This document shows positions 1 through 30,957 of a stretch of DNA of 30,957 bases, piece by piece. The stretch is from a virus: positions 1 through 30,957 of the IMG/VR virus record IMGVR_UViG_3300043434_001023. The stretch is one strand, 5' to 3'. Every line of letters begins with the position of its first letter. Position 1 is the stretch's first letter. A program made the translations under genes and the position numbers. The notes beneath the pieces are model-generated. The model had not been told where the DNA came from. It ran no database searches and saw only the letters and a program-made list of their open reading frames with translations.

Positions 1-1426
1 TAGAAAATTTAATATGATCAGGTACTACGTTTATTAAAGAATTTGCATTGTATGTATCATAAAATGATGCACTTTCATATAAACCATCATACCAATTTTT
101 AAATTGGCTACTGCTAATTGGATATAATACATATGGTACTGAAGAATTTGACTTCGGCACTGGGTTGATATAACTACCAGTTAATTCAGGTACTGTAGCA
201 TCAATTAACGGAATATCATGTGTCGTTAAAATCGACGATGATTGATAATATAAAAATTGCTCAAATGAATCAAATCCACCAATTAAGCTGCTTTTTAATG
301 ATAAAAATTCTTGTGCATTATTGCTAGCAACACTTCCAGATAATGTACCTACTGTAGAACTTTGAGATGCATAAAATTCTAGTAATTCTAATTTATATTT
401 GAAATTTTCTAAACGTTCTGTTGCTGAACTATAAAATATAAAATTATTGAAATCTGAATAATCAATATTCAATTTAACACCCGATAATGAACCTGAGAAA
501 TATGCATCTACAATTTGTTGAGATGTTTGTGTTGATGAACCTAATAAATCGGTCCATGTTTTTAATCCAGTGTCAGTTGATGTTATTGTAGAATCGATTG
601 CATCCCAATTCGGGCCTGCTAATGATGTTGTTTGTGAACTGCCTAATGCATTAGACAAAACAACGCTATCTAAATATGGTTGTTTTAATTCTTCAACAAT
701 CCAACATTTGAAATTAACTTCAAATTGTTGAGGTAATGGATCTAAAAGTTTTATATAAACATATTCTCCACTAACAACGCTATTGGTAAATACAAAATTT
801 TGATTTCGACTAAAATTTAGTAAATATGTTTTGTATAATGAAGGTGTTTCAATTCTATTTATTACAGTTTGCTGATTACGAGCAGAGCCAACTAATTCTT
901 CCCTAACATCTTGCGTTTTAGTTTGATCAACAGTTTGTACATAATTGATAACTTGCTGCAAATATTCAGCATTTTTAGAATTAATTGCACGTAATCGCAA
1001 TTCAGTGCGATCCGTAGAAATTTCATCTATTCGTAAATGTTGTAGTTCATAACTACCAATTAAATTTTTAAAAAAGTTAATTGCTATTTTAAATGAACCA
1101 GCTGTTATATTCAAGTTATCAAACTCAGAACGTAAATCAACTGCAATTGGATTAGTTAATGAAATTAATTGATTTGTAGCAGTATCTCTAATTTCCGGAA
1201 TACGATTCGTAGGTTGTATATGATGGTTTCCAGATACCCATTGATCGTTAGAATAAACATGAAGTTCAATTTTTACATCATCTGGGTTTTCTACAATAGT
1301 ATCAACAATTGGATATTTTTCTTGCGGATATGAAAATAAACTAGTTTCAGTTTCATTAAAACGTTGTCCAGCAATTGCATTTTTCGATGCATTAATTTGA
1401 TTGATATTTTTATATTGCAACAACAT
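1..1426 (-). CDS. Large virion structural protein, probably baseplate/tail (N-terminal part, runs off window)
   Basis: The reading frame is open from an ATG at 1426 to the window edge (about 475 residues), so the C-terminus is missing. It begins MLLQYKNINQINASKNAIAG. The start overlaps the stop of the upstream gene by one base (TAATG), the same coupling seen elsewhere in this block. Composition is rich in Ser, Thr, Asn and Tyr, as in tail proteins, with no signal peptide or membrane segment. It is the last visible gene in a run after gp25-like and gp6-like genes, where T4 relatives place large baseplate wedge proteins such as gp7 or gp10. No specific domain was recognised. Structural role: likely. 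Exact identity: unknown. Confidence 0.75.
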   Translation of the reverse strand, partial: MLLQYKNINQINASKNAIAGQRFNETETSLFSYPQEKYPIVDTIVENPDDVKIELHVYSNDQWVSGNHHIQPTNRIPEIRDTATNQLISLTNPIAVDLRSEFDNLNITAGSFKIAINFFKNLIGSYELQHLRIDEISTDRTELRLRAINSKNAEYLQQVINYVQTVDQTKTQDVREELVGSARNQQTVINRIETPSLYKTYLLNFSRNQNFVFTNSVVSGEYVYIKLLDPLPQQFEVNFKCWIVEELKQPYLDSVVLSNALGSSQTTSLAGPNWDAIDSTITSTDTGLKTWTDLLGSSTQTSQQIVDAYFSGSLSGVKLNIDYSDFNNFIFYSSATERLENFKYKLELLEFYASQSSTVGTLSGSVASNNAQEFLSLKSSLIGGFDSFEQFLYYQSSSILTTHDIPLIDATVPELTGSYINPVPKSNSSVPYVLYPISSSQFKNWYDGLYESASFYDTYNANSLINVVPDHIKFS

Positions 1427-1878
1427 TATATCTGTACCCATATTTGTTCTGATTCATTCCATTGAAATGTAGCTGAGAATTGTTCTCCAGACTCTAACAT
1501 TATCGAATCAACTCGTGTTTCGCCGTCATAAGTACCCGGGGTACCAAATGGAGCATAATTATTTTCATCTTGTGTTTGATTGGTAAAGTCTAATGAATTT
1601 GTATCAAAATCTAAATCTAAATTTAAATTTAATATCGAGTCATTAACAATCGAAGTACGAGCAGGAAATGAAAAATATCTAAATTGAGTATCTAATAATG
1701 GAACTACTGATTCAGCTAGATAACTAGTAGTTATTCCTTCGATTACTACTAAAGAAGATGATGGTTGAATAATAATTTGGCCATTAGCATTTCTAGGAAC
1801 AACGTATTTATTGTTCGATAATGCAGTGATACCATTTAAATCATATACTGCTGCCTGTTCTAAAGAAATACTATCCAT
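1426..1878 (-). CDS. Virion structural protein, hypothetical (150 aa)
   Basis: This 150-residue protein has no domain I recognise. The middle is rich in Asp, Asn and Leu (around residues 80-105). The C-terminus has a beta-rich look (FSATFQWNESEQIWVQI). It overlaps both neighbours by one base in TAATG arrangements, so it is translationally coupled between the DNRLRE-like protein and the large downstream structural protein. Position inside the baseplate operon suggests a small wedge or tail-fibre attachment component. That role is inferred from context only. Confidence 0.65.
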   Translation of the reverse strand: MDSISLEQAAVYDLNGITALSNNKYVVPRNANGQIIIQPSSSLVVIEGITTSYLAESVVPLLDTQFRYFSFPARTSIVNDSILNLNLDLDFDTNSLDFTNQTQDENNYAPFGTPGTYDGETRVDSIMLESGEQFSATFQWNESEQIWVQI

Positions 1879-2993
1879 TACCTAACTACTTTGAAATAAT
1901 TCTCGTCATCAATATATTGTTCAGTGAAGCCATCTACTAATTTATATTGTAAACGATAATATCGTTCTGGCATAAAGCCATTCATATCAATATAAAAATA
2001 ATTGCTTGTACTATCACAACTTAATTTAGTATAAATATTATCGTACGGAATTATGACTTCATCTGTAGCTGCGTCTATTATTGAATAATAGGAGCTAGAT
2101 GGTAGATACTTAACTGTTTCATATGGAAATAAATTAGTCGGTGATTTTCTAGGAAATTTATCACGTGCATATATTCTAACCTTGGCTACCTCAGTATCTT
2201 TATAGTCTGGTTTTAAGTTCGTGTATGTTACAAATGACTCTGTATCTATTACAGTCAATGATCCTGTTGTAAAAGCACTATTATCCCAATACATCGTTAA
2301 CTTAGGAACATATATGGTATGCGTCTCTCTACTAAAGAATCTAACATACCCCGTTACATTATTATCAGCCTCATCTGCGTCTGAATATTGTATCATGAAT
2401 CCGTAATTAGGAATGTTATTGTTATTGCTGCCGCTCAACCAAATTTTAATTTGAGATGTAACATTAATATTAACATCGCTAGTTCTATAAGAAAAAGATT
2501 CAGATGTTTGTAAAACAGGAGCAGTACTAGAACCGGAATAATATAAATAATTTCCACCTAATCCAGAACCTGAAATATATAAATCGCTTGTGCCAATTTC
2601 AGTTCGTTGACTACCTGATATCCAATTTGACCCAGATAATGGATAATTCCATGTTGCGCCATTTGTGGTCAATGCAGATAAAAATCCAGTACCATTAACC
2701 CAAGACTGTCCTAACATTTTAGCAGTTACTGTATACGATGCTGCTAGATTTTTTGCTTCAGTTGTGTAAAGTTGCAATACAAATTTACAATCATTAACCG
2801 TTTTGTTGTATTTAGCTAATGACGCAGAAATTTCCGCCATATCAAATTTAACAATACTTCTTGCAAGTAATAAATTACTTCCATCAGTATCCAATCGTTT
2901 TCCGATTTCTAAAATTTCATCGACGCCGGTATTATAAGCAGGATATGCTTCATATAATGTAGTATCTTGTTCTGCATAAAATATTCTAAACAT
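1878..2993 (-). CDS. Virion structural protein with DNRLRE-like N-terminal region
   Basis: The protein has 371 residues. Its N-terminal half resembles DNRLRE-type beta-sandwich domains: residues 43-56 read ARSIVKFDMAEISA, and later W, G and T-rich strands follow (NGTGFL, ATWNYPL, GSNWISGS). Ser/Gly/Asn-rich loops fill residues 120-200. The C-terminal part holds another beta-rich region ending YIDMNGFMPERYYRLQYKLV. It lies directly after the gp6-like wedge gene (9 nt gap) and overlaps the next gene by one base. A tail or baseplate-periphery role, perhaps sugar binding or fibre attachment, is inferred. The DNRLRE assignment is a resemblance, not a confirmed match. Confidence 0.65.
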   Translation of the reverse strand: MFRIFYAEQDTTLYEAYPAYNTGVDEILEIGKRLDTDGSNLLLARSIVKFDMAEISASLAKYNKTVNDCKFVLQLYTTEAKNLAASYTVTAKMLGQSWVNGTGFLSALTTNGATWNYPLSGSNWISGSQRTEIGTSDLYISGSGLGGNYLYYSGSSTAPVLQTSESFSYRTSDVNINVTSQIKIWLSGSNNNNIPNYGFMIQYSDADEADNNVTGYVRFFSRETHTIYVPKLTMYWDNSAFTTGSLTVIDTESFVTYTNLKPDYKDTEVAKVRIYARDKFPRKSPTNLFPYETVKYLPSSSYYSIIDAATDEVIIPYDNIYTKLSCDSTSNYFYIDMNGFMPERYYRLQYKLVDGFTEQYIDDENYFKVVR

Positions 2994-3001
2994 AAATTCC
3001 T

Positions 3002-4882
3002 TTAATAATTAACAACGCGGCCTTTGATATCTTGATTTGGAAATTTGATTTCAAATATACTAGGATCTAATGAAGGATAAATAACTCCATTTCTAGTTGC
3101 AATCGTTATGTCATAAACATTGCCGGAATAGTTCAATGTAGAATCATATAAATTACTAAATTCAACATTAACAACTGATTGAACACCTGGTACATTTGCT
3201 ATAACATTTGTAATATCTGATTTAATGATTGGCTGATTAATTTGCCAACGATCGATATTAAAATGTGATTTAACTTGTTCGATACATTTCAATAAAACTT
3301 CATTGCTATTGTAATTTGATAACACAATGATTTCAAATTTCAATCCAATGTTTATAATAAATGCATCTTTAATATTAATAGCATCTGTTAAAATTCTATA
3401 TTGATCTAAATAATTTTTTAGATTGGTTTTTACGGCATCATTTAATGCAACTAATTGTTTGTTTTCATTGTATCCTAAAACATACATGTTCATTGCTAAT
3501 GGATTAGGAATTCTAGTACCTTGATAATCAGATTGTGCAATTTGATCATCCGGCACAATGTATGCTTTTGATACGCTACCAAATTTCGATGGCATTGAAT
3601 ATGAACGAATGATATAATCATCTCTCGTAACTAATCTGTTCTGAGTTGCAAAATTAGCTAATGCTGCATTTTTAATATCTTGCAATGAATCTGCAGTTTT
3701 AGCACCCGTTGCAGGCTCCGGGTTATTTATAGTTACTGTAGATTTTACGAAATTAACAATGGATCTATTGTTATTAGAATTAACATCATCATCAAATTCT
3801 ATAAAATTCAAATTGGTTAATACATTTGCTGGGACATTATCTGAAATGCCATTACCAGTTGTATATGTAACCGTTAATGTTGTATTTGATGGTGCTTGCC
3901 CATATGTTCTAGTATATAAAAAGTTTGATGGATCGATATCAACATCGATTGGCATTCTAAATGCAGCTAATCCATTTCCTACATTATCTGGGTTTGGAAT
4001 GATTTCTTCATCATTGTTATCTGATACACCTGCACCAAATTGAATTTCTAATTTATTATCGCTACGCAATCTAGTTATGAATCGTTTTGCTGTTTTCTTT
4101 AGTTTTAATAAACTAGGTGATGATGCACGGTATACTGCTAGATCTGGATCATTTTCAGCTAAATTTGGTACTGATTCGAAAATTGTATCTTGAGCTAAAT
4201 ATGGAACTTGGTACCAAGCATCGCCATCTGATTCTGTAATTGAAATAATATCAATCACATTGATATCTGGTAAAACAATTTTGTCATATGCCACCGGAGT
4301 ACCAAACGTAAATGTTGAAGTTTTAACTTCTCCTGAAACTGCTTTAACTTGTTTCTTTAAAAGATAGTAAGTTGGTAAATTAGTTGAAGGATCACTTTCA
4401 TATACCGTAACGGTAGTTGGGTCTATAGATGATGAAAATGTAAAATCAACTGAATCTATAGAACGAAAAGTCGCAGGGCCATTTTGTTGCCTTACTCGTA
4501 AACCTGGCTGAATTGATAATGCATATGTATAATCAGGTGCAGTTGAAGCACCTGTACCAGTTGCTGGTAATAATTGATATACGTCTAATACCGTATACGC
4601 CGGTATTGCATTTTTAGGAGTATATCCTAGTGAACGAGCTAAATCAAATACATTGCCTCGTTCTGATGCTTGTTCTAACAAAGACTCTTTCAAGTTATTA
4701 TCAGCATAATATGATAAAACATCTCCAACATATGATGCCATTTCGATGAATATCATTCCTGGAGATTCGGTGTTAAAATCAGTATATGTTGTAGGAAAGT
4801 ATTGTTTGGTAAAATCAATCAAATTCTTTCGAAATTGACCAAAATCTTTATTAATATATGAAACATCTTTTTTAACTTGCAT
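3002..4882 (-). CDS. Baseplate wedge protein, gp6-like (baseplate J family)
   Basis: The protein has 626 residues and the hallmark N-terminus of T4 gp6-like wedges. Residues 1-30 give YINKDFGQFRKNLIDFTKQY, followed by TDFNTESPGMIFIEMASYVGD and SYYADNNLKESLLEQASER. This matches the Baseplate_J family pattern 'F..F...L..W....YP..' and 'D...Y.AD....E..L..A..R.N'. A C-terminal region around residues 400-450 has the expected TRDDYIIRSYSMPSKFGSV segment. In T4, gp6 forms the wedge ring that connects the hub to the sheath initiation complex. The gene follows the gp25-like gene (8 nt gap), matching the conserved 25-6 order. Identification is strong. Confidence 0.9.
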   Translation of the reverse strand: MQVKKDVSYINKDFGQFRKNLIDFTKQYFPTTYTDFNTESPGMIFIEMASYVGDVLSYYADNNLKESLLEQASERGNVFDLARSLGYTPKNAIPAYTVLDVYQLLPATGTGASTAPDYTYALSIQPGLRVRQQNGPATFRSIDSVDFTFSSSIDPTTVTVYESDPSTNLPTYYLLKKQVKAVSGEVKTSTFTFGTPVAYDKIVLPDINVIDIISITESDGDAWYQVPYLAQDTIFESVPNLAENDPDLAVYRASSPSLLKLKKTAKRFITRLRSDNKLEIQFGAGVSDNNDEEIIPNPDNVGNGLAAFRMPIDVDIDPSNFLYTRTYGQAPSNTTLTVTYTTGNGISDNVPANVLTNLNFIEFDDDVNSNNNRSIVNFVKSTVTINNPEPATGAKTADSLQDIKNAALANFATQNRLVTRDDYIIRSYSMPSKFGSVSKAYIVPDDQIAQSDYQGTRIPNPLAMNMYVLGYNENKQLVALNDAVKTNLKNYLDQYRILTDAINIKDAFIINIGLKFEIIVLSNYNSNEVLLKCIEQVKSHFNIDRWQINQPIIKSDITNVIANVPGVQSVVNVEFSNLYDSTLNYSGNVYDITIATRNGVIYPSLDPSIFEIKFPNQDIKGRVVNY

Positions 4883-4890
4883 TTTCTCCC

Positions 4891-5325
4891 TTATTCGATT
4901 TCTACAGATCCATTTTCGTCAACGAAAATCCTTAACGGATCAACAACAATTCCACTTACACTATATGTGATTGTAATCGTTAAATGATATTCAACTGATG
5001 GGTCATCTAAAGGCGTAACAACATCAATTGAATCTATATTAATATATGGTAACCAAACACTAACCGGAGGTATGATAGCATCATAAATATCTTGTTTTAT
5101 TTCATCATCACTTGGTTGAAATACAATATTCATTAATGTAGTTCCAAATGTTGGCTGATGATATCGTTCTCCAATTCTAGTTAACAGCAAATTTTTCAAG
5201 TTATTAGCTGCTTGCGCAGTTGTTTCTAATAACGATGTAAATACACCCGGGTTTCCAAACGTAAGCGCGACACCTAATTTAGTATCTACATTGTTTTGTA
5301 CTGCCGGTTGTATAACATATGCCAT
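4891..5325 (-). CDS. Baseplate wedge protein, gp25-like (GPW/gp25 family)
   Basis: The 144-residue protein matches the GPW/gp25 family in length and pattern. Residues 41-63 include NLKNLLLTRIGERYHQPTFG, the classic gp25 core with the conserved ER..P.FG segment. Residues 69-85 (FQPSDDEIKQDIYDAI) and a closing beta region complete the fold. In T4, gp25 joins gp6 and gp53 in the wedge and helps nucleate sheath polymerisation. The start overlaps the stop of the upstream 169-aa gene by one base, and the gp6-like gene follows at once. Identification is strong. Confidence 0.9.
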   Translation of the reverse strand: MAYVIQPAVQNNVDTKLGVALTFGNPGVFTSLLETTAQAANNLKNLLLTRIGERYHQPTFGTTLMNIVFQPSDDEIKQDIYDAIIPPVSVWLPYINIDSIDVVTPLDDPSVEYHLTITITYSVSGIVVDPLRIFVDENGSVEIE

Positions 5326-5834
5326 TAAATACCTTTTTTCTTGTTCATTGCTTTCATCAAAGCTGAATAGTCACGAGTCATTGCTTGTTGTATCTCTTCG
5401 GGAACTTCAAATGTTTTGCCAGTTTCCGGATCTTCCATTATCTTAGGTGCTGTTGCTTGACCTGTAATTGCAGAACGCATATTTTCGCGCATTGCCCCAA
5501 ATCCTTGAGCATTGGCTGAAGTCATTCGAATTTCTTCTATACCTTCATTCATCATTTCAGCAAAACTATTCATTGCCCCCGGAGATTGTTCTGATAATGC
5601 ATCCGTTTCATTGAGTACAGATGCCCATTTATTTTCTTCAAACATCACACGCTTTTTAGGCATAGGTGTAGTTTTAGTCTGCGGTTCATGTACGGGTACT
5701 TTTACAGATTTTGACGAATTTGTCATTTCTAAAATAGTAGGTTGTAATCCTTCGCGAAGAATTTCAACTAATTCTTCTTTAATAACCTCACGTACGGCTA
5801 TTTTTAGTGCTTTTACAAGTGCTTTTGAATCCAT
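5325..5834 (-). CDS. Hypothetical virion-operon protein (169 aa)
   Basis: The protein has 169 residues. The N-terminal 35 residues form an amphipathic helix (MDSKALVKALKIAVREVIKE). A Pro/Lys/Thr-rich linker spans about residues 45-65, and a Met-rich helical C-terminus ends KAMNKKKGI. Met-rich stretches such as NSFAEMMNEG and NMRSAI suggest helical packing. It lies between the 276-aa protein and gp25, overlapping gp25 by one base. An AATATTTATWA-type motif lies just upstream at 5844-5857, so it may begin a late transcript. No family was recognised; a chaperone or minor structural role is possible. Confidence 0.6.
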   Translation of the reverse strand: MDSKALVKALKIAVREVIKEELVEILREGLQPTILEMTNSSKSVKVPVHEPQTKTTPMPKKRVMFEENKWASVLNETDALSEQSPGAMNSFAEMMNEGIEEIRMTSANAQGFGAMRENMRSAITGQATAPKIMEDPETGKTFEVPEEIQQAMTRDYSALMKAMNKKKGI

Positions 5835-5843
5835 ATAAAAATT

Positions 5844-5857
5844 TATAAATAAATATG
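5844..5857 (-). promoter_or_regulatory. AATATTTATWA-type late motif
   Basis: On the minus strand the sequence reads CATATTTATTTATA, ending about 10 nt before the ATG at 5834. It belongs to a set of similar motifs upstream of late-type genes here. A role as a late promoter for the gp55-like sigma factor is inference. Confidence 0.4.
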
Positions 5858-5861
5858 TTGA

Positions 5862-6692
5862 TTAGTAAATTACAGGAGTTCCCCATTCAGTATCCGAACT
5901 TTTCGGGCCATATATTGTTCTAGATTCAATATCAATAAAGAAATCCCCTTGTTTACCTTGGTTGACTGCAGGTAATTCATTGGTATTTTCTGCAACAATC
6001 ACTCTACTCGGTGCTTCTAGTAAATCTAATAAAGAACGTTGTTGTTCTTGCAGTTGTATGATTAAATCTTCTCTTAAATCTATATCCGGTTGTGATACAT
6101 TATAAAGTTGATAAAATTTAGATTCTAAATTTAAAGTATTCAAATCATTCAAATAACGATTTACATTTTCATATTCTCCAGTTACAGGAATATCTTGATC
6201 ATTACAAATTGCAGATAAACGATCGATAACTGGTACTAATATTTTTAATAACGATCGAAGTGATGCAATTGTCCCGGTTAATGTTAATGATATCTGAGCA
6301 ATTGCAGCCAATATATTAGCTACTAATTCTTTTTGCAATGTTCTAGACTCTTCAACTGCAGATACGGTAGGTAGTGGATTTGCTAATGCTGCCGTTGCAA
6401 TTGTCGATGCAACTTGTGCTGCTACAGTTAAAATTGCAATAATTTGTGATAATGGCTCAATAACCGAATTTATTTGTTCTATTGCATCATTTATTTGATT
6501 CAATGATTGTTTAACTTTTATAACGCGTGGATCGGTACATTTAATATTTCTAGATAGCTTGTCAGCATCTTTTATTATTTCATTAACTTTATCCATCATT
6601 AACTGTTTTGCGGTTTCTATAGAAATAGAAATTGCTATAGCAGCTAAAGCTGGCTTACTTGTTATTAAATTTAATGGTGCCGTTACCGCCAT
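5862..6692 (-). CDS. Virion structural protein, helical (276 aa), near baseplate hub
   Basis: The protein has 276 residues. Residues 10-165 are strongly helical, with hydrophobic Ala/Ile/Leu-rich stretches (ILTVAAQVASTIATAALA) that could be a coiled coil or hydrophobic core. Residues 170-235 are charged helices. The C-terminus from about residue 240 reads QGKQGDFFIDIESRTIYGPK and ends EWGTPVIY. That ending resembles the repeated 'G.FYID..T..IYGP' segment found in phage tail and collagen-associated proteins. The gene sits directly after the gp5-like hub gene with a 1 nt gap. A hub or tape-measure-associated role is possible but not shown. Confidence 0.65.
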   Translation of the reverse strand: MAVTAPLNLITSKPALAAIAISISIETAKQLMMDKVNEIIKDADKLSRNIKCTDPRVIKVKQSLNQINDAIEQINSVIEPLSQIIAILTVAAQVASTIATAALANPLPTVSAVEESRTLQKELVANILAAIAQISLTLTGTIASLRSLLKILVPVIDRLSAICNDQDIPVTGEYENVNRYLNDLNTLNLESKFYQLYNVSQPDIDLREDLIIQLQEQQRSLLDLLEAPSRVIVAENTNELPAVNQGKQGDFFIDIESRTIYGPKSSDTEWGTPVIY

Positions 6693-6693
6693 G

Positions 6694-7659
6694 TTAGTTA
6701 TTCTTTATTTTATATTTTGTACTATTTAATTCTGGCAATAAATCTTTGATTTGATTAATTAACAAACTAGCATTTGTTTTTGCAATACCGCCGTTAGTAT
6801 CAGTACAACCTAATTGTATAGCCGATGCTAATAAGTCCAAAATTTTATATAAAACCGTGCCGTGTGGCAGAGGTTCATTTGCATCATCAGACCCAATGCG
6901 AACATCACCCGAAGTATTTAAAACAATACCTTCTTCTGAATCTAATACAGCAACATCTTTTTTAGCACGCAATATTACACGGTCGCCTACTCCTACAAAT
7001 TGCGAGCCAACGAAATTTGTATAATATGTTAAGTTGTTAGAAAGATTTAGTTTATCAATATTTTGTGTACTAGTTAAATATAATGAAGAATCATCGGTTT
7101 GTATATTTTCTACAACAAACTTATTATCCTTACTAGTTTTTGATGAATTTGATAATATGATTATCGGATCTGTAGTTTTATCACCAGACCATGTTGGCGA
7201 TGGATTGTATTTGCCTGTATTGATTGTACTGCTAAATCTAATTGAATTGCCATATCTACCTTCAATTAAAATATCACCTAAATATGGCTGTAATATGGGT
7301 GTAGCACGTTGAATAAAATTGGGATCTGCTTTAAATATCTTACTATTAACCGGTAATATGTTAGAATTAATATTTGACTGTATGCCAATTGTGGGAAAGT
7401 AATACCATTGCAATTTTCTAGTTAAATAGCTCGAGGTATGATCATATCCTTGAAACAGTAAAACCGTCTCTCCAGTTACTGGTATTTGTTTGATATTAGA
7501 AAATGCAGGTTTTACATCTTGCAAAATTTTAAAATTATTTTGCTGTTGAATTTCTACATTGATAGTAAATAACATGTTAACATCAGTATCACTTGTATAA
7601 GTAATATCTGATTCTAAGACTTGACCGAAATAAAAGTTAATATAATTTTGATCAATCAT
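6694..7659 (-). CDS. Baseplate hub/central spike protein, gp5-like
   Basis: The 321-residue protein resembles the gp5/VgrG-type spike of T4-like phages. Residues 48-92 form an OB-fold-like region (IPVTGETVLLFQGYD, QWYYFPTIG). Residues 123-145 give QPYLGDILIEGRYGNSIRF, a segment typical of lysozyme-lacking gp5-like hubs. Near residues 225-255 is a short beta-rich region (GVGDRVILRAKKDVAVLDS) like the start of the spike beta-helix, followed by EGIVLNTSGDVRIGS. No lysozyme domain is visible, unlike T4 gp5; a lysozyme domain occurs instead at 19465-20571. The gene overlaps the 143-aa gene upstream by 8 nt. Confidence 0.8.
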   Translation of the reverse strand: MIDQNYINFYFGQVLESDITYTSDTDVNMLFTINVEIQQQNNFKILQDVKPAFSNIKQIPVTGETVLLFQGYDHTSSYLTRKLQWYYFPTIGIQSNINSNILPVNSKIFKADPNFIQRATPILQPYLGDILIEGRYGNSIRFSSTINTGKYNPSPTWSGDKTTDPIIILSNSSKTSKDNKFVVENIQTDDSSLYLTSTQNIDKLNLSNNLTYYTNFVGSQFVGVGDRVILRAKKDVAVLDSEEGIVLNTSGDVRIGSDDANEPLPHGTVLYKILDLLASAIQLGCTDTNGGIAKTNASLLINQIKDLLPELNSTKYKIKNN

Positions 7660-8083
7660 TAACGCCTTTACTGATTTGCTCTTTTACTTGATTAGCACGT
7701 TGTTGTAGAATTTTATCTTCCTGACTAAAGTCATCTAATTCTTCTAAATCACTCGATAAAGTTTGTTCAGCAACTCGTAACAATTGTTGTTTTTCTTCAT
7801 CTGATAGCAAACTATCAGCACCAGTAATAGTTTGTTTTGTTGAAATGTATCGTTGAACAATTGCTGTTAATTTAACTAGATGATCATCATTTTTAATTGA
7901 TACATCTAATATGTCCTTGATCAATGGCATAACTACCGTTGCATCTGATGCATTTTTTATTAATGGCTGTAACGATGCAATCAATTGATTCATTTGCCTA
8001 TCCTTCTTTTTAGAATTATGATAGACATCGGACATTAAGTCAGAAAAGGAAGTGCCTTTAAATATTTCATCATTCTTGTCCAT
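7652..8083 (-). CDS. Hypothetical helical protein (143 aa) upstream of hub gene
   Basis: The protein has 143 residues and is predicted almost wholly helical, with no membrane segment. It starts MDKNDEIFKGTSFSDLMSD and has charged stretches (KNSKKKDRQ, SDEEKQQLLRVAEQ). The 3' end overlaps the gp5-like hub gene by 8 nt, so the two are probably co-translated. An AATATTTATTA motif lies at 8101-8111 and an AAAGG ribosome-binding-like sequence about 10 nt before the ATG. This suggests a transcript may start here. A role in hub assembly is inferred from position only. Confidence 0.65.
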   Translation of the reverse strand: MDKNDEIFKGTSFSDLMSDVYHNSKKKDRQMNQLIASLQPLIKNASDATVVMPLIKDILDVSIKNDDHLVKLTAIVQRYISTKQTITGADSLLSDEEKQQLLRVAEQTLSSDLEELDDFSQEDKILQQRANQVKEQISKGVND

Positions 8084-8100
8084 AACGTAAAATCCTTTAA

Positions 8101-8111
8101 TAATAAATATT
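8101..8111 (-). promoter_or_regulatory. AATATTTATTA late motif
   Basis: The minus strand reads TAATATTTATTA about 18-20 nt before the ATG at 8083, with AAAGG between. It lies just beyond the stop codon of the late-sigma gene. This is one of the clearest copies of the motif. Confidence 0.45.
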
Positions 8112-8811
8112 AAAAGGGTAAATTTACGAAATTTGAACGTTCATATTCAAGAAATTTTTCTTCGTAGATTTGTTTTAATACTTTAATTACACGAGTAATA
8201 TTAGTTGTTTCTAAACCCGTACGTTCTCGAATAAAAATATAAAGAGCTTTTTTATTGAAATCTTCAATGTTTTCTCTGCTCTCAAATATATGAAGAATTG
8301 AATCAGCTACATGGATATCTGATGGGTTTGTGAAAATATAATTTAAATTATCATAACAATAATCAATATATGCATCCATAAATTCATGCAATGTTTCTTG
8401 CATTTCATCGTTATGTATTTCAGTTATGATATTTCGTTGTTCATCAACATCGATTTCTAATGCATCTGCTTTTAATTTAGAATAAGCTTTTTGATTTTCT
8501 GCAATTAGATAGTTAAATGACGTTCTAGTATAATATGAATATGCTTTACCCGCTAATGGATTAAACTTGTTCAAACGTTCGGTTAGGTAGGTAACAAGGT
8601 CGGTTTGAAGGTCTAAGAATGTTGAATCAATATAAGTTGGTTTAACTTTATTAATTAAATTTTCAGCCATTTTCATGAAAGCAGGGTAAATAAATCTGCG
8701 ATATATTTTTTCTCGTAATGCAGAATTACTTTCCGTTCGATTATATGCAGAAATTGCATAATCTGTTATTTTTGTAAAATATACGTTACTTTTCTTGCGC
8801 TTCGCTGCCAT
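8110..8811 (-). CDS. Late-transcription sigma factor, gp55-like
   Basis: The 233-residue protein has the diverged sigma-70 region 2 typical of T4 gp55-like late sigma factors. Residues 82-99 read KFNPLAGKAYSYYTRTSF, followed by NYLIAENQKAY. Compare the family pattern 'F.P..GKA.SYFT....N.LI'. This is the part that contacts core RNA polymerase and the -10 DNA. No region 4 is visible, as in gp55. In T4, gp55 works with the gp45 clamp and gp33 and recognises only a -10 element, TATAAATA. I chose the ATG at 8811 (MAAKRKKSN); a TTG three bases upstream would be the only alternative. It overlaps the upstream gene by 26 nt. Confidence 0.8.
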   Translation of the reverse strand: MAAKRKKSNVYFTKITDYAISAYNRTESNSALREKIYRRFIYPAFMKMAENLINKVKPTYIDSTFLDLQTDLVTYLTERLNKFNPLAGKAYSYYTRTSFNYLIAENQKAYSKLKADALEIDVDEQRNIITEIHNDEMQETLHEFMDAYIDYCYDNLNYIFTNPSDIHVADSILHIFESRENIEDFNKKALYIFIRERTGLETTNITRVIKVLKQIYEEKFLEYERSNFVNLPF

Positions 8812-9079
8812 CAAACTGTTCCTTTAATTCTTCTACTACTTGACTCAATAATTGAAATGTAGTTCCTGCCTCATCATCTTTTTCAAAAGCGCCTAATCTA
8901 TCAATTGCTTGCATTGCTGTATATGATTGTGCAATGCGCTCATACATGAATTGATTGGTAGATTCTAAACCTTCAATATATTCTTGTGCTTCTGCTAATG
9001 TGCCAGCTAAGTACCATATTCGGTGACCTAAATATATTGATAACAATGTCAATACAACTATTAATAAACCTGCTATCAT
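8786..9079 (-). CDS. Small membrane-anchored coiled-coil protein (97 aa)
   Basis: The protein has 97 residues from the ATG at 9079. The first 25 residues form one membrane-spanning helix (MIAGLLIVVLTLLSIYLGH). The rest is charged and helical (LAEAQEYIEGLESTNQF, VVEELKEQF), so an N-in, C-out or reverse single-pass topology with a coiled-coil tail is likely. The layout resembles small spanin-like or inner-membrane accessory proteins, but no lipobox or partner is visible. It starts 2 nt before the stop of the HD protein and overlaps the late-sigma gene by 26 nt. Confidence 0.7.
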   Translation of the reverse strand: MIAGLLIVVLTLLSIYLGHRIWYLAGTLAEAQEYIEGLESTNQFMYERIAQSYTAMQAIDRLGAFEKDDEAGTTFQLLSQVVEELKEQFDGSEAQEK

Positions 9080-9080
9080 A

Positions 9081-9857
9081 TTAATCTTGATTAAATGCAC
9101 TGAAAATATCAGTCAATGTTTTTTCAACATCTGGATTATTTTCTGCTAGATTTTTCAATCCATTACTTTTTGTAAGTTTGCTTTTTTCTGAAGTTGCTTT
9201 TGGAGTAACTTGATCTTTGTTTCTCCAACGTTCAAATTCAATTTGTGCTGCCATATGATCTGCATGATGCAAAACAATTGGCAAATTTGTTTTCAATTTG
9301 GCTTGTGCCGAACGAGCTACAAAGTATGGTTTATTTGCATCATCATACATACCATCGTGAATCTTAATTGCTTGATATTCTGTCCAAGACAGTTTTACAT
9401 CAAACTCTTGTAGCAACCAAATTGAAAGATCTGGTACCATAGTGAATGGAATATTTTCATTGTGCTTATACATCTTGTTTTGGTTCTTGCGATGCCAATC
9501 CGATGTTTCTACTTGATATACTTCATTGCCTTCACCCGGGAATCCTACTTTACCTAAATCATGATGCATTGCTGCAAAACGAAGTTCTTCTAAAGTATAG
9601 CCAGACATATCTGCTCCCATTTCGGACCAAGATTTATAAAGCTTTTCAGCACACGCAATAACACGAAGTACATGATCTACATACCCACCTGCAAATGCAT
9701 TATGAAAATGAGCCATCGAAGATGCTGGCATCATAGCCATTCTATCTTCAAATGCATCATACATCTGATTGAGTTGATCTTTACGGGTTGGAAAATATGT
9801 ATTTACCGCTTGGCGATATTCTTCCCAATTTGATTTGATTTTTTCTGCTTCTAACAT
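9081..9857 (-). CDS. HD-superfamily phosphohydrolase
   Basis: The 258-residue protein carries metal-binding His/Asp motifs of the HD superfamily. His62 lies in YVDHVLRV, and the HHD signature is at residues 98-100 (FAAMHHDLGKVGFP). Two further His-containing stretches follow (YQAIKIHDGMYD and LPIVLHHADHMAAQ). These fit metal-dependent nucleotidase or nucleotide phosphohydrolase enzymes. Substrate cannot be told from sequence. The start is placed at 9857 (MLEAEKIKSNWEEY) because an upstream extension would overlap the zinc-ribbon gene. It sits between that gene and a small membrane protein. Confidence 0.8.
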   Translation of the reverse strand: MLEAEKIKSNWEEYRQAVNTYFPTRKDQLNQMYDAFEDRMAMMPASSMAHFHNAFAGGYVDHVLRVIACAEKLYKSWSEMGADMSGYTLEELRFAAMHHDLGKVGFPGEGNEVYQVETSDWHRKNQNKMYKHNENIPFTMVPDLSIWLLQEFDVKLSWTEYQAIKIHDGMYDDANKPYFVARSAQAKLKTNLPIVLHHADHMAAQIEFERWRNKDQVTPKATSEKSKLTKSNGLKNLAENNPDVEKTLTDIFSAFNQD

Positions 9858-9874
9858 AAATTTATTATTAGAAA

Positions 9875-10036
9875 TTATTTTCGTACTTCCAAATGTTTGC
9901 CTGCAACTAACTTCGATGTACATTCCCAACACGTAACTGCGGTTGCTTTTTCATCTACACGTTGGCAAATGGTATCACAATATTTACATTGTAATTTTTT
10001 ATACCCCTTTGGGGGTGGAGTGGATTTTGCTCTCAT
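9875..10036 (-). CDS. Small zinc-ribbon protein (53 aa)
   Basis: A 53-residue frame starts MRAKSTPPPKGYKKLQCKYC. It has two CxxC knuckles: C17-x2-C20 plus C24, and C36-x2-C39 (TCWECT). This spacing fits a one-zinc ribbon or rubredoxin-like knuckle. The N-terminus is basic and Pro-rich. Such small proteins often bind nucleic acid or RNA polymerase, but the partner is unknown. It ends 17 nt before the HD gene start and begins 13 nt after the 60-aa gene upstream, so it is probably in the same transcript. Confidence 0.7.
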   Translation of the reverse strand: MRAKSTPPPKGYKKLQCKYCDTICQRVDEKATAVTCWECTSKLVAGKHLEVRK

Positions 10037-10049
10037 TTAAAAAAAAGAT

Positions 10050-10232
10050 TTATTCGCGGTCGATATAGTATTTTGCAGATTCTAATTTTTTCATTGCACG
10101 TGCTAAATTATCCAATATTGAATCTTTATCAGCTTTACCTTCAGTAATTGAGCGGCCGGCCATTTTGATAATTTCATATGCATCTTCTAAATCATCAGTA
10201 ACTTTGTTTTTGTATTTATAATACGCTTTCAT
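10050..10232 (-). CDS. Small helical hypothetical protein (60 aa)
   Basis: The 60-residue protein is charged and helical (DLEDAYEIIKMAG, LARAMKKLESAKYYIDRE). No family was recognised. It has an AAAGG-type ribosome-binding sequence 8 nt before the ATG and an AATATTTATTA-type motif further upstream at 10267-10277, so it probably heads the transcript into the zinc-ribbon and HD genes. Confidence 0.6.
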   Translation of the reverse strand: MKAYYKYKNKVTDDLEDAYEIIKMAGRSITEGKADKDSILDNLARAMKKLESAKYYIDRE

Positions 10233-10266
10233 AATAACCTTTATTAATTTATATTAATATTATATA

Positions 10267-10277
10267 TAATAAATATA
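10267..10277 (-). promoter_or_regulatory. ATATTTATTA late motif
   Basis: The minus strand reads TATATTTATTA, about 35 nt before the ATG at 10232 and abutting the end of the UvdE gene. It fits the late-motif family, though the region is very AT-rich and chance matches are likely. Confidence 0.35.
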
Positions 10278-11303
10278 TCATGATAAAATTAATGCTGTTT
10301 TTTGACAACATTCTAAATTTAATTGCATTAACGATTGCTCCTTAGCCTTAGCCTCAACCATAATATCTAAATCAGCTACACCGTATGTATTCGGAGTTGC
10401 TAAAATAAAGTCGGCATGAGCCTGCTCCTTGATCTTGGTAAATTCTTTGTATTGTTTGTGGAAGGTGGGCCATTTCGGCAAATCCTCCATTGCAATGTTA
10501 TGATGTTTAAACATTCGTTCTATAAGGGTTTGAGCCTCTCTACGACGGGATTCACTGTAATGGGTACATTGGGTTACACCGTACTTAGTCCACGTCTCGC
10601 GTGCTAAGAAGAATGCTTCTTCTTCGGATAAGTCACCGGTATTGAAAGTATGATGCCAATAGTCAAATGTAATTGGAATACCAATCTCAACATGAAGCAT
10701 TTTATGCAATTCTCGTACGGAATACATAGATGCCTTATCATCATTTTCGATAACTAACCGAGCCTTAACGGAATCTGATAAACGATCATAGTTGTGCAAC
10801 CATCTTGCAATAGTGCTAGGCTTATCACCATATGTAGAACCTACGTGAATATTGATCTTGTTTTCGAAGCTAGGTGCAAAACCCATAAGATCGAAGAGCT
10901 CAGAGTGTCGTTCAAGACTAACGATGCTATTATCAACAACCGCTGCATCAGGACTACCTAAGATATGAAACGGACCAGGGTGCGTTGTAATGCGATGTCC
11001 ATGCGCCTTGGCATAATCACCTGCGGCACGAAGATGCTGTGCAATAAGAGCAATATCCGGCAAATCTGCAAGCTCATAATGGTTCCAACGAGGGAAGAGC
11101 TCAGATCCTAAACGAAACAAGCGAATGCCATTACGTTCATTCCATTGCAGAATAGTCAACAAGTCGCGAGCATTGGCAAGAGCAATGTCGGATGCAAGTT
11201 GCAAACCGCCTAATTTAAATTTGCGATCAATCATGGTGCGACCGGTACGAATACCTTGAGACGACAACTCCATGTTGATACAAGCATAGCCATAACGTAT
11301 CAT
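10278..11303 (-). CDS. uvsE: UV-damage endonuclease, UvdE/UvsE family
   Basis: The 341-residue protein matches the UvdE TIM-barrel family along most of its length. Visible motifs include GYACINMEL near the N-terminus (residues 5-13), FRLGSELFP (63-71), THPGPFHIL (107-115), INIHVGSTYGDK (150-161), LVIENDD (183-189) and FDYWHH (213-218). The metal-binding His, Glu and Asp residues in these motifs are present. UvdE nicks DNA 5' of UV photoproducts and other lesions, starting an alternative excision repair. For a phage this would protect the genome under light. Base composition is visibly more GC-rich than its neighbours, which suggests separate acquisition. A TTTTG-N19-TATAATAT promoter lies upstream. 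Confidence 0.92.
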   Translation of the reverse strand: MIRYGYACINMELSSQGIRTGRTMIDRKFKLGGLQLASDIALANARDLLTILQWNERNGIRLFRLGSELFPRWNHYELADLPDIALIAQHLRAAGDYAKAHGHRITTHPGPFHILGSPDAAVVDNSIVSLERHSELFDLMGFAPSFENKINIHVGSTYGDKPSTIARWLHNYDRLSDSVKARLVIENDDKASMYSVRELHKMLHVEIGIPITFDYWHHTFNTGDLSEEEAFFLARETWTKYGVTQCTHYSESRRREAQTLIERMFKHHNIAMEDLPKWPTFHKQYKEFTKIKEQAHADFILATPNTYGVADLDIMVEAKAKEQSLMQLNLECCQKTALILS

Positions 11304-11314
11304 AGGATTTTTTT

Positions 11315-11346
11315 ATATTATATGAAATTTTTTGCAAGAATCAAAA
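11315..11346 (-). promoter_or_regulatory. Bacteroidetes-type promoter for the UvdE gene
   Basis: On the minus strand, TTTTG (11342-11346) is followed after 19 nt by TATAATAT (11315-11322). The context TTTCATATAATATAA is identical to that in the promoter of the candidate small RNA at 29305. The ATG follows 11 nt later. Confidence 0.5.
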
Positions 11347-11369
11347 TAATGTTATTTTTAATTATTTAC

Positions 11370-11379
11370 ATATTTATAA
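11370..11379 (+). promoter_or_regulatory. ATATTTATAA late motif, plus strand
   Basis: ATATTTATAA lies 27 nt before the ATG at 11407. It is one of two plus-strand copies, each upstream of a gene with the shared RFGxKNL N-terminus. Confidence 0.45.
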
Positions 11380-11406
11380 CAAAGATTTCACCTTAAAGAT
11401 AACTAT

Positions 11407-12717
11407 ATGAAAAATTTAGAACAACGTTTAGCAGAAAATATGATCCGGTTTGGAGCTAAAAATTTATCATGGATAGATGAATTTATTTTATCGGAACAAA
11501 ATGGTATTGATATTGGTAGCAAAAGTGGTACTGCATTTGTAGGTAAAAAATCTGCATCTGATACAGCACCTGATCGAGAATTTGATGAAAAAAATTACGA
11601 TATTCCATATGGCAATTATACCGGAGAACAATGGGTTTCGATGTTAGCTACAAATAAACAAATATACGGATTCGATATTGTTAACCAAGTAAAATTAATG
11701 GAAAGTTTAATGGATCCAGGTTCTTTACAAAATTGGAAACAACTAAAAACAGATCCAAAAAATGTAAAGTATGGAGTTGCTGCAATTGCATATTTTGAAA
11801 AAACGCAACCAAAAATGAAATGGACTAATGTATTTGTCGGGTCAGAAGAATTCATAACTAAAATGAAAACTGAAGGCGGTAGTATGGATTGGCAAAAAGA
11901 TATCAGTTTTCCATTAGCATTTCCATCAAACCCAAATCGTCAATATTTTGATGACAATACAGCAATTATTCGCGATGAATTCAAAAGTGAAGTTGATTTT
12001 TTCATTCAATCAATTCAGCGTGCTGCTGCAGATGCTAAAATTACAGATCCTGAATTTTACTTGTTAAAATTGTCAGTAACTACCTCATCGAGTCGATTCC
12101 GTAATACTGGCGTTGCTGCAGATAAAACATGGTTACAACTTTCACAAGAACGTGCAAATGCAGCTAGCGCTTATGTAGTTGAACGTATGAAAGCTGCGGG
12201 TATTTTTGTAGGCAAGAGTCCTAATGGTAAATATGAAACTCAATACATTATCAATCCTAAAGGCTCACACGGAGATGGTACAACTGGTCCAAACCCTCCG
12301 GCACCTACACCATTTAATACAGATGGCAGACAAACATGGAGTTGTGCTGATACAAATCAACAAATATGTACAATAAAGAATAGAAACGATTTTGGTACGC
12401 CGAAACCAGATAAATCAGCATATGATGAATTCAAATATGTTATTGTAACAGTTGATTTAGTAATGAAAAATAAATTAGTTCCATCAACAGCCGGAGAAGC
12501 GCAACAACCAGATGCAAGTCAAGAAATAAAAAGCAATTTATATACAATTGAATTTTATCGCAAACAAAAAGGAATTAAAATACCATATTGGTATCCTACA
12601 ATTGATGTAAACTTTAAAAAATTAAATTTAGATAATAAATGGAATCAATTTGTTAATAAAGTTACCCCAGGTGCTGTAGCTCCTCAAAGATCGATTGATT
12701 GTTTCTTTAAAGATTAA
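11407..12717 (+). CDS. Putative packaged/virion protein with OmpA-like segment and targeting peptide
   Basis: The 436-residue protein starts MKNLEQRLAENMIRFGAKNL. Leu8-Ala9-Glu10 sits where T4 capsid-targeting peptides are cleaved (I/L-x-E), though Asn rather than Ala or Gly follows. The LAENMxRFGxKNL segment recurs in the gene at 13415. Residues 195-270 resemble an OmpA-like fold: IDxxx-type strand, then TWLQLSQERANAASAYVVER, the usual 'LS..RA..V..YL' helix. Peptidoglycan binding would follow if true. The C-terminal third has two Cys (SCADTNQQIC) and is beta-rich. It stands alone on the plus strand and ends in a strong terminator. Confidence 0.65.
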   Translation: MKNLEQRLAENMIRFGAKNLSWIDEFILSEQNGIDIGSKSGTAFVGKKSASDTAPDREFDEKNYDIPYGNYTGEQWVSMLATNKQIYGFDIVNQVKLMESLMDPGSLQNWKQLKTDPKNVKYGVAAIAYFEKTQPKMKWTNVFVGSEEFITKMKTEGGSMDWQKDISFPLAFPSNPNRQYFDDNTAIIRDEFKSEVDFFIQSIQRAAADAKITDPEFYLLKLSVTTSSSRFRNTGVAADKTWLQLSQERANAASAYVVERMKAAGIFVGKSPNGKYETQYIINPKGSHGDGTTGPNPPAPTPFNTDGRQTWSCADTNQQICTIKNRNDFGTPKPDKSAYDEFKYVIVTVDLVMKNKLVPSTAGEAQQPDASQEIKSNLYTIEFYRKQKGIKIPYWYPTIDVNFKKLNLDNKWNQFVNKVTPGAVAPQRSIDCFFKD

Positions 12718-12735
12718 AATGAATAAACAGTAGTA

Positions 12736-12765
12736 ATGGGGTAGCTAATAACTACCCCATTTTTT
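12736..12765 (+). terminator. Rho-independent terminator (9-bp stem)
   Basis: A perfect 9-bp stem (ATGGGGTAG / CTACCCCAT) with a 7-nt loop is followed by TTTTT, 19 nt after the stop at 12717. It lies between convergent genes and has a near copy at 14095-14125. Confidence 0.9.
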
Positions 12766-12769
12766 ATGT

Positions 12770-13327
12770 TTAATTAGTTGGCCATAAAAAAACTGTAACG
12801 CCTGAATACATAACATATGTTGTAGTATAAGTAGTGTTAGTATTAGGAAATGTATGAGTTATAGTTGTTTGACTTACACTAACCGCAATACCATATTGAG
12901 TATAATCACCAAGCAACATGTTCTTGTTATGTCCCGGACTTGCTTTCCATTGTTCAAAAAGTTGATTTGCAATATCTTTGCTTGATGGATTATTATCATT
13001 AAAAAATTCTGCAGCATTCTCACCGGTTGTAAAATTTTCAGCTGTTACTGCGTTAGCTTCTTCCAATCGATCACTAACACGCGGAAACTCTGGATGAATA
13101 TGTCCGATAATAGCTTTTATTTGATCATTTTCAACACGCAACGTCGATGCTAAATAATCAGATTGAATCTTTGCAGCCTTTTGAGCATCTGCATTTGTTT
13201 TAAGAGGAGCAACACCATGCTCGGCTCTATGAGCATTTATCAATTTAGTAAATTCTGCTTGAATCTCAGCATTATTAACCTGAGTAAATGCAACGAATGG
13301 AAATAAGATAACTAATAGCTTTTTCAT
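12770..13327 (-). CDS. Secreted CAP-domain (SCP/PR-1-like) protein
   Basis: The 185-residue protein has a signal peptide (MKKLLVILFPFVAFTQ, cut near residue 16). Residues 24-160 form a CAP domain. Visible motifs are LINAHRAEHGVAPL at the first helix, GHIH (75-78), GENAAEFF (102-109), and the signature QWKASPGHNKNML (126-138) followed by YTQYGIAV. The putative cavity residues His75, Glu103, Glu125 and His133 are all present. Bacterial CAP proteins are secreted and mostly of unknown activity. In a phage this is a cargo gene that may alter the host envelope. It has its own TTG-N20-TATATTAA promoter and an AAGAGAGATG start region. Confidence 0.85.
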   Translation of the reverse strand: MKKLLVILFPFVAFTQVNNAEIQAEFTKLINAHRAEHGVAPLKTNADAQKAAKIQSDYLASTLRVENDQIKAIIGHIHPEFPRVSDRLEEANAVTAENFTTGENAAEFFNDNNPSSKDIANQLFEQWKASPGHNKNMLLGDYTQYGIAVSVSQTTITHTFPNTNTTYTTTYVMYSGVTVFLWPTN

Positions 13328-13345
13328 CTCTCTTATTTTATACTA

Positions 13346-13376
13346 TTAATATAATTAATCTTTTTCACAAATCCAA
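13346..13376 (-). promoter_or_regulatory. Bacteroidetes-type promoter of the CAP-protein gene
   Basis: TTG (13374-13376) is followed by exactly 20 nt, then TATATTAA (13346-13353) on the minus strand. The 25 bases at 13329-13353 are identical to those at 14546-14570 upstream of the other secreted-protein gene. Confidence 0.6.
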
Positions 13377-13388
13377 ATATTTATATAA
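13375..13388 (+). promoter_or_regulatory. AATATTTATATAA late motif, plus strand
   Basis: AAATATTTATATAA lies about 27 nt before the ATG at 13415, with TTTAAGGA in between as a ribosome-binding sequence. It touches the divergent promoter of the CAP gene. Confidence 0.45.
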
Positions 13389-13414
13389 AAAAATAAGTAA
13401 CCTTTAAGGACAAT

Positions 13415-14080
13415 ATGAAAAATAAATTAGCAGAGAATATGCTTAGATTTGGCGTAAAGAATTTACAAGAATCTGACATTAAAAAAATTGAAGAAGCTGC
13501 ATTAAATGAACAAATATCAAATTTGGAATCTGCATTTCAAGACCCTAGAATAAAACAAACTTCAGAACCTTCGCAACAAAATCAAATAATTTGGCAAAAT
13601 TTAATTTCATATTATTCTAGCGGCGTAGTTGGAAAGCAAGCTGTTGGTTGGGCGAAAACGGCACAATTCGGCGCACAATATAATTTTCAAGATCAATCAC
13701 AAACATTAGCATTAACTGGCGTAACTGCACCGGTAGCAAATTTTCCGATTGTAGAAACATATAAAGGAAAAAATCACATCTTAATGAAAGGCGGTCAAGT
13801 TGAAGAAGGCGATTTAGATTGTATTTTTATTTGTAGTGAAAAAATGACTATAGCTGGTCCTAATGGTAATCAGGGAACAATGTATCCATTATCATATGAT
13901 CCGAATGCTAAACTAACAATTGATGAATATAAATTAAAAGGTCTGCCAATGAAAGCACACTTTCGTATTATAGGAAATAAAGTATACTATTTTCCAAATG
14001 TATATGGCGCATATGCACCTAAAAATGAAATAATGACACCAATTGCAGATAAATCAATTTTATCAACACTAAATGCATAG
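13415..14080 (+). CDS. Putative packaged/virion protein with RFGxKNL N-terminus (221 aa)
   Basis: The protein has 221 residues and starts MKNKLAENMLRFGVKNLQES. The LAENMxRFGxKNL segment is shared with the 436-aa protein at 11407, while the rest of the two proteins does not look alike. Leu5-Ala6-Glu7 may be a T4-type prohead protease site. The remainder is beta-rich (residues 75-215) with no recognised domain and no signal peptide. It is on the plus strand, between two minus-strand secreted-protein genes, and ends in a terminator nearly identical to that of the 436-aa gene. This suggests the two genes arose from a common cassette. Confidence 0.65.
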   Translation: MKNKLAENMLRFGVKNLQESDIKKIEEAALNEQISNLESAFQDPRIKQTSEPSQQNQIIWQNLISYYSSGVVGKQAVGWAKTAQFGAQYNFQDQSQTLALTGVTAPVANFPIVETYKGKNHILMKGGQVEEGDLDCIFICSEKMTIAGPNGNQGTMYPLSYDPNAKLTIDEYKLKGLPMKAHFRIIGNKVYYFPNVYGAYAPKNEIMTPIADKSILSTLNA

Positions 14081-14094
14081 TTAAAAATATAGAA

Positions 14095-14125
14095 ATGGGG
14101 TAAGCTAATAACTACCCCATTTTTA
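14095..14125 (+). terminator. Rho-independent terminator (8-bp stem), near copy of 12736-12765
   Basis: ATGGGGTA pairs with TACCCCAT across a 10-nt loop, followed by TTTTT. The loop shares GCTAATAAC with the terminator at 12736. Confidence 0.88.
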
Positions 14126-14130
14126 CTGTA

Positions 14131-14544
14131 CTAATAAATAGAAAAGCTTTCAAAGTATTCAACAGATGTTTGGTTTTCTGTTTGAACGAAATAATAACAA
14201 AATATTAAATAACTATCGATACCTCTAATCAAATTGCTTGAATCCTTAAGTAAAACTTTAAATCCATCGCCAACCAATTCTCGAATAATTTCTACAGTGC
14301 CATTAGAAATATTTTCGCCATTTTCATATTCAATAAATGTATTATTAGAAAAATTAATAATAAATCTTTTTGAAATTTTTAAAGTATCACTGATATAAGA
14401 TGGATTTTTGATAACATCATATGGTGTCGTAGTTAATGAATCTTTATTGAAAGTAATAACTTCATACACATTAATGATTTTCAATTGAGCATTACTTGCA
14501 AATGCTATAACCACGAAGATTGTAGAAAGGAATAAATTTTTCAT
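14131..14544 (-). CDS. Secreted/periplasmic hypothetical protein (137 aa)
   Basis: The protein has 137 residues with a clear signal peptide: MKNLFLSTIFVVIAFASNAQ, cleaved probably after NAQ, an ending very common in Bacteroidetes exported proteins. The mature part is beta-rich (LKIINVYEVITF, RFIINFSNNTFIEYENGE), of small lipocalin-like length, but no family was recognised. It has its own promoter and a start region (AAGAGATATG) of the early type. Like the CAP gene it appears to be cargo acting on the host envelope. Confidence 0.7.
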   Translation of the reverse strand: MKNLFLSTIFVVIAFASNAQLKIINVYEVITFNKDSLTTTPYDVIKNPSYISDTLKISKRFIINFSNNTFIEYENGENISNGTVEIIRELVGDGFKVLLKDSSNLIRGIDSYLIFCYYFVQTENQTSVEYFESFSIY

Positions 14545-14562
14545 ATCTCTTATTTTATACTA

Positions 14563-14593
14563 TTAATATAAGAAGAAAAATTCAAACGTCCAA
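14563..14593 (-). promoter_or_regulatory. Bacteroidetes-type promoter of the 137-aa secreted protein
   Basis: TTG (14591-14593) is followed by exactly 20 nt, then TATATTAA (14563-14570). The -7 region and leader match those of the CAP gene base for base over 25 nt. Confidence 0.6.
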
Positions 14594-14600
14594 CCAAATC

Positions 14601-15161
14601 CTAATCTTTTTTAACAAAACCATTCAAAAAGTTGCGTTGCTTTTCTATTGCAGAGTCGAGTTCAGTATTTCCTCGTTTTTTTCTATCTCCTGCAGTATTT
14701 CCATTAGCGCTAGGTTGAACAACATCTTTTCCCTTAACGTTAGATTTGGTTGATTTAACTCCTTTAGTATTCTTTGCAGATACGCGTTTGCTAACTCCAG
14801 ATGTGCTTCCGCTTTGTACCTCTGTCCTTCGGGTGTCGATAAAAAGCTCTGAATAAGTGCTTGAGTGTCCGGTTTGGATGCGTGTAATGAGCTCATCTCG
14901 TCCAATTGATCTAGTTTCGTCGTATCGGATGTATCCTGTTGTATACGCAGTTTTGTAGGTTTTAATTTCAATGCCGCAAGGATAGCGTACATTGTTTTCT
15001 TCAACCGTATACTGAATACCCCAATTTGTTGTTTTAAAGAAAGTAACATAACCGTATTTTTTAGAACCCAACCAAGAAAAGAATACTGGATCTCCTTGTT
15101 TGAATTGAGGTTTATCAAATTGTTTTTGAATGTTTTCTGGAACGTTTGATTTTTTTGCCAT
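14601..15161 (-). CDS. Hypothetical basic protein with SH3/Tudor-like N-terminus (186 aa)
   Basis: Residues 17-70 of this 186-residue protein (FKQGDPVFFSWLGSKKYGYV, then NWGIQYTVEENN) look like a small SH3/Tudor-like barrel of the kind found in short chaperone- or nucleic-acid-associated proteins. Residues 110-165 are Ser, Lys and Gly-rich and probably disordered. The last 20 residues are helical. The start overlaps the stop of the upstream 143-aa gene by one base. Function unknown. Confidence 0.6.
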   Translation of the reverse strand: MAKKSNVPENIQKQFDKPQFKQGDPVFFSWLGSKKYGYVTFFKTTNWGIQYTVEENNVRYPCGIEIKTYKTAYTTGYIRYDETRSIGRDELITRIQTGHSSTYSELFIDTRRTEVQSGSTSGVSKRVSAKNTKGVKSTKSNVKGKDVVQPSANGNTAGDRKKRGNTELDSAIEKQRNFLNGFVKKD

Positions 15162-15592
15162 TAATTAAGACATAATGTTGATACTTGATTAATTATCTTG
15201 AAGATGCGAATATATCTTGTTACTTTGTCTTTGCGAAACATTTTTTCCATGTTTTTGTCTCGAGTCAAAATATATCCTGCTTCAACGAATTGTAATGCAA
15301 TATGCCGGACAGCACGCAAACTATTAGATTCAATCAAAATATTTTCATCATCGATCATTACATCGACTCGATCTGAATCTGCAGGTACGTCTTCATTTTT
15401 TTGAGAAATTGAATTATCTTCAATAGAATCCTTAATGCTACCAAAGAACCCAGATAAATCTATAGAATTCTTCGGCAGCACTGCGGCCTCATACATATCA
15501 AAGAAATAGTTAAGTTGATCTACCGAATCCAATTGCATAAAGTAATTATATTCGAATTTACTAACAAAAATATTATCAAATATGGTTTTCAT
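15161..15592 (-). CDS. Hypothetical protein (143 aa)
   Basis: The 143-residue protein starts MKTIFDNIFVSKFEYNYFMQ. It has an acidic middle (SISQKNEDVPADSDRVDVMID) and a C-terminal helix-strand region (LRAVRHIALQFVEAGYIL). No domain was recognised. The 5' end overlaps the 58-aa gene by 17 nt and the 3' end overlaps the 186-aa gene by one base. Confidence 0.6.
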   Translation of the reverse strand: MKTIFDNIFVSKFEYNYFMQLDSVDQLNYFFDMYEAAVLPKNSIDLSGFFGSIKDSIEDNSISQKNEDVPADSDRVDVMIDDENILIESNSLRAVRHIALQFVEAGYILTRDKNMEKMFRKDKVTRYIRIFKIINQVSTLCLN

Positions 15593-15752
15593 GGTCTTCG
15601 AGCCTTTTTATTACAAACAATTCATCGATTATGTCTTCAGAAAGTACTTTTATTTCTGAAATCATTTCTCGTGCCTCGTCCAAACTCGTTGCCATTACAC
15701 GACCAATTGGTTCACATTTTGTATCTGACTTATAATGAAAAATGTAGATCAT
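15576..15752 (-). CDS. Small hypothetical protein (58 aa)
   Basis: A 58-residue frame begins MIYIFHYKSDTKCEPIGRVM and ends LEDHENHI. An AAAAGG ribosome-binding sequence lies 8 nt before the ATG and a TATATTTATAA motif about 19 nt before it. It overlaps the 143-aa gene by 17 nt. The fold looks like a small beta-alpha protein with a mid-helix (TSLDEAREMISEIK). Function unknown. Confidence 0.6.
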   Translation of the reverse strand: MIYIFHYKSDTKCEPIGRVMATSLDEAREMISEIKVLSEDIIDELFVIKRLEDHENHI

Positions 15753-15770
15753 ATCGGACCTTTTATTTAA

Positions 15771-15780
15771 TTATAAATAT
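15771..15780 (-). promoter_or_regulatory. ATATTTATAA late motif
   Basis: The minus strand reads CTATATTTATAA about 19 nt before the ATG at 15752, overlapping the end of the upstream gene. AAAAGG lies between motif and start. Confidence 0.45.
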
Positions 15781-16163
15781 AGTCCTAATTCATATCCTCG
15801 ATTCGTTGATTGATATGCTTCTGCAATTGTATCATTTAATTTAGAAACTTCATGTTTTGCTAACATTACAACGCGGCCTTTAATGTCGACAGCAAAGGTA
15901 TCTGTTTTCTTTGGCTTTGATGCATACATATTTGCAGTCAATGTATCCATTGTCTTTGCGTAAGAGATTAAATCTTTATAACGCATTTGAATTTTTTGGC
16001 CTGCAACTTGCAAAGTGCCAATTGCACAATTCATTGGATCTGTTTTAAAATTTTCTTCTGAAATTTTGTCTTCGAAGACAAAATCTAAATTAGTCCAAGT
16101 TTCTCCATAACGATTAGCAATTTTCTCAGAAATAGCCCATGGTTGATTAATACTTTTTAACAT
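15771..16163 (-). CDS. Hypothetical protein (130 aa)
   Basis: The 130-residue protein starts MLKSINQPWAISEKIANRYG. It has a C-terminal helix (HEVSKLNDTIAEAYQSTNRG). A Met/Lys-rich middle (KIQMRYKDLISYAKTMDTL) is helical. No family recognised. It follows the methyltransferase gene after 7 nt, so it is probably co-transcribed. Confidence 0.6.
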   Translation of the reverse strand: MLKSINQPWAISEKIANRYGETWTNLDFVFEDKISEENFKTDPMNCAIGTLQVAGQKIQMRYKDLISYAKTMDTLTANMYASKPKKTDTFAVDIKGRVVMLAKHEVSKLNDTIAEAYQSTNRGYELGLYL

Positions 16164-16170
16164 TTGTTTT

Positions 16171-16842
16171 TTAAAATTTATAAATTAATACTGTATATAC
16201 ATCTGGTGAATAATTGTGTCGTAACACAACGTTTTGATATTTTTCAATCAACATATCAAGAACTAATCCAGGATGCACATAAAAGAATCCTTCGTGACGT
16301 GTAGTGTTGATCGGTGATAGTAAATTAAATGCTACCACTTGAGTTGCAGTGTTATAAAGAATATCAACATCTTCAAACAGTTTTTGTAAATCATCTGATT
16401 CAGTTTGGCATCGTCGTTGAGTAAACACACCTGATGCAACAACCCATTGGTGTGGATTAAATTTAGCAGTTTCAAATGCACCTACACGGATTGCATTTAA
16501 GCCCCATTTTTGTTCGCCTAATGCAGTTATTACAGGATTATGGTCTATGGCACTATATGCTATAGTGTCATTGTTTAACGCAGCCATTTCGCGAGCTACA
16601 TCATATAAATCACAACGGCCACAACCAATATCTAATAAAGAACCGCCGCTAAATCCTACTAATAAATTTTGCATTAAGTAGCGTTGCTCTGCAGTTGTAT
16701 TATAACCTACCGGAGCAGGATGATACATCATGTAATCCGGATCAGTTGGTTCTAATGAATCCCATTGTTGATATTGTGTGTCAACATTTTGAAGATTATT
16801 CAGAATTTGATTTTTTAATTCATTAACATCCATATAATTCAT
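16171..16842 (-). CDS. Class I SAM-dependent methyltransferase
   Basis: The 223-residue protein has a Rossmann-type methyltransferase core. Motif I is at residues 69-79 (LLDIGCGRCDL). An acidic loop after strand 2 follows at AYSAIDHNPV (about 95-104), and the motif IV region lies near HQWVVASGVF. The N-terminal 60 residues are helical and could bind substrate. Substrate cannot be read from the sequence: no DPPY/NPPY motif of amino-DNA methylases and no PC motif of cytosine-5 methylases is present, so a small molecule, tRNA or protein target is more likely. It lies 6 nt downstream of a small gene in a compact operon. Confidence 0.8.
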   Translation of the reverse strand: MNYMDVNELKNQILNNLQNVDTQYQQWDSLEPTDPDYMMYHPAPVGYNTTAEQRYLMQNLLVGFSGGSLLDIGCGRCDLYDVAREMAALNNDTIAYSAIDHNPVITALGEQKWGLNAIRVGAFETAKFNPHQWVVASGVFTQRRCQTESDDLQKLFEDVDILYNTATQVVAFNLLSPINTTRHEGFFYVHPGLVLDMLIEKYQNVVLRHNYSPDVYTVLIYKF

Positions 16843-16848
16843 TTTAGA

Positions 16849-17148
16849 TTACCAAGAAGCTTTGCCTGCTGAATTTGCATCTAGATGTGGCAATTGTTCA
16901 TTTGCAACTAAATCTTTGTAAGGAATTGTAGATTGAATTACGCCACTTTCACATAACTTTTCAGTAAGAGTTTTATTGATAAAATTACGTGCATTATGCG
17001 ATGTATTCAACATAACCAATGCACTGCGGTTTTCTAACAATACATCATATACTGAAGATTTATTTATAACGCGTCGATCTAAGATCACGGCTACTCGATT
17101 AACACCCTCTGATGTTACGATTACTTCGTCTCCTGCTTTATATGACAT
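16849..17148 (-). CDS. Hypothetical protein (99 aa)
   Basis: The 99-residue protein opens with a short barrel-like stretch (YKAGDEVIVTSEGVNRVAVI) resembling KOW/SH3-type beta motifs. It then has a helical region (NARNFINKTLTEKLCE). It overlaps the upstream DUF4494-like gene by one base (TAATG). Function unknown. Confidence 0.6.
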   Translation of the reverse strand: MSYKAGDEVIVTSEGVNRVAVILDRRVINKSSVYDVLLENRSALVMLNTSHNARNFINKTLTEKLCESGVIQSTIPYKDLVANEQLPHLDANSAGKASW

Positions 17149-17357
17149 TATCCGATAATTTTGATGATTTTGCTTGCAGAAACTGACTTAACTTCGAAAT
17201 CCATGGTATAACCTTGGAAATCATTTACCACCTTTGCTTCTGCTTCAGTTACTGAAAGTGCTTCTACTAGATACGTTTCTGAAACTTTCTTTTCTTTTGG
17301 ACCTTTCGGAGTGTCCACCGTGTCCGTCAATTGGACTTTTGCAATGTAATAACTCAT
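17148..17357 (-). CDS. DUF4494-like small protein (69 aa)
   Basis: The 69-residue protein matches the pattern of DUF4494, a family found mainly in Bacteroidetes and their phages: a first strand YYIAKVQL, then KKVSETYLVEALSVTEAEAK and a closing strand-turn-strand (MDFEVKSVSASKIIKI). Function of the family is unknown. Its presence supports a Bacteroidetes host. It overlaps the 99-aa gene by one base. Confidence 0.65.
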   Translation of the reverse strand: MSYYIAKVQLTDTVDTPKGPKEKKVSETYLVEALSVTEAEAKVVNDFQGYTMDFEVKSVSASKIIKIIG

Positions 17358-17401
17358 TTTTTTATATTTTATTTGATTTCTTACCTAAATAATAAGAAAA
17401 A

Positions 17402-18232
17402 TTACTTAGTTTTCAAATGTTTTTGCAATCGTTTTTGATTTTTGTGAAATTCATATGATTTTTTCACGTCACTAGGCTTCAATTTCAAGTTGACTTGCAA
17501 ATTGTCAAGGATGTCTGCAATCAAACGCTCCGTTTCGTGCTTAGTTTTTGCTTTTTTCTCCATTGTTTCTACCATTTTTGTCAAATGATATATAAAATGT
17601 TTAGGAAAACGTTTTAGCATTCTAGATGCATCGGTATAAATTTGAATATCTGACTTTTTTGCTTCTGAAATTTGTGATGTTATCAGCGTTTTTGCAATTT
17701 TTGCACTTTCAGACAATAAATTTCCGTAATTAATTACCCAAGCAACTTCAGGTGCAGGAGGTGCTGCAGGAGTTTCAGGTGTTGATCCTAAATCTAACCC
17801 GCCACCGCCACCAGCTGCACCAGAGCCTGCTTGTACTTTTTCTTTATCTGCAGTACCTAAACCTTTTACGTCATCTAATGATAATTGCAATTCAATTGTA
17901 TAGTCATTGTTACGACCAAACCCTGTATATGGAACTAGCTTGATGATTTTTTTACGTAATAATTTTAAAAGTATTCCTGGGGTAACATTTAAATCTCTAC
18001 CGCTTCTAGCAACAAACTCGCGGATGCCTGCTATCGACGTTGAATATATAATACCAATGTGCTGTGTACCATATGCATCAAATTTACCTAAGAATCGTTC
18101 TTCTGCAGGTGTAAAGGGAGAATCAACCGCATCACTAGGTGCATTGTCTGTTGTTACAGCAACTTGTGCATCTTCTTGTTCTTGCAAGATGCTATCTAAT
18201 ATAGATTCTAATATGCGGCTTTGTTGTTTCAT
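17402..18232 (-). CDS. Hypothetical protein (276 aa), possible packaged protein
   Basis: The 276-residue protein starts MKQQSRILESILDSILQEQE. Leu16-Gln17-Glu18 could be a T4-type prohead protease site at the end of an amphipathic helix, longer than the usual ten residues. Residues 40-125 look globular (TPAEERFLGKFDAYGTQHIG). Residues 131-165 form a Gly/Ala/Pro-rich linker with a GGGGG run. The C-terminal 100 residues are helical and very basic (KKAKTKHETERLI, KNQKRLQKHLKTK), suitable for nucleic-acid contact. The ATG overlaps the stop of the Hc1-like gene by 4 nt. Function unknown. Confidence 0.6.
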   Translation of the reverse strand: MKQQSRILESILDSILQEQEDAQVAVTTDNAPSDAVDSPFTPAEERFLGKFDAYGTQHIGIIYSTSIAGIREFVARSGRDLNVTPGILLKLLRKKIIKLVPYTGFGRNNDYTIELQLSLDDVKGLGTADKEKVQAGSGAAGGGGGLDLGSTPETPAAPPAPEVAWVINYGNLLSESAKIAKTLITSQISEAKKSDIQIYTDASRMLKRFPKHFIYHLTKMVETMEKKAKTKHETERLIADILDNLQVNLKLKPSDVKKSYEFHKNQKRLQKHLKTK

Positions 18233-18414
18233 TTAACTTTTGATTCTGCTAATTGAGTTGAACGATACTTGCTAGATAATTTTTTCAATTCGTTAATAGA
18301 TTTACGTGCTCTAACGCCAGCAGCCTTTGTTCCTTTTTCTGTAAAGCGTACATGGTTCTCTTCGAAAGCTAACCAATGTTCTTTCATCGTGTCAAATAAT
18401 TCTTGTGATGTCAT
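18229..18414 (-). CDS. Histone H1-like (Hc1-type) DNA-binding protein
   Basis: The 61-residue protein resembles Hc1/histone H1-like proteins of Bacteroidetes. The diagnostic part is residues 24-51 (FTEKGTKAAGVRARKS, then NELKKLSSKYR). Compare the family pattern 'F..KGNKAAGTRARK.L.EL.KL.KE.R'. The N-terminal helix is FDTMKEHWLAFEEN. Such proteins bind and compact DNA. In a phage it could package with DNA or shape the infected nucleoid. It has a clear AATATTTATAA motif and an AAAAGG sequence upstream, and is coupled by a 4-nt overlap to the basic 276-aa protein. Confidence 0.75.
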   Translation of the reverse strand: MTSQELFDTMKEHWLAFEENHVRFTEKGTKAAGVRARKSINELKKLSSKYRSTQLAESKVK

Positions 18415-18435
18415 AAAAACCTTTTTTTAATTTAT

Positions 18436-18447
18436 TATAAATATTTG
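18436..18447 (-). promoter_or_regulatory. AAATATTTATAA late motif
   Basis: The minus strand reads AAATATTTATAA, about 20 nt before the ATG at 18414, followed by a run of A and AAAGG. This is the cleanest example of the motif in the window. Confidence 0.5.
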
Positions 18448-18449
18448 AA

Positions 18450-18665
18450 TCAAATAAAACGATCCATAAATACGTTGATATTAGTATCTTTAACGCACAT
18501 TTCAGTATAATCAGTCATTTCAATAAAAACATCATTGCCTCGTTGAAATACTTGTTGTATGCAAGATATGTTAAGAAACCGGGGTGTTTGTTTCCCGGAT
18601 TGATCAGTGTCAATTATAAAAATAAAACGTGCAACTCCCTGATTCCATTCTAGTCTCCTTGCCAA
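18450..18665 (-). CDS. Small hypothetical protein (71 aa)
   Basis: The 71-residue protein begins MARRLEWNQGVARFIFIIDT. It is beta-rich with one Cys pair separated by 23 residues (C34, C57). It overlaps the 141-aa gene upstream by 16 nt. No family recognised. Confidence 0.55.
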   Translation of the reverse strand: MARRLEWNQGVARFIFIIDTDQSGKQTPRFLNISCIQQVFQRGNDVFIEMTDYTEMCVKDTNINVFMDRFI

Positions 18666-19075
18666 CCGCCGCGGCCTTGTCCTGATTTATATGCATCAGG
18701 CGTTAATGCAGATGGTTTATCTGTAGTCCACATAACTGGTGTAGTTATTTTATTTTTAAACTTAATAAGTAAATCATGAAAGTTTTCCATTTCGCGTACG
18801 GTTAACTCTTCAATTGTTGCTTTATTGACATTTTTAAGATATTGCGAAAGTAAACGATCATATCGCTGACGATTCTTTTCATCTCGTTTCATGATATCTA
18901 ACGCGCCTCTATAAAGAACTCTACCAAATGTTGGATCTTTAGATGCAATAGTAGTAGTAGCCCAAGCATCCGTACCTCGCGCTGGAGTTTCTTGTTCAGC
19001 CATTAATTTTTTAGCACGTTTTAACTCTTCGCGTAAGATTTCAATGTGGCGCGGATTTGTTTCATCAAAAATCAT
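18650..19075 (-). CDS. Hypothetical helical protein (141 aa)
   Basis: The 141-residue protein is charged and helical at both ends of its core (NPRHIEILREELKRAKKLMA; NRQRYDRLLSQYLKNVNKAT). It ends with a Gly-rich tail (GQGRGGWQGD). It overlaps the Dps-like gene by 4 nt (ATGA). No domain recognised; could be a virion or internal protein. Confidence 0.6.
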   Translation of the reverse strand: MIFDETNPRHIEILREELKRAKKLMAEQETPARGTDAWATTTIASKDPTFGRVLYRGALDIMKRDEKNRQRYDRLLSQYLKNVNKATIEELTVREMENFHDLLIKFKNKITTPVMWTTDKPSALTPDAYKSGQGRGGWQGD

Positions 19076-19446
19076 TGTAAATTCTCCAACTTATAAATTG
19101 TAGTATAAATTAAATCTTTAAATGCATCGATTTGATTGATAATGTTTGTATCTTCTTTTGGAATTTTATTGTATACGCGATCAATATATGTAGCCAATGC
19201 TTTAAAGTATTTAATAGCTCCATCTTTAGAATATTCATCAAAACGCTCAGCAGGTTCAAATCCTTTTAAGATTCCATGCTTACCTTGATGCGTTTCAACT
19301 AATGCATCAACCATATCAGGTATTGCATCATAATATGCACCTAATGCCATGTGTGCAGCAAATGAGCCAGGTCCTGTAGTTTGCCAATGAAAAATATGAG
19401 CTTGATCTCTTGATGCCATTAATGTAGAAATTAATTTTTCAAACAT
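19072..19446 (-). CDS. Dps/ferritin-like protein
   Basis: The 124-residue protein resembles the first two helices of Dps-type ferritins. The motif HIFHWQTTGPGSFAAHMALG (residues 17-36) is followed by YYDAIPDMVDALVE (38-51). Aligned to E. coli Dps, His20, His32, Asp47 and Glu51 match His51, His63, Asp78 and Glu82 with identical spacing, while Gly36 replaces Asp67. So four of the five known ferroxidase-site residues are kept. At 124 residues it is shorter than typical Dps (about 165), so oligomer form may differ. It may bind iron or protect DNA. A weak ATAATTATATATAAAGGA context precedes the start. Confidence 0.7.
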   Translation of the reverse strand: MFEKLISTLMASRDQAHIFHWQTTGPGSFAAHMALGAYYDAIPDMVDALVETHQGKHGILKGFEPAERFDEYSKDGAIKYFKALATYIDRVYNKIPKEDTNIINQIDAFKDLIYTTIYKLENLQ

Positions 19447-19464
19447 TGTATCCTTTATATATAA

Positions 19465-20571
19465 TTATTCAGACTTATTAAAAATATCAAAATATTGTTG
19501 TGCGCCGAGCATTCGTGTTTTTGCAATCACCGCCGGTCGTTCAAATTGTTTTGCAAATTGATATGCAGCTTCATATGGATCTTGAATAGTTTTCAACAAG
19601 CTTGTTAGTTTACTAAATTTATTAGTTAACTCCCACCACAAGTATTCTAACTGTCCATCTACTGACATTGGGTCTAATCCTTTTTCTTTAGCCCAAGTCA
19701 TCAATCTATCTTTTCTAGAAGCGTGCCATTGAACTAATCCAACGGAAGTACCACTATCACCTAATGCACTAGTTTTAAAATTAGATTCTGCTTTCATGTT
19801 TCCTAAAATGCCAGCTGCGCCTGCAGGAGATAAACCTTTTCCTACCAAGAAATCAAATACTTGTTTAGGCGTAGCCATTTCACCTTTTGTAACATCAACA
19901 GTAACGCCAGTGTCAGTTACATCTGCAGCTCCTGCAGCAGCAGAAGATTTTGTAGCATCTATACTCTTTGTATCAGTAGCTGTCTTAACATCATCTTTAG
20001 GTTCTATGTTCAATTCATCAACCAACGCTAGCAAATTCTTAACAATATACTTTTGCGCTGCAGTATTCAATGAAACATGATTTGGTGCTAAATATTTTTC
20101 ACCAAGAGAATTTACATCGATGGTCTCATCTGATATAGTTTGTTGATTAACCCAAGTACCAATCTCATCATTTGAAGGATACCCATGGTCTTTATAATTG
20201 CCATCATCCTTAGTTAAAAAACTTTTAGTAGGATTTGAAATTGCAATTAATTTTGCTCCAGACCGTTTTACTATATTGAATGCCTCTGACAAATTTGTGA
20301 TAGCAGCTTTAGATTTACCCGGAGCTCCGTCATAACTACTTGCCATGATAACAACAACGTTGTATTTGTTAATATTGCGCGATTTGATTATTTTTAATAT
20401 TTGCGCTGCAGTAGTTCCTTTAAAATTATAAACTGAACCATCAGCCTGTAATTGTTTGATTACGGACCTTGCAAAACGCATATTTTCATCGCCGACAAAC
20501 AAAATGCGTAATGCATTATCATTCTTTTGTTCGCGCAATGCCTCATTCAATAATGTAGTTAATCGTATCAT
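19465..20571 (-). CDS. Putative packaged protein: targeting peptide, SGNH-like fold, tail-lysozyme domain
   Basis: The 368-residue protein has three parts. Residues 1-10 (MIRLTTLLNE, then Ala11) match T4 capsid-targeting peptides, cut after Glu10 in an L-x-E/A site. Residues 20-188 look like an SGNH/GDSL hydrolase fold, but block I reads VGDEN with Glu where the catalytic Ser should be, and the final block reads APNHVSLN without the usual Asp, so activity is doubtful. Residues 233-368 match phage tail lysozymes (Phage_lysozyme2): VFDFLVGKGLSPAGAAGILG, then NMKAESNF with likely catalytic Glu262, and GLVQWHASRKDRL. It may digest peptidoglycan after delivery with DNA. The start overlaps the basic 48-aa gene by 4 nt. 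Confidence 0.75.
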   Translation of the reverse strand: MIRLTTLLNEALREQKNDNALRILFVGDENMRFARSVIKQLQADGSVYNFKGTTAAQILKIIKSRNINKYNVVVIMASSYDGAPGKSKAAITNLSEAFNIVKRSGAKLIAISNPTKSFLTKDDGNYKDHGYPSNDEIGTWVNQQTISDETIDVNSLGEKYLAPNHVSLNTAAQKYIVKNLLALVDELNIEPKDDVKTATDTKSIDATKSSAAAGAADVTDTGVTVDVTKGEMATPKQVFDFLVGKGLSPAGAAGILGNMKAESNFKTSALGDSGTSVGLVQWHASRKDRLMTWAKEKGLDPMSVDGQLEYLWWELTNKFSKLTSLLKTIQDPYEAAYQFAKQFERPAVIAKTRMLGAQQYFDIFNKSE

Positions 20572-20714
20572 TTTCCTTGTGCTCTATAAGCTTTAGCGTA
20601 ATTTTTACTTGTTTTGAGTTTACTCATTTTACTTTTAGCATGAACTCCAGGTCGTTTTACTTTCGGCTTCGAAATATAACTACTTGCTGTGTTTGTTTTT
20701 GCCTTTGCTGCCAT
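20568..20714 (-). CDS. Small basic protein (48 aa)
   Basis: A 48-residue frame starts MAAKAKTNTASSYISKPKVK and continues RPGVHAKSKMSKLKTSK, then NYAKAYRAQGK. The 'KPK.KRPG.H.K.K.SKLK.SKNY.K.Y..QG' pattern recurs in small basic proteins of diverse large phages as far as I recall. It is probably nucleic-acid- or virion-associated. ATGA overlap couples it to the lysozyme-domain gene. Confidence 0.7.
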   Translation of the reverse strand: MAAKAKTNTASSYISKPKVKRPGVHAKSKMSKLKTSKNYAKAYRAQGK

Positions 20715-20805
20715 TGATTCCCTTTTTTAAAATTTCATATAACGAATACAACCCAGCAAAGCAAAATATCACAGTGCCTATAATAAAAGCAAATAACCTA
20801 TTCAT
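20680..20805 (-). CDS. Small single-pass membrane protein (41 aa)
   Basis: A 41-residue frame starts MNRLFAFIIGTVIFCFAGLY, one hydrophobic helix, followed by a basic tail (KKGINGSKGKNKHSK). Its 3' third overlaps the basic 48-aa gene by 35 nt in another frame. TCGATATTTATTAATATG surrounds the start, nearly the same as at 22375. Small size makes this less certain. Confidence 0.5.
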   Translation of the reverse strand: MNRLFAFIIGTVIFCFAGLYSLYEILKKGINGSKGKNKHSK

Positions 20806-20810
20806 ATTAA

Positions 20811-20817
20811 TAAATAT
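20811..20817 (-). promoter_or_regulatory. ATATTTA motif adjacent to a start codon
   Basis: The minus strand reads CGATATTTATTAATATG, with the ATG at 20805. A promoter -10 element so near could not make a transcript including this ATG, so here the motif may serve translation or a downstream start. Confidence 0.25.
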
Positions 20818-20824
20818 CGAACAC

Positions 20825-20850
20825 AAAAAAAGTGCGCCCTAAGACGCACT
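20825..20850 (-). terminator. Rho-independent terminator after the 265-aa gene
   Basis: On the minus strand AGTGCG-TCTTAGGG-CGCACT is followed by TTTTTT. It lies 44 nt beyond the stop at 20894 and just upstream of the 41-aa gene. Confidence 0.85.
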
Positions 20851-20893
20851 CTTAACACTGGCCTCTGCAATGTTATGCCTAAGGTAGCAGGCG

Positions 20894-21691
20894 TTATTTG
20901 CGAAACGCTTCTCTTAAAATATATTCATGGCCATGCAAGTTACCTTTAACACGATTCCAAAATCCTTCTTCCAAAGAACCCATATTCAAAACATCCATAT
21001 CCACAGATGCAGTATCAGCAGCATGATCAGACTCTTCTTCAGTTTCTTCTTCATTAACTTCTTTGTCTGATTCCTCAGCATCTTTAGCAGCTTGTTTCAT
21101 TGATTCTTCTTCGTTGCCATCTTTATCTAGATCAACGTAATCAGGTTTAGCACCCTCATTGGCTTCGTCTGCTGCATCCAACTCATCTTCGAAAGATTCT
21201 TTAAGTCTTACGCTTTCTCTTTTAAAACGAGTATCTGCTTTACCCATATGGTTTCTTCTCAACCACAAATAAACTTGACGTGCTGGTAATCCTGGACTAA
21301 GTTTTACTAATTTTTCTCCAGTATTATTATCTATCAATTGACCTGTTTTTACATCGTATCTAACATAATTTGTCTCACCCATATTTTTAGTTTGGAAATA
21401 ATATTTAGGTGTTACAGTTACTTCACGATAATTTTGTACACGTAAATTCTTGTTTAAATCTGCAGGTACGTCTGGAAGTAAATTTCCATTAATATCATAT
21501 ACTTCCGGATTAGCCGGGTTTACATTTACTTGTTTACCAGGGTTACCCAATACAGGATCCGTAGACTGCAGATCTTGTTCTTTTAAATTTTTCTGATACT
21601 TCTCCTGCACGGTTTTCATGTTAGGCAAAGGCTGGCCAGGTTCACGTTCCCAAGCATAACCCTCAGATAAAATATTTTTTAGTTTAATCAT
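20894..21691 (-). CDS. Putative packaged (internal head) protein, acidic (265 aa)
   Basis: The 265-residue protein starts MIKLKNILSEGYAWEREPGQ. Leu8-Ser9-Glu10/Gly11 fits the T4 prohead protease consensus (L/I-x-E followed by A or G), at the same position as in T4 internal proteins. Residues 75-150 look globular (VTVTPKYYFQTKNM, RYDVKTGQLIDNNTGEKLV). Residues 165-230 are extremely acidic (Glu/Asp runs), and the end is basic-aromatic (GFWNRVKGNLHGHEYILREA). An acidic tract could mimic DNA or bind basic proteins. A terminator follows and an AATATTTATTT motif precedes it, so it may be transcribed alone. Confidence 0.65.
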   Translation of the reverse strand: MIKLKNILSEGYAWEREPGQPLPNMKTVQEKYQKNLKEQDLQSTDPVLGNPGKQVNVNPANPEVYDINGNLLPDVPADLNKNLRVQNYREVTVTPKYYFQTKNMGETNYVRYDVKTGQLIDNNTGEKLVKLSPGLPARQVYLWLRRNHMGKADTRFKRESVRLKESFEDELDAADEANEGAKPDYVDLDKDGNEEESMKQAAKDAEESDKEVNEEETEEESDHAADTASVDMDVLNMGSLEEGFWNRVKGNLHGHEYILREAFRK

Positions 21692-21709
21692 TGTTGTATC
21701 CTAATTTTA

Positions 21710-21720
21710 AAATAAATATT
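21710..21720 (-). promoter_or_regulatory. AATATTTATTT late motif
   Basis: The minus strand reads AATATTTATTT about 18 nt before the ATG at 21691, with TTAGGA between as ribosome-binding-like sequence. Confidence 0.4.
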
Positions 21721-21760
21721 AGTACGTTGTAAATACATAGAACGTTAGTACGATTGTATA

Positions 21761-21812
21761 GAGCGTCCTTCCAGGTACGCTCCGCTACTCACCGTCCTGC
21801 GGACTCCAGGAC
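21761..21812 (-). other. GC-rich double hairpin between genes
   Basis: Within the 126-nt gap two stem-loops occur: GAGCG/CGCTC (21761-65 with 21778-82) and GTCCTG/CAGGAC (21794-99 with 21807-12). The region is far more GC-rich than its surroundings. No U-tract follows, so it is not a standard terminator; it could be an mRNA processing or stability element after the 185-aa gene. Confidence 0.45.
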
Positions 21813-21817
21813 CGCTC

Positions 21818-22375
21818 TCAGACGTCCTTAACACCCGTTGCATCTGCGGTGCGCCCACGTATACCAATCCTTATTAAATAGAGCTTACCGCCATAATGCT
21901 TCATGGCAAATCCAACGTGCATACCATTGGCTCTAAACAACTCCGCATATATGCGAGTCTTTTGTTCACCCTTCTCATATGCAGAATCTGCACCGGTAAT
22001 GTCAATCACATCACAATCCGGCGTTTGATCGGAAAAATCGCGTATAGCAAGTGCCACTGTTTTCAACAGAGCAAGCACATTAACCGCGCCTGCAGCAGCC
22101 GAATTAGTAGCCGTCGTTGACCATCCCGTTGGTTGACCTGGAGCACTTCGCGAAAAATATGCAAATTGATATTCATATTCATGATCGGGTATAGGGGTTT
22201 TCCATCGATGCATTACCATTTTAATCTTCTGATAATCTAGGTGCTGATCTTCAAATTCAAAGTCACATTCCCATATGTCGTCTTCGGGGTGGGGTTTACG
22301 CCACACAAATTGGGTCGCGTATGGGGATACGCTCGCCAAACTAATTTCTTGTAATAAAGATGCTAACTTGATCAT
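21818..22375 (-). CDS. Hypothetical protein with targeting-type N-terminus (185 aa)
   Basis: The protein has 185 residues from the ATG at 22375, beginning MIKLASLLQEISLASVSPYA. Leu8-Gln9-Glu10 fits the T4-type site in position, though Ile11 is not the usual Ala or Gly. I prefer this start over one 123 nt upstream because it aligns with the N-termini of the 265-aa and 368-aa proteins. The body mixes strands and helices (WECDFEFEDQHLDY; AGAVNVLALLKTVALAIRD) and ends with a beta-rich segment. No family recognised; a packaged protein is inferred. Confidence 0.6.
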   Translation of the reverse strand: MIKLASLLQEISLASVSPYATQFVWRKPHPEDDIWECDFEFEDQHLDYQKIKMVMHRWKTPIPDHEYEYQFAYFSRSAPGQPTGWSTTATNSAAAGAVNVLALLKTVALAIRDFSDQTPDCDVIDITGADSAYEKGEQKTRIYAELFRANGMHVGFAMKHYGGKLYLIRIGIRGRTADATGVKDV

Positions 22376-22696
22376 ATTAATATATATCGACACGCGCGAT
22401 ACTAAGTATACGGGTGTGTGCCGCGGGAGCCGAAGGCGAAAGGCGTGGCGAACATACGTACTACCCTCTATGACACCGTCATATTCAATAAAGAGCACCT
22501 ATATAGCAAAATTTTTACCCGCGCGGAAGAAACATATATAACCTCCCTCCGTATAATGGGGGTCCTTTACCCCTTAACGAAACCCTCCCCCACCCCCCTA
22601 TTTACGGGGGGGTCTATAGGGGTTTAACCGGGGGGGCATGCCCATAAAAAAAGGGGGGCTATCACACCCCCCATTGCTACCCCTATACTTGATATG
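22376..22696. other. 320-nt gene-free stretch with G/C homopolymer tracts
   Basis: No convincing gene lies here. From about 22550 the plus strand has runs GGGGGGG (22606-22612), GGGG (22619-22622), GGGGGGG (22630-22636) and GGGGGG (22653-22658), plus C runs at 22586-22598. CCCCCC (22593-22598) can pair with the following G run. The stretch divides the early-type block from the late-type block. Confidence 0.6.
22646..22672 (-). terminator. Rho-independent terminator ending the early block
   Basis: On the minus strand GGGGGG-TGTGATAG-CCCCCC is followed by TTTTTTT. It lies 25 nt after the stop codon at 22697 and closes the early-type gene block. Confidence 0.9.
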
Positions 22697-22915
22697 CTAT
22701 GCTACATCAGACGTGGCTGCTTCTAACTCTGCTGCTAGGAACTCTAATGCTACCTTCATACCATATTGCATTGCCATATTCGTTAGGATGAAGTCGTTGC
22801 TGCCGCGGTTGGCTGTTGCGAATGCTAATAGGTCTTCTCGGGACTTTGGAGTTGCTACGAAGCCTCTGTCTAATTTAGCTAATTGCTCTTGGATGATTTC
22901 TGTTACGTTTTTCAT
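22697..22915 (-). CDS. Small helical hypothetical protein (72 aa)
   Basis: The 72-residue protein is helical (TEIIQEQLAKLDRGFV; MKVALEFLAAELEAA). It has no TATCTTTA promoter of its own and probably shares the transcript of the 85-aa gene, 52 nt upstream. Its start region, AAAGAGATATG, is of the common early type. It is the last gene before the strong terminator. Function unknown. Confidence 0.6.
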   Translation of the reverse strand: MKNVTEIIQEQLAKLDRGFVATPKSREDLLAFATANRGSNDFILTNMAMQYGMKVALEFLAAELEAATSDVA

Positions 22916-22967
22916 ATCTCTTTGTTTTATTTATTGGTTACTTGATTGGGTTACTTGCTCTACTATA

Positions 22968-23225
22968 TTAATATAATTTCTCTGCTGCTGCCTTGTCTCG
23001 TTTGCTAATAAGCACAACATACTCTACTGCTTCGGATGTCTCTGGAAATGGTGCATCCGTTGCAATGCCTAGGGATTCCATTAAGTGATGCACTCCTAAC
23101 CATTTGCCTAATGCTGCTTGGCTAATGCGATCTTCACGACCATATAAAAACTCATACTTCTTTGCCTCGAGGAATAAACGGGCTTCTTGCTGCTGCATGC
23201 TTTGGATCATTTCTTTTTTTGTCAT
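22968..23225 (-). CDS. Small helical hypothetical protein (85 aa)
   Basis: The 85-residue protein begins MTKKEMIQSMQQQEARLFLE. A segment resembling a helix-turn-helix is visible (ISQAALGKWLGVHHLMESLG, about residues 34-53), so DNA binding is possible but weakly supported. It is expressed from the promoter at 23247-23278. Confidence 0.6.
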   Translation of the reverse strand: MTKKEMIQSMQQQEARLFLEAKKYEFLYGREDRISQAALGKWLGVHHLMESLGIATDAPFPETSEAVEYVVLISKRDKAAAEKLY

Positions 23226-23246
23226 ATCTATCTCTTTTTATTTATA

Positions 23247-23278
23247 TAAAGATACCGATTAATCTAATACAAACCTAA
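23247..23278 (-). promoter_or_regulatory. Early promoter module, copy 13
   Basis: TTAG (23275-23278), 20 nt, TATCTTTA (23247-23254) on the minus strand, 22 nt before the ATG at 23225. The most diverged spacer of the set. Confidence 0.7.
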
Positions 23279-23308
23279 TCTTTTTGTCGATTTGTTTGAA
23301 CTTTTTTT

Positions 23309-23345
23309 ACAGTAGAATCCGACGCCTTTCGACGCCGGATCCTGT
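23309..23345 (-). ncRNA. GAAA-capped 3' UTR hairpin, copy A
   Basis: On the minus strand a 4-bp outer stem (ACAG/CTGT) encloses a 10-bp inner stem (ATCCGGCGTC/GGCGTCGGAT) closed by a GAAA tetraloop. Two G.U pairs of the inner stem would be A.C mismatches in plus-strand RNA, so the element is a minus-strand RNA. It follows the AAA+ ATPase stop by 20 nt. No U-tract follows. CATATCTCTCTC (complement of 23352-23363) lies between stop codon and hairpin. Confidence 0.65.
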
Positions 23346-23364
23346 CATATTGAGAGAGATATGA

Positions 23365-24309
23365 TTACAATTTACAAATTTGCTCTGCTACAATCATCTT
23401 AGGATTGTCAAAGCCCATTGCACATATGCGTGCTGCCTTAATAAAGCTGCGTAGGTTGATTTCAATTTCAAACTCTGCGTCAAGCTCCTTCATCAATTCC
23501 AATGCCTGCTCCTTAGCTGCTTGAGGCACTCGACTTTCCATCTTCGGGATGAGTTGCTCAATTCTTTCAAACATTTGCTCGGTAGTCAAATCCACATCTG
23601 CTACAAAGGATCTGCTGCGGATTGCCTCATCCAATTTTGATTGGTTGATATTGCTGATGAAGATGATGCGACCTGTGAATTCAAAATGGCGTGGCACCTC
23701 GCCGCCAAACTCATCTTTGAGGAGCTTAGTGGAGATATAAGATATCTTGCGAGTGTCATAGCTGTCTAATGCACCCTTAAGGATATTCACTGCGTCGTCA
23801 TCGCGGAATACTGAATCACAGTCATCCAACACAATAATCTTGTCATTGTTCTCATAAAGGGTTACAAACAATCCTGCTGCTGTGGCGCGGCCTTTAAAGT
23901 GAACAAAGTCATAGGATTCTTTGAGGCCCATTTCTTCTAAGGTGCTTTTCACAATATGCGTCTTGCCCATACCAGCTCCGCCTGTGATTACTAATGATGG
24001 TTGCAATCCACGCCCTACCATTTTAGTGAGTCGCTCAATGTTCTTAAACATCTCCGATGGATCTTGTGCCTCCTTGGCTTGGAGAAAGGACATCTTCATC
24101 ACCGGTGGTGGTGTCAATGCTACTCCTGCTTCTGCTGCTGGGATTCTTGTTACTCGGCCTGTGGCGCTAACAAACAATGCTTCTCGGTTCTTTTCAGCGT
24201 TGCGCAATTGGATGTCGCGGATTAAACCTTTTGGCGCAATCTCACCTGTGGAAGTGTTCTTCGCCATTAACTTGCCATTTACTCTTACTGCTTCAAATAC
24301 ATTTTTCAT
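23365..24309 (-). CDS. AAA+ ATPase
   Basis: The 314-residue protein has an AAA+ core. Walker A is GGAGMGKT (residues 110-117), Walker B is IIVLDDCD (158-165), sensor 1 is IIFISNIN (215-222), and an arginine-finger candidate follows in IRSRS (230-234). The first 85 residues are an unrelated region with a DIQLRNAEKNREAL stretch. A helical lid closes the C-terminus. Composition and order suit a clamp-loader-like or remodelling ATPase, but substrate is unknown. It has its own early promoter with a TTG -33 element, a long leader with a hairpin and an AAAGAGAGAGTTATG start region. Confidence 0.85.
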   Translation of the reverse strand: MKNVFEAVRVNGKLMAKNTSTGEIAPKGLIRDIQLRNAEKNREALFVSATGRVTRIPAAEAGVALTPPPVMKMSFLQAKEAQDPSEMFKNIERLTKMVGRGLQPSLVITGGAGMGKTHIVKSTLEEMGLKESYDFVHFKGRATAAGLFVTLYENNDKIIVLDDCDSVFRDDDAVNILKGALDSYDTRKISYISTKLLKDEFGGEVPRHFEFTGRIIFISNINQSKLDEAIRSRSFVADVDLTTEQMFERIEQLIPKMESRVPQAAKEQALELMKELDAEFEIEINLRSFIKAARICAMGFDNPKMIVAEQICKL

Positions 24310-24344
24310 AACTCTCTCTTTTTATGATTTTATAATATTGCTCT

Positions 24345-24357
24345 AGGGCCTTTCCCT
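24345..24357 (-). promoter_or_regulatory. 5' leader hairpin of the AAA+ ATPase mRNA
   Basis: AGGG-AAAGG-CCCT on the minus strand, just after the promoter at 24369. One of four short GGG...CCC hairpins at the start of long early leaders. Confidence 0.5.
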
Positions 24358-24368
24358 TTCTGCTTATA

Positions 24369-24399
24369 TAAAGATAAGCATTTTTCACTTCGGAAACAA
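24369..24399 (-). promoter_or_regulatory. Early promoter module, copy 12 (TTG form)
   Basis: TTG (24397-24399), 20 nt, TATCTTTA (24369-24376). Here the usual TTAG is TTG, the host-type -33 element, at the same spacing. Drives the AAA+ ATPase. Confidence 0.75.
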
Positions 24400-24480
24400 C
24401 CTTTTTGGTAACTTTTTTTAAAAAACTTTTTATGATGATCATAACCGTTTTTTATGACCTTTTGCCGGGCTGTCTCTCAC

Positions 24481-24517
24481 GTCCGCATGGGCCAACCTTT
24501 CGATTGACCCTTTGGAC
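24481..24517 (-). ncRNA. GAAA-capped 3' UTR hairpin, copy B
   Basis: On the minus strand a 4-bp outer stem (GTCC/GGAC) and a 9-bp inner stem (GGGTCAATC/GGTTGGCCC) are capped by GAAA. Two G.U pairs would be A.C mismatches on the plus strand. The layout equals copy A at 23309 although the paired bases differ. It follows the 126-aa gene stop by about 21 nt, again with CATATCTCTC between (complement of 24524-24533). Confidence 0.65.
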
Positions 24518-24538
24518 TATATTGAGAGATATGTTACA

Positions 24539-24919
24539 TTAATTTTGAAAGGTACCTGCTGGTGCTGTGTCGTCGTCAGCTTCAGCTTCTTCCTCCTCTT
24601 CCTCAATAAGCTCCTCCAACTCTTCGCGGATGCTATTATATACATAATCAAAGTCTACGCCTACGTCACTTAAGCTAACCACATTATTCCAATCTAACTC
24701 AAACTCTGCTGACTCTCTATCTACTAACTCGCGGCGATCTATATTGTCTACTGCTTGCTGGATTTTATCCATCAACATTTCAAACTGCGCTCCTTTTAAA
24801 CTGAAGCCTTTTTTCTCTTCTTCTAAGCCGAGGATCAACTCAATTACATTGTCGATTGATACTACTGAGGTTAACGCCTTTGCTGCCTCCAATTGTGCTA
24901 CTAATTCATTTTTTTTCAT
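24539..24919 (-). CDS. Acidic hypothetical protein (126 aa)
   Basis: The 126-residue protein is helical and strongly acidic at the C-terminus, with a Glu/Asp run at about residues 97-117 (EELEELIEEEEEEAEADDDT). The N-terminal part is MKKNELVAQLEAAKALTSVV. Such tails can mimic DNA or bind basic partners; no family recognised. It has its own promoter (24974) with a leader hairpin, and a GAAA hairpin after its stop. Confidence 0.6.
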   Translation of the reverse strand: MKKNELVAQLEAAKALTSVVSIDNVIELILGLEEEKKGFSLKGAQFEMLMDKIQQAVDNIDRRELVDRESAEFELDWNNVVSLSDVGVDFDYVYNSIREELEELIEEEEEEAEADDDTAPAGTFQN

Positions 24920-24947
24920 AACTCTCTTTTTTTGGGTTTTAAATTGT

Positions 24948-24959
24948 GGGACTATTCCC
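24948..24959 (-). promoter_or_regulatory. 5' leader hairpin of the 126-aa gene
   Basis: GGGA-ATAG-TCCC on the minus strand, directly downstream of the promoter at 24974. Confidence 0.5.
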
Positions 24960-24973
24960 TAACTTCCTTATAA

Positions 24974-25005
24974 TAAAGATAAGGACTTTTTCAATGCGAT
25001 CCTAA
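24974..25005 (-). promoter_or_regulatory. Early promoter module, copy 11
   Basis: TTAG (25002-25005), 20 nt, TATCTTTA (24974-24981). Drives the acidic 126-aa gene. Confidence 0.75.
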
Positions 25006-25022
25006 TCTTTTTGAAACTTTTT

Positions 25023-25181
25023 TTAATCTTTTTTTTCCTGGTGGATTTGATCGATTGCAGCTCCAATGGTTTTAATTGCATCACCGAATAAGTGCTTCAT
25101 ATTATTTGCTGCGAGGAACACTGCCATTGCTTTGAGCAATGCATTTGCGTCTTGGATTTCTTCTTTGGTTCTTGTCATCAT
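25023..25181 (-). CDS. Small helical hypothetical protein (52 aa)
   Basis: The 52-residue protein starts MMTRTKEEIQDANALLKAMA at 25181. A longer frame from 25217 would run through the promoter's -7 element, so the shorter start is correct. It is amphipathic and helical (LFGDAIKTIGAAIDQIHQ). The stop codon lies in the A-rich block upstream of the next promoter. Function unknown. Confidence 0.6.
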   Translation of the reverse strand: MMTRTKEEIQDANALLKAMAVFLAANNMKHLFGDAIKTIGAAIDQIHQEKKD

Positions 25182-25197
25182 ATCTCTTTCTTTTTTA

Positions 25198-25229
25198 TAA
25201 AGATAAGCATTTTTCACTTCGGATCCTAA
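25198..25229 (-). promoter_or_regulatory. Early promoter module, copy 10
   Basis: TTAG (25226-25229), 20 nt, TATCTTTA (25198-25205), only about 16 nt before the ATG at 25181. Confidence 0.75.
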
Positions 25230-25246
25230 TCTTTTGGAAACTTTTT

Positions 25247-25426
25247 TTAAACTTTTTTTAGGCCTAATTCTGCTGCTACATAATTGATATGCTTGGTGGT
25301 TGTCTTGCTCCAGTAGCCTAATACACGCAATGTGGATCCTTCGACGGTTGCTACATGAGTGGTATAAGAAATTACTTGATTGCCTACTAAAGCGAGGTTG
25401 TCTTGATAACGATTAAACTTTTTCAT
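25247..25426 (-). CDS. Small hypothetical protein (59 aa)
   Basis: A 59-residue frame begins MKKFNRYQDNLALVGNQVIS. It is beta-rich at first (ISYTTHVATVEGSTLRVLGY) with a C-terminal helix. It is third in a three-gene transcript from the promoter at 25698. Start region AACAGATAGATG. Confidence 0.6.
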   Translation of the reverse strand: MKKFNRYQDNLALVGNQVISYTTHVATVEGSTLRVLGYWSKTTTKHINYVAAELGLKKV

Positions 25427-25436
25427 CTATCTGTTA

Positions 25437-25529
25437 TTAGTTATTAATATCAACATACATACACGCCATTACTGCTAATGTGGCTTGAGTCACTATGCGC
25501 TCAAACTCTTCTTGGCTCAACCCATACAT
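25437..25529 (-). CDS. Very small hypothetical protein (30 aa)
   Basis: A 30-residue frame starts MYGLSQEEFERIVTQATLAV. It begins in a TAATG overlap with the stop of the 48-aa membrane gene and ends 10 nt before the 59-aa gene, so the spacing supports a real coupled gene. Mostly one helix. Confidence is limited by size. Confidence 0.45.
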   Translation of the reverse strand: MYGLSQEEFERIVTQATLAVMACMYVDINN

Positions 25530-25675
25530 TATGCTGCGTCTTTAACGGTTAAACAAGCCTGCGTCAATAACATACCAGCGATAATGCCATAACCAATTGG
25601 GTTACCAAATGCTGCGAGGATTCCGCCTACCATCAATCCTGCTACTAATACTAATCCTTTGTCAATTTTTTTCAT
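25529..25675 (-). CDS. Small membrane protein (48 aa)
   Basis: A 48-residue frame starts MKKIDKGLVLVAGLMVGGIL. It has one or two hydrophobic stretches separated by GNPIGYG, with a possible hairpin topology in the inner membrane. It starts with the canonical AATAAGAGATATG leader behind the promoter at 25698. Function unknown. Confidence 0.6.
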   Translation of the reverse strand: MKKIDKGLVLVAGLMVGGILAAFGNPIGYGIIAGMLLTQACLTVKDAA

Positions 25676-25697
25676 ATCTCTTATTTTTTATTATACT

Positions 25698-25729
25698 TAA
25701 AGATAAGCATTTTTTCTTTCGGATCCTAA
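25698..25729 (-). promoter_or_regulatory. Early promoter module, copy 9
   Basis: TTAG (25726-25729), 20 nt, TATCTTTA (25698-25705). Drives the 48-, 30- and 59-aa genes. Confidence 0.75.
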
Positions 25730-25746
25730 TCTTTTGGAAACTTTTT

Positions 25747-26487
25747 TTAGAGATATTGTTCTAGCAATTCAATGCCCGGTACAGTGGTAATATTCTTCTC
25801 AGCTGCTCGAACCAATTGGCGCGCGCGCTCTCCGGTAACATTAAGCTCTTCAGCAATCTGCTCCATACACTGCGCATACTCGCGGTCGATGCCATAGAAG
25901 CGTGTCAATGCTTCGCGTTGCTTCTCAGGTAGCTGACTTAGCGCGCGGTTCAAATCAAAGCGTAGGTCATTGTAGTCTCTCGCGCTTCGGGTAGACTCAG
26001 CCTCCAAGTATCGGTCTGCATAAGTCTCTTTGTTCTCATCATCGCCTACTGGTGTGTGGATGCTTTTGACGGAATACTCTTCAGTGGCTGTACGATGTGA
26101 TGGGATCCGTACTGTGCGAGACAAATCATTGAGTGCCTTCTGAAGCTCGGCTCTGATATACCATACTGCGAAGGTAACAAACTTAACGTTCTTGCTAGTG
26201 TCAAAGCGTTCTGCTGCTTCGAAGAGTCCAATATTGGCAAATGCAATAAGGTCTTCTAACTCTAAGCCCATGCCCTGATATTGACGGGCTACTTGGATCG
26301 CAAATTTAAGATTGGCTTCTACTAACTTGTTGCGTGCTGCTACATCGCCGGCTTGGGCTTTGGTTGCTAATGATTGCTCTACCTCTTTGGATAAGCCTTG
26401 AGTCTTCTTCAACTCCTTAACATACTGTCGGGTGCTGTTAACATCGGTTACAATTGCCCCATTACTTACGTGAATCTTTTTTGCCAT
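25747..26487 (-). CDS. Sigma-70 family factor, primary-type (RpoD-like)
   Basis: The 246-residue protein is a compact sigma-70. Residues 18-48 correspond to region 1.2 (RQYVKELKKTQGLS, then the KAQAGD segment). Residues 50-130 form region 2: NKLVEANLKFAIQVARQYQG (region 2.1), then LEDLIAFANIGLFEAAERFD (2.2) and NVKFVTFAVWYIRAELQKAL (2.3-2.4), which melts and reads the -7 element. Region 4 with its helix-turn-helix is at residues 180-232 (LPEKQREALTRFYGI; IAEELNVTGERARQLVRAAE). Region 3 is reduced. Sequence is of the primary type seen in Bacteroidetes, so it may read TTG-N20-TAnnTTTG-like promoters such as those around it. It has its own early promoter. Confidence 0.9.
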   Translation of the reverse strand: MAKKIHVSNGAIVTDVNSTRQYVKELKKTQGLSKEVEQSLATKAQAGDVAARNKLVEANLKFAIQVARQYQGMGLELEDLIAFANIGLFEAAERFDTSKNVKFVTFAVWYIRAELQKALNDLSRTVRIPSHRTATEEYSVKSIHTPVGDDENKETYADRYLEAESTRSARDYNDLRFDLNRALSQLPEKQREALTRFYGIDREYAQCMEQIAEELNVTGERARQLVRAAEKNITTVPGIELLEQYL

Positions 26488-26505
26488 AACTCTTTCTCTT
26501 TTTTA

Positions 26506-26537
26506 TAAAGATAAGCATTTTTCTAATGCGAACCTAA
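26506..26537 (-). promoter_or_regulatory. Early promoter module, copy 8
   Basis: TTAG (26534-26537), 20 nt, TATCTTTA (26506-26513). Drives the sigma factor gene, so the factor could control its own synthesis. Confidence 0.75.
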
Positions 26538-26542
26538 TCTTT

Positions 26543-26656
26543 TTAAAACTTTTTTGTCAATGGATTTGGTGTCGGATCCACTATGATGAATATGATACTC
26601 ACCAGTGCTGCAACTATTATCGTGAGTCCCAGCACGCCTACTGCTGCTGCTATCAT
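26543..26656 (-). CDS. Small membrane protein (37 aa)
   Basis: A 37-residue frame starts MIAAAVGVLGLTIIVAALVS, a single hydrophobic helix, and ends PNPLTKKF. It overlaps the stop of the 63-aa gene in ATGA, and its own stop lies in the A-rich block before the next promoter. Both junctions support a real gene. Confidence 0.55.
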   Translation of the reverse strand: MIAAAVGVLGLTIIVAALVSIIFIIVDPTPNPLTKKF

Positions 26657-26844
26657 CTAACGAAGCGTGGGTTTAATGCTGCCTTACGCTCTTGCTCTTC
26701 GCGGTAGATTCGGTTTCTCTCACCTGCTGCTAATGCTGCCTTAACGATTGGGCTAATGCTTTGTGGTTTGCGCGCATCTGAGAAGAATCTTCCTACTACT
26801 GCGTCTTGCTGAAATTTTCCTGAATTCTTTTTGCCTATTGCCAT
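26653..26844 (-). CDS. Small basic hypothetical protein (63 aa)
   Basis: The 63-residue protein is basic (MAIGKKNSGKFQQDAVVGRF; GERNRIYREEQERKAALNPR), mostly helical. It may bind nucleic acid; no family recognised. Leader of 45 nt holds a GGGAA...TTCCC hairpin. Its stop is coupled to the 37-aa membrane gene. Confidence 0.6.
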   Translation of the reverse strand: MAIGKKNSGKFQQDAVVGRFFSDARKPQSISPIVKAALAAGERNRIYREEQERKAALNPRFVR

Positions 26845-26863
26845 TTCTCTTATTTTTTAGGTC

Positions 26864-26877
26864 GGGAACCATTTCCC
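26864..26877 (-). promoter_or_regulatory. 5' leader hairpin of the 63-aa gene
   Basis: GGGAA-ATGG-TTCCC on the minus strand just after the promoter at 26890. Identical to the hairpin at 27748. Confidence 0.55.
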
Positions 26878-26889
26878 TTTTTGCTTATA

Positions 26890-26921
26890 TAAAGATAAGG
26901 TTTATTATGTTCGGATCCTAA
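26890..26921 (-). promoter_or_regulatory. Early promoter module, copy 7
   Basis: TTAG (26918-26921), 20 nt, TATCTTTA (26890-26897). Drives the 63- and 37-aa genes. Confidence 0.75.
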
Positions 26922-26948
26922 TCTTTTTGGAACTTTTTTGAAACTTTT

Positions 26949-27173
26949 TTACCAGCCTAACTCGTCTTTAGCTTCTACCGGCAAGTAACCTATTTGACGA
27001 CCTTCCTCCAAATAAACAGTCTCTACAACTTCTTCGGTACGGCGATCCTCGATCTCAACTTGCACTACACTAGCAATACTATACTCAAAAGGCCAATTTG
27101 GCTGTGATGCAAATCTTACTTGCGCTTCTGGGTTCAATTGCTCTAACTCGTAAATTAAATCTGCTACTGTCAT
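26949..27173 (-). CDS. Small hypothetical protein (74 aa)
   Basis: The 74-residue protein begins MTVADLIYELEQLNPEAQVR. The pattern 'V.DLI..L..L.P.A.V' followed by beta strands (SIASVVQVEIED) is typical of a small phage-family fold also found in prophages, of unknown function. It ends with an acidic, aromatic tail. Own promoter; stop in the next A-rich block. Confidence 0.65.
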   Translation of the reverse strand: MTVADLIYELEQLNPEAQVRFASQPNWPFEYSIASVVQVEIEDRRTEEVVETVYLEEGRQIGYLPVEAKDELGW

Positions 27174-27195
27174 ATATCTCTCTTTTTAATTTTAT

Positions 27196-27227
27196 TAAAG
27201 ATAAGCATTTTTATCATGCGATCCTAA
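27196..27227 (-). promoter_or_regulatory. Early promoter module, copy 6
   Basis: TTAG (27224-27227), 20 nt, TATCTTTA (27196-27203). Drives the 74-aa gene. Confidence 0.75.
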
Positions 27228-27254
27228 TCTTTTACCAACTTTTTTGAAACTTTT

Positions 27255-27455
27255 TTACTCAGTCTCGTAACAATCAACTGTTACATCAATCTCAGTTTCC
27301 ATCATGAAGCCTAGGATTGCTTTGATGTCCTCTGCATCAAATCCAGCTTGCAAGCCTTGCTGAGTTAATGCTTGCACTGCGGTACAAAGTGCATCTTGAT
27401 AATAGCGGCTTGTTACTGCGCTAAAACGATCTACTTGGTTAATGTCTCTTGTCAT
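27255..27455 (-). CDS. Small hypothetical protein (66 aa)
   Basis: The 66-residue protein starts MTRDINQVDRFSAVTSRYYQ and is helical with an acidic end (METEIDVTVDCYETE). The start region AAAAAGAGAGATATATG is one of three identical ones (with 27173 and 28612). Function unknown. Confidence 0.6.
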   Translation of the reverse strand: MTRDINQVDRFSAVTSRYYQDALCTAVQALTQQGLQAGFDAEDIKAILGFMMETEIDVTVDCYETE

Positions 27456-27477
27456 ATATCTCTCTTTTTAATTTTAT

Positions 27478-27509
27478 TAAAGATAAGCATTTTTCACTTC
27501 GGATCCTAA
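27478..27509 (-). promoter_or_regulatory. Early promoter module, copy 5
   Basis: TTAG (27506-27509), 20 nt, TATCTTTA (27478-27485). Drives the 66-aa gene. Confidence 0.75.
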
Positions 27510-27526
27510 TCGATTAGCAACTTTTT

Positions 27527-27721
27527 TTAATCTTTTTTAGGATTATAAGGCTCAAAGTATTCCTCATACACGGATTTGTAACTGGTTTTCAATAACATGT
27601 TAGTCTGCTTGATTCGATATTCTAACGATTTTATTACCGTTACAGATTTCGCATTTTCCAATGCTGCCTCCAATAAAGCAATTTGGTTTTCAAACATAAA
27701 GATTTTTTCTTGTACATTCAT
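27527..27721 (-). CDS. Small helical hypothetical protein (64 aa)
   Basis: The 64-residue protein is a likely coiled coil in its first half (EKIFMFENQIALLEAALENA) with a basic-aromatic end. The leader is long and carries the GGGAA hairpin at 27748. Its stop lies in the next A-rich block. Function unknown. Confidence 0.6.
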   Translation of the reverse strand: MNVQEKIFMFENQIALLEAALENAKSVTVIKSLEYRIKQTNMLLKTSYKSVYEEYFEPYNPKKD

Positions 27722-27747
27722 CGCTCTTATTTTTTAAATTTAACTTC

Positions 27748-27761
27748 GGGAACCATTTCCC
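27748..27761 (-). promoter_or_regulatory. 5' leader hairpin of the 64-aa gene
   Basis: GGGAA-ATGG-TTCCC on the minus strand, shortly after the promoter at 27774. Confidence 0.55.
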
Positions 27762-27773
27762 TTTCTCCTTATA

Positions 27774-27805
27774 TAAAGATAAGCATTTTTATCATGCGAT
27801 CCTAA
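27774..27805 (-). promoter_or_regulatory. Early promoter module, copy 4
   Basis: TTAG (27802-27805), 20 nt, TATCTTTA (27774-27781). Drives the 64-aa gene. Confidence 0.75.
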
Positions 27806-27822
27806 TCTTTTTGTAACTTTTT

Positions 27823-28005
27823 TTAGAGATATTGATTGATATCTTTCTCTTCGATTTCAAAGGTCAAATCATCCATGATTTCTTTATTGAGCTGATCAAC
27901 AACGGTAACTGCATAATATTGACCATCTTGTTCATAGACTTGATGAGCTACATTTTTAACCCATTTGCCTTCTCCGATAAATGTTGCTTTATCTAAATTT
28001 AGCAT
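27823..28005 (-). CDS. Small hypothetical protein (60 aa)
   Basis: The 60-residue protein starts MLNLDKATFIGEGKWVKNVA, with strands (GQYYAVTVVD) and an acidic helix at the end. It follows the 52-aa gene by 5 nt, so shares its promoter at 28192. Start region AACTAAGAGCGATG. Confidence 0.6.
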   Translation of the reverse strand: MLNLDKATFIGEGKWVKNVAHQVYEQDGQYYAVTVVDQLNKEIMDDLTFEIEEKDINQYL

Positions 28006-28010
28006 CGCTC

Positions 28011-28169
28011 TTAGTTTTCTAATTGGTAAATGGTTTCATTAATGGCACCAATCAAGTACCCGTAGCAATATGCTGCTGCTGATGGTCCTTGCTCTTCCCA
28101 CTTCGCATCCGTAGCAGCTAATGCCTTTCTTAACGTTTCGGCTAATGCTTTCTTTTGTGCTTTTGTCAT
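28011..28169 (-). CDS. Small helical hypothetical protein (52 aa)
   Basis: A 52-residue frame starts MTKAQKKALAETLRKALAAT and ends YGYLIGAINETIYQLEN. It has the classic AATAAGAGATATG start region behind the promoter at 28192 and runs 5 nt short of the 60-aa gene. Function unknown. Confidence 0.6.
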   Translation of the reverse strand: MTKAQKKALAETLRKALAATDAKWEEQGPSAAAYCYGYLIGAINETIYQLEN

Positions 28170-28191
28170 ATCTCTTATTTTTTAATATACT

Positions 28192-28223
28192 TAAAGATAA
28201 GGTTTATTCTAATGCGATCCTAA
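28192..28223 (-). promoter_or_regulatory. Early promoter module, copy 3
   Basis: TTAG (28220-28223), 20 nt, TATCTTTA (28192-28199). Drives the 52- and 60-aa genes. Confidence 0.75.
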
Positions 28224-28258
28224 TCTTTTCCAAGAAAAGTTACAGAAAAGTTTGCTGG

Positions 28259-28612
28259 CTAATTAAAGCCAACAAACCCTTTCTCTAATTCAATCTCCAA
28301 CTCTTCGGCAATGTCTTTTAAACGATAGAAAGGAGCTTCATCAATCTCATCCCATACTCGCTCTGCTACTTCGGCTACGGTATAGCCATAACCAAACCCA
28401 TAACATGTAATGGCTCTTTGGATTGATTTAAGTGACTCTGGAGCTTCTTCCCAATCTAAATCATCATCTCTTAATGCTGCCAACTCCGCGGCAAACATTG
28501 CTGCTACTTTCTCCTTAACTACATCAGCTACTTCCTCATTATGAGCATACATCTCTTTGCTCCAAGGCTTTGTGATTTGGATTCCGTACTGTGTTTTAAT
28601 TTCTTTTTTCAT
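28259..28612 (-). CDS. Hypothetical protein (117 aa)
   Basis: The 117-residue protein is acidic and helical (VADVVKEKVAAMFAAELAAL; WDEIDEAPFYRLKDIAEELE). The first 15 residues include a strand (TQYGIQITKPW). No domain recognised. It has its own early promoter and the AGAGAGATATATG start region. Confidence 0.6.
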   Translation of the reverse strand: MKKEIKTQYGIQITKPWSKEMYAHNEEVADVVKEKVAAMFAAELAALRDDDLDWEEAPESLKSIQRAITCYGFGYGYTVAEVAERVWDEIDEAPFYRLKDIAEELEIELEKGFVGFN

Positions 28613-28634
28613 ATATCTCTCTTTTTAATTTATA

Positions 28635-28666
28635 TAAAGATAAGGTTTATCTGAATGCGATCCTAA
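28635..28666 (-). promoter_or_regulatory. Early promoter module, copy 2
   Basis: TTAG (28663-28666), 20 nt, TATCTTTA (28635-28642). Drives the 117-aa gene. Confidence 0.75.
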
Positions 28667-28699
28667 TTTTTTTCAAGAAAAGTTTCAGAAATGTTTAAC

Positions 28700-28855
28700 T
28701 TAATAACCAATTAAATCAATAGCCATTTCCCCAGTTCCAATCCCATTATAAGTTATTTCATAGTTAGGATCCATTCCACTCATCATAATATCATCTATCA
28801 ACTCATTAGTTGTGTTGAATTCCTTTTTATAATAATCACACTTTAAACTATACAT
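28700..28855 (-). CDS. Small hypothetical protein (51 aa)
   Basis: A 51-residue frame starts MYSLKCDYYKKEFNTTNELI and ends GEMAIDLIGY. It has the AATAAGAGATATG start region behind the first early promoter. The pattern of a short strand, helix and two strands suggests a small alpha-beta fold. Function unknown. Confidence 0.6.
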   Translation of the reverse strand: MYSLKCDYYKKEFNTTNELIDDIMMSGMDPNYEITYNGIGTGEMAIDLIGY

Positions 28856-28877
28856 ATCTCTTATTTTTTAATTTACA

Positions 28878-28908
28878 TAAAGATAAGTATAATATCCGCG
28901 CGTGTCAA
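28878..28908 (-). promoter_or_regulatory. Early promoter module, copy 1 (TTG form)
   Basis: TTG (28906-28908), 20 nt, TATCTTTA (28878-28885) on the minus strand. The -33 part reads TTGACA, so it may be the strongest promoter of the set. It is also the most upstream. Confidence 0.75.
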
Positions 28909-29023
28909 GCATTTTGCAAAAAAAGTTTCATAAAATGTTTTTATGGAAAGTTGGATCCTAATAGGCAATGTCTATGGAAATCTACTTAAATCTTTGGTTG
29001 AACTTAAACCATCGATTGAACAT

Positions 29024-29056
29024 AAAAAAAGGGAGCCACCTTAAAGGTTGACTCCC
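29024..29056 (-). terminator. Rho-independent terminator of the candidate small RNA
   Basis: The minus strand folds GGGAGTCA against TGGCTCCC (8 bp with one G.U) and is followed by seven T. Nothing like a protein gene precedes it for 150 nt, so it ends a non-coding or leader-type RNA. Confidence 0.85.
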
Positions 29057-29205
29057 TACGTGCGCGCCTGGGAAATAAGAGAGAGAAACCAGGTCTAGCG
29101 AATGTCGGCCGGGTTGAGGTGTTCGTCGTGCCGCCAACAGAGAACATCGACTGTGGTTACAACCCGGCACTATATAGGGAAGGTCCTGCCAACGCAGGAT
29201 CCCTT

Positions 29206-29286
29206 CTAACGTTTCAATTCTTTTACAATGCCTACTACAAGCAAGGTCGATATGGCCGCTACGGCAATGTATCCAATGATTTCCAT
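29206..29286 (-). CDS. 26-aa membrane peptide
   Basis: ATG at 29286 opens a 26-residue frame, MEIIGYIAVAAISTLLVVGI then VKELKR, a single hydrophobic helix with a basic end. AAAAAGGA lies 6-12 nt before it as a ribosome-binding sequence. It starts soon after a TTG-N20-TATAATAT promoter and ends just before the structured RNA region. It could be a leader peptide or the coding part of a dual-function RNA. Confidence 0.45.
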   Translation of the reverse strand: MEIIGYIAVAAISTLLVVGIVKELKR

Positions 29287-29304
29287 CTTTTCCTTTTTAC
29301 TCTT

Positions 29305-29335
29305 ATATTATATGAAATATATATCCCGAATCCAA
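29305..29335 (-). promoter_or_regulatory. Promoter of the candidate small RNA
   Basis: TTG (29333-29335), 20 nt, TATAATAT (29305-29312) on the minus strand. TTTCATATAATATAA is identical to the UvdE promoter context. Confidence 0.55.
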
Positions 29336-29345
29336 GCGCTAACGT

Positions 29346-29803
29346 CTAAAAGTAACGGCAAATGTTTACTCTCAATAGCTAGTAAACCGAATCAAAACCT
29401 AAAAATAGCACCTAAAAATGAGGCCTCTTCTAAAAATAGGACGGCAAATAAACTAAAAATAAACGGCTATTGCTCTAAAAATACCCTAAAAATAACACAT
29501 AATGGACTAAAAATAGACGCATTCAGAACCATATATATAACGCAACGCATCGTGGACTAAAAATAGATGGTATTGAAATTACTATATATAGAGACGCATA
29601 ATGGACTAAAAATAGAACGCACTTTGGACTAAAAATAAACCAGGCTGGGAGGAGATGGCCATTCGGTCTAAAAATAAGACATTGTGGCCCTTTTGGACTA
29701 AAAATAAAAGACCTTGTTAGACTGCGTTTAAGAACATTGACCGGGTCTAGGATGCAAGATATCCACCCGCTAGGCAATAAAGAGCATACGCCCCGTAAAA
29801 ATA
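29346..29803 (+). repeat. Array of CTAAAAATA direct repeats (iteron-like)
   Basis: Eleven exact copies of CTAAAAATA, all in one orientation, start at 29399, 29430, 29453, 29475, 29486, 29507, 29557, 29606, 29629, 29668 and 29698. One-mismatch variants are at 29346, 29412 and 29795. Five copies (29507, 29557, 29606, 29629, 29698) extend to GGACTAAAAATA. Spacers are unrelated in sequence, so the unit, not a larger block, is conserved. No gene lies here. An origin, partition site or protein-binding array is inferred. Confidence 0.85.
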
Positions 29804-30138
29804 AAAAGGACAGGCAAAGATATATATAACCATTCCGCGCTGATGCTACTAGACACTAAAACCACAATTCAATCTAAATATACGTCTAGTACTTTTACTG
29901 AATGCAAACAAAAAATAACAGGGAGGGGAAGATGCTACTAGACTCTGACACCGTTTTTCGCCCTGTAGTAGCGTCTCGGGGTTTTCTTATGGAAAAACCT
30001 GGGTAATAGAGAATCTTTATATGTATGTGTATATACTCTCTTATATACATTATACTTAATAATACTTGTATCTCTATATGTTGTATTCTTCGTATTCGTA
30101 TACTATATATTCTTCTGCAGTACCCGTAAAATCTAATT
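29804..30138. other. AT-rich gene-free stretch with hairpin and short direct repeat
   Basis: GATGCTACTAGAC occurs at 29842-29854 and 29931-29943. The second copy can pair with TAGTAGCGTC (29966-29975) to form a 10-bp hairpin with one G.U, followed by a GGTTTTC/GAAAAACC hairpin near 29979-30000. TA-rich sequence follows to the HNH gene. I see no convincing gene. Confidence 0.5.
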
Positions 30139-30711
30139 CTACAAATTAGTTTTCCGTTTACGAGCCTCACTTATTTTTTTCTTATGATCATCAGATAACT
30201 TACGTCCTTTTAATTTTAATGACATTTTAGTTTTCTGGTCTTCTGACAACGGTCCTCGTTTTTTTCCTAACTTAGAATTTCGAATTTTCTCTCGTGCTTC
30301 TGTAGTATGGGTATATGGGCCATTAGGCATATTAATAGTCTTACCTAATCTAGCTAATCTTAATTTTTCTCTCGTATCTGAAGTTATTATTCTATTACTA
30401 TGCATATAGCTAAATAACAATCTAGCTCGTTCGTATTCGTGTGAACTAATTAAATAACTTCGATTTTGTGTATTAGATTTCATATTACACATCATCCAGT
30501 ATGCATAAATTAATTTGTTATTATTAGGATAAATTTCGCATAGTAATTTATGTATAATAAAATGCTCGCGAGCCGTTAATTCAACTAGATTATCTAAATC
30601 ATCTGTTCCACCTAGACACCGCGGGTTGATGTGATGTCGTTCACGATAACCTTTTAATTTTCTTGTTTTCGCACGTTCAATGATTTGATCATGTATTCTT
30701 TGATAATTCAT
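30139..30711 (-). CDS. HNH homing endonuclease with NUMOD3 repeats
   Basis: The 190-residue protein (from MNYQRIHDQI at 30711) has an N-terminal HNH nuclease: ERHHINPRCLGGTDDLDNLV (residues 24-43), then ELTAREHFIIHKLL with a further His pair. Residues 110-185 carry three NUMOD3-type DNA-binding repeats: DTREKLRLARLGKTI, EAREKIRNSKLGKKRG and EDQKTKMSLKLKGRKLS, followed by DDHKKKISEARKRK. This is the usual free-standing homing endonuclease of T4-like phages and it moves its own gene. An 11-bp inverted repeat lies just upstream. Confidence 0.92.
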   Translation of the reverse strand: MNYQRIHDQIIERAKTRKLKGYRERHHINPRCLGGTDDLDNLVELTAREHFIIHKLLCEIYPNNNKLIYAYWMMCNMKSNTQNRSYLISSHEYERARLLFSYMHSNRIITSDTREKLRLARLGKTINMPNGPYTHTTEAREKIRNSKLGKKRGPLSEDQKTKMSLKLKGRKLSDDHKKKISEARKRKTNL

Positions 30712-30721
30712 ACTAGTAAAT

Positions 30722-30766
30722 AGCCTTGTATTGAGTAGAGACCGCAACCTCGAAAAATACAAGGCT
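30722..30766 (-). promoter_or_regulatory. Inverted repeat before the HNH gene start
   Basis: AGCCTTGTATT (30756-30766 on the minus strand) pairs perfectly with AATACAAGGCT (30722-30732), with a 23-nt spacer. The stem ends 10 nt before the ATG and contains the only AAGG sequence near the start, so folding could hide the ribosome-binding site. Confidence 0.55.
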
Positions 30767-30823
30767 TCTTTAAAAATATTTTACATGGTAGCCGCAACTC
30801 TACATATATAAATATCACCCAGT

Positions 30824-30851
30824 AAAAAAGAGCCAACCTAAGTCGACTCTT
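30824..30851 (-). terminator. Rho-independent terminator before the HNH gene
   Basis: On the minus strand AAGAGTC pairs with GGCTCTT (7 bp with one G.U), then TTTT follows. It lies about 10 nt after the stop codon at 30861 and separates that gene from the HNH gene. Confidence 0.8.
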
Positions 30852-30860
30852 TACATTTCA

Positions 30861-30957
30861 TTACTTGGTTACATCATCATCTATCCACACTACTCCAAAG
30901 CAGAGGCGCATCATTTTTCTATGAAGCCATTTCGGTCGATGCGTTAGTCGCAGTGTT
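30861..30957 (-). CDS. C-terminal end of a small protein (partial)
   Basis: The frame enters from the window edge and ends with TAA at 30861. The visible 31 residues read TLRLTHRPKWLHRKMMRLCF then GVVWIDDDVTK. A terminator follows within 10 nt, which supports a real gene end. The rest lies outside the window. Confidence 0.5.
   Translation of the reverse strand, partial: TLRLTHRPKWLHRKMMRLCFGVVWIDDDVTK

Follow-up and report, generated by a model that had tools for sequence, protein, structure and literature searches.

By all sequence signs, a phage family known from environmental sequence makes a small structured RNA with an exposed loop that is complementary to the starts of early genes of the same phage, so that a single RNA could switch off many of them at once. 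The RNA was found in a virus record of 30,957 bases (the whole stretch of DNA that was analysed, called the window here), which is a piece of a T4-like phage; its genes include some for a T4-like baseplate, one for a clamp-loader-like protein and one for a sigma factor. A UV-endonuclease gene, UvdE, is also present (window 10278-11303), and no tRNA or tmRNA was detected within the window. The best reading, and in our judgement probably the right one, is that of an antisense RNA with multiple targets, which represses the translation of early genes; its expression, its timing, its pairing in the cell and the repression itself are what we infer from these features.

The unit lies on the minus strand (29335-29024). 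The preliminary description of this DNA had proposed a promoter, a 26-aa frame, four stem-loops and a terminator, and all of these were located in the positions given for them. Counts per RNA refer to a set of 18, from which near-identical or same-phage contigs (L002/L027, L009/L010, L013/L026, L015, L017) were omitted.

29305..29335, minus strand: predicted promoter of the RNA, TTGG-N19-TATAATAT (equivalent to TTG-N20-TATAATAT); a loose pattern matches 18/18 RNAs
29206..29286, minus strand: 26-aa hydrophobic frame MEIIGYIAVAAISTLLVVGIVKELKR, with AAAAAGGAAAAG preceding its ATG; a similar frame in 13/18 RNAs
29177..29205, minus strand: module B hairpin AAGGGATCC...GGACCTTCCC, from the fold; similar by eye in L004, L011, L020 and L023
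29107..29168, minus strand: module C stem with the internal loop AACCACA / AACAC, invariant in 9/9 aligned RNAs
29067..29093, minus strand: anti-start hairpin with the loop UUUCUCUCUCUUAUUUC; core identical in 21/21 aligned hairpins, stems covarying
29024..29056, minus strand: intrinsic terminator, from the predicted fold

From predicted start to predicted end, the unit would encode a phage RNA of ~230-480 nt. The 5' end of the RNA often holds a short frame for a membrane peptide; structured modules come next, and then one or two stable hairpins, in which a pyrimidine-rich loop would be kept open. The distance from promoter to hairpin was 194-422 nt across the 18 RNAs. A terminator hairpin with a T-run was seen by eye in most RNAs, and was not evident in L016 and L068; in several relatives (L004, L006, L008, L011, L014 and L031 among others) the terminator hairpin doubles as the carrier of the anti-start loop. 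As judged from sequence, the unit thus has the own promoter and the intrinsic terminator that are general to trans-acting small RNAs. In module C, for which the alignment consists of the 9 of 14 searched RNAs that matched the pattern of the script, the outer stem was 91.4% paired, double changes were present in 9/9 pairs, and the covariation score was reached by 0/500 shuffles. Scanned against Rfam at the gathering score, the window and five relatives gave no match apart from two tRNAs in L004. The c4 family is included in Rfam, and its model was not matched.

The dual function that had been proposed for the RNA held in part: a hydrophobic frame of 24-30 aa was present near the 5' end of the 13 RNAs counted above and absent from the other 5/18. 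Between the closely related frames of L014 and L018, 5 synonymous and 1 non-synonymous changes were counted, and between those of L020 and L023, 4 synonymous and 5 non-synonymous; with both types of change occurring in such pairs, selection on the peptide is not established. Upstream of the RNA promoter, eleven copies of TATTTTTAG were observed (window 29407-29706, minus strand), with similar repeats at this place in relatives. They may be iterons of an origin, or else an enhancer array.

The hairpin before the terminator was present exactly as first described, CCTGG-UUUCUCUCUCUUAUUUC-CCAGG, and the covarying stem that had been suggested as a check was recovered in relatives: the loop core CUCUCUUA was identical in 21/21 aligned hairpins (mean column identity 66%), and the stems differed while staying paired. 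The 20 hairpins in register had a mean of 8.6 contiguous stem pairs, vs 3.5 after the arms were swapped between genomes. The third pair counted from the loop was U-A in 9 hairpins, G-C in 9 and G-U in 2. The alignment omits the first hairpin of L018 and those of L019, L020, L023 and L022, and the stem count additionally omits the first hairpin of L014, these being short, bulged, changed or duplicate. Several genomes carry two anti-start hairpins, the second of which is the terminator. The loops of L022 are changed, to UUUCUCUCUUU and AUCUCUC, and still match AAAGAGAGA and GAGAGAU leaders. Among the 18 RNAs compared, none was seen in which the stem was retained and the complementarity lost, which is the outcome that had been named in advance as speaking against the proposal. 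A chance hairpin is ruled out by this conservation. For the window, a terminator-only reading of the hairpin is likewise ruled out, because a distinct terminator follows it.

In fold predictions, the core CUCUCUU was unpaired at a probability of at least 0.8 in 20/26 copies (L008 was cut off before its second hairpin in these folds). When the window RNA was folded at full length, its loop was partly paired with the start of the peptide frame of the same RNA (mean unpaired probability 0.57), and in the full-length fold of L041 the loop again paired with the peptide start (unpaired probability 0.28). A conserved, accessible seed complementary to targets, as is expected of a small regulatory RNA, is thus present in the family, and in the window and L041 it may be partly hidden.

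A sigma-factor search of viral contigs yielded 25 loci, 20 of which carried a hairpin-bearing RNA at the equivalent position, upstream of the sigma gene, each with a promoter of the type TTGG-N19-TATAnTATA, structured modules and one or two hairpins. Included in this count are L022, with its altered loops, and L002, which does not differ from the window at this place. No hairpin was seen in L003, L013 and L021; only 2.5, 0.6 and 1.7 kb of these contigs precede the sigma gene, and they probably end before the place of the hairpin is reached. The hairpin was absent from the most distant relatives, L024 and L025 (57% sigma identity), which retain leaders of the AAGAGATATG type. In L025 the bases CTCTCTTA occur once on the RNA strand (~5017), as a base match considered apart from any hairpin context. 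A different, apparently structured RNA lies behind the same type of promoter in L025 (5770-5990), and a second, half copy of the hairpin, with the loop and 3' arm only, was noted downstream of the RNA in L016 (3524). A further relative by its sigma factor, L068, comes from a bacterial MAG contig, the label of which (Helicobacteraceae) is probably due to mis-binning.

When viral contigs were scanned with the DNA pattern of the hairpin, 18 stretches were retrieved, 15 of them within this phage group; the other three (L029, L030, L035), in unrelated sequence, look like chance matches. A scan with the upstream module A, in which the loop was not used, retrieved 16 stretches, all from contigs of this group. 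The shorter, 16-base hairpin pattern of clade B retrieved 12 stretches, 4 in the group and 8 apparently by chance, so this short pattern is uninformative on specificity. DNA comparison revealed no close isolate phage, just short weak matches to Enterococcus phages, and the closest named baseplate proteins had 42-53% identity. The hairpin pattern was absent from the whole records of Immuto and Mel-JY01; in the 50 kb examined of each, AAGAGA was found before 1/70 and 0/67 starts, respectively. The hosts are probably Bacteroidota, to which Immuto, the phage-encoded ribosomal protein bS21 and PMC9723584 point.

Three starts in the window (28855, 28169 and 25675) had been reported to be preceded by an exact 10-nt complement of the loop, AAATAAGAGA. 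This was borne out, and the number of such starts is actually six: the coding strand holds six copies of AAATAAGAGA, each directly preceding a start (28855, 28169, 26844, 25675, 14544 and 13327), and the single copy on the other strand is the complement of the loop itself. The predicted targets, all exact complements, are:

28856..28866, minus strand: leader AAATAAGAGAT of gene 28700-28855 (10-nt exact complement; duplex -10.5, with 2/200 shuffled loops equally good)
28170..28180, minus strand: leader of gene 28011-28169 (exact complement and duplex energy)
26845..26855, minus strand: leader of gene 26653-26844 (exact complement and duplex energy)
25676..25686, minus strand: leader of gene 25529-25675 (exact complement and duplex energy)
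14545..14555, minus strand: leader of gene 14131-14544 (exact complement and duplex energy)
13328..13338, minus strand: leader of the CAP-domain gene 12770-13327 (duplex -17.5, with 1/200 shuffled loops equally good)

An example of an early leader is AAATAAGAGATATG. With the early block defined as the starts beyond 22,900, the mean duplex energy with the loop was -10.3 kcal/mol at the 14 early-block starts vs -4.1 at 23 others (Mann-Whitney p 1.4e-4); an alternative grouping that counts 13327 and 14544 as early (-10.8, n=16 vs -3.1, n=21, p 3e-6) is circular. Strong pairing outside the early block was predicted for 13327, 14544, 4882 (-14.6) and 19075 (-10.4). The early starts 25426 and 26487 paired no better than with shuffled loops (62/200 and 70/200). 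The mean match of the window was reached by 19/300 dinucleotide-preserving loop shuffles. The CAP-domain gene 12770-13327 has an early-type leader and lies outside the early block.

Across genomes, leaders were chosen by an early promoter and the first ATG, blind to the sequence of the leader, and L041 was excluded from the leader counts. The choice of the first ATG misplaces a few starts behind small hairpins, which lowers the match. Small hairpins such as GGGAAATGGTTCCC, GGGAATATTCCC and GGCAATGTTGCC occupy the interval from early promoter to leader in the window (~26860-26880 and ~27745-27765) and in L014, L018 and L019; their stems vary, and they are maybe a protein-binding site. In 17 genomes, 169/197 promoter-linked early leaders had at least 7 nt, and 147/197 at least 8 nt, of contiguous complementarity to the loops of their own genome. 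Depending on the genome, between 0 and 30 of 300 dinucleotide-kept loop shuffles did as well as the observed mean. By composition alone, chance is thus excluded only moderately, and the case rests on conservation.

The matching starts are concentrated in the early block. In G002, a loop match of at least 7 nt was found at 17/211 ORF starts, none of which is more than 25 kb away from the hairpin (0/145 elsewhere, p 5e-10); in G004, it was found at 15/218, 11 within 25 kb and 4 beyond (p 0.0013). Genome-wide, the counts at 7 nt or more were not unusual, as shuffled loops reached them in 90/200 (G002) and 33/200 (G004) cases, and those at 8 nt or more were unusual (2/200 and 8/200). Loop-complement 8-mers on the early strand of two 160-kb records lay just upstream of an ATG in 20/22 and 18/19 instances, vs 1/7 and 0/1 on the opposite strand (G002, G004). 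A Shine-Dalgarno-like motif was found at 0/17 of the loop-matching starts of G002 vs 54/194 of its other starts.

A swap of loops and leaders between clades revealed no genome-specific co-evolution. Clade-A loops scored 8.76 on A leaders and 7.04 on B leaders, and clade-B loops 7.55 on A leaders and 6.74 on B leaders. As clade-A loops fit the B leaders as well as the B loops do, genome-specific coupling was tested and is not supported. Leaders with AAATAAGAGA made up 0/31 in clade B vs 56/151 in clade A, and leaders with GAGAGTT 8/31 vs 1/151; clade-B loops lack UAUUU, and some read ACUCUCUU. It is suggestive that loop and leader sequences of clade B shift in step, as a single evolutionary event, and L022 shows the opposite, having kept AAATAAGAGA in 4/15 leaders though its loop lost UAUUU.

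A second anti-start sequence, CAUAUCUCUC, occurs in a cis element, in the 3' UTR of the clamp-loader-like gene and in four of the RNAs. In these three settings besides the main loop, ACAUAUCUCUC is the complement of GAGAGAUAUGU plus AUG. The two elements outside the RNA are, in the window:

24481..24534, minus strand: E5 element, with anti-start ACATATCTCTC and, after it, a GNRA hairpin (script search and folds)
23314..23364, minus strand: E3 element, in the 3' UTR that follows the clamp-loader-like gene, with anti-start TCATATCTCTC and a strong hairpin

E5 was found by script in 16/18 genomes, and in 14 of these 16 a leader and an ATG lie directly downstream; the copy of L003 was seen by eye and missed by the script, and none was found in L004. 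In most of the E5 folds, the anti-start sequence pairs with the downstream leader and the AUG of the next gene. A paired change was noted in L012, AUGUCUCUC with GAGACAUG. In the window E5 is retained and the downstream leader is lost. As modelled, the anti-start sequence is able to pair with the downstream start region, a switching function is putative, and E5 is a conserved structured element and a candidate cis-regulatory RNA. CUGAUGA is the core of the hammerhead; by eye it is missing from E5, and a hammerhead-like reading was rejected. The RNAs that carry the second anti-start sequence are those of L005, L007, L012 and L016, with L007 having it as AUGUCUCUC.

In the proposed mechanism, the loop is complementary to an address in the start region that is common to the early genes (AAAUAAGAGAUAUG and AAAAAGAGAGAUAUG). 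It would nucleate in trans on the A/G-rich leader, covering the bases just before the AUG; this coverage would block 30S binding, and the early block would be turned down as infection proceeds. E5 puts the same kind of complementarity where a start would be hidden, which favours repression. Phage-encoded bS21 was found in 7/9 records (G001-G004, G006, G012, G013), the misses being the 31-kb window and a 68-kb fragment. Together, the RNA acting as proposed here and a phage bS21 might form the two arms of a switch between early and late translation. We put forward more tentatively, and would not expect it to hold in full, a wider reading in which translational shut-off across the whole phage group follows one code, the start address of the early genes, its complement being placed in a dedicated RNA that presents one or two loops, in E5 and in the clamp-loader 3' UTR, and in which the RNA would silence early translation globally while bS21 re-tunes the host ribosomes for late mRNAs.

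The loop might act mainly in cis, pairing with the 5' end of its own RNA to control the membrane peptide, with the other matches reflecting a shared type of leader. The folds of the window and L041 described above would agree with this, as would the occurrence of AAATAAGA within the first 40 nt of 6/18 RNAs. We nevertheless consider cis action improbable, since 12/18 RNAs lack AAATAAGA there and the hydrophobic peptide is not universal, whereas a loop with matches to starts is retained in every one of the 18, the leaders of L041 being outside the counts; the unpaired CUCUCUU core of most copies argues in the same direction. The loop might instead be a CU-rich binding site for a protein, or the modules of the RNA might act on the ribosome or on a phage protein, the complementarity being a by-product of low complexity. 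Loop and leaders indeed both have low complexity; with shuffled loops, the mean match length is still ~64-82% of that observed, and module C likewise has invariant unpaired bases. However, the loop-complement 8-mers occur almost only before ATGs, and the changed loops of L022 still fit 8/15 of its own leaders at 7 nt or more, and little likelihood is given to this explanation.

The pairing evidence is silent on the sign of the effect, and the RNA might activate or protect the early mRNAs, or the leaders might titrate it as a sponge. These options are also judged unlikely, because the bases covered by the complement immediately precede the AUG, and because in E5 a similar pairing surrounds a start in cis; inhibition is to be expected from both. 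Repression of many early genes in trans by one antisense RNA remains the reading that we favour.

Among known phage RNAs, the closest in kind is the c4 antisense RNA of P1/P7, with loops that are presumed to base-pair with a phage mRNA around its ribosome-binding site (PMC12197685); the loop in the window is also complementary to the ribosome-binding region. As listed in that review, c4 has one target, ant, in temperate phages (PMC12197685), whereas here the target sequence is common to many early mRNAs, and a promoter of its own is predicted for the RNA. The RNAs sar (P22) and OOP and aQ (lambda) are similarly phage antisense RNAs acting on phage mRNAs; as summarised there, sar acts in trans and OOP and aQ in cis, on single targets and without a start address shared by many genes (PMC12197685). 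IsrK (Gifsy-1) is likewise RNA and mRNA in one (PMC12197685), but has another target and mechanism, and the peptide here is not present in every RNA (13/18). This 2025 review of phage small RNAs describes c4, sar, OOP, aQ and further RNAs as having single targets in the phage, or targets in the host, and its table has no RNA aimed at a start address common to many early genes (PMC12197685). In freshwater Bacteroidetes phages, which are probably similar to the phages here, a role for bS21 in favouring the translation of late phage mRNAs has been put forward (PMC9723584); bS21 is a ribosomal protein and not an RNA, and the term small RNA is absent from the main text of that paper. Among open-licence full texts, no report was found of an RNA directed at such an address of multiple early genes. 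The RNA is taken here as a variant of phage antisense RNA, a kind of which c4 of P1 is an example.

Phages switch from early to late genes by means of transcription factors, nucleases and repressor proteins. In T4, the protein RegA acts as a translational repressor on the start regions of many early phage mRNAs; in the present case recognition would be by an RNA instead of a protein. An RNA recognising one common start address, and able to silence the early block, would be the RNA counterpart of T4 RegA, and its loop and leaders form a pair that is suited to a clean compensatory-mutation test. Bacteroidota ribosomes have been described as using no Shine-Dalgarno pairing (PMC9976891). With hosts that probably belong to this group, the RNA would therefore bear on how start sites are chosen there.
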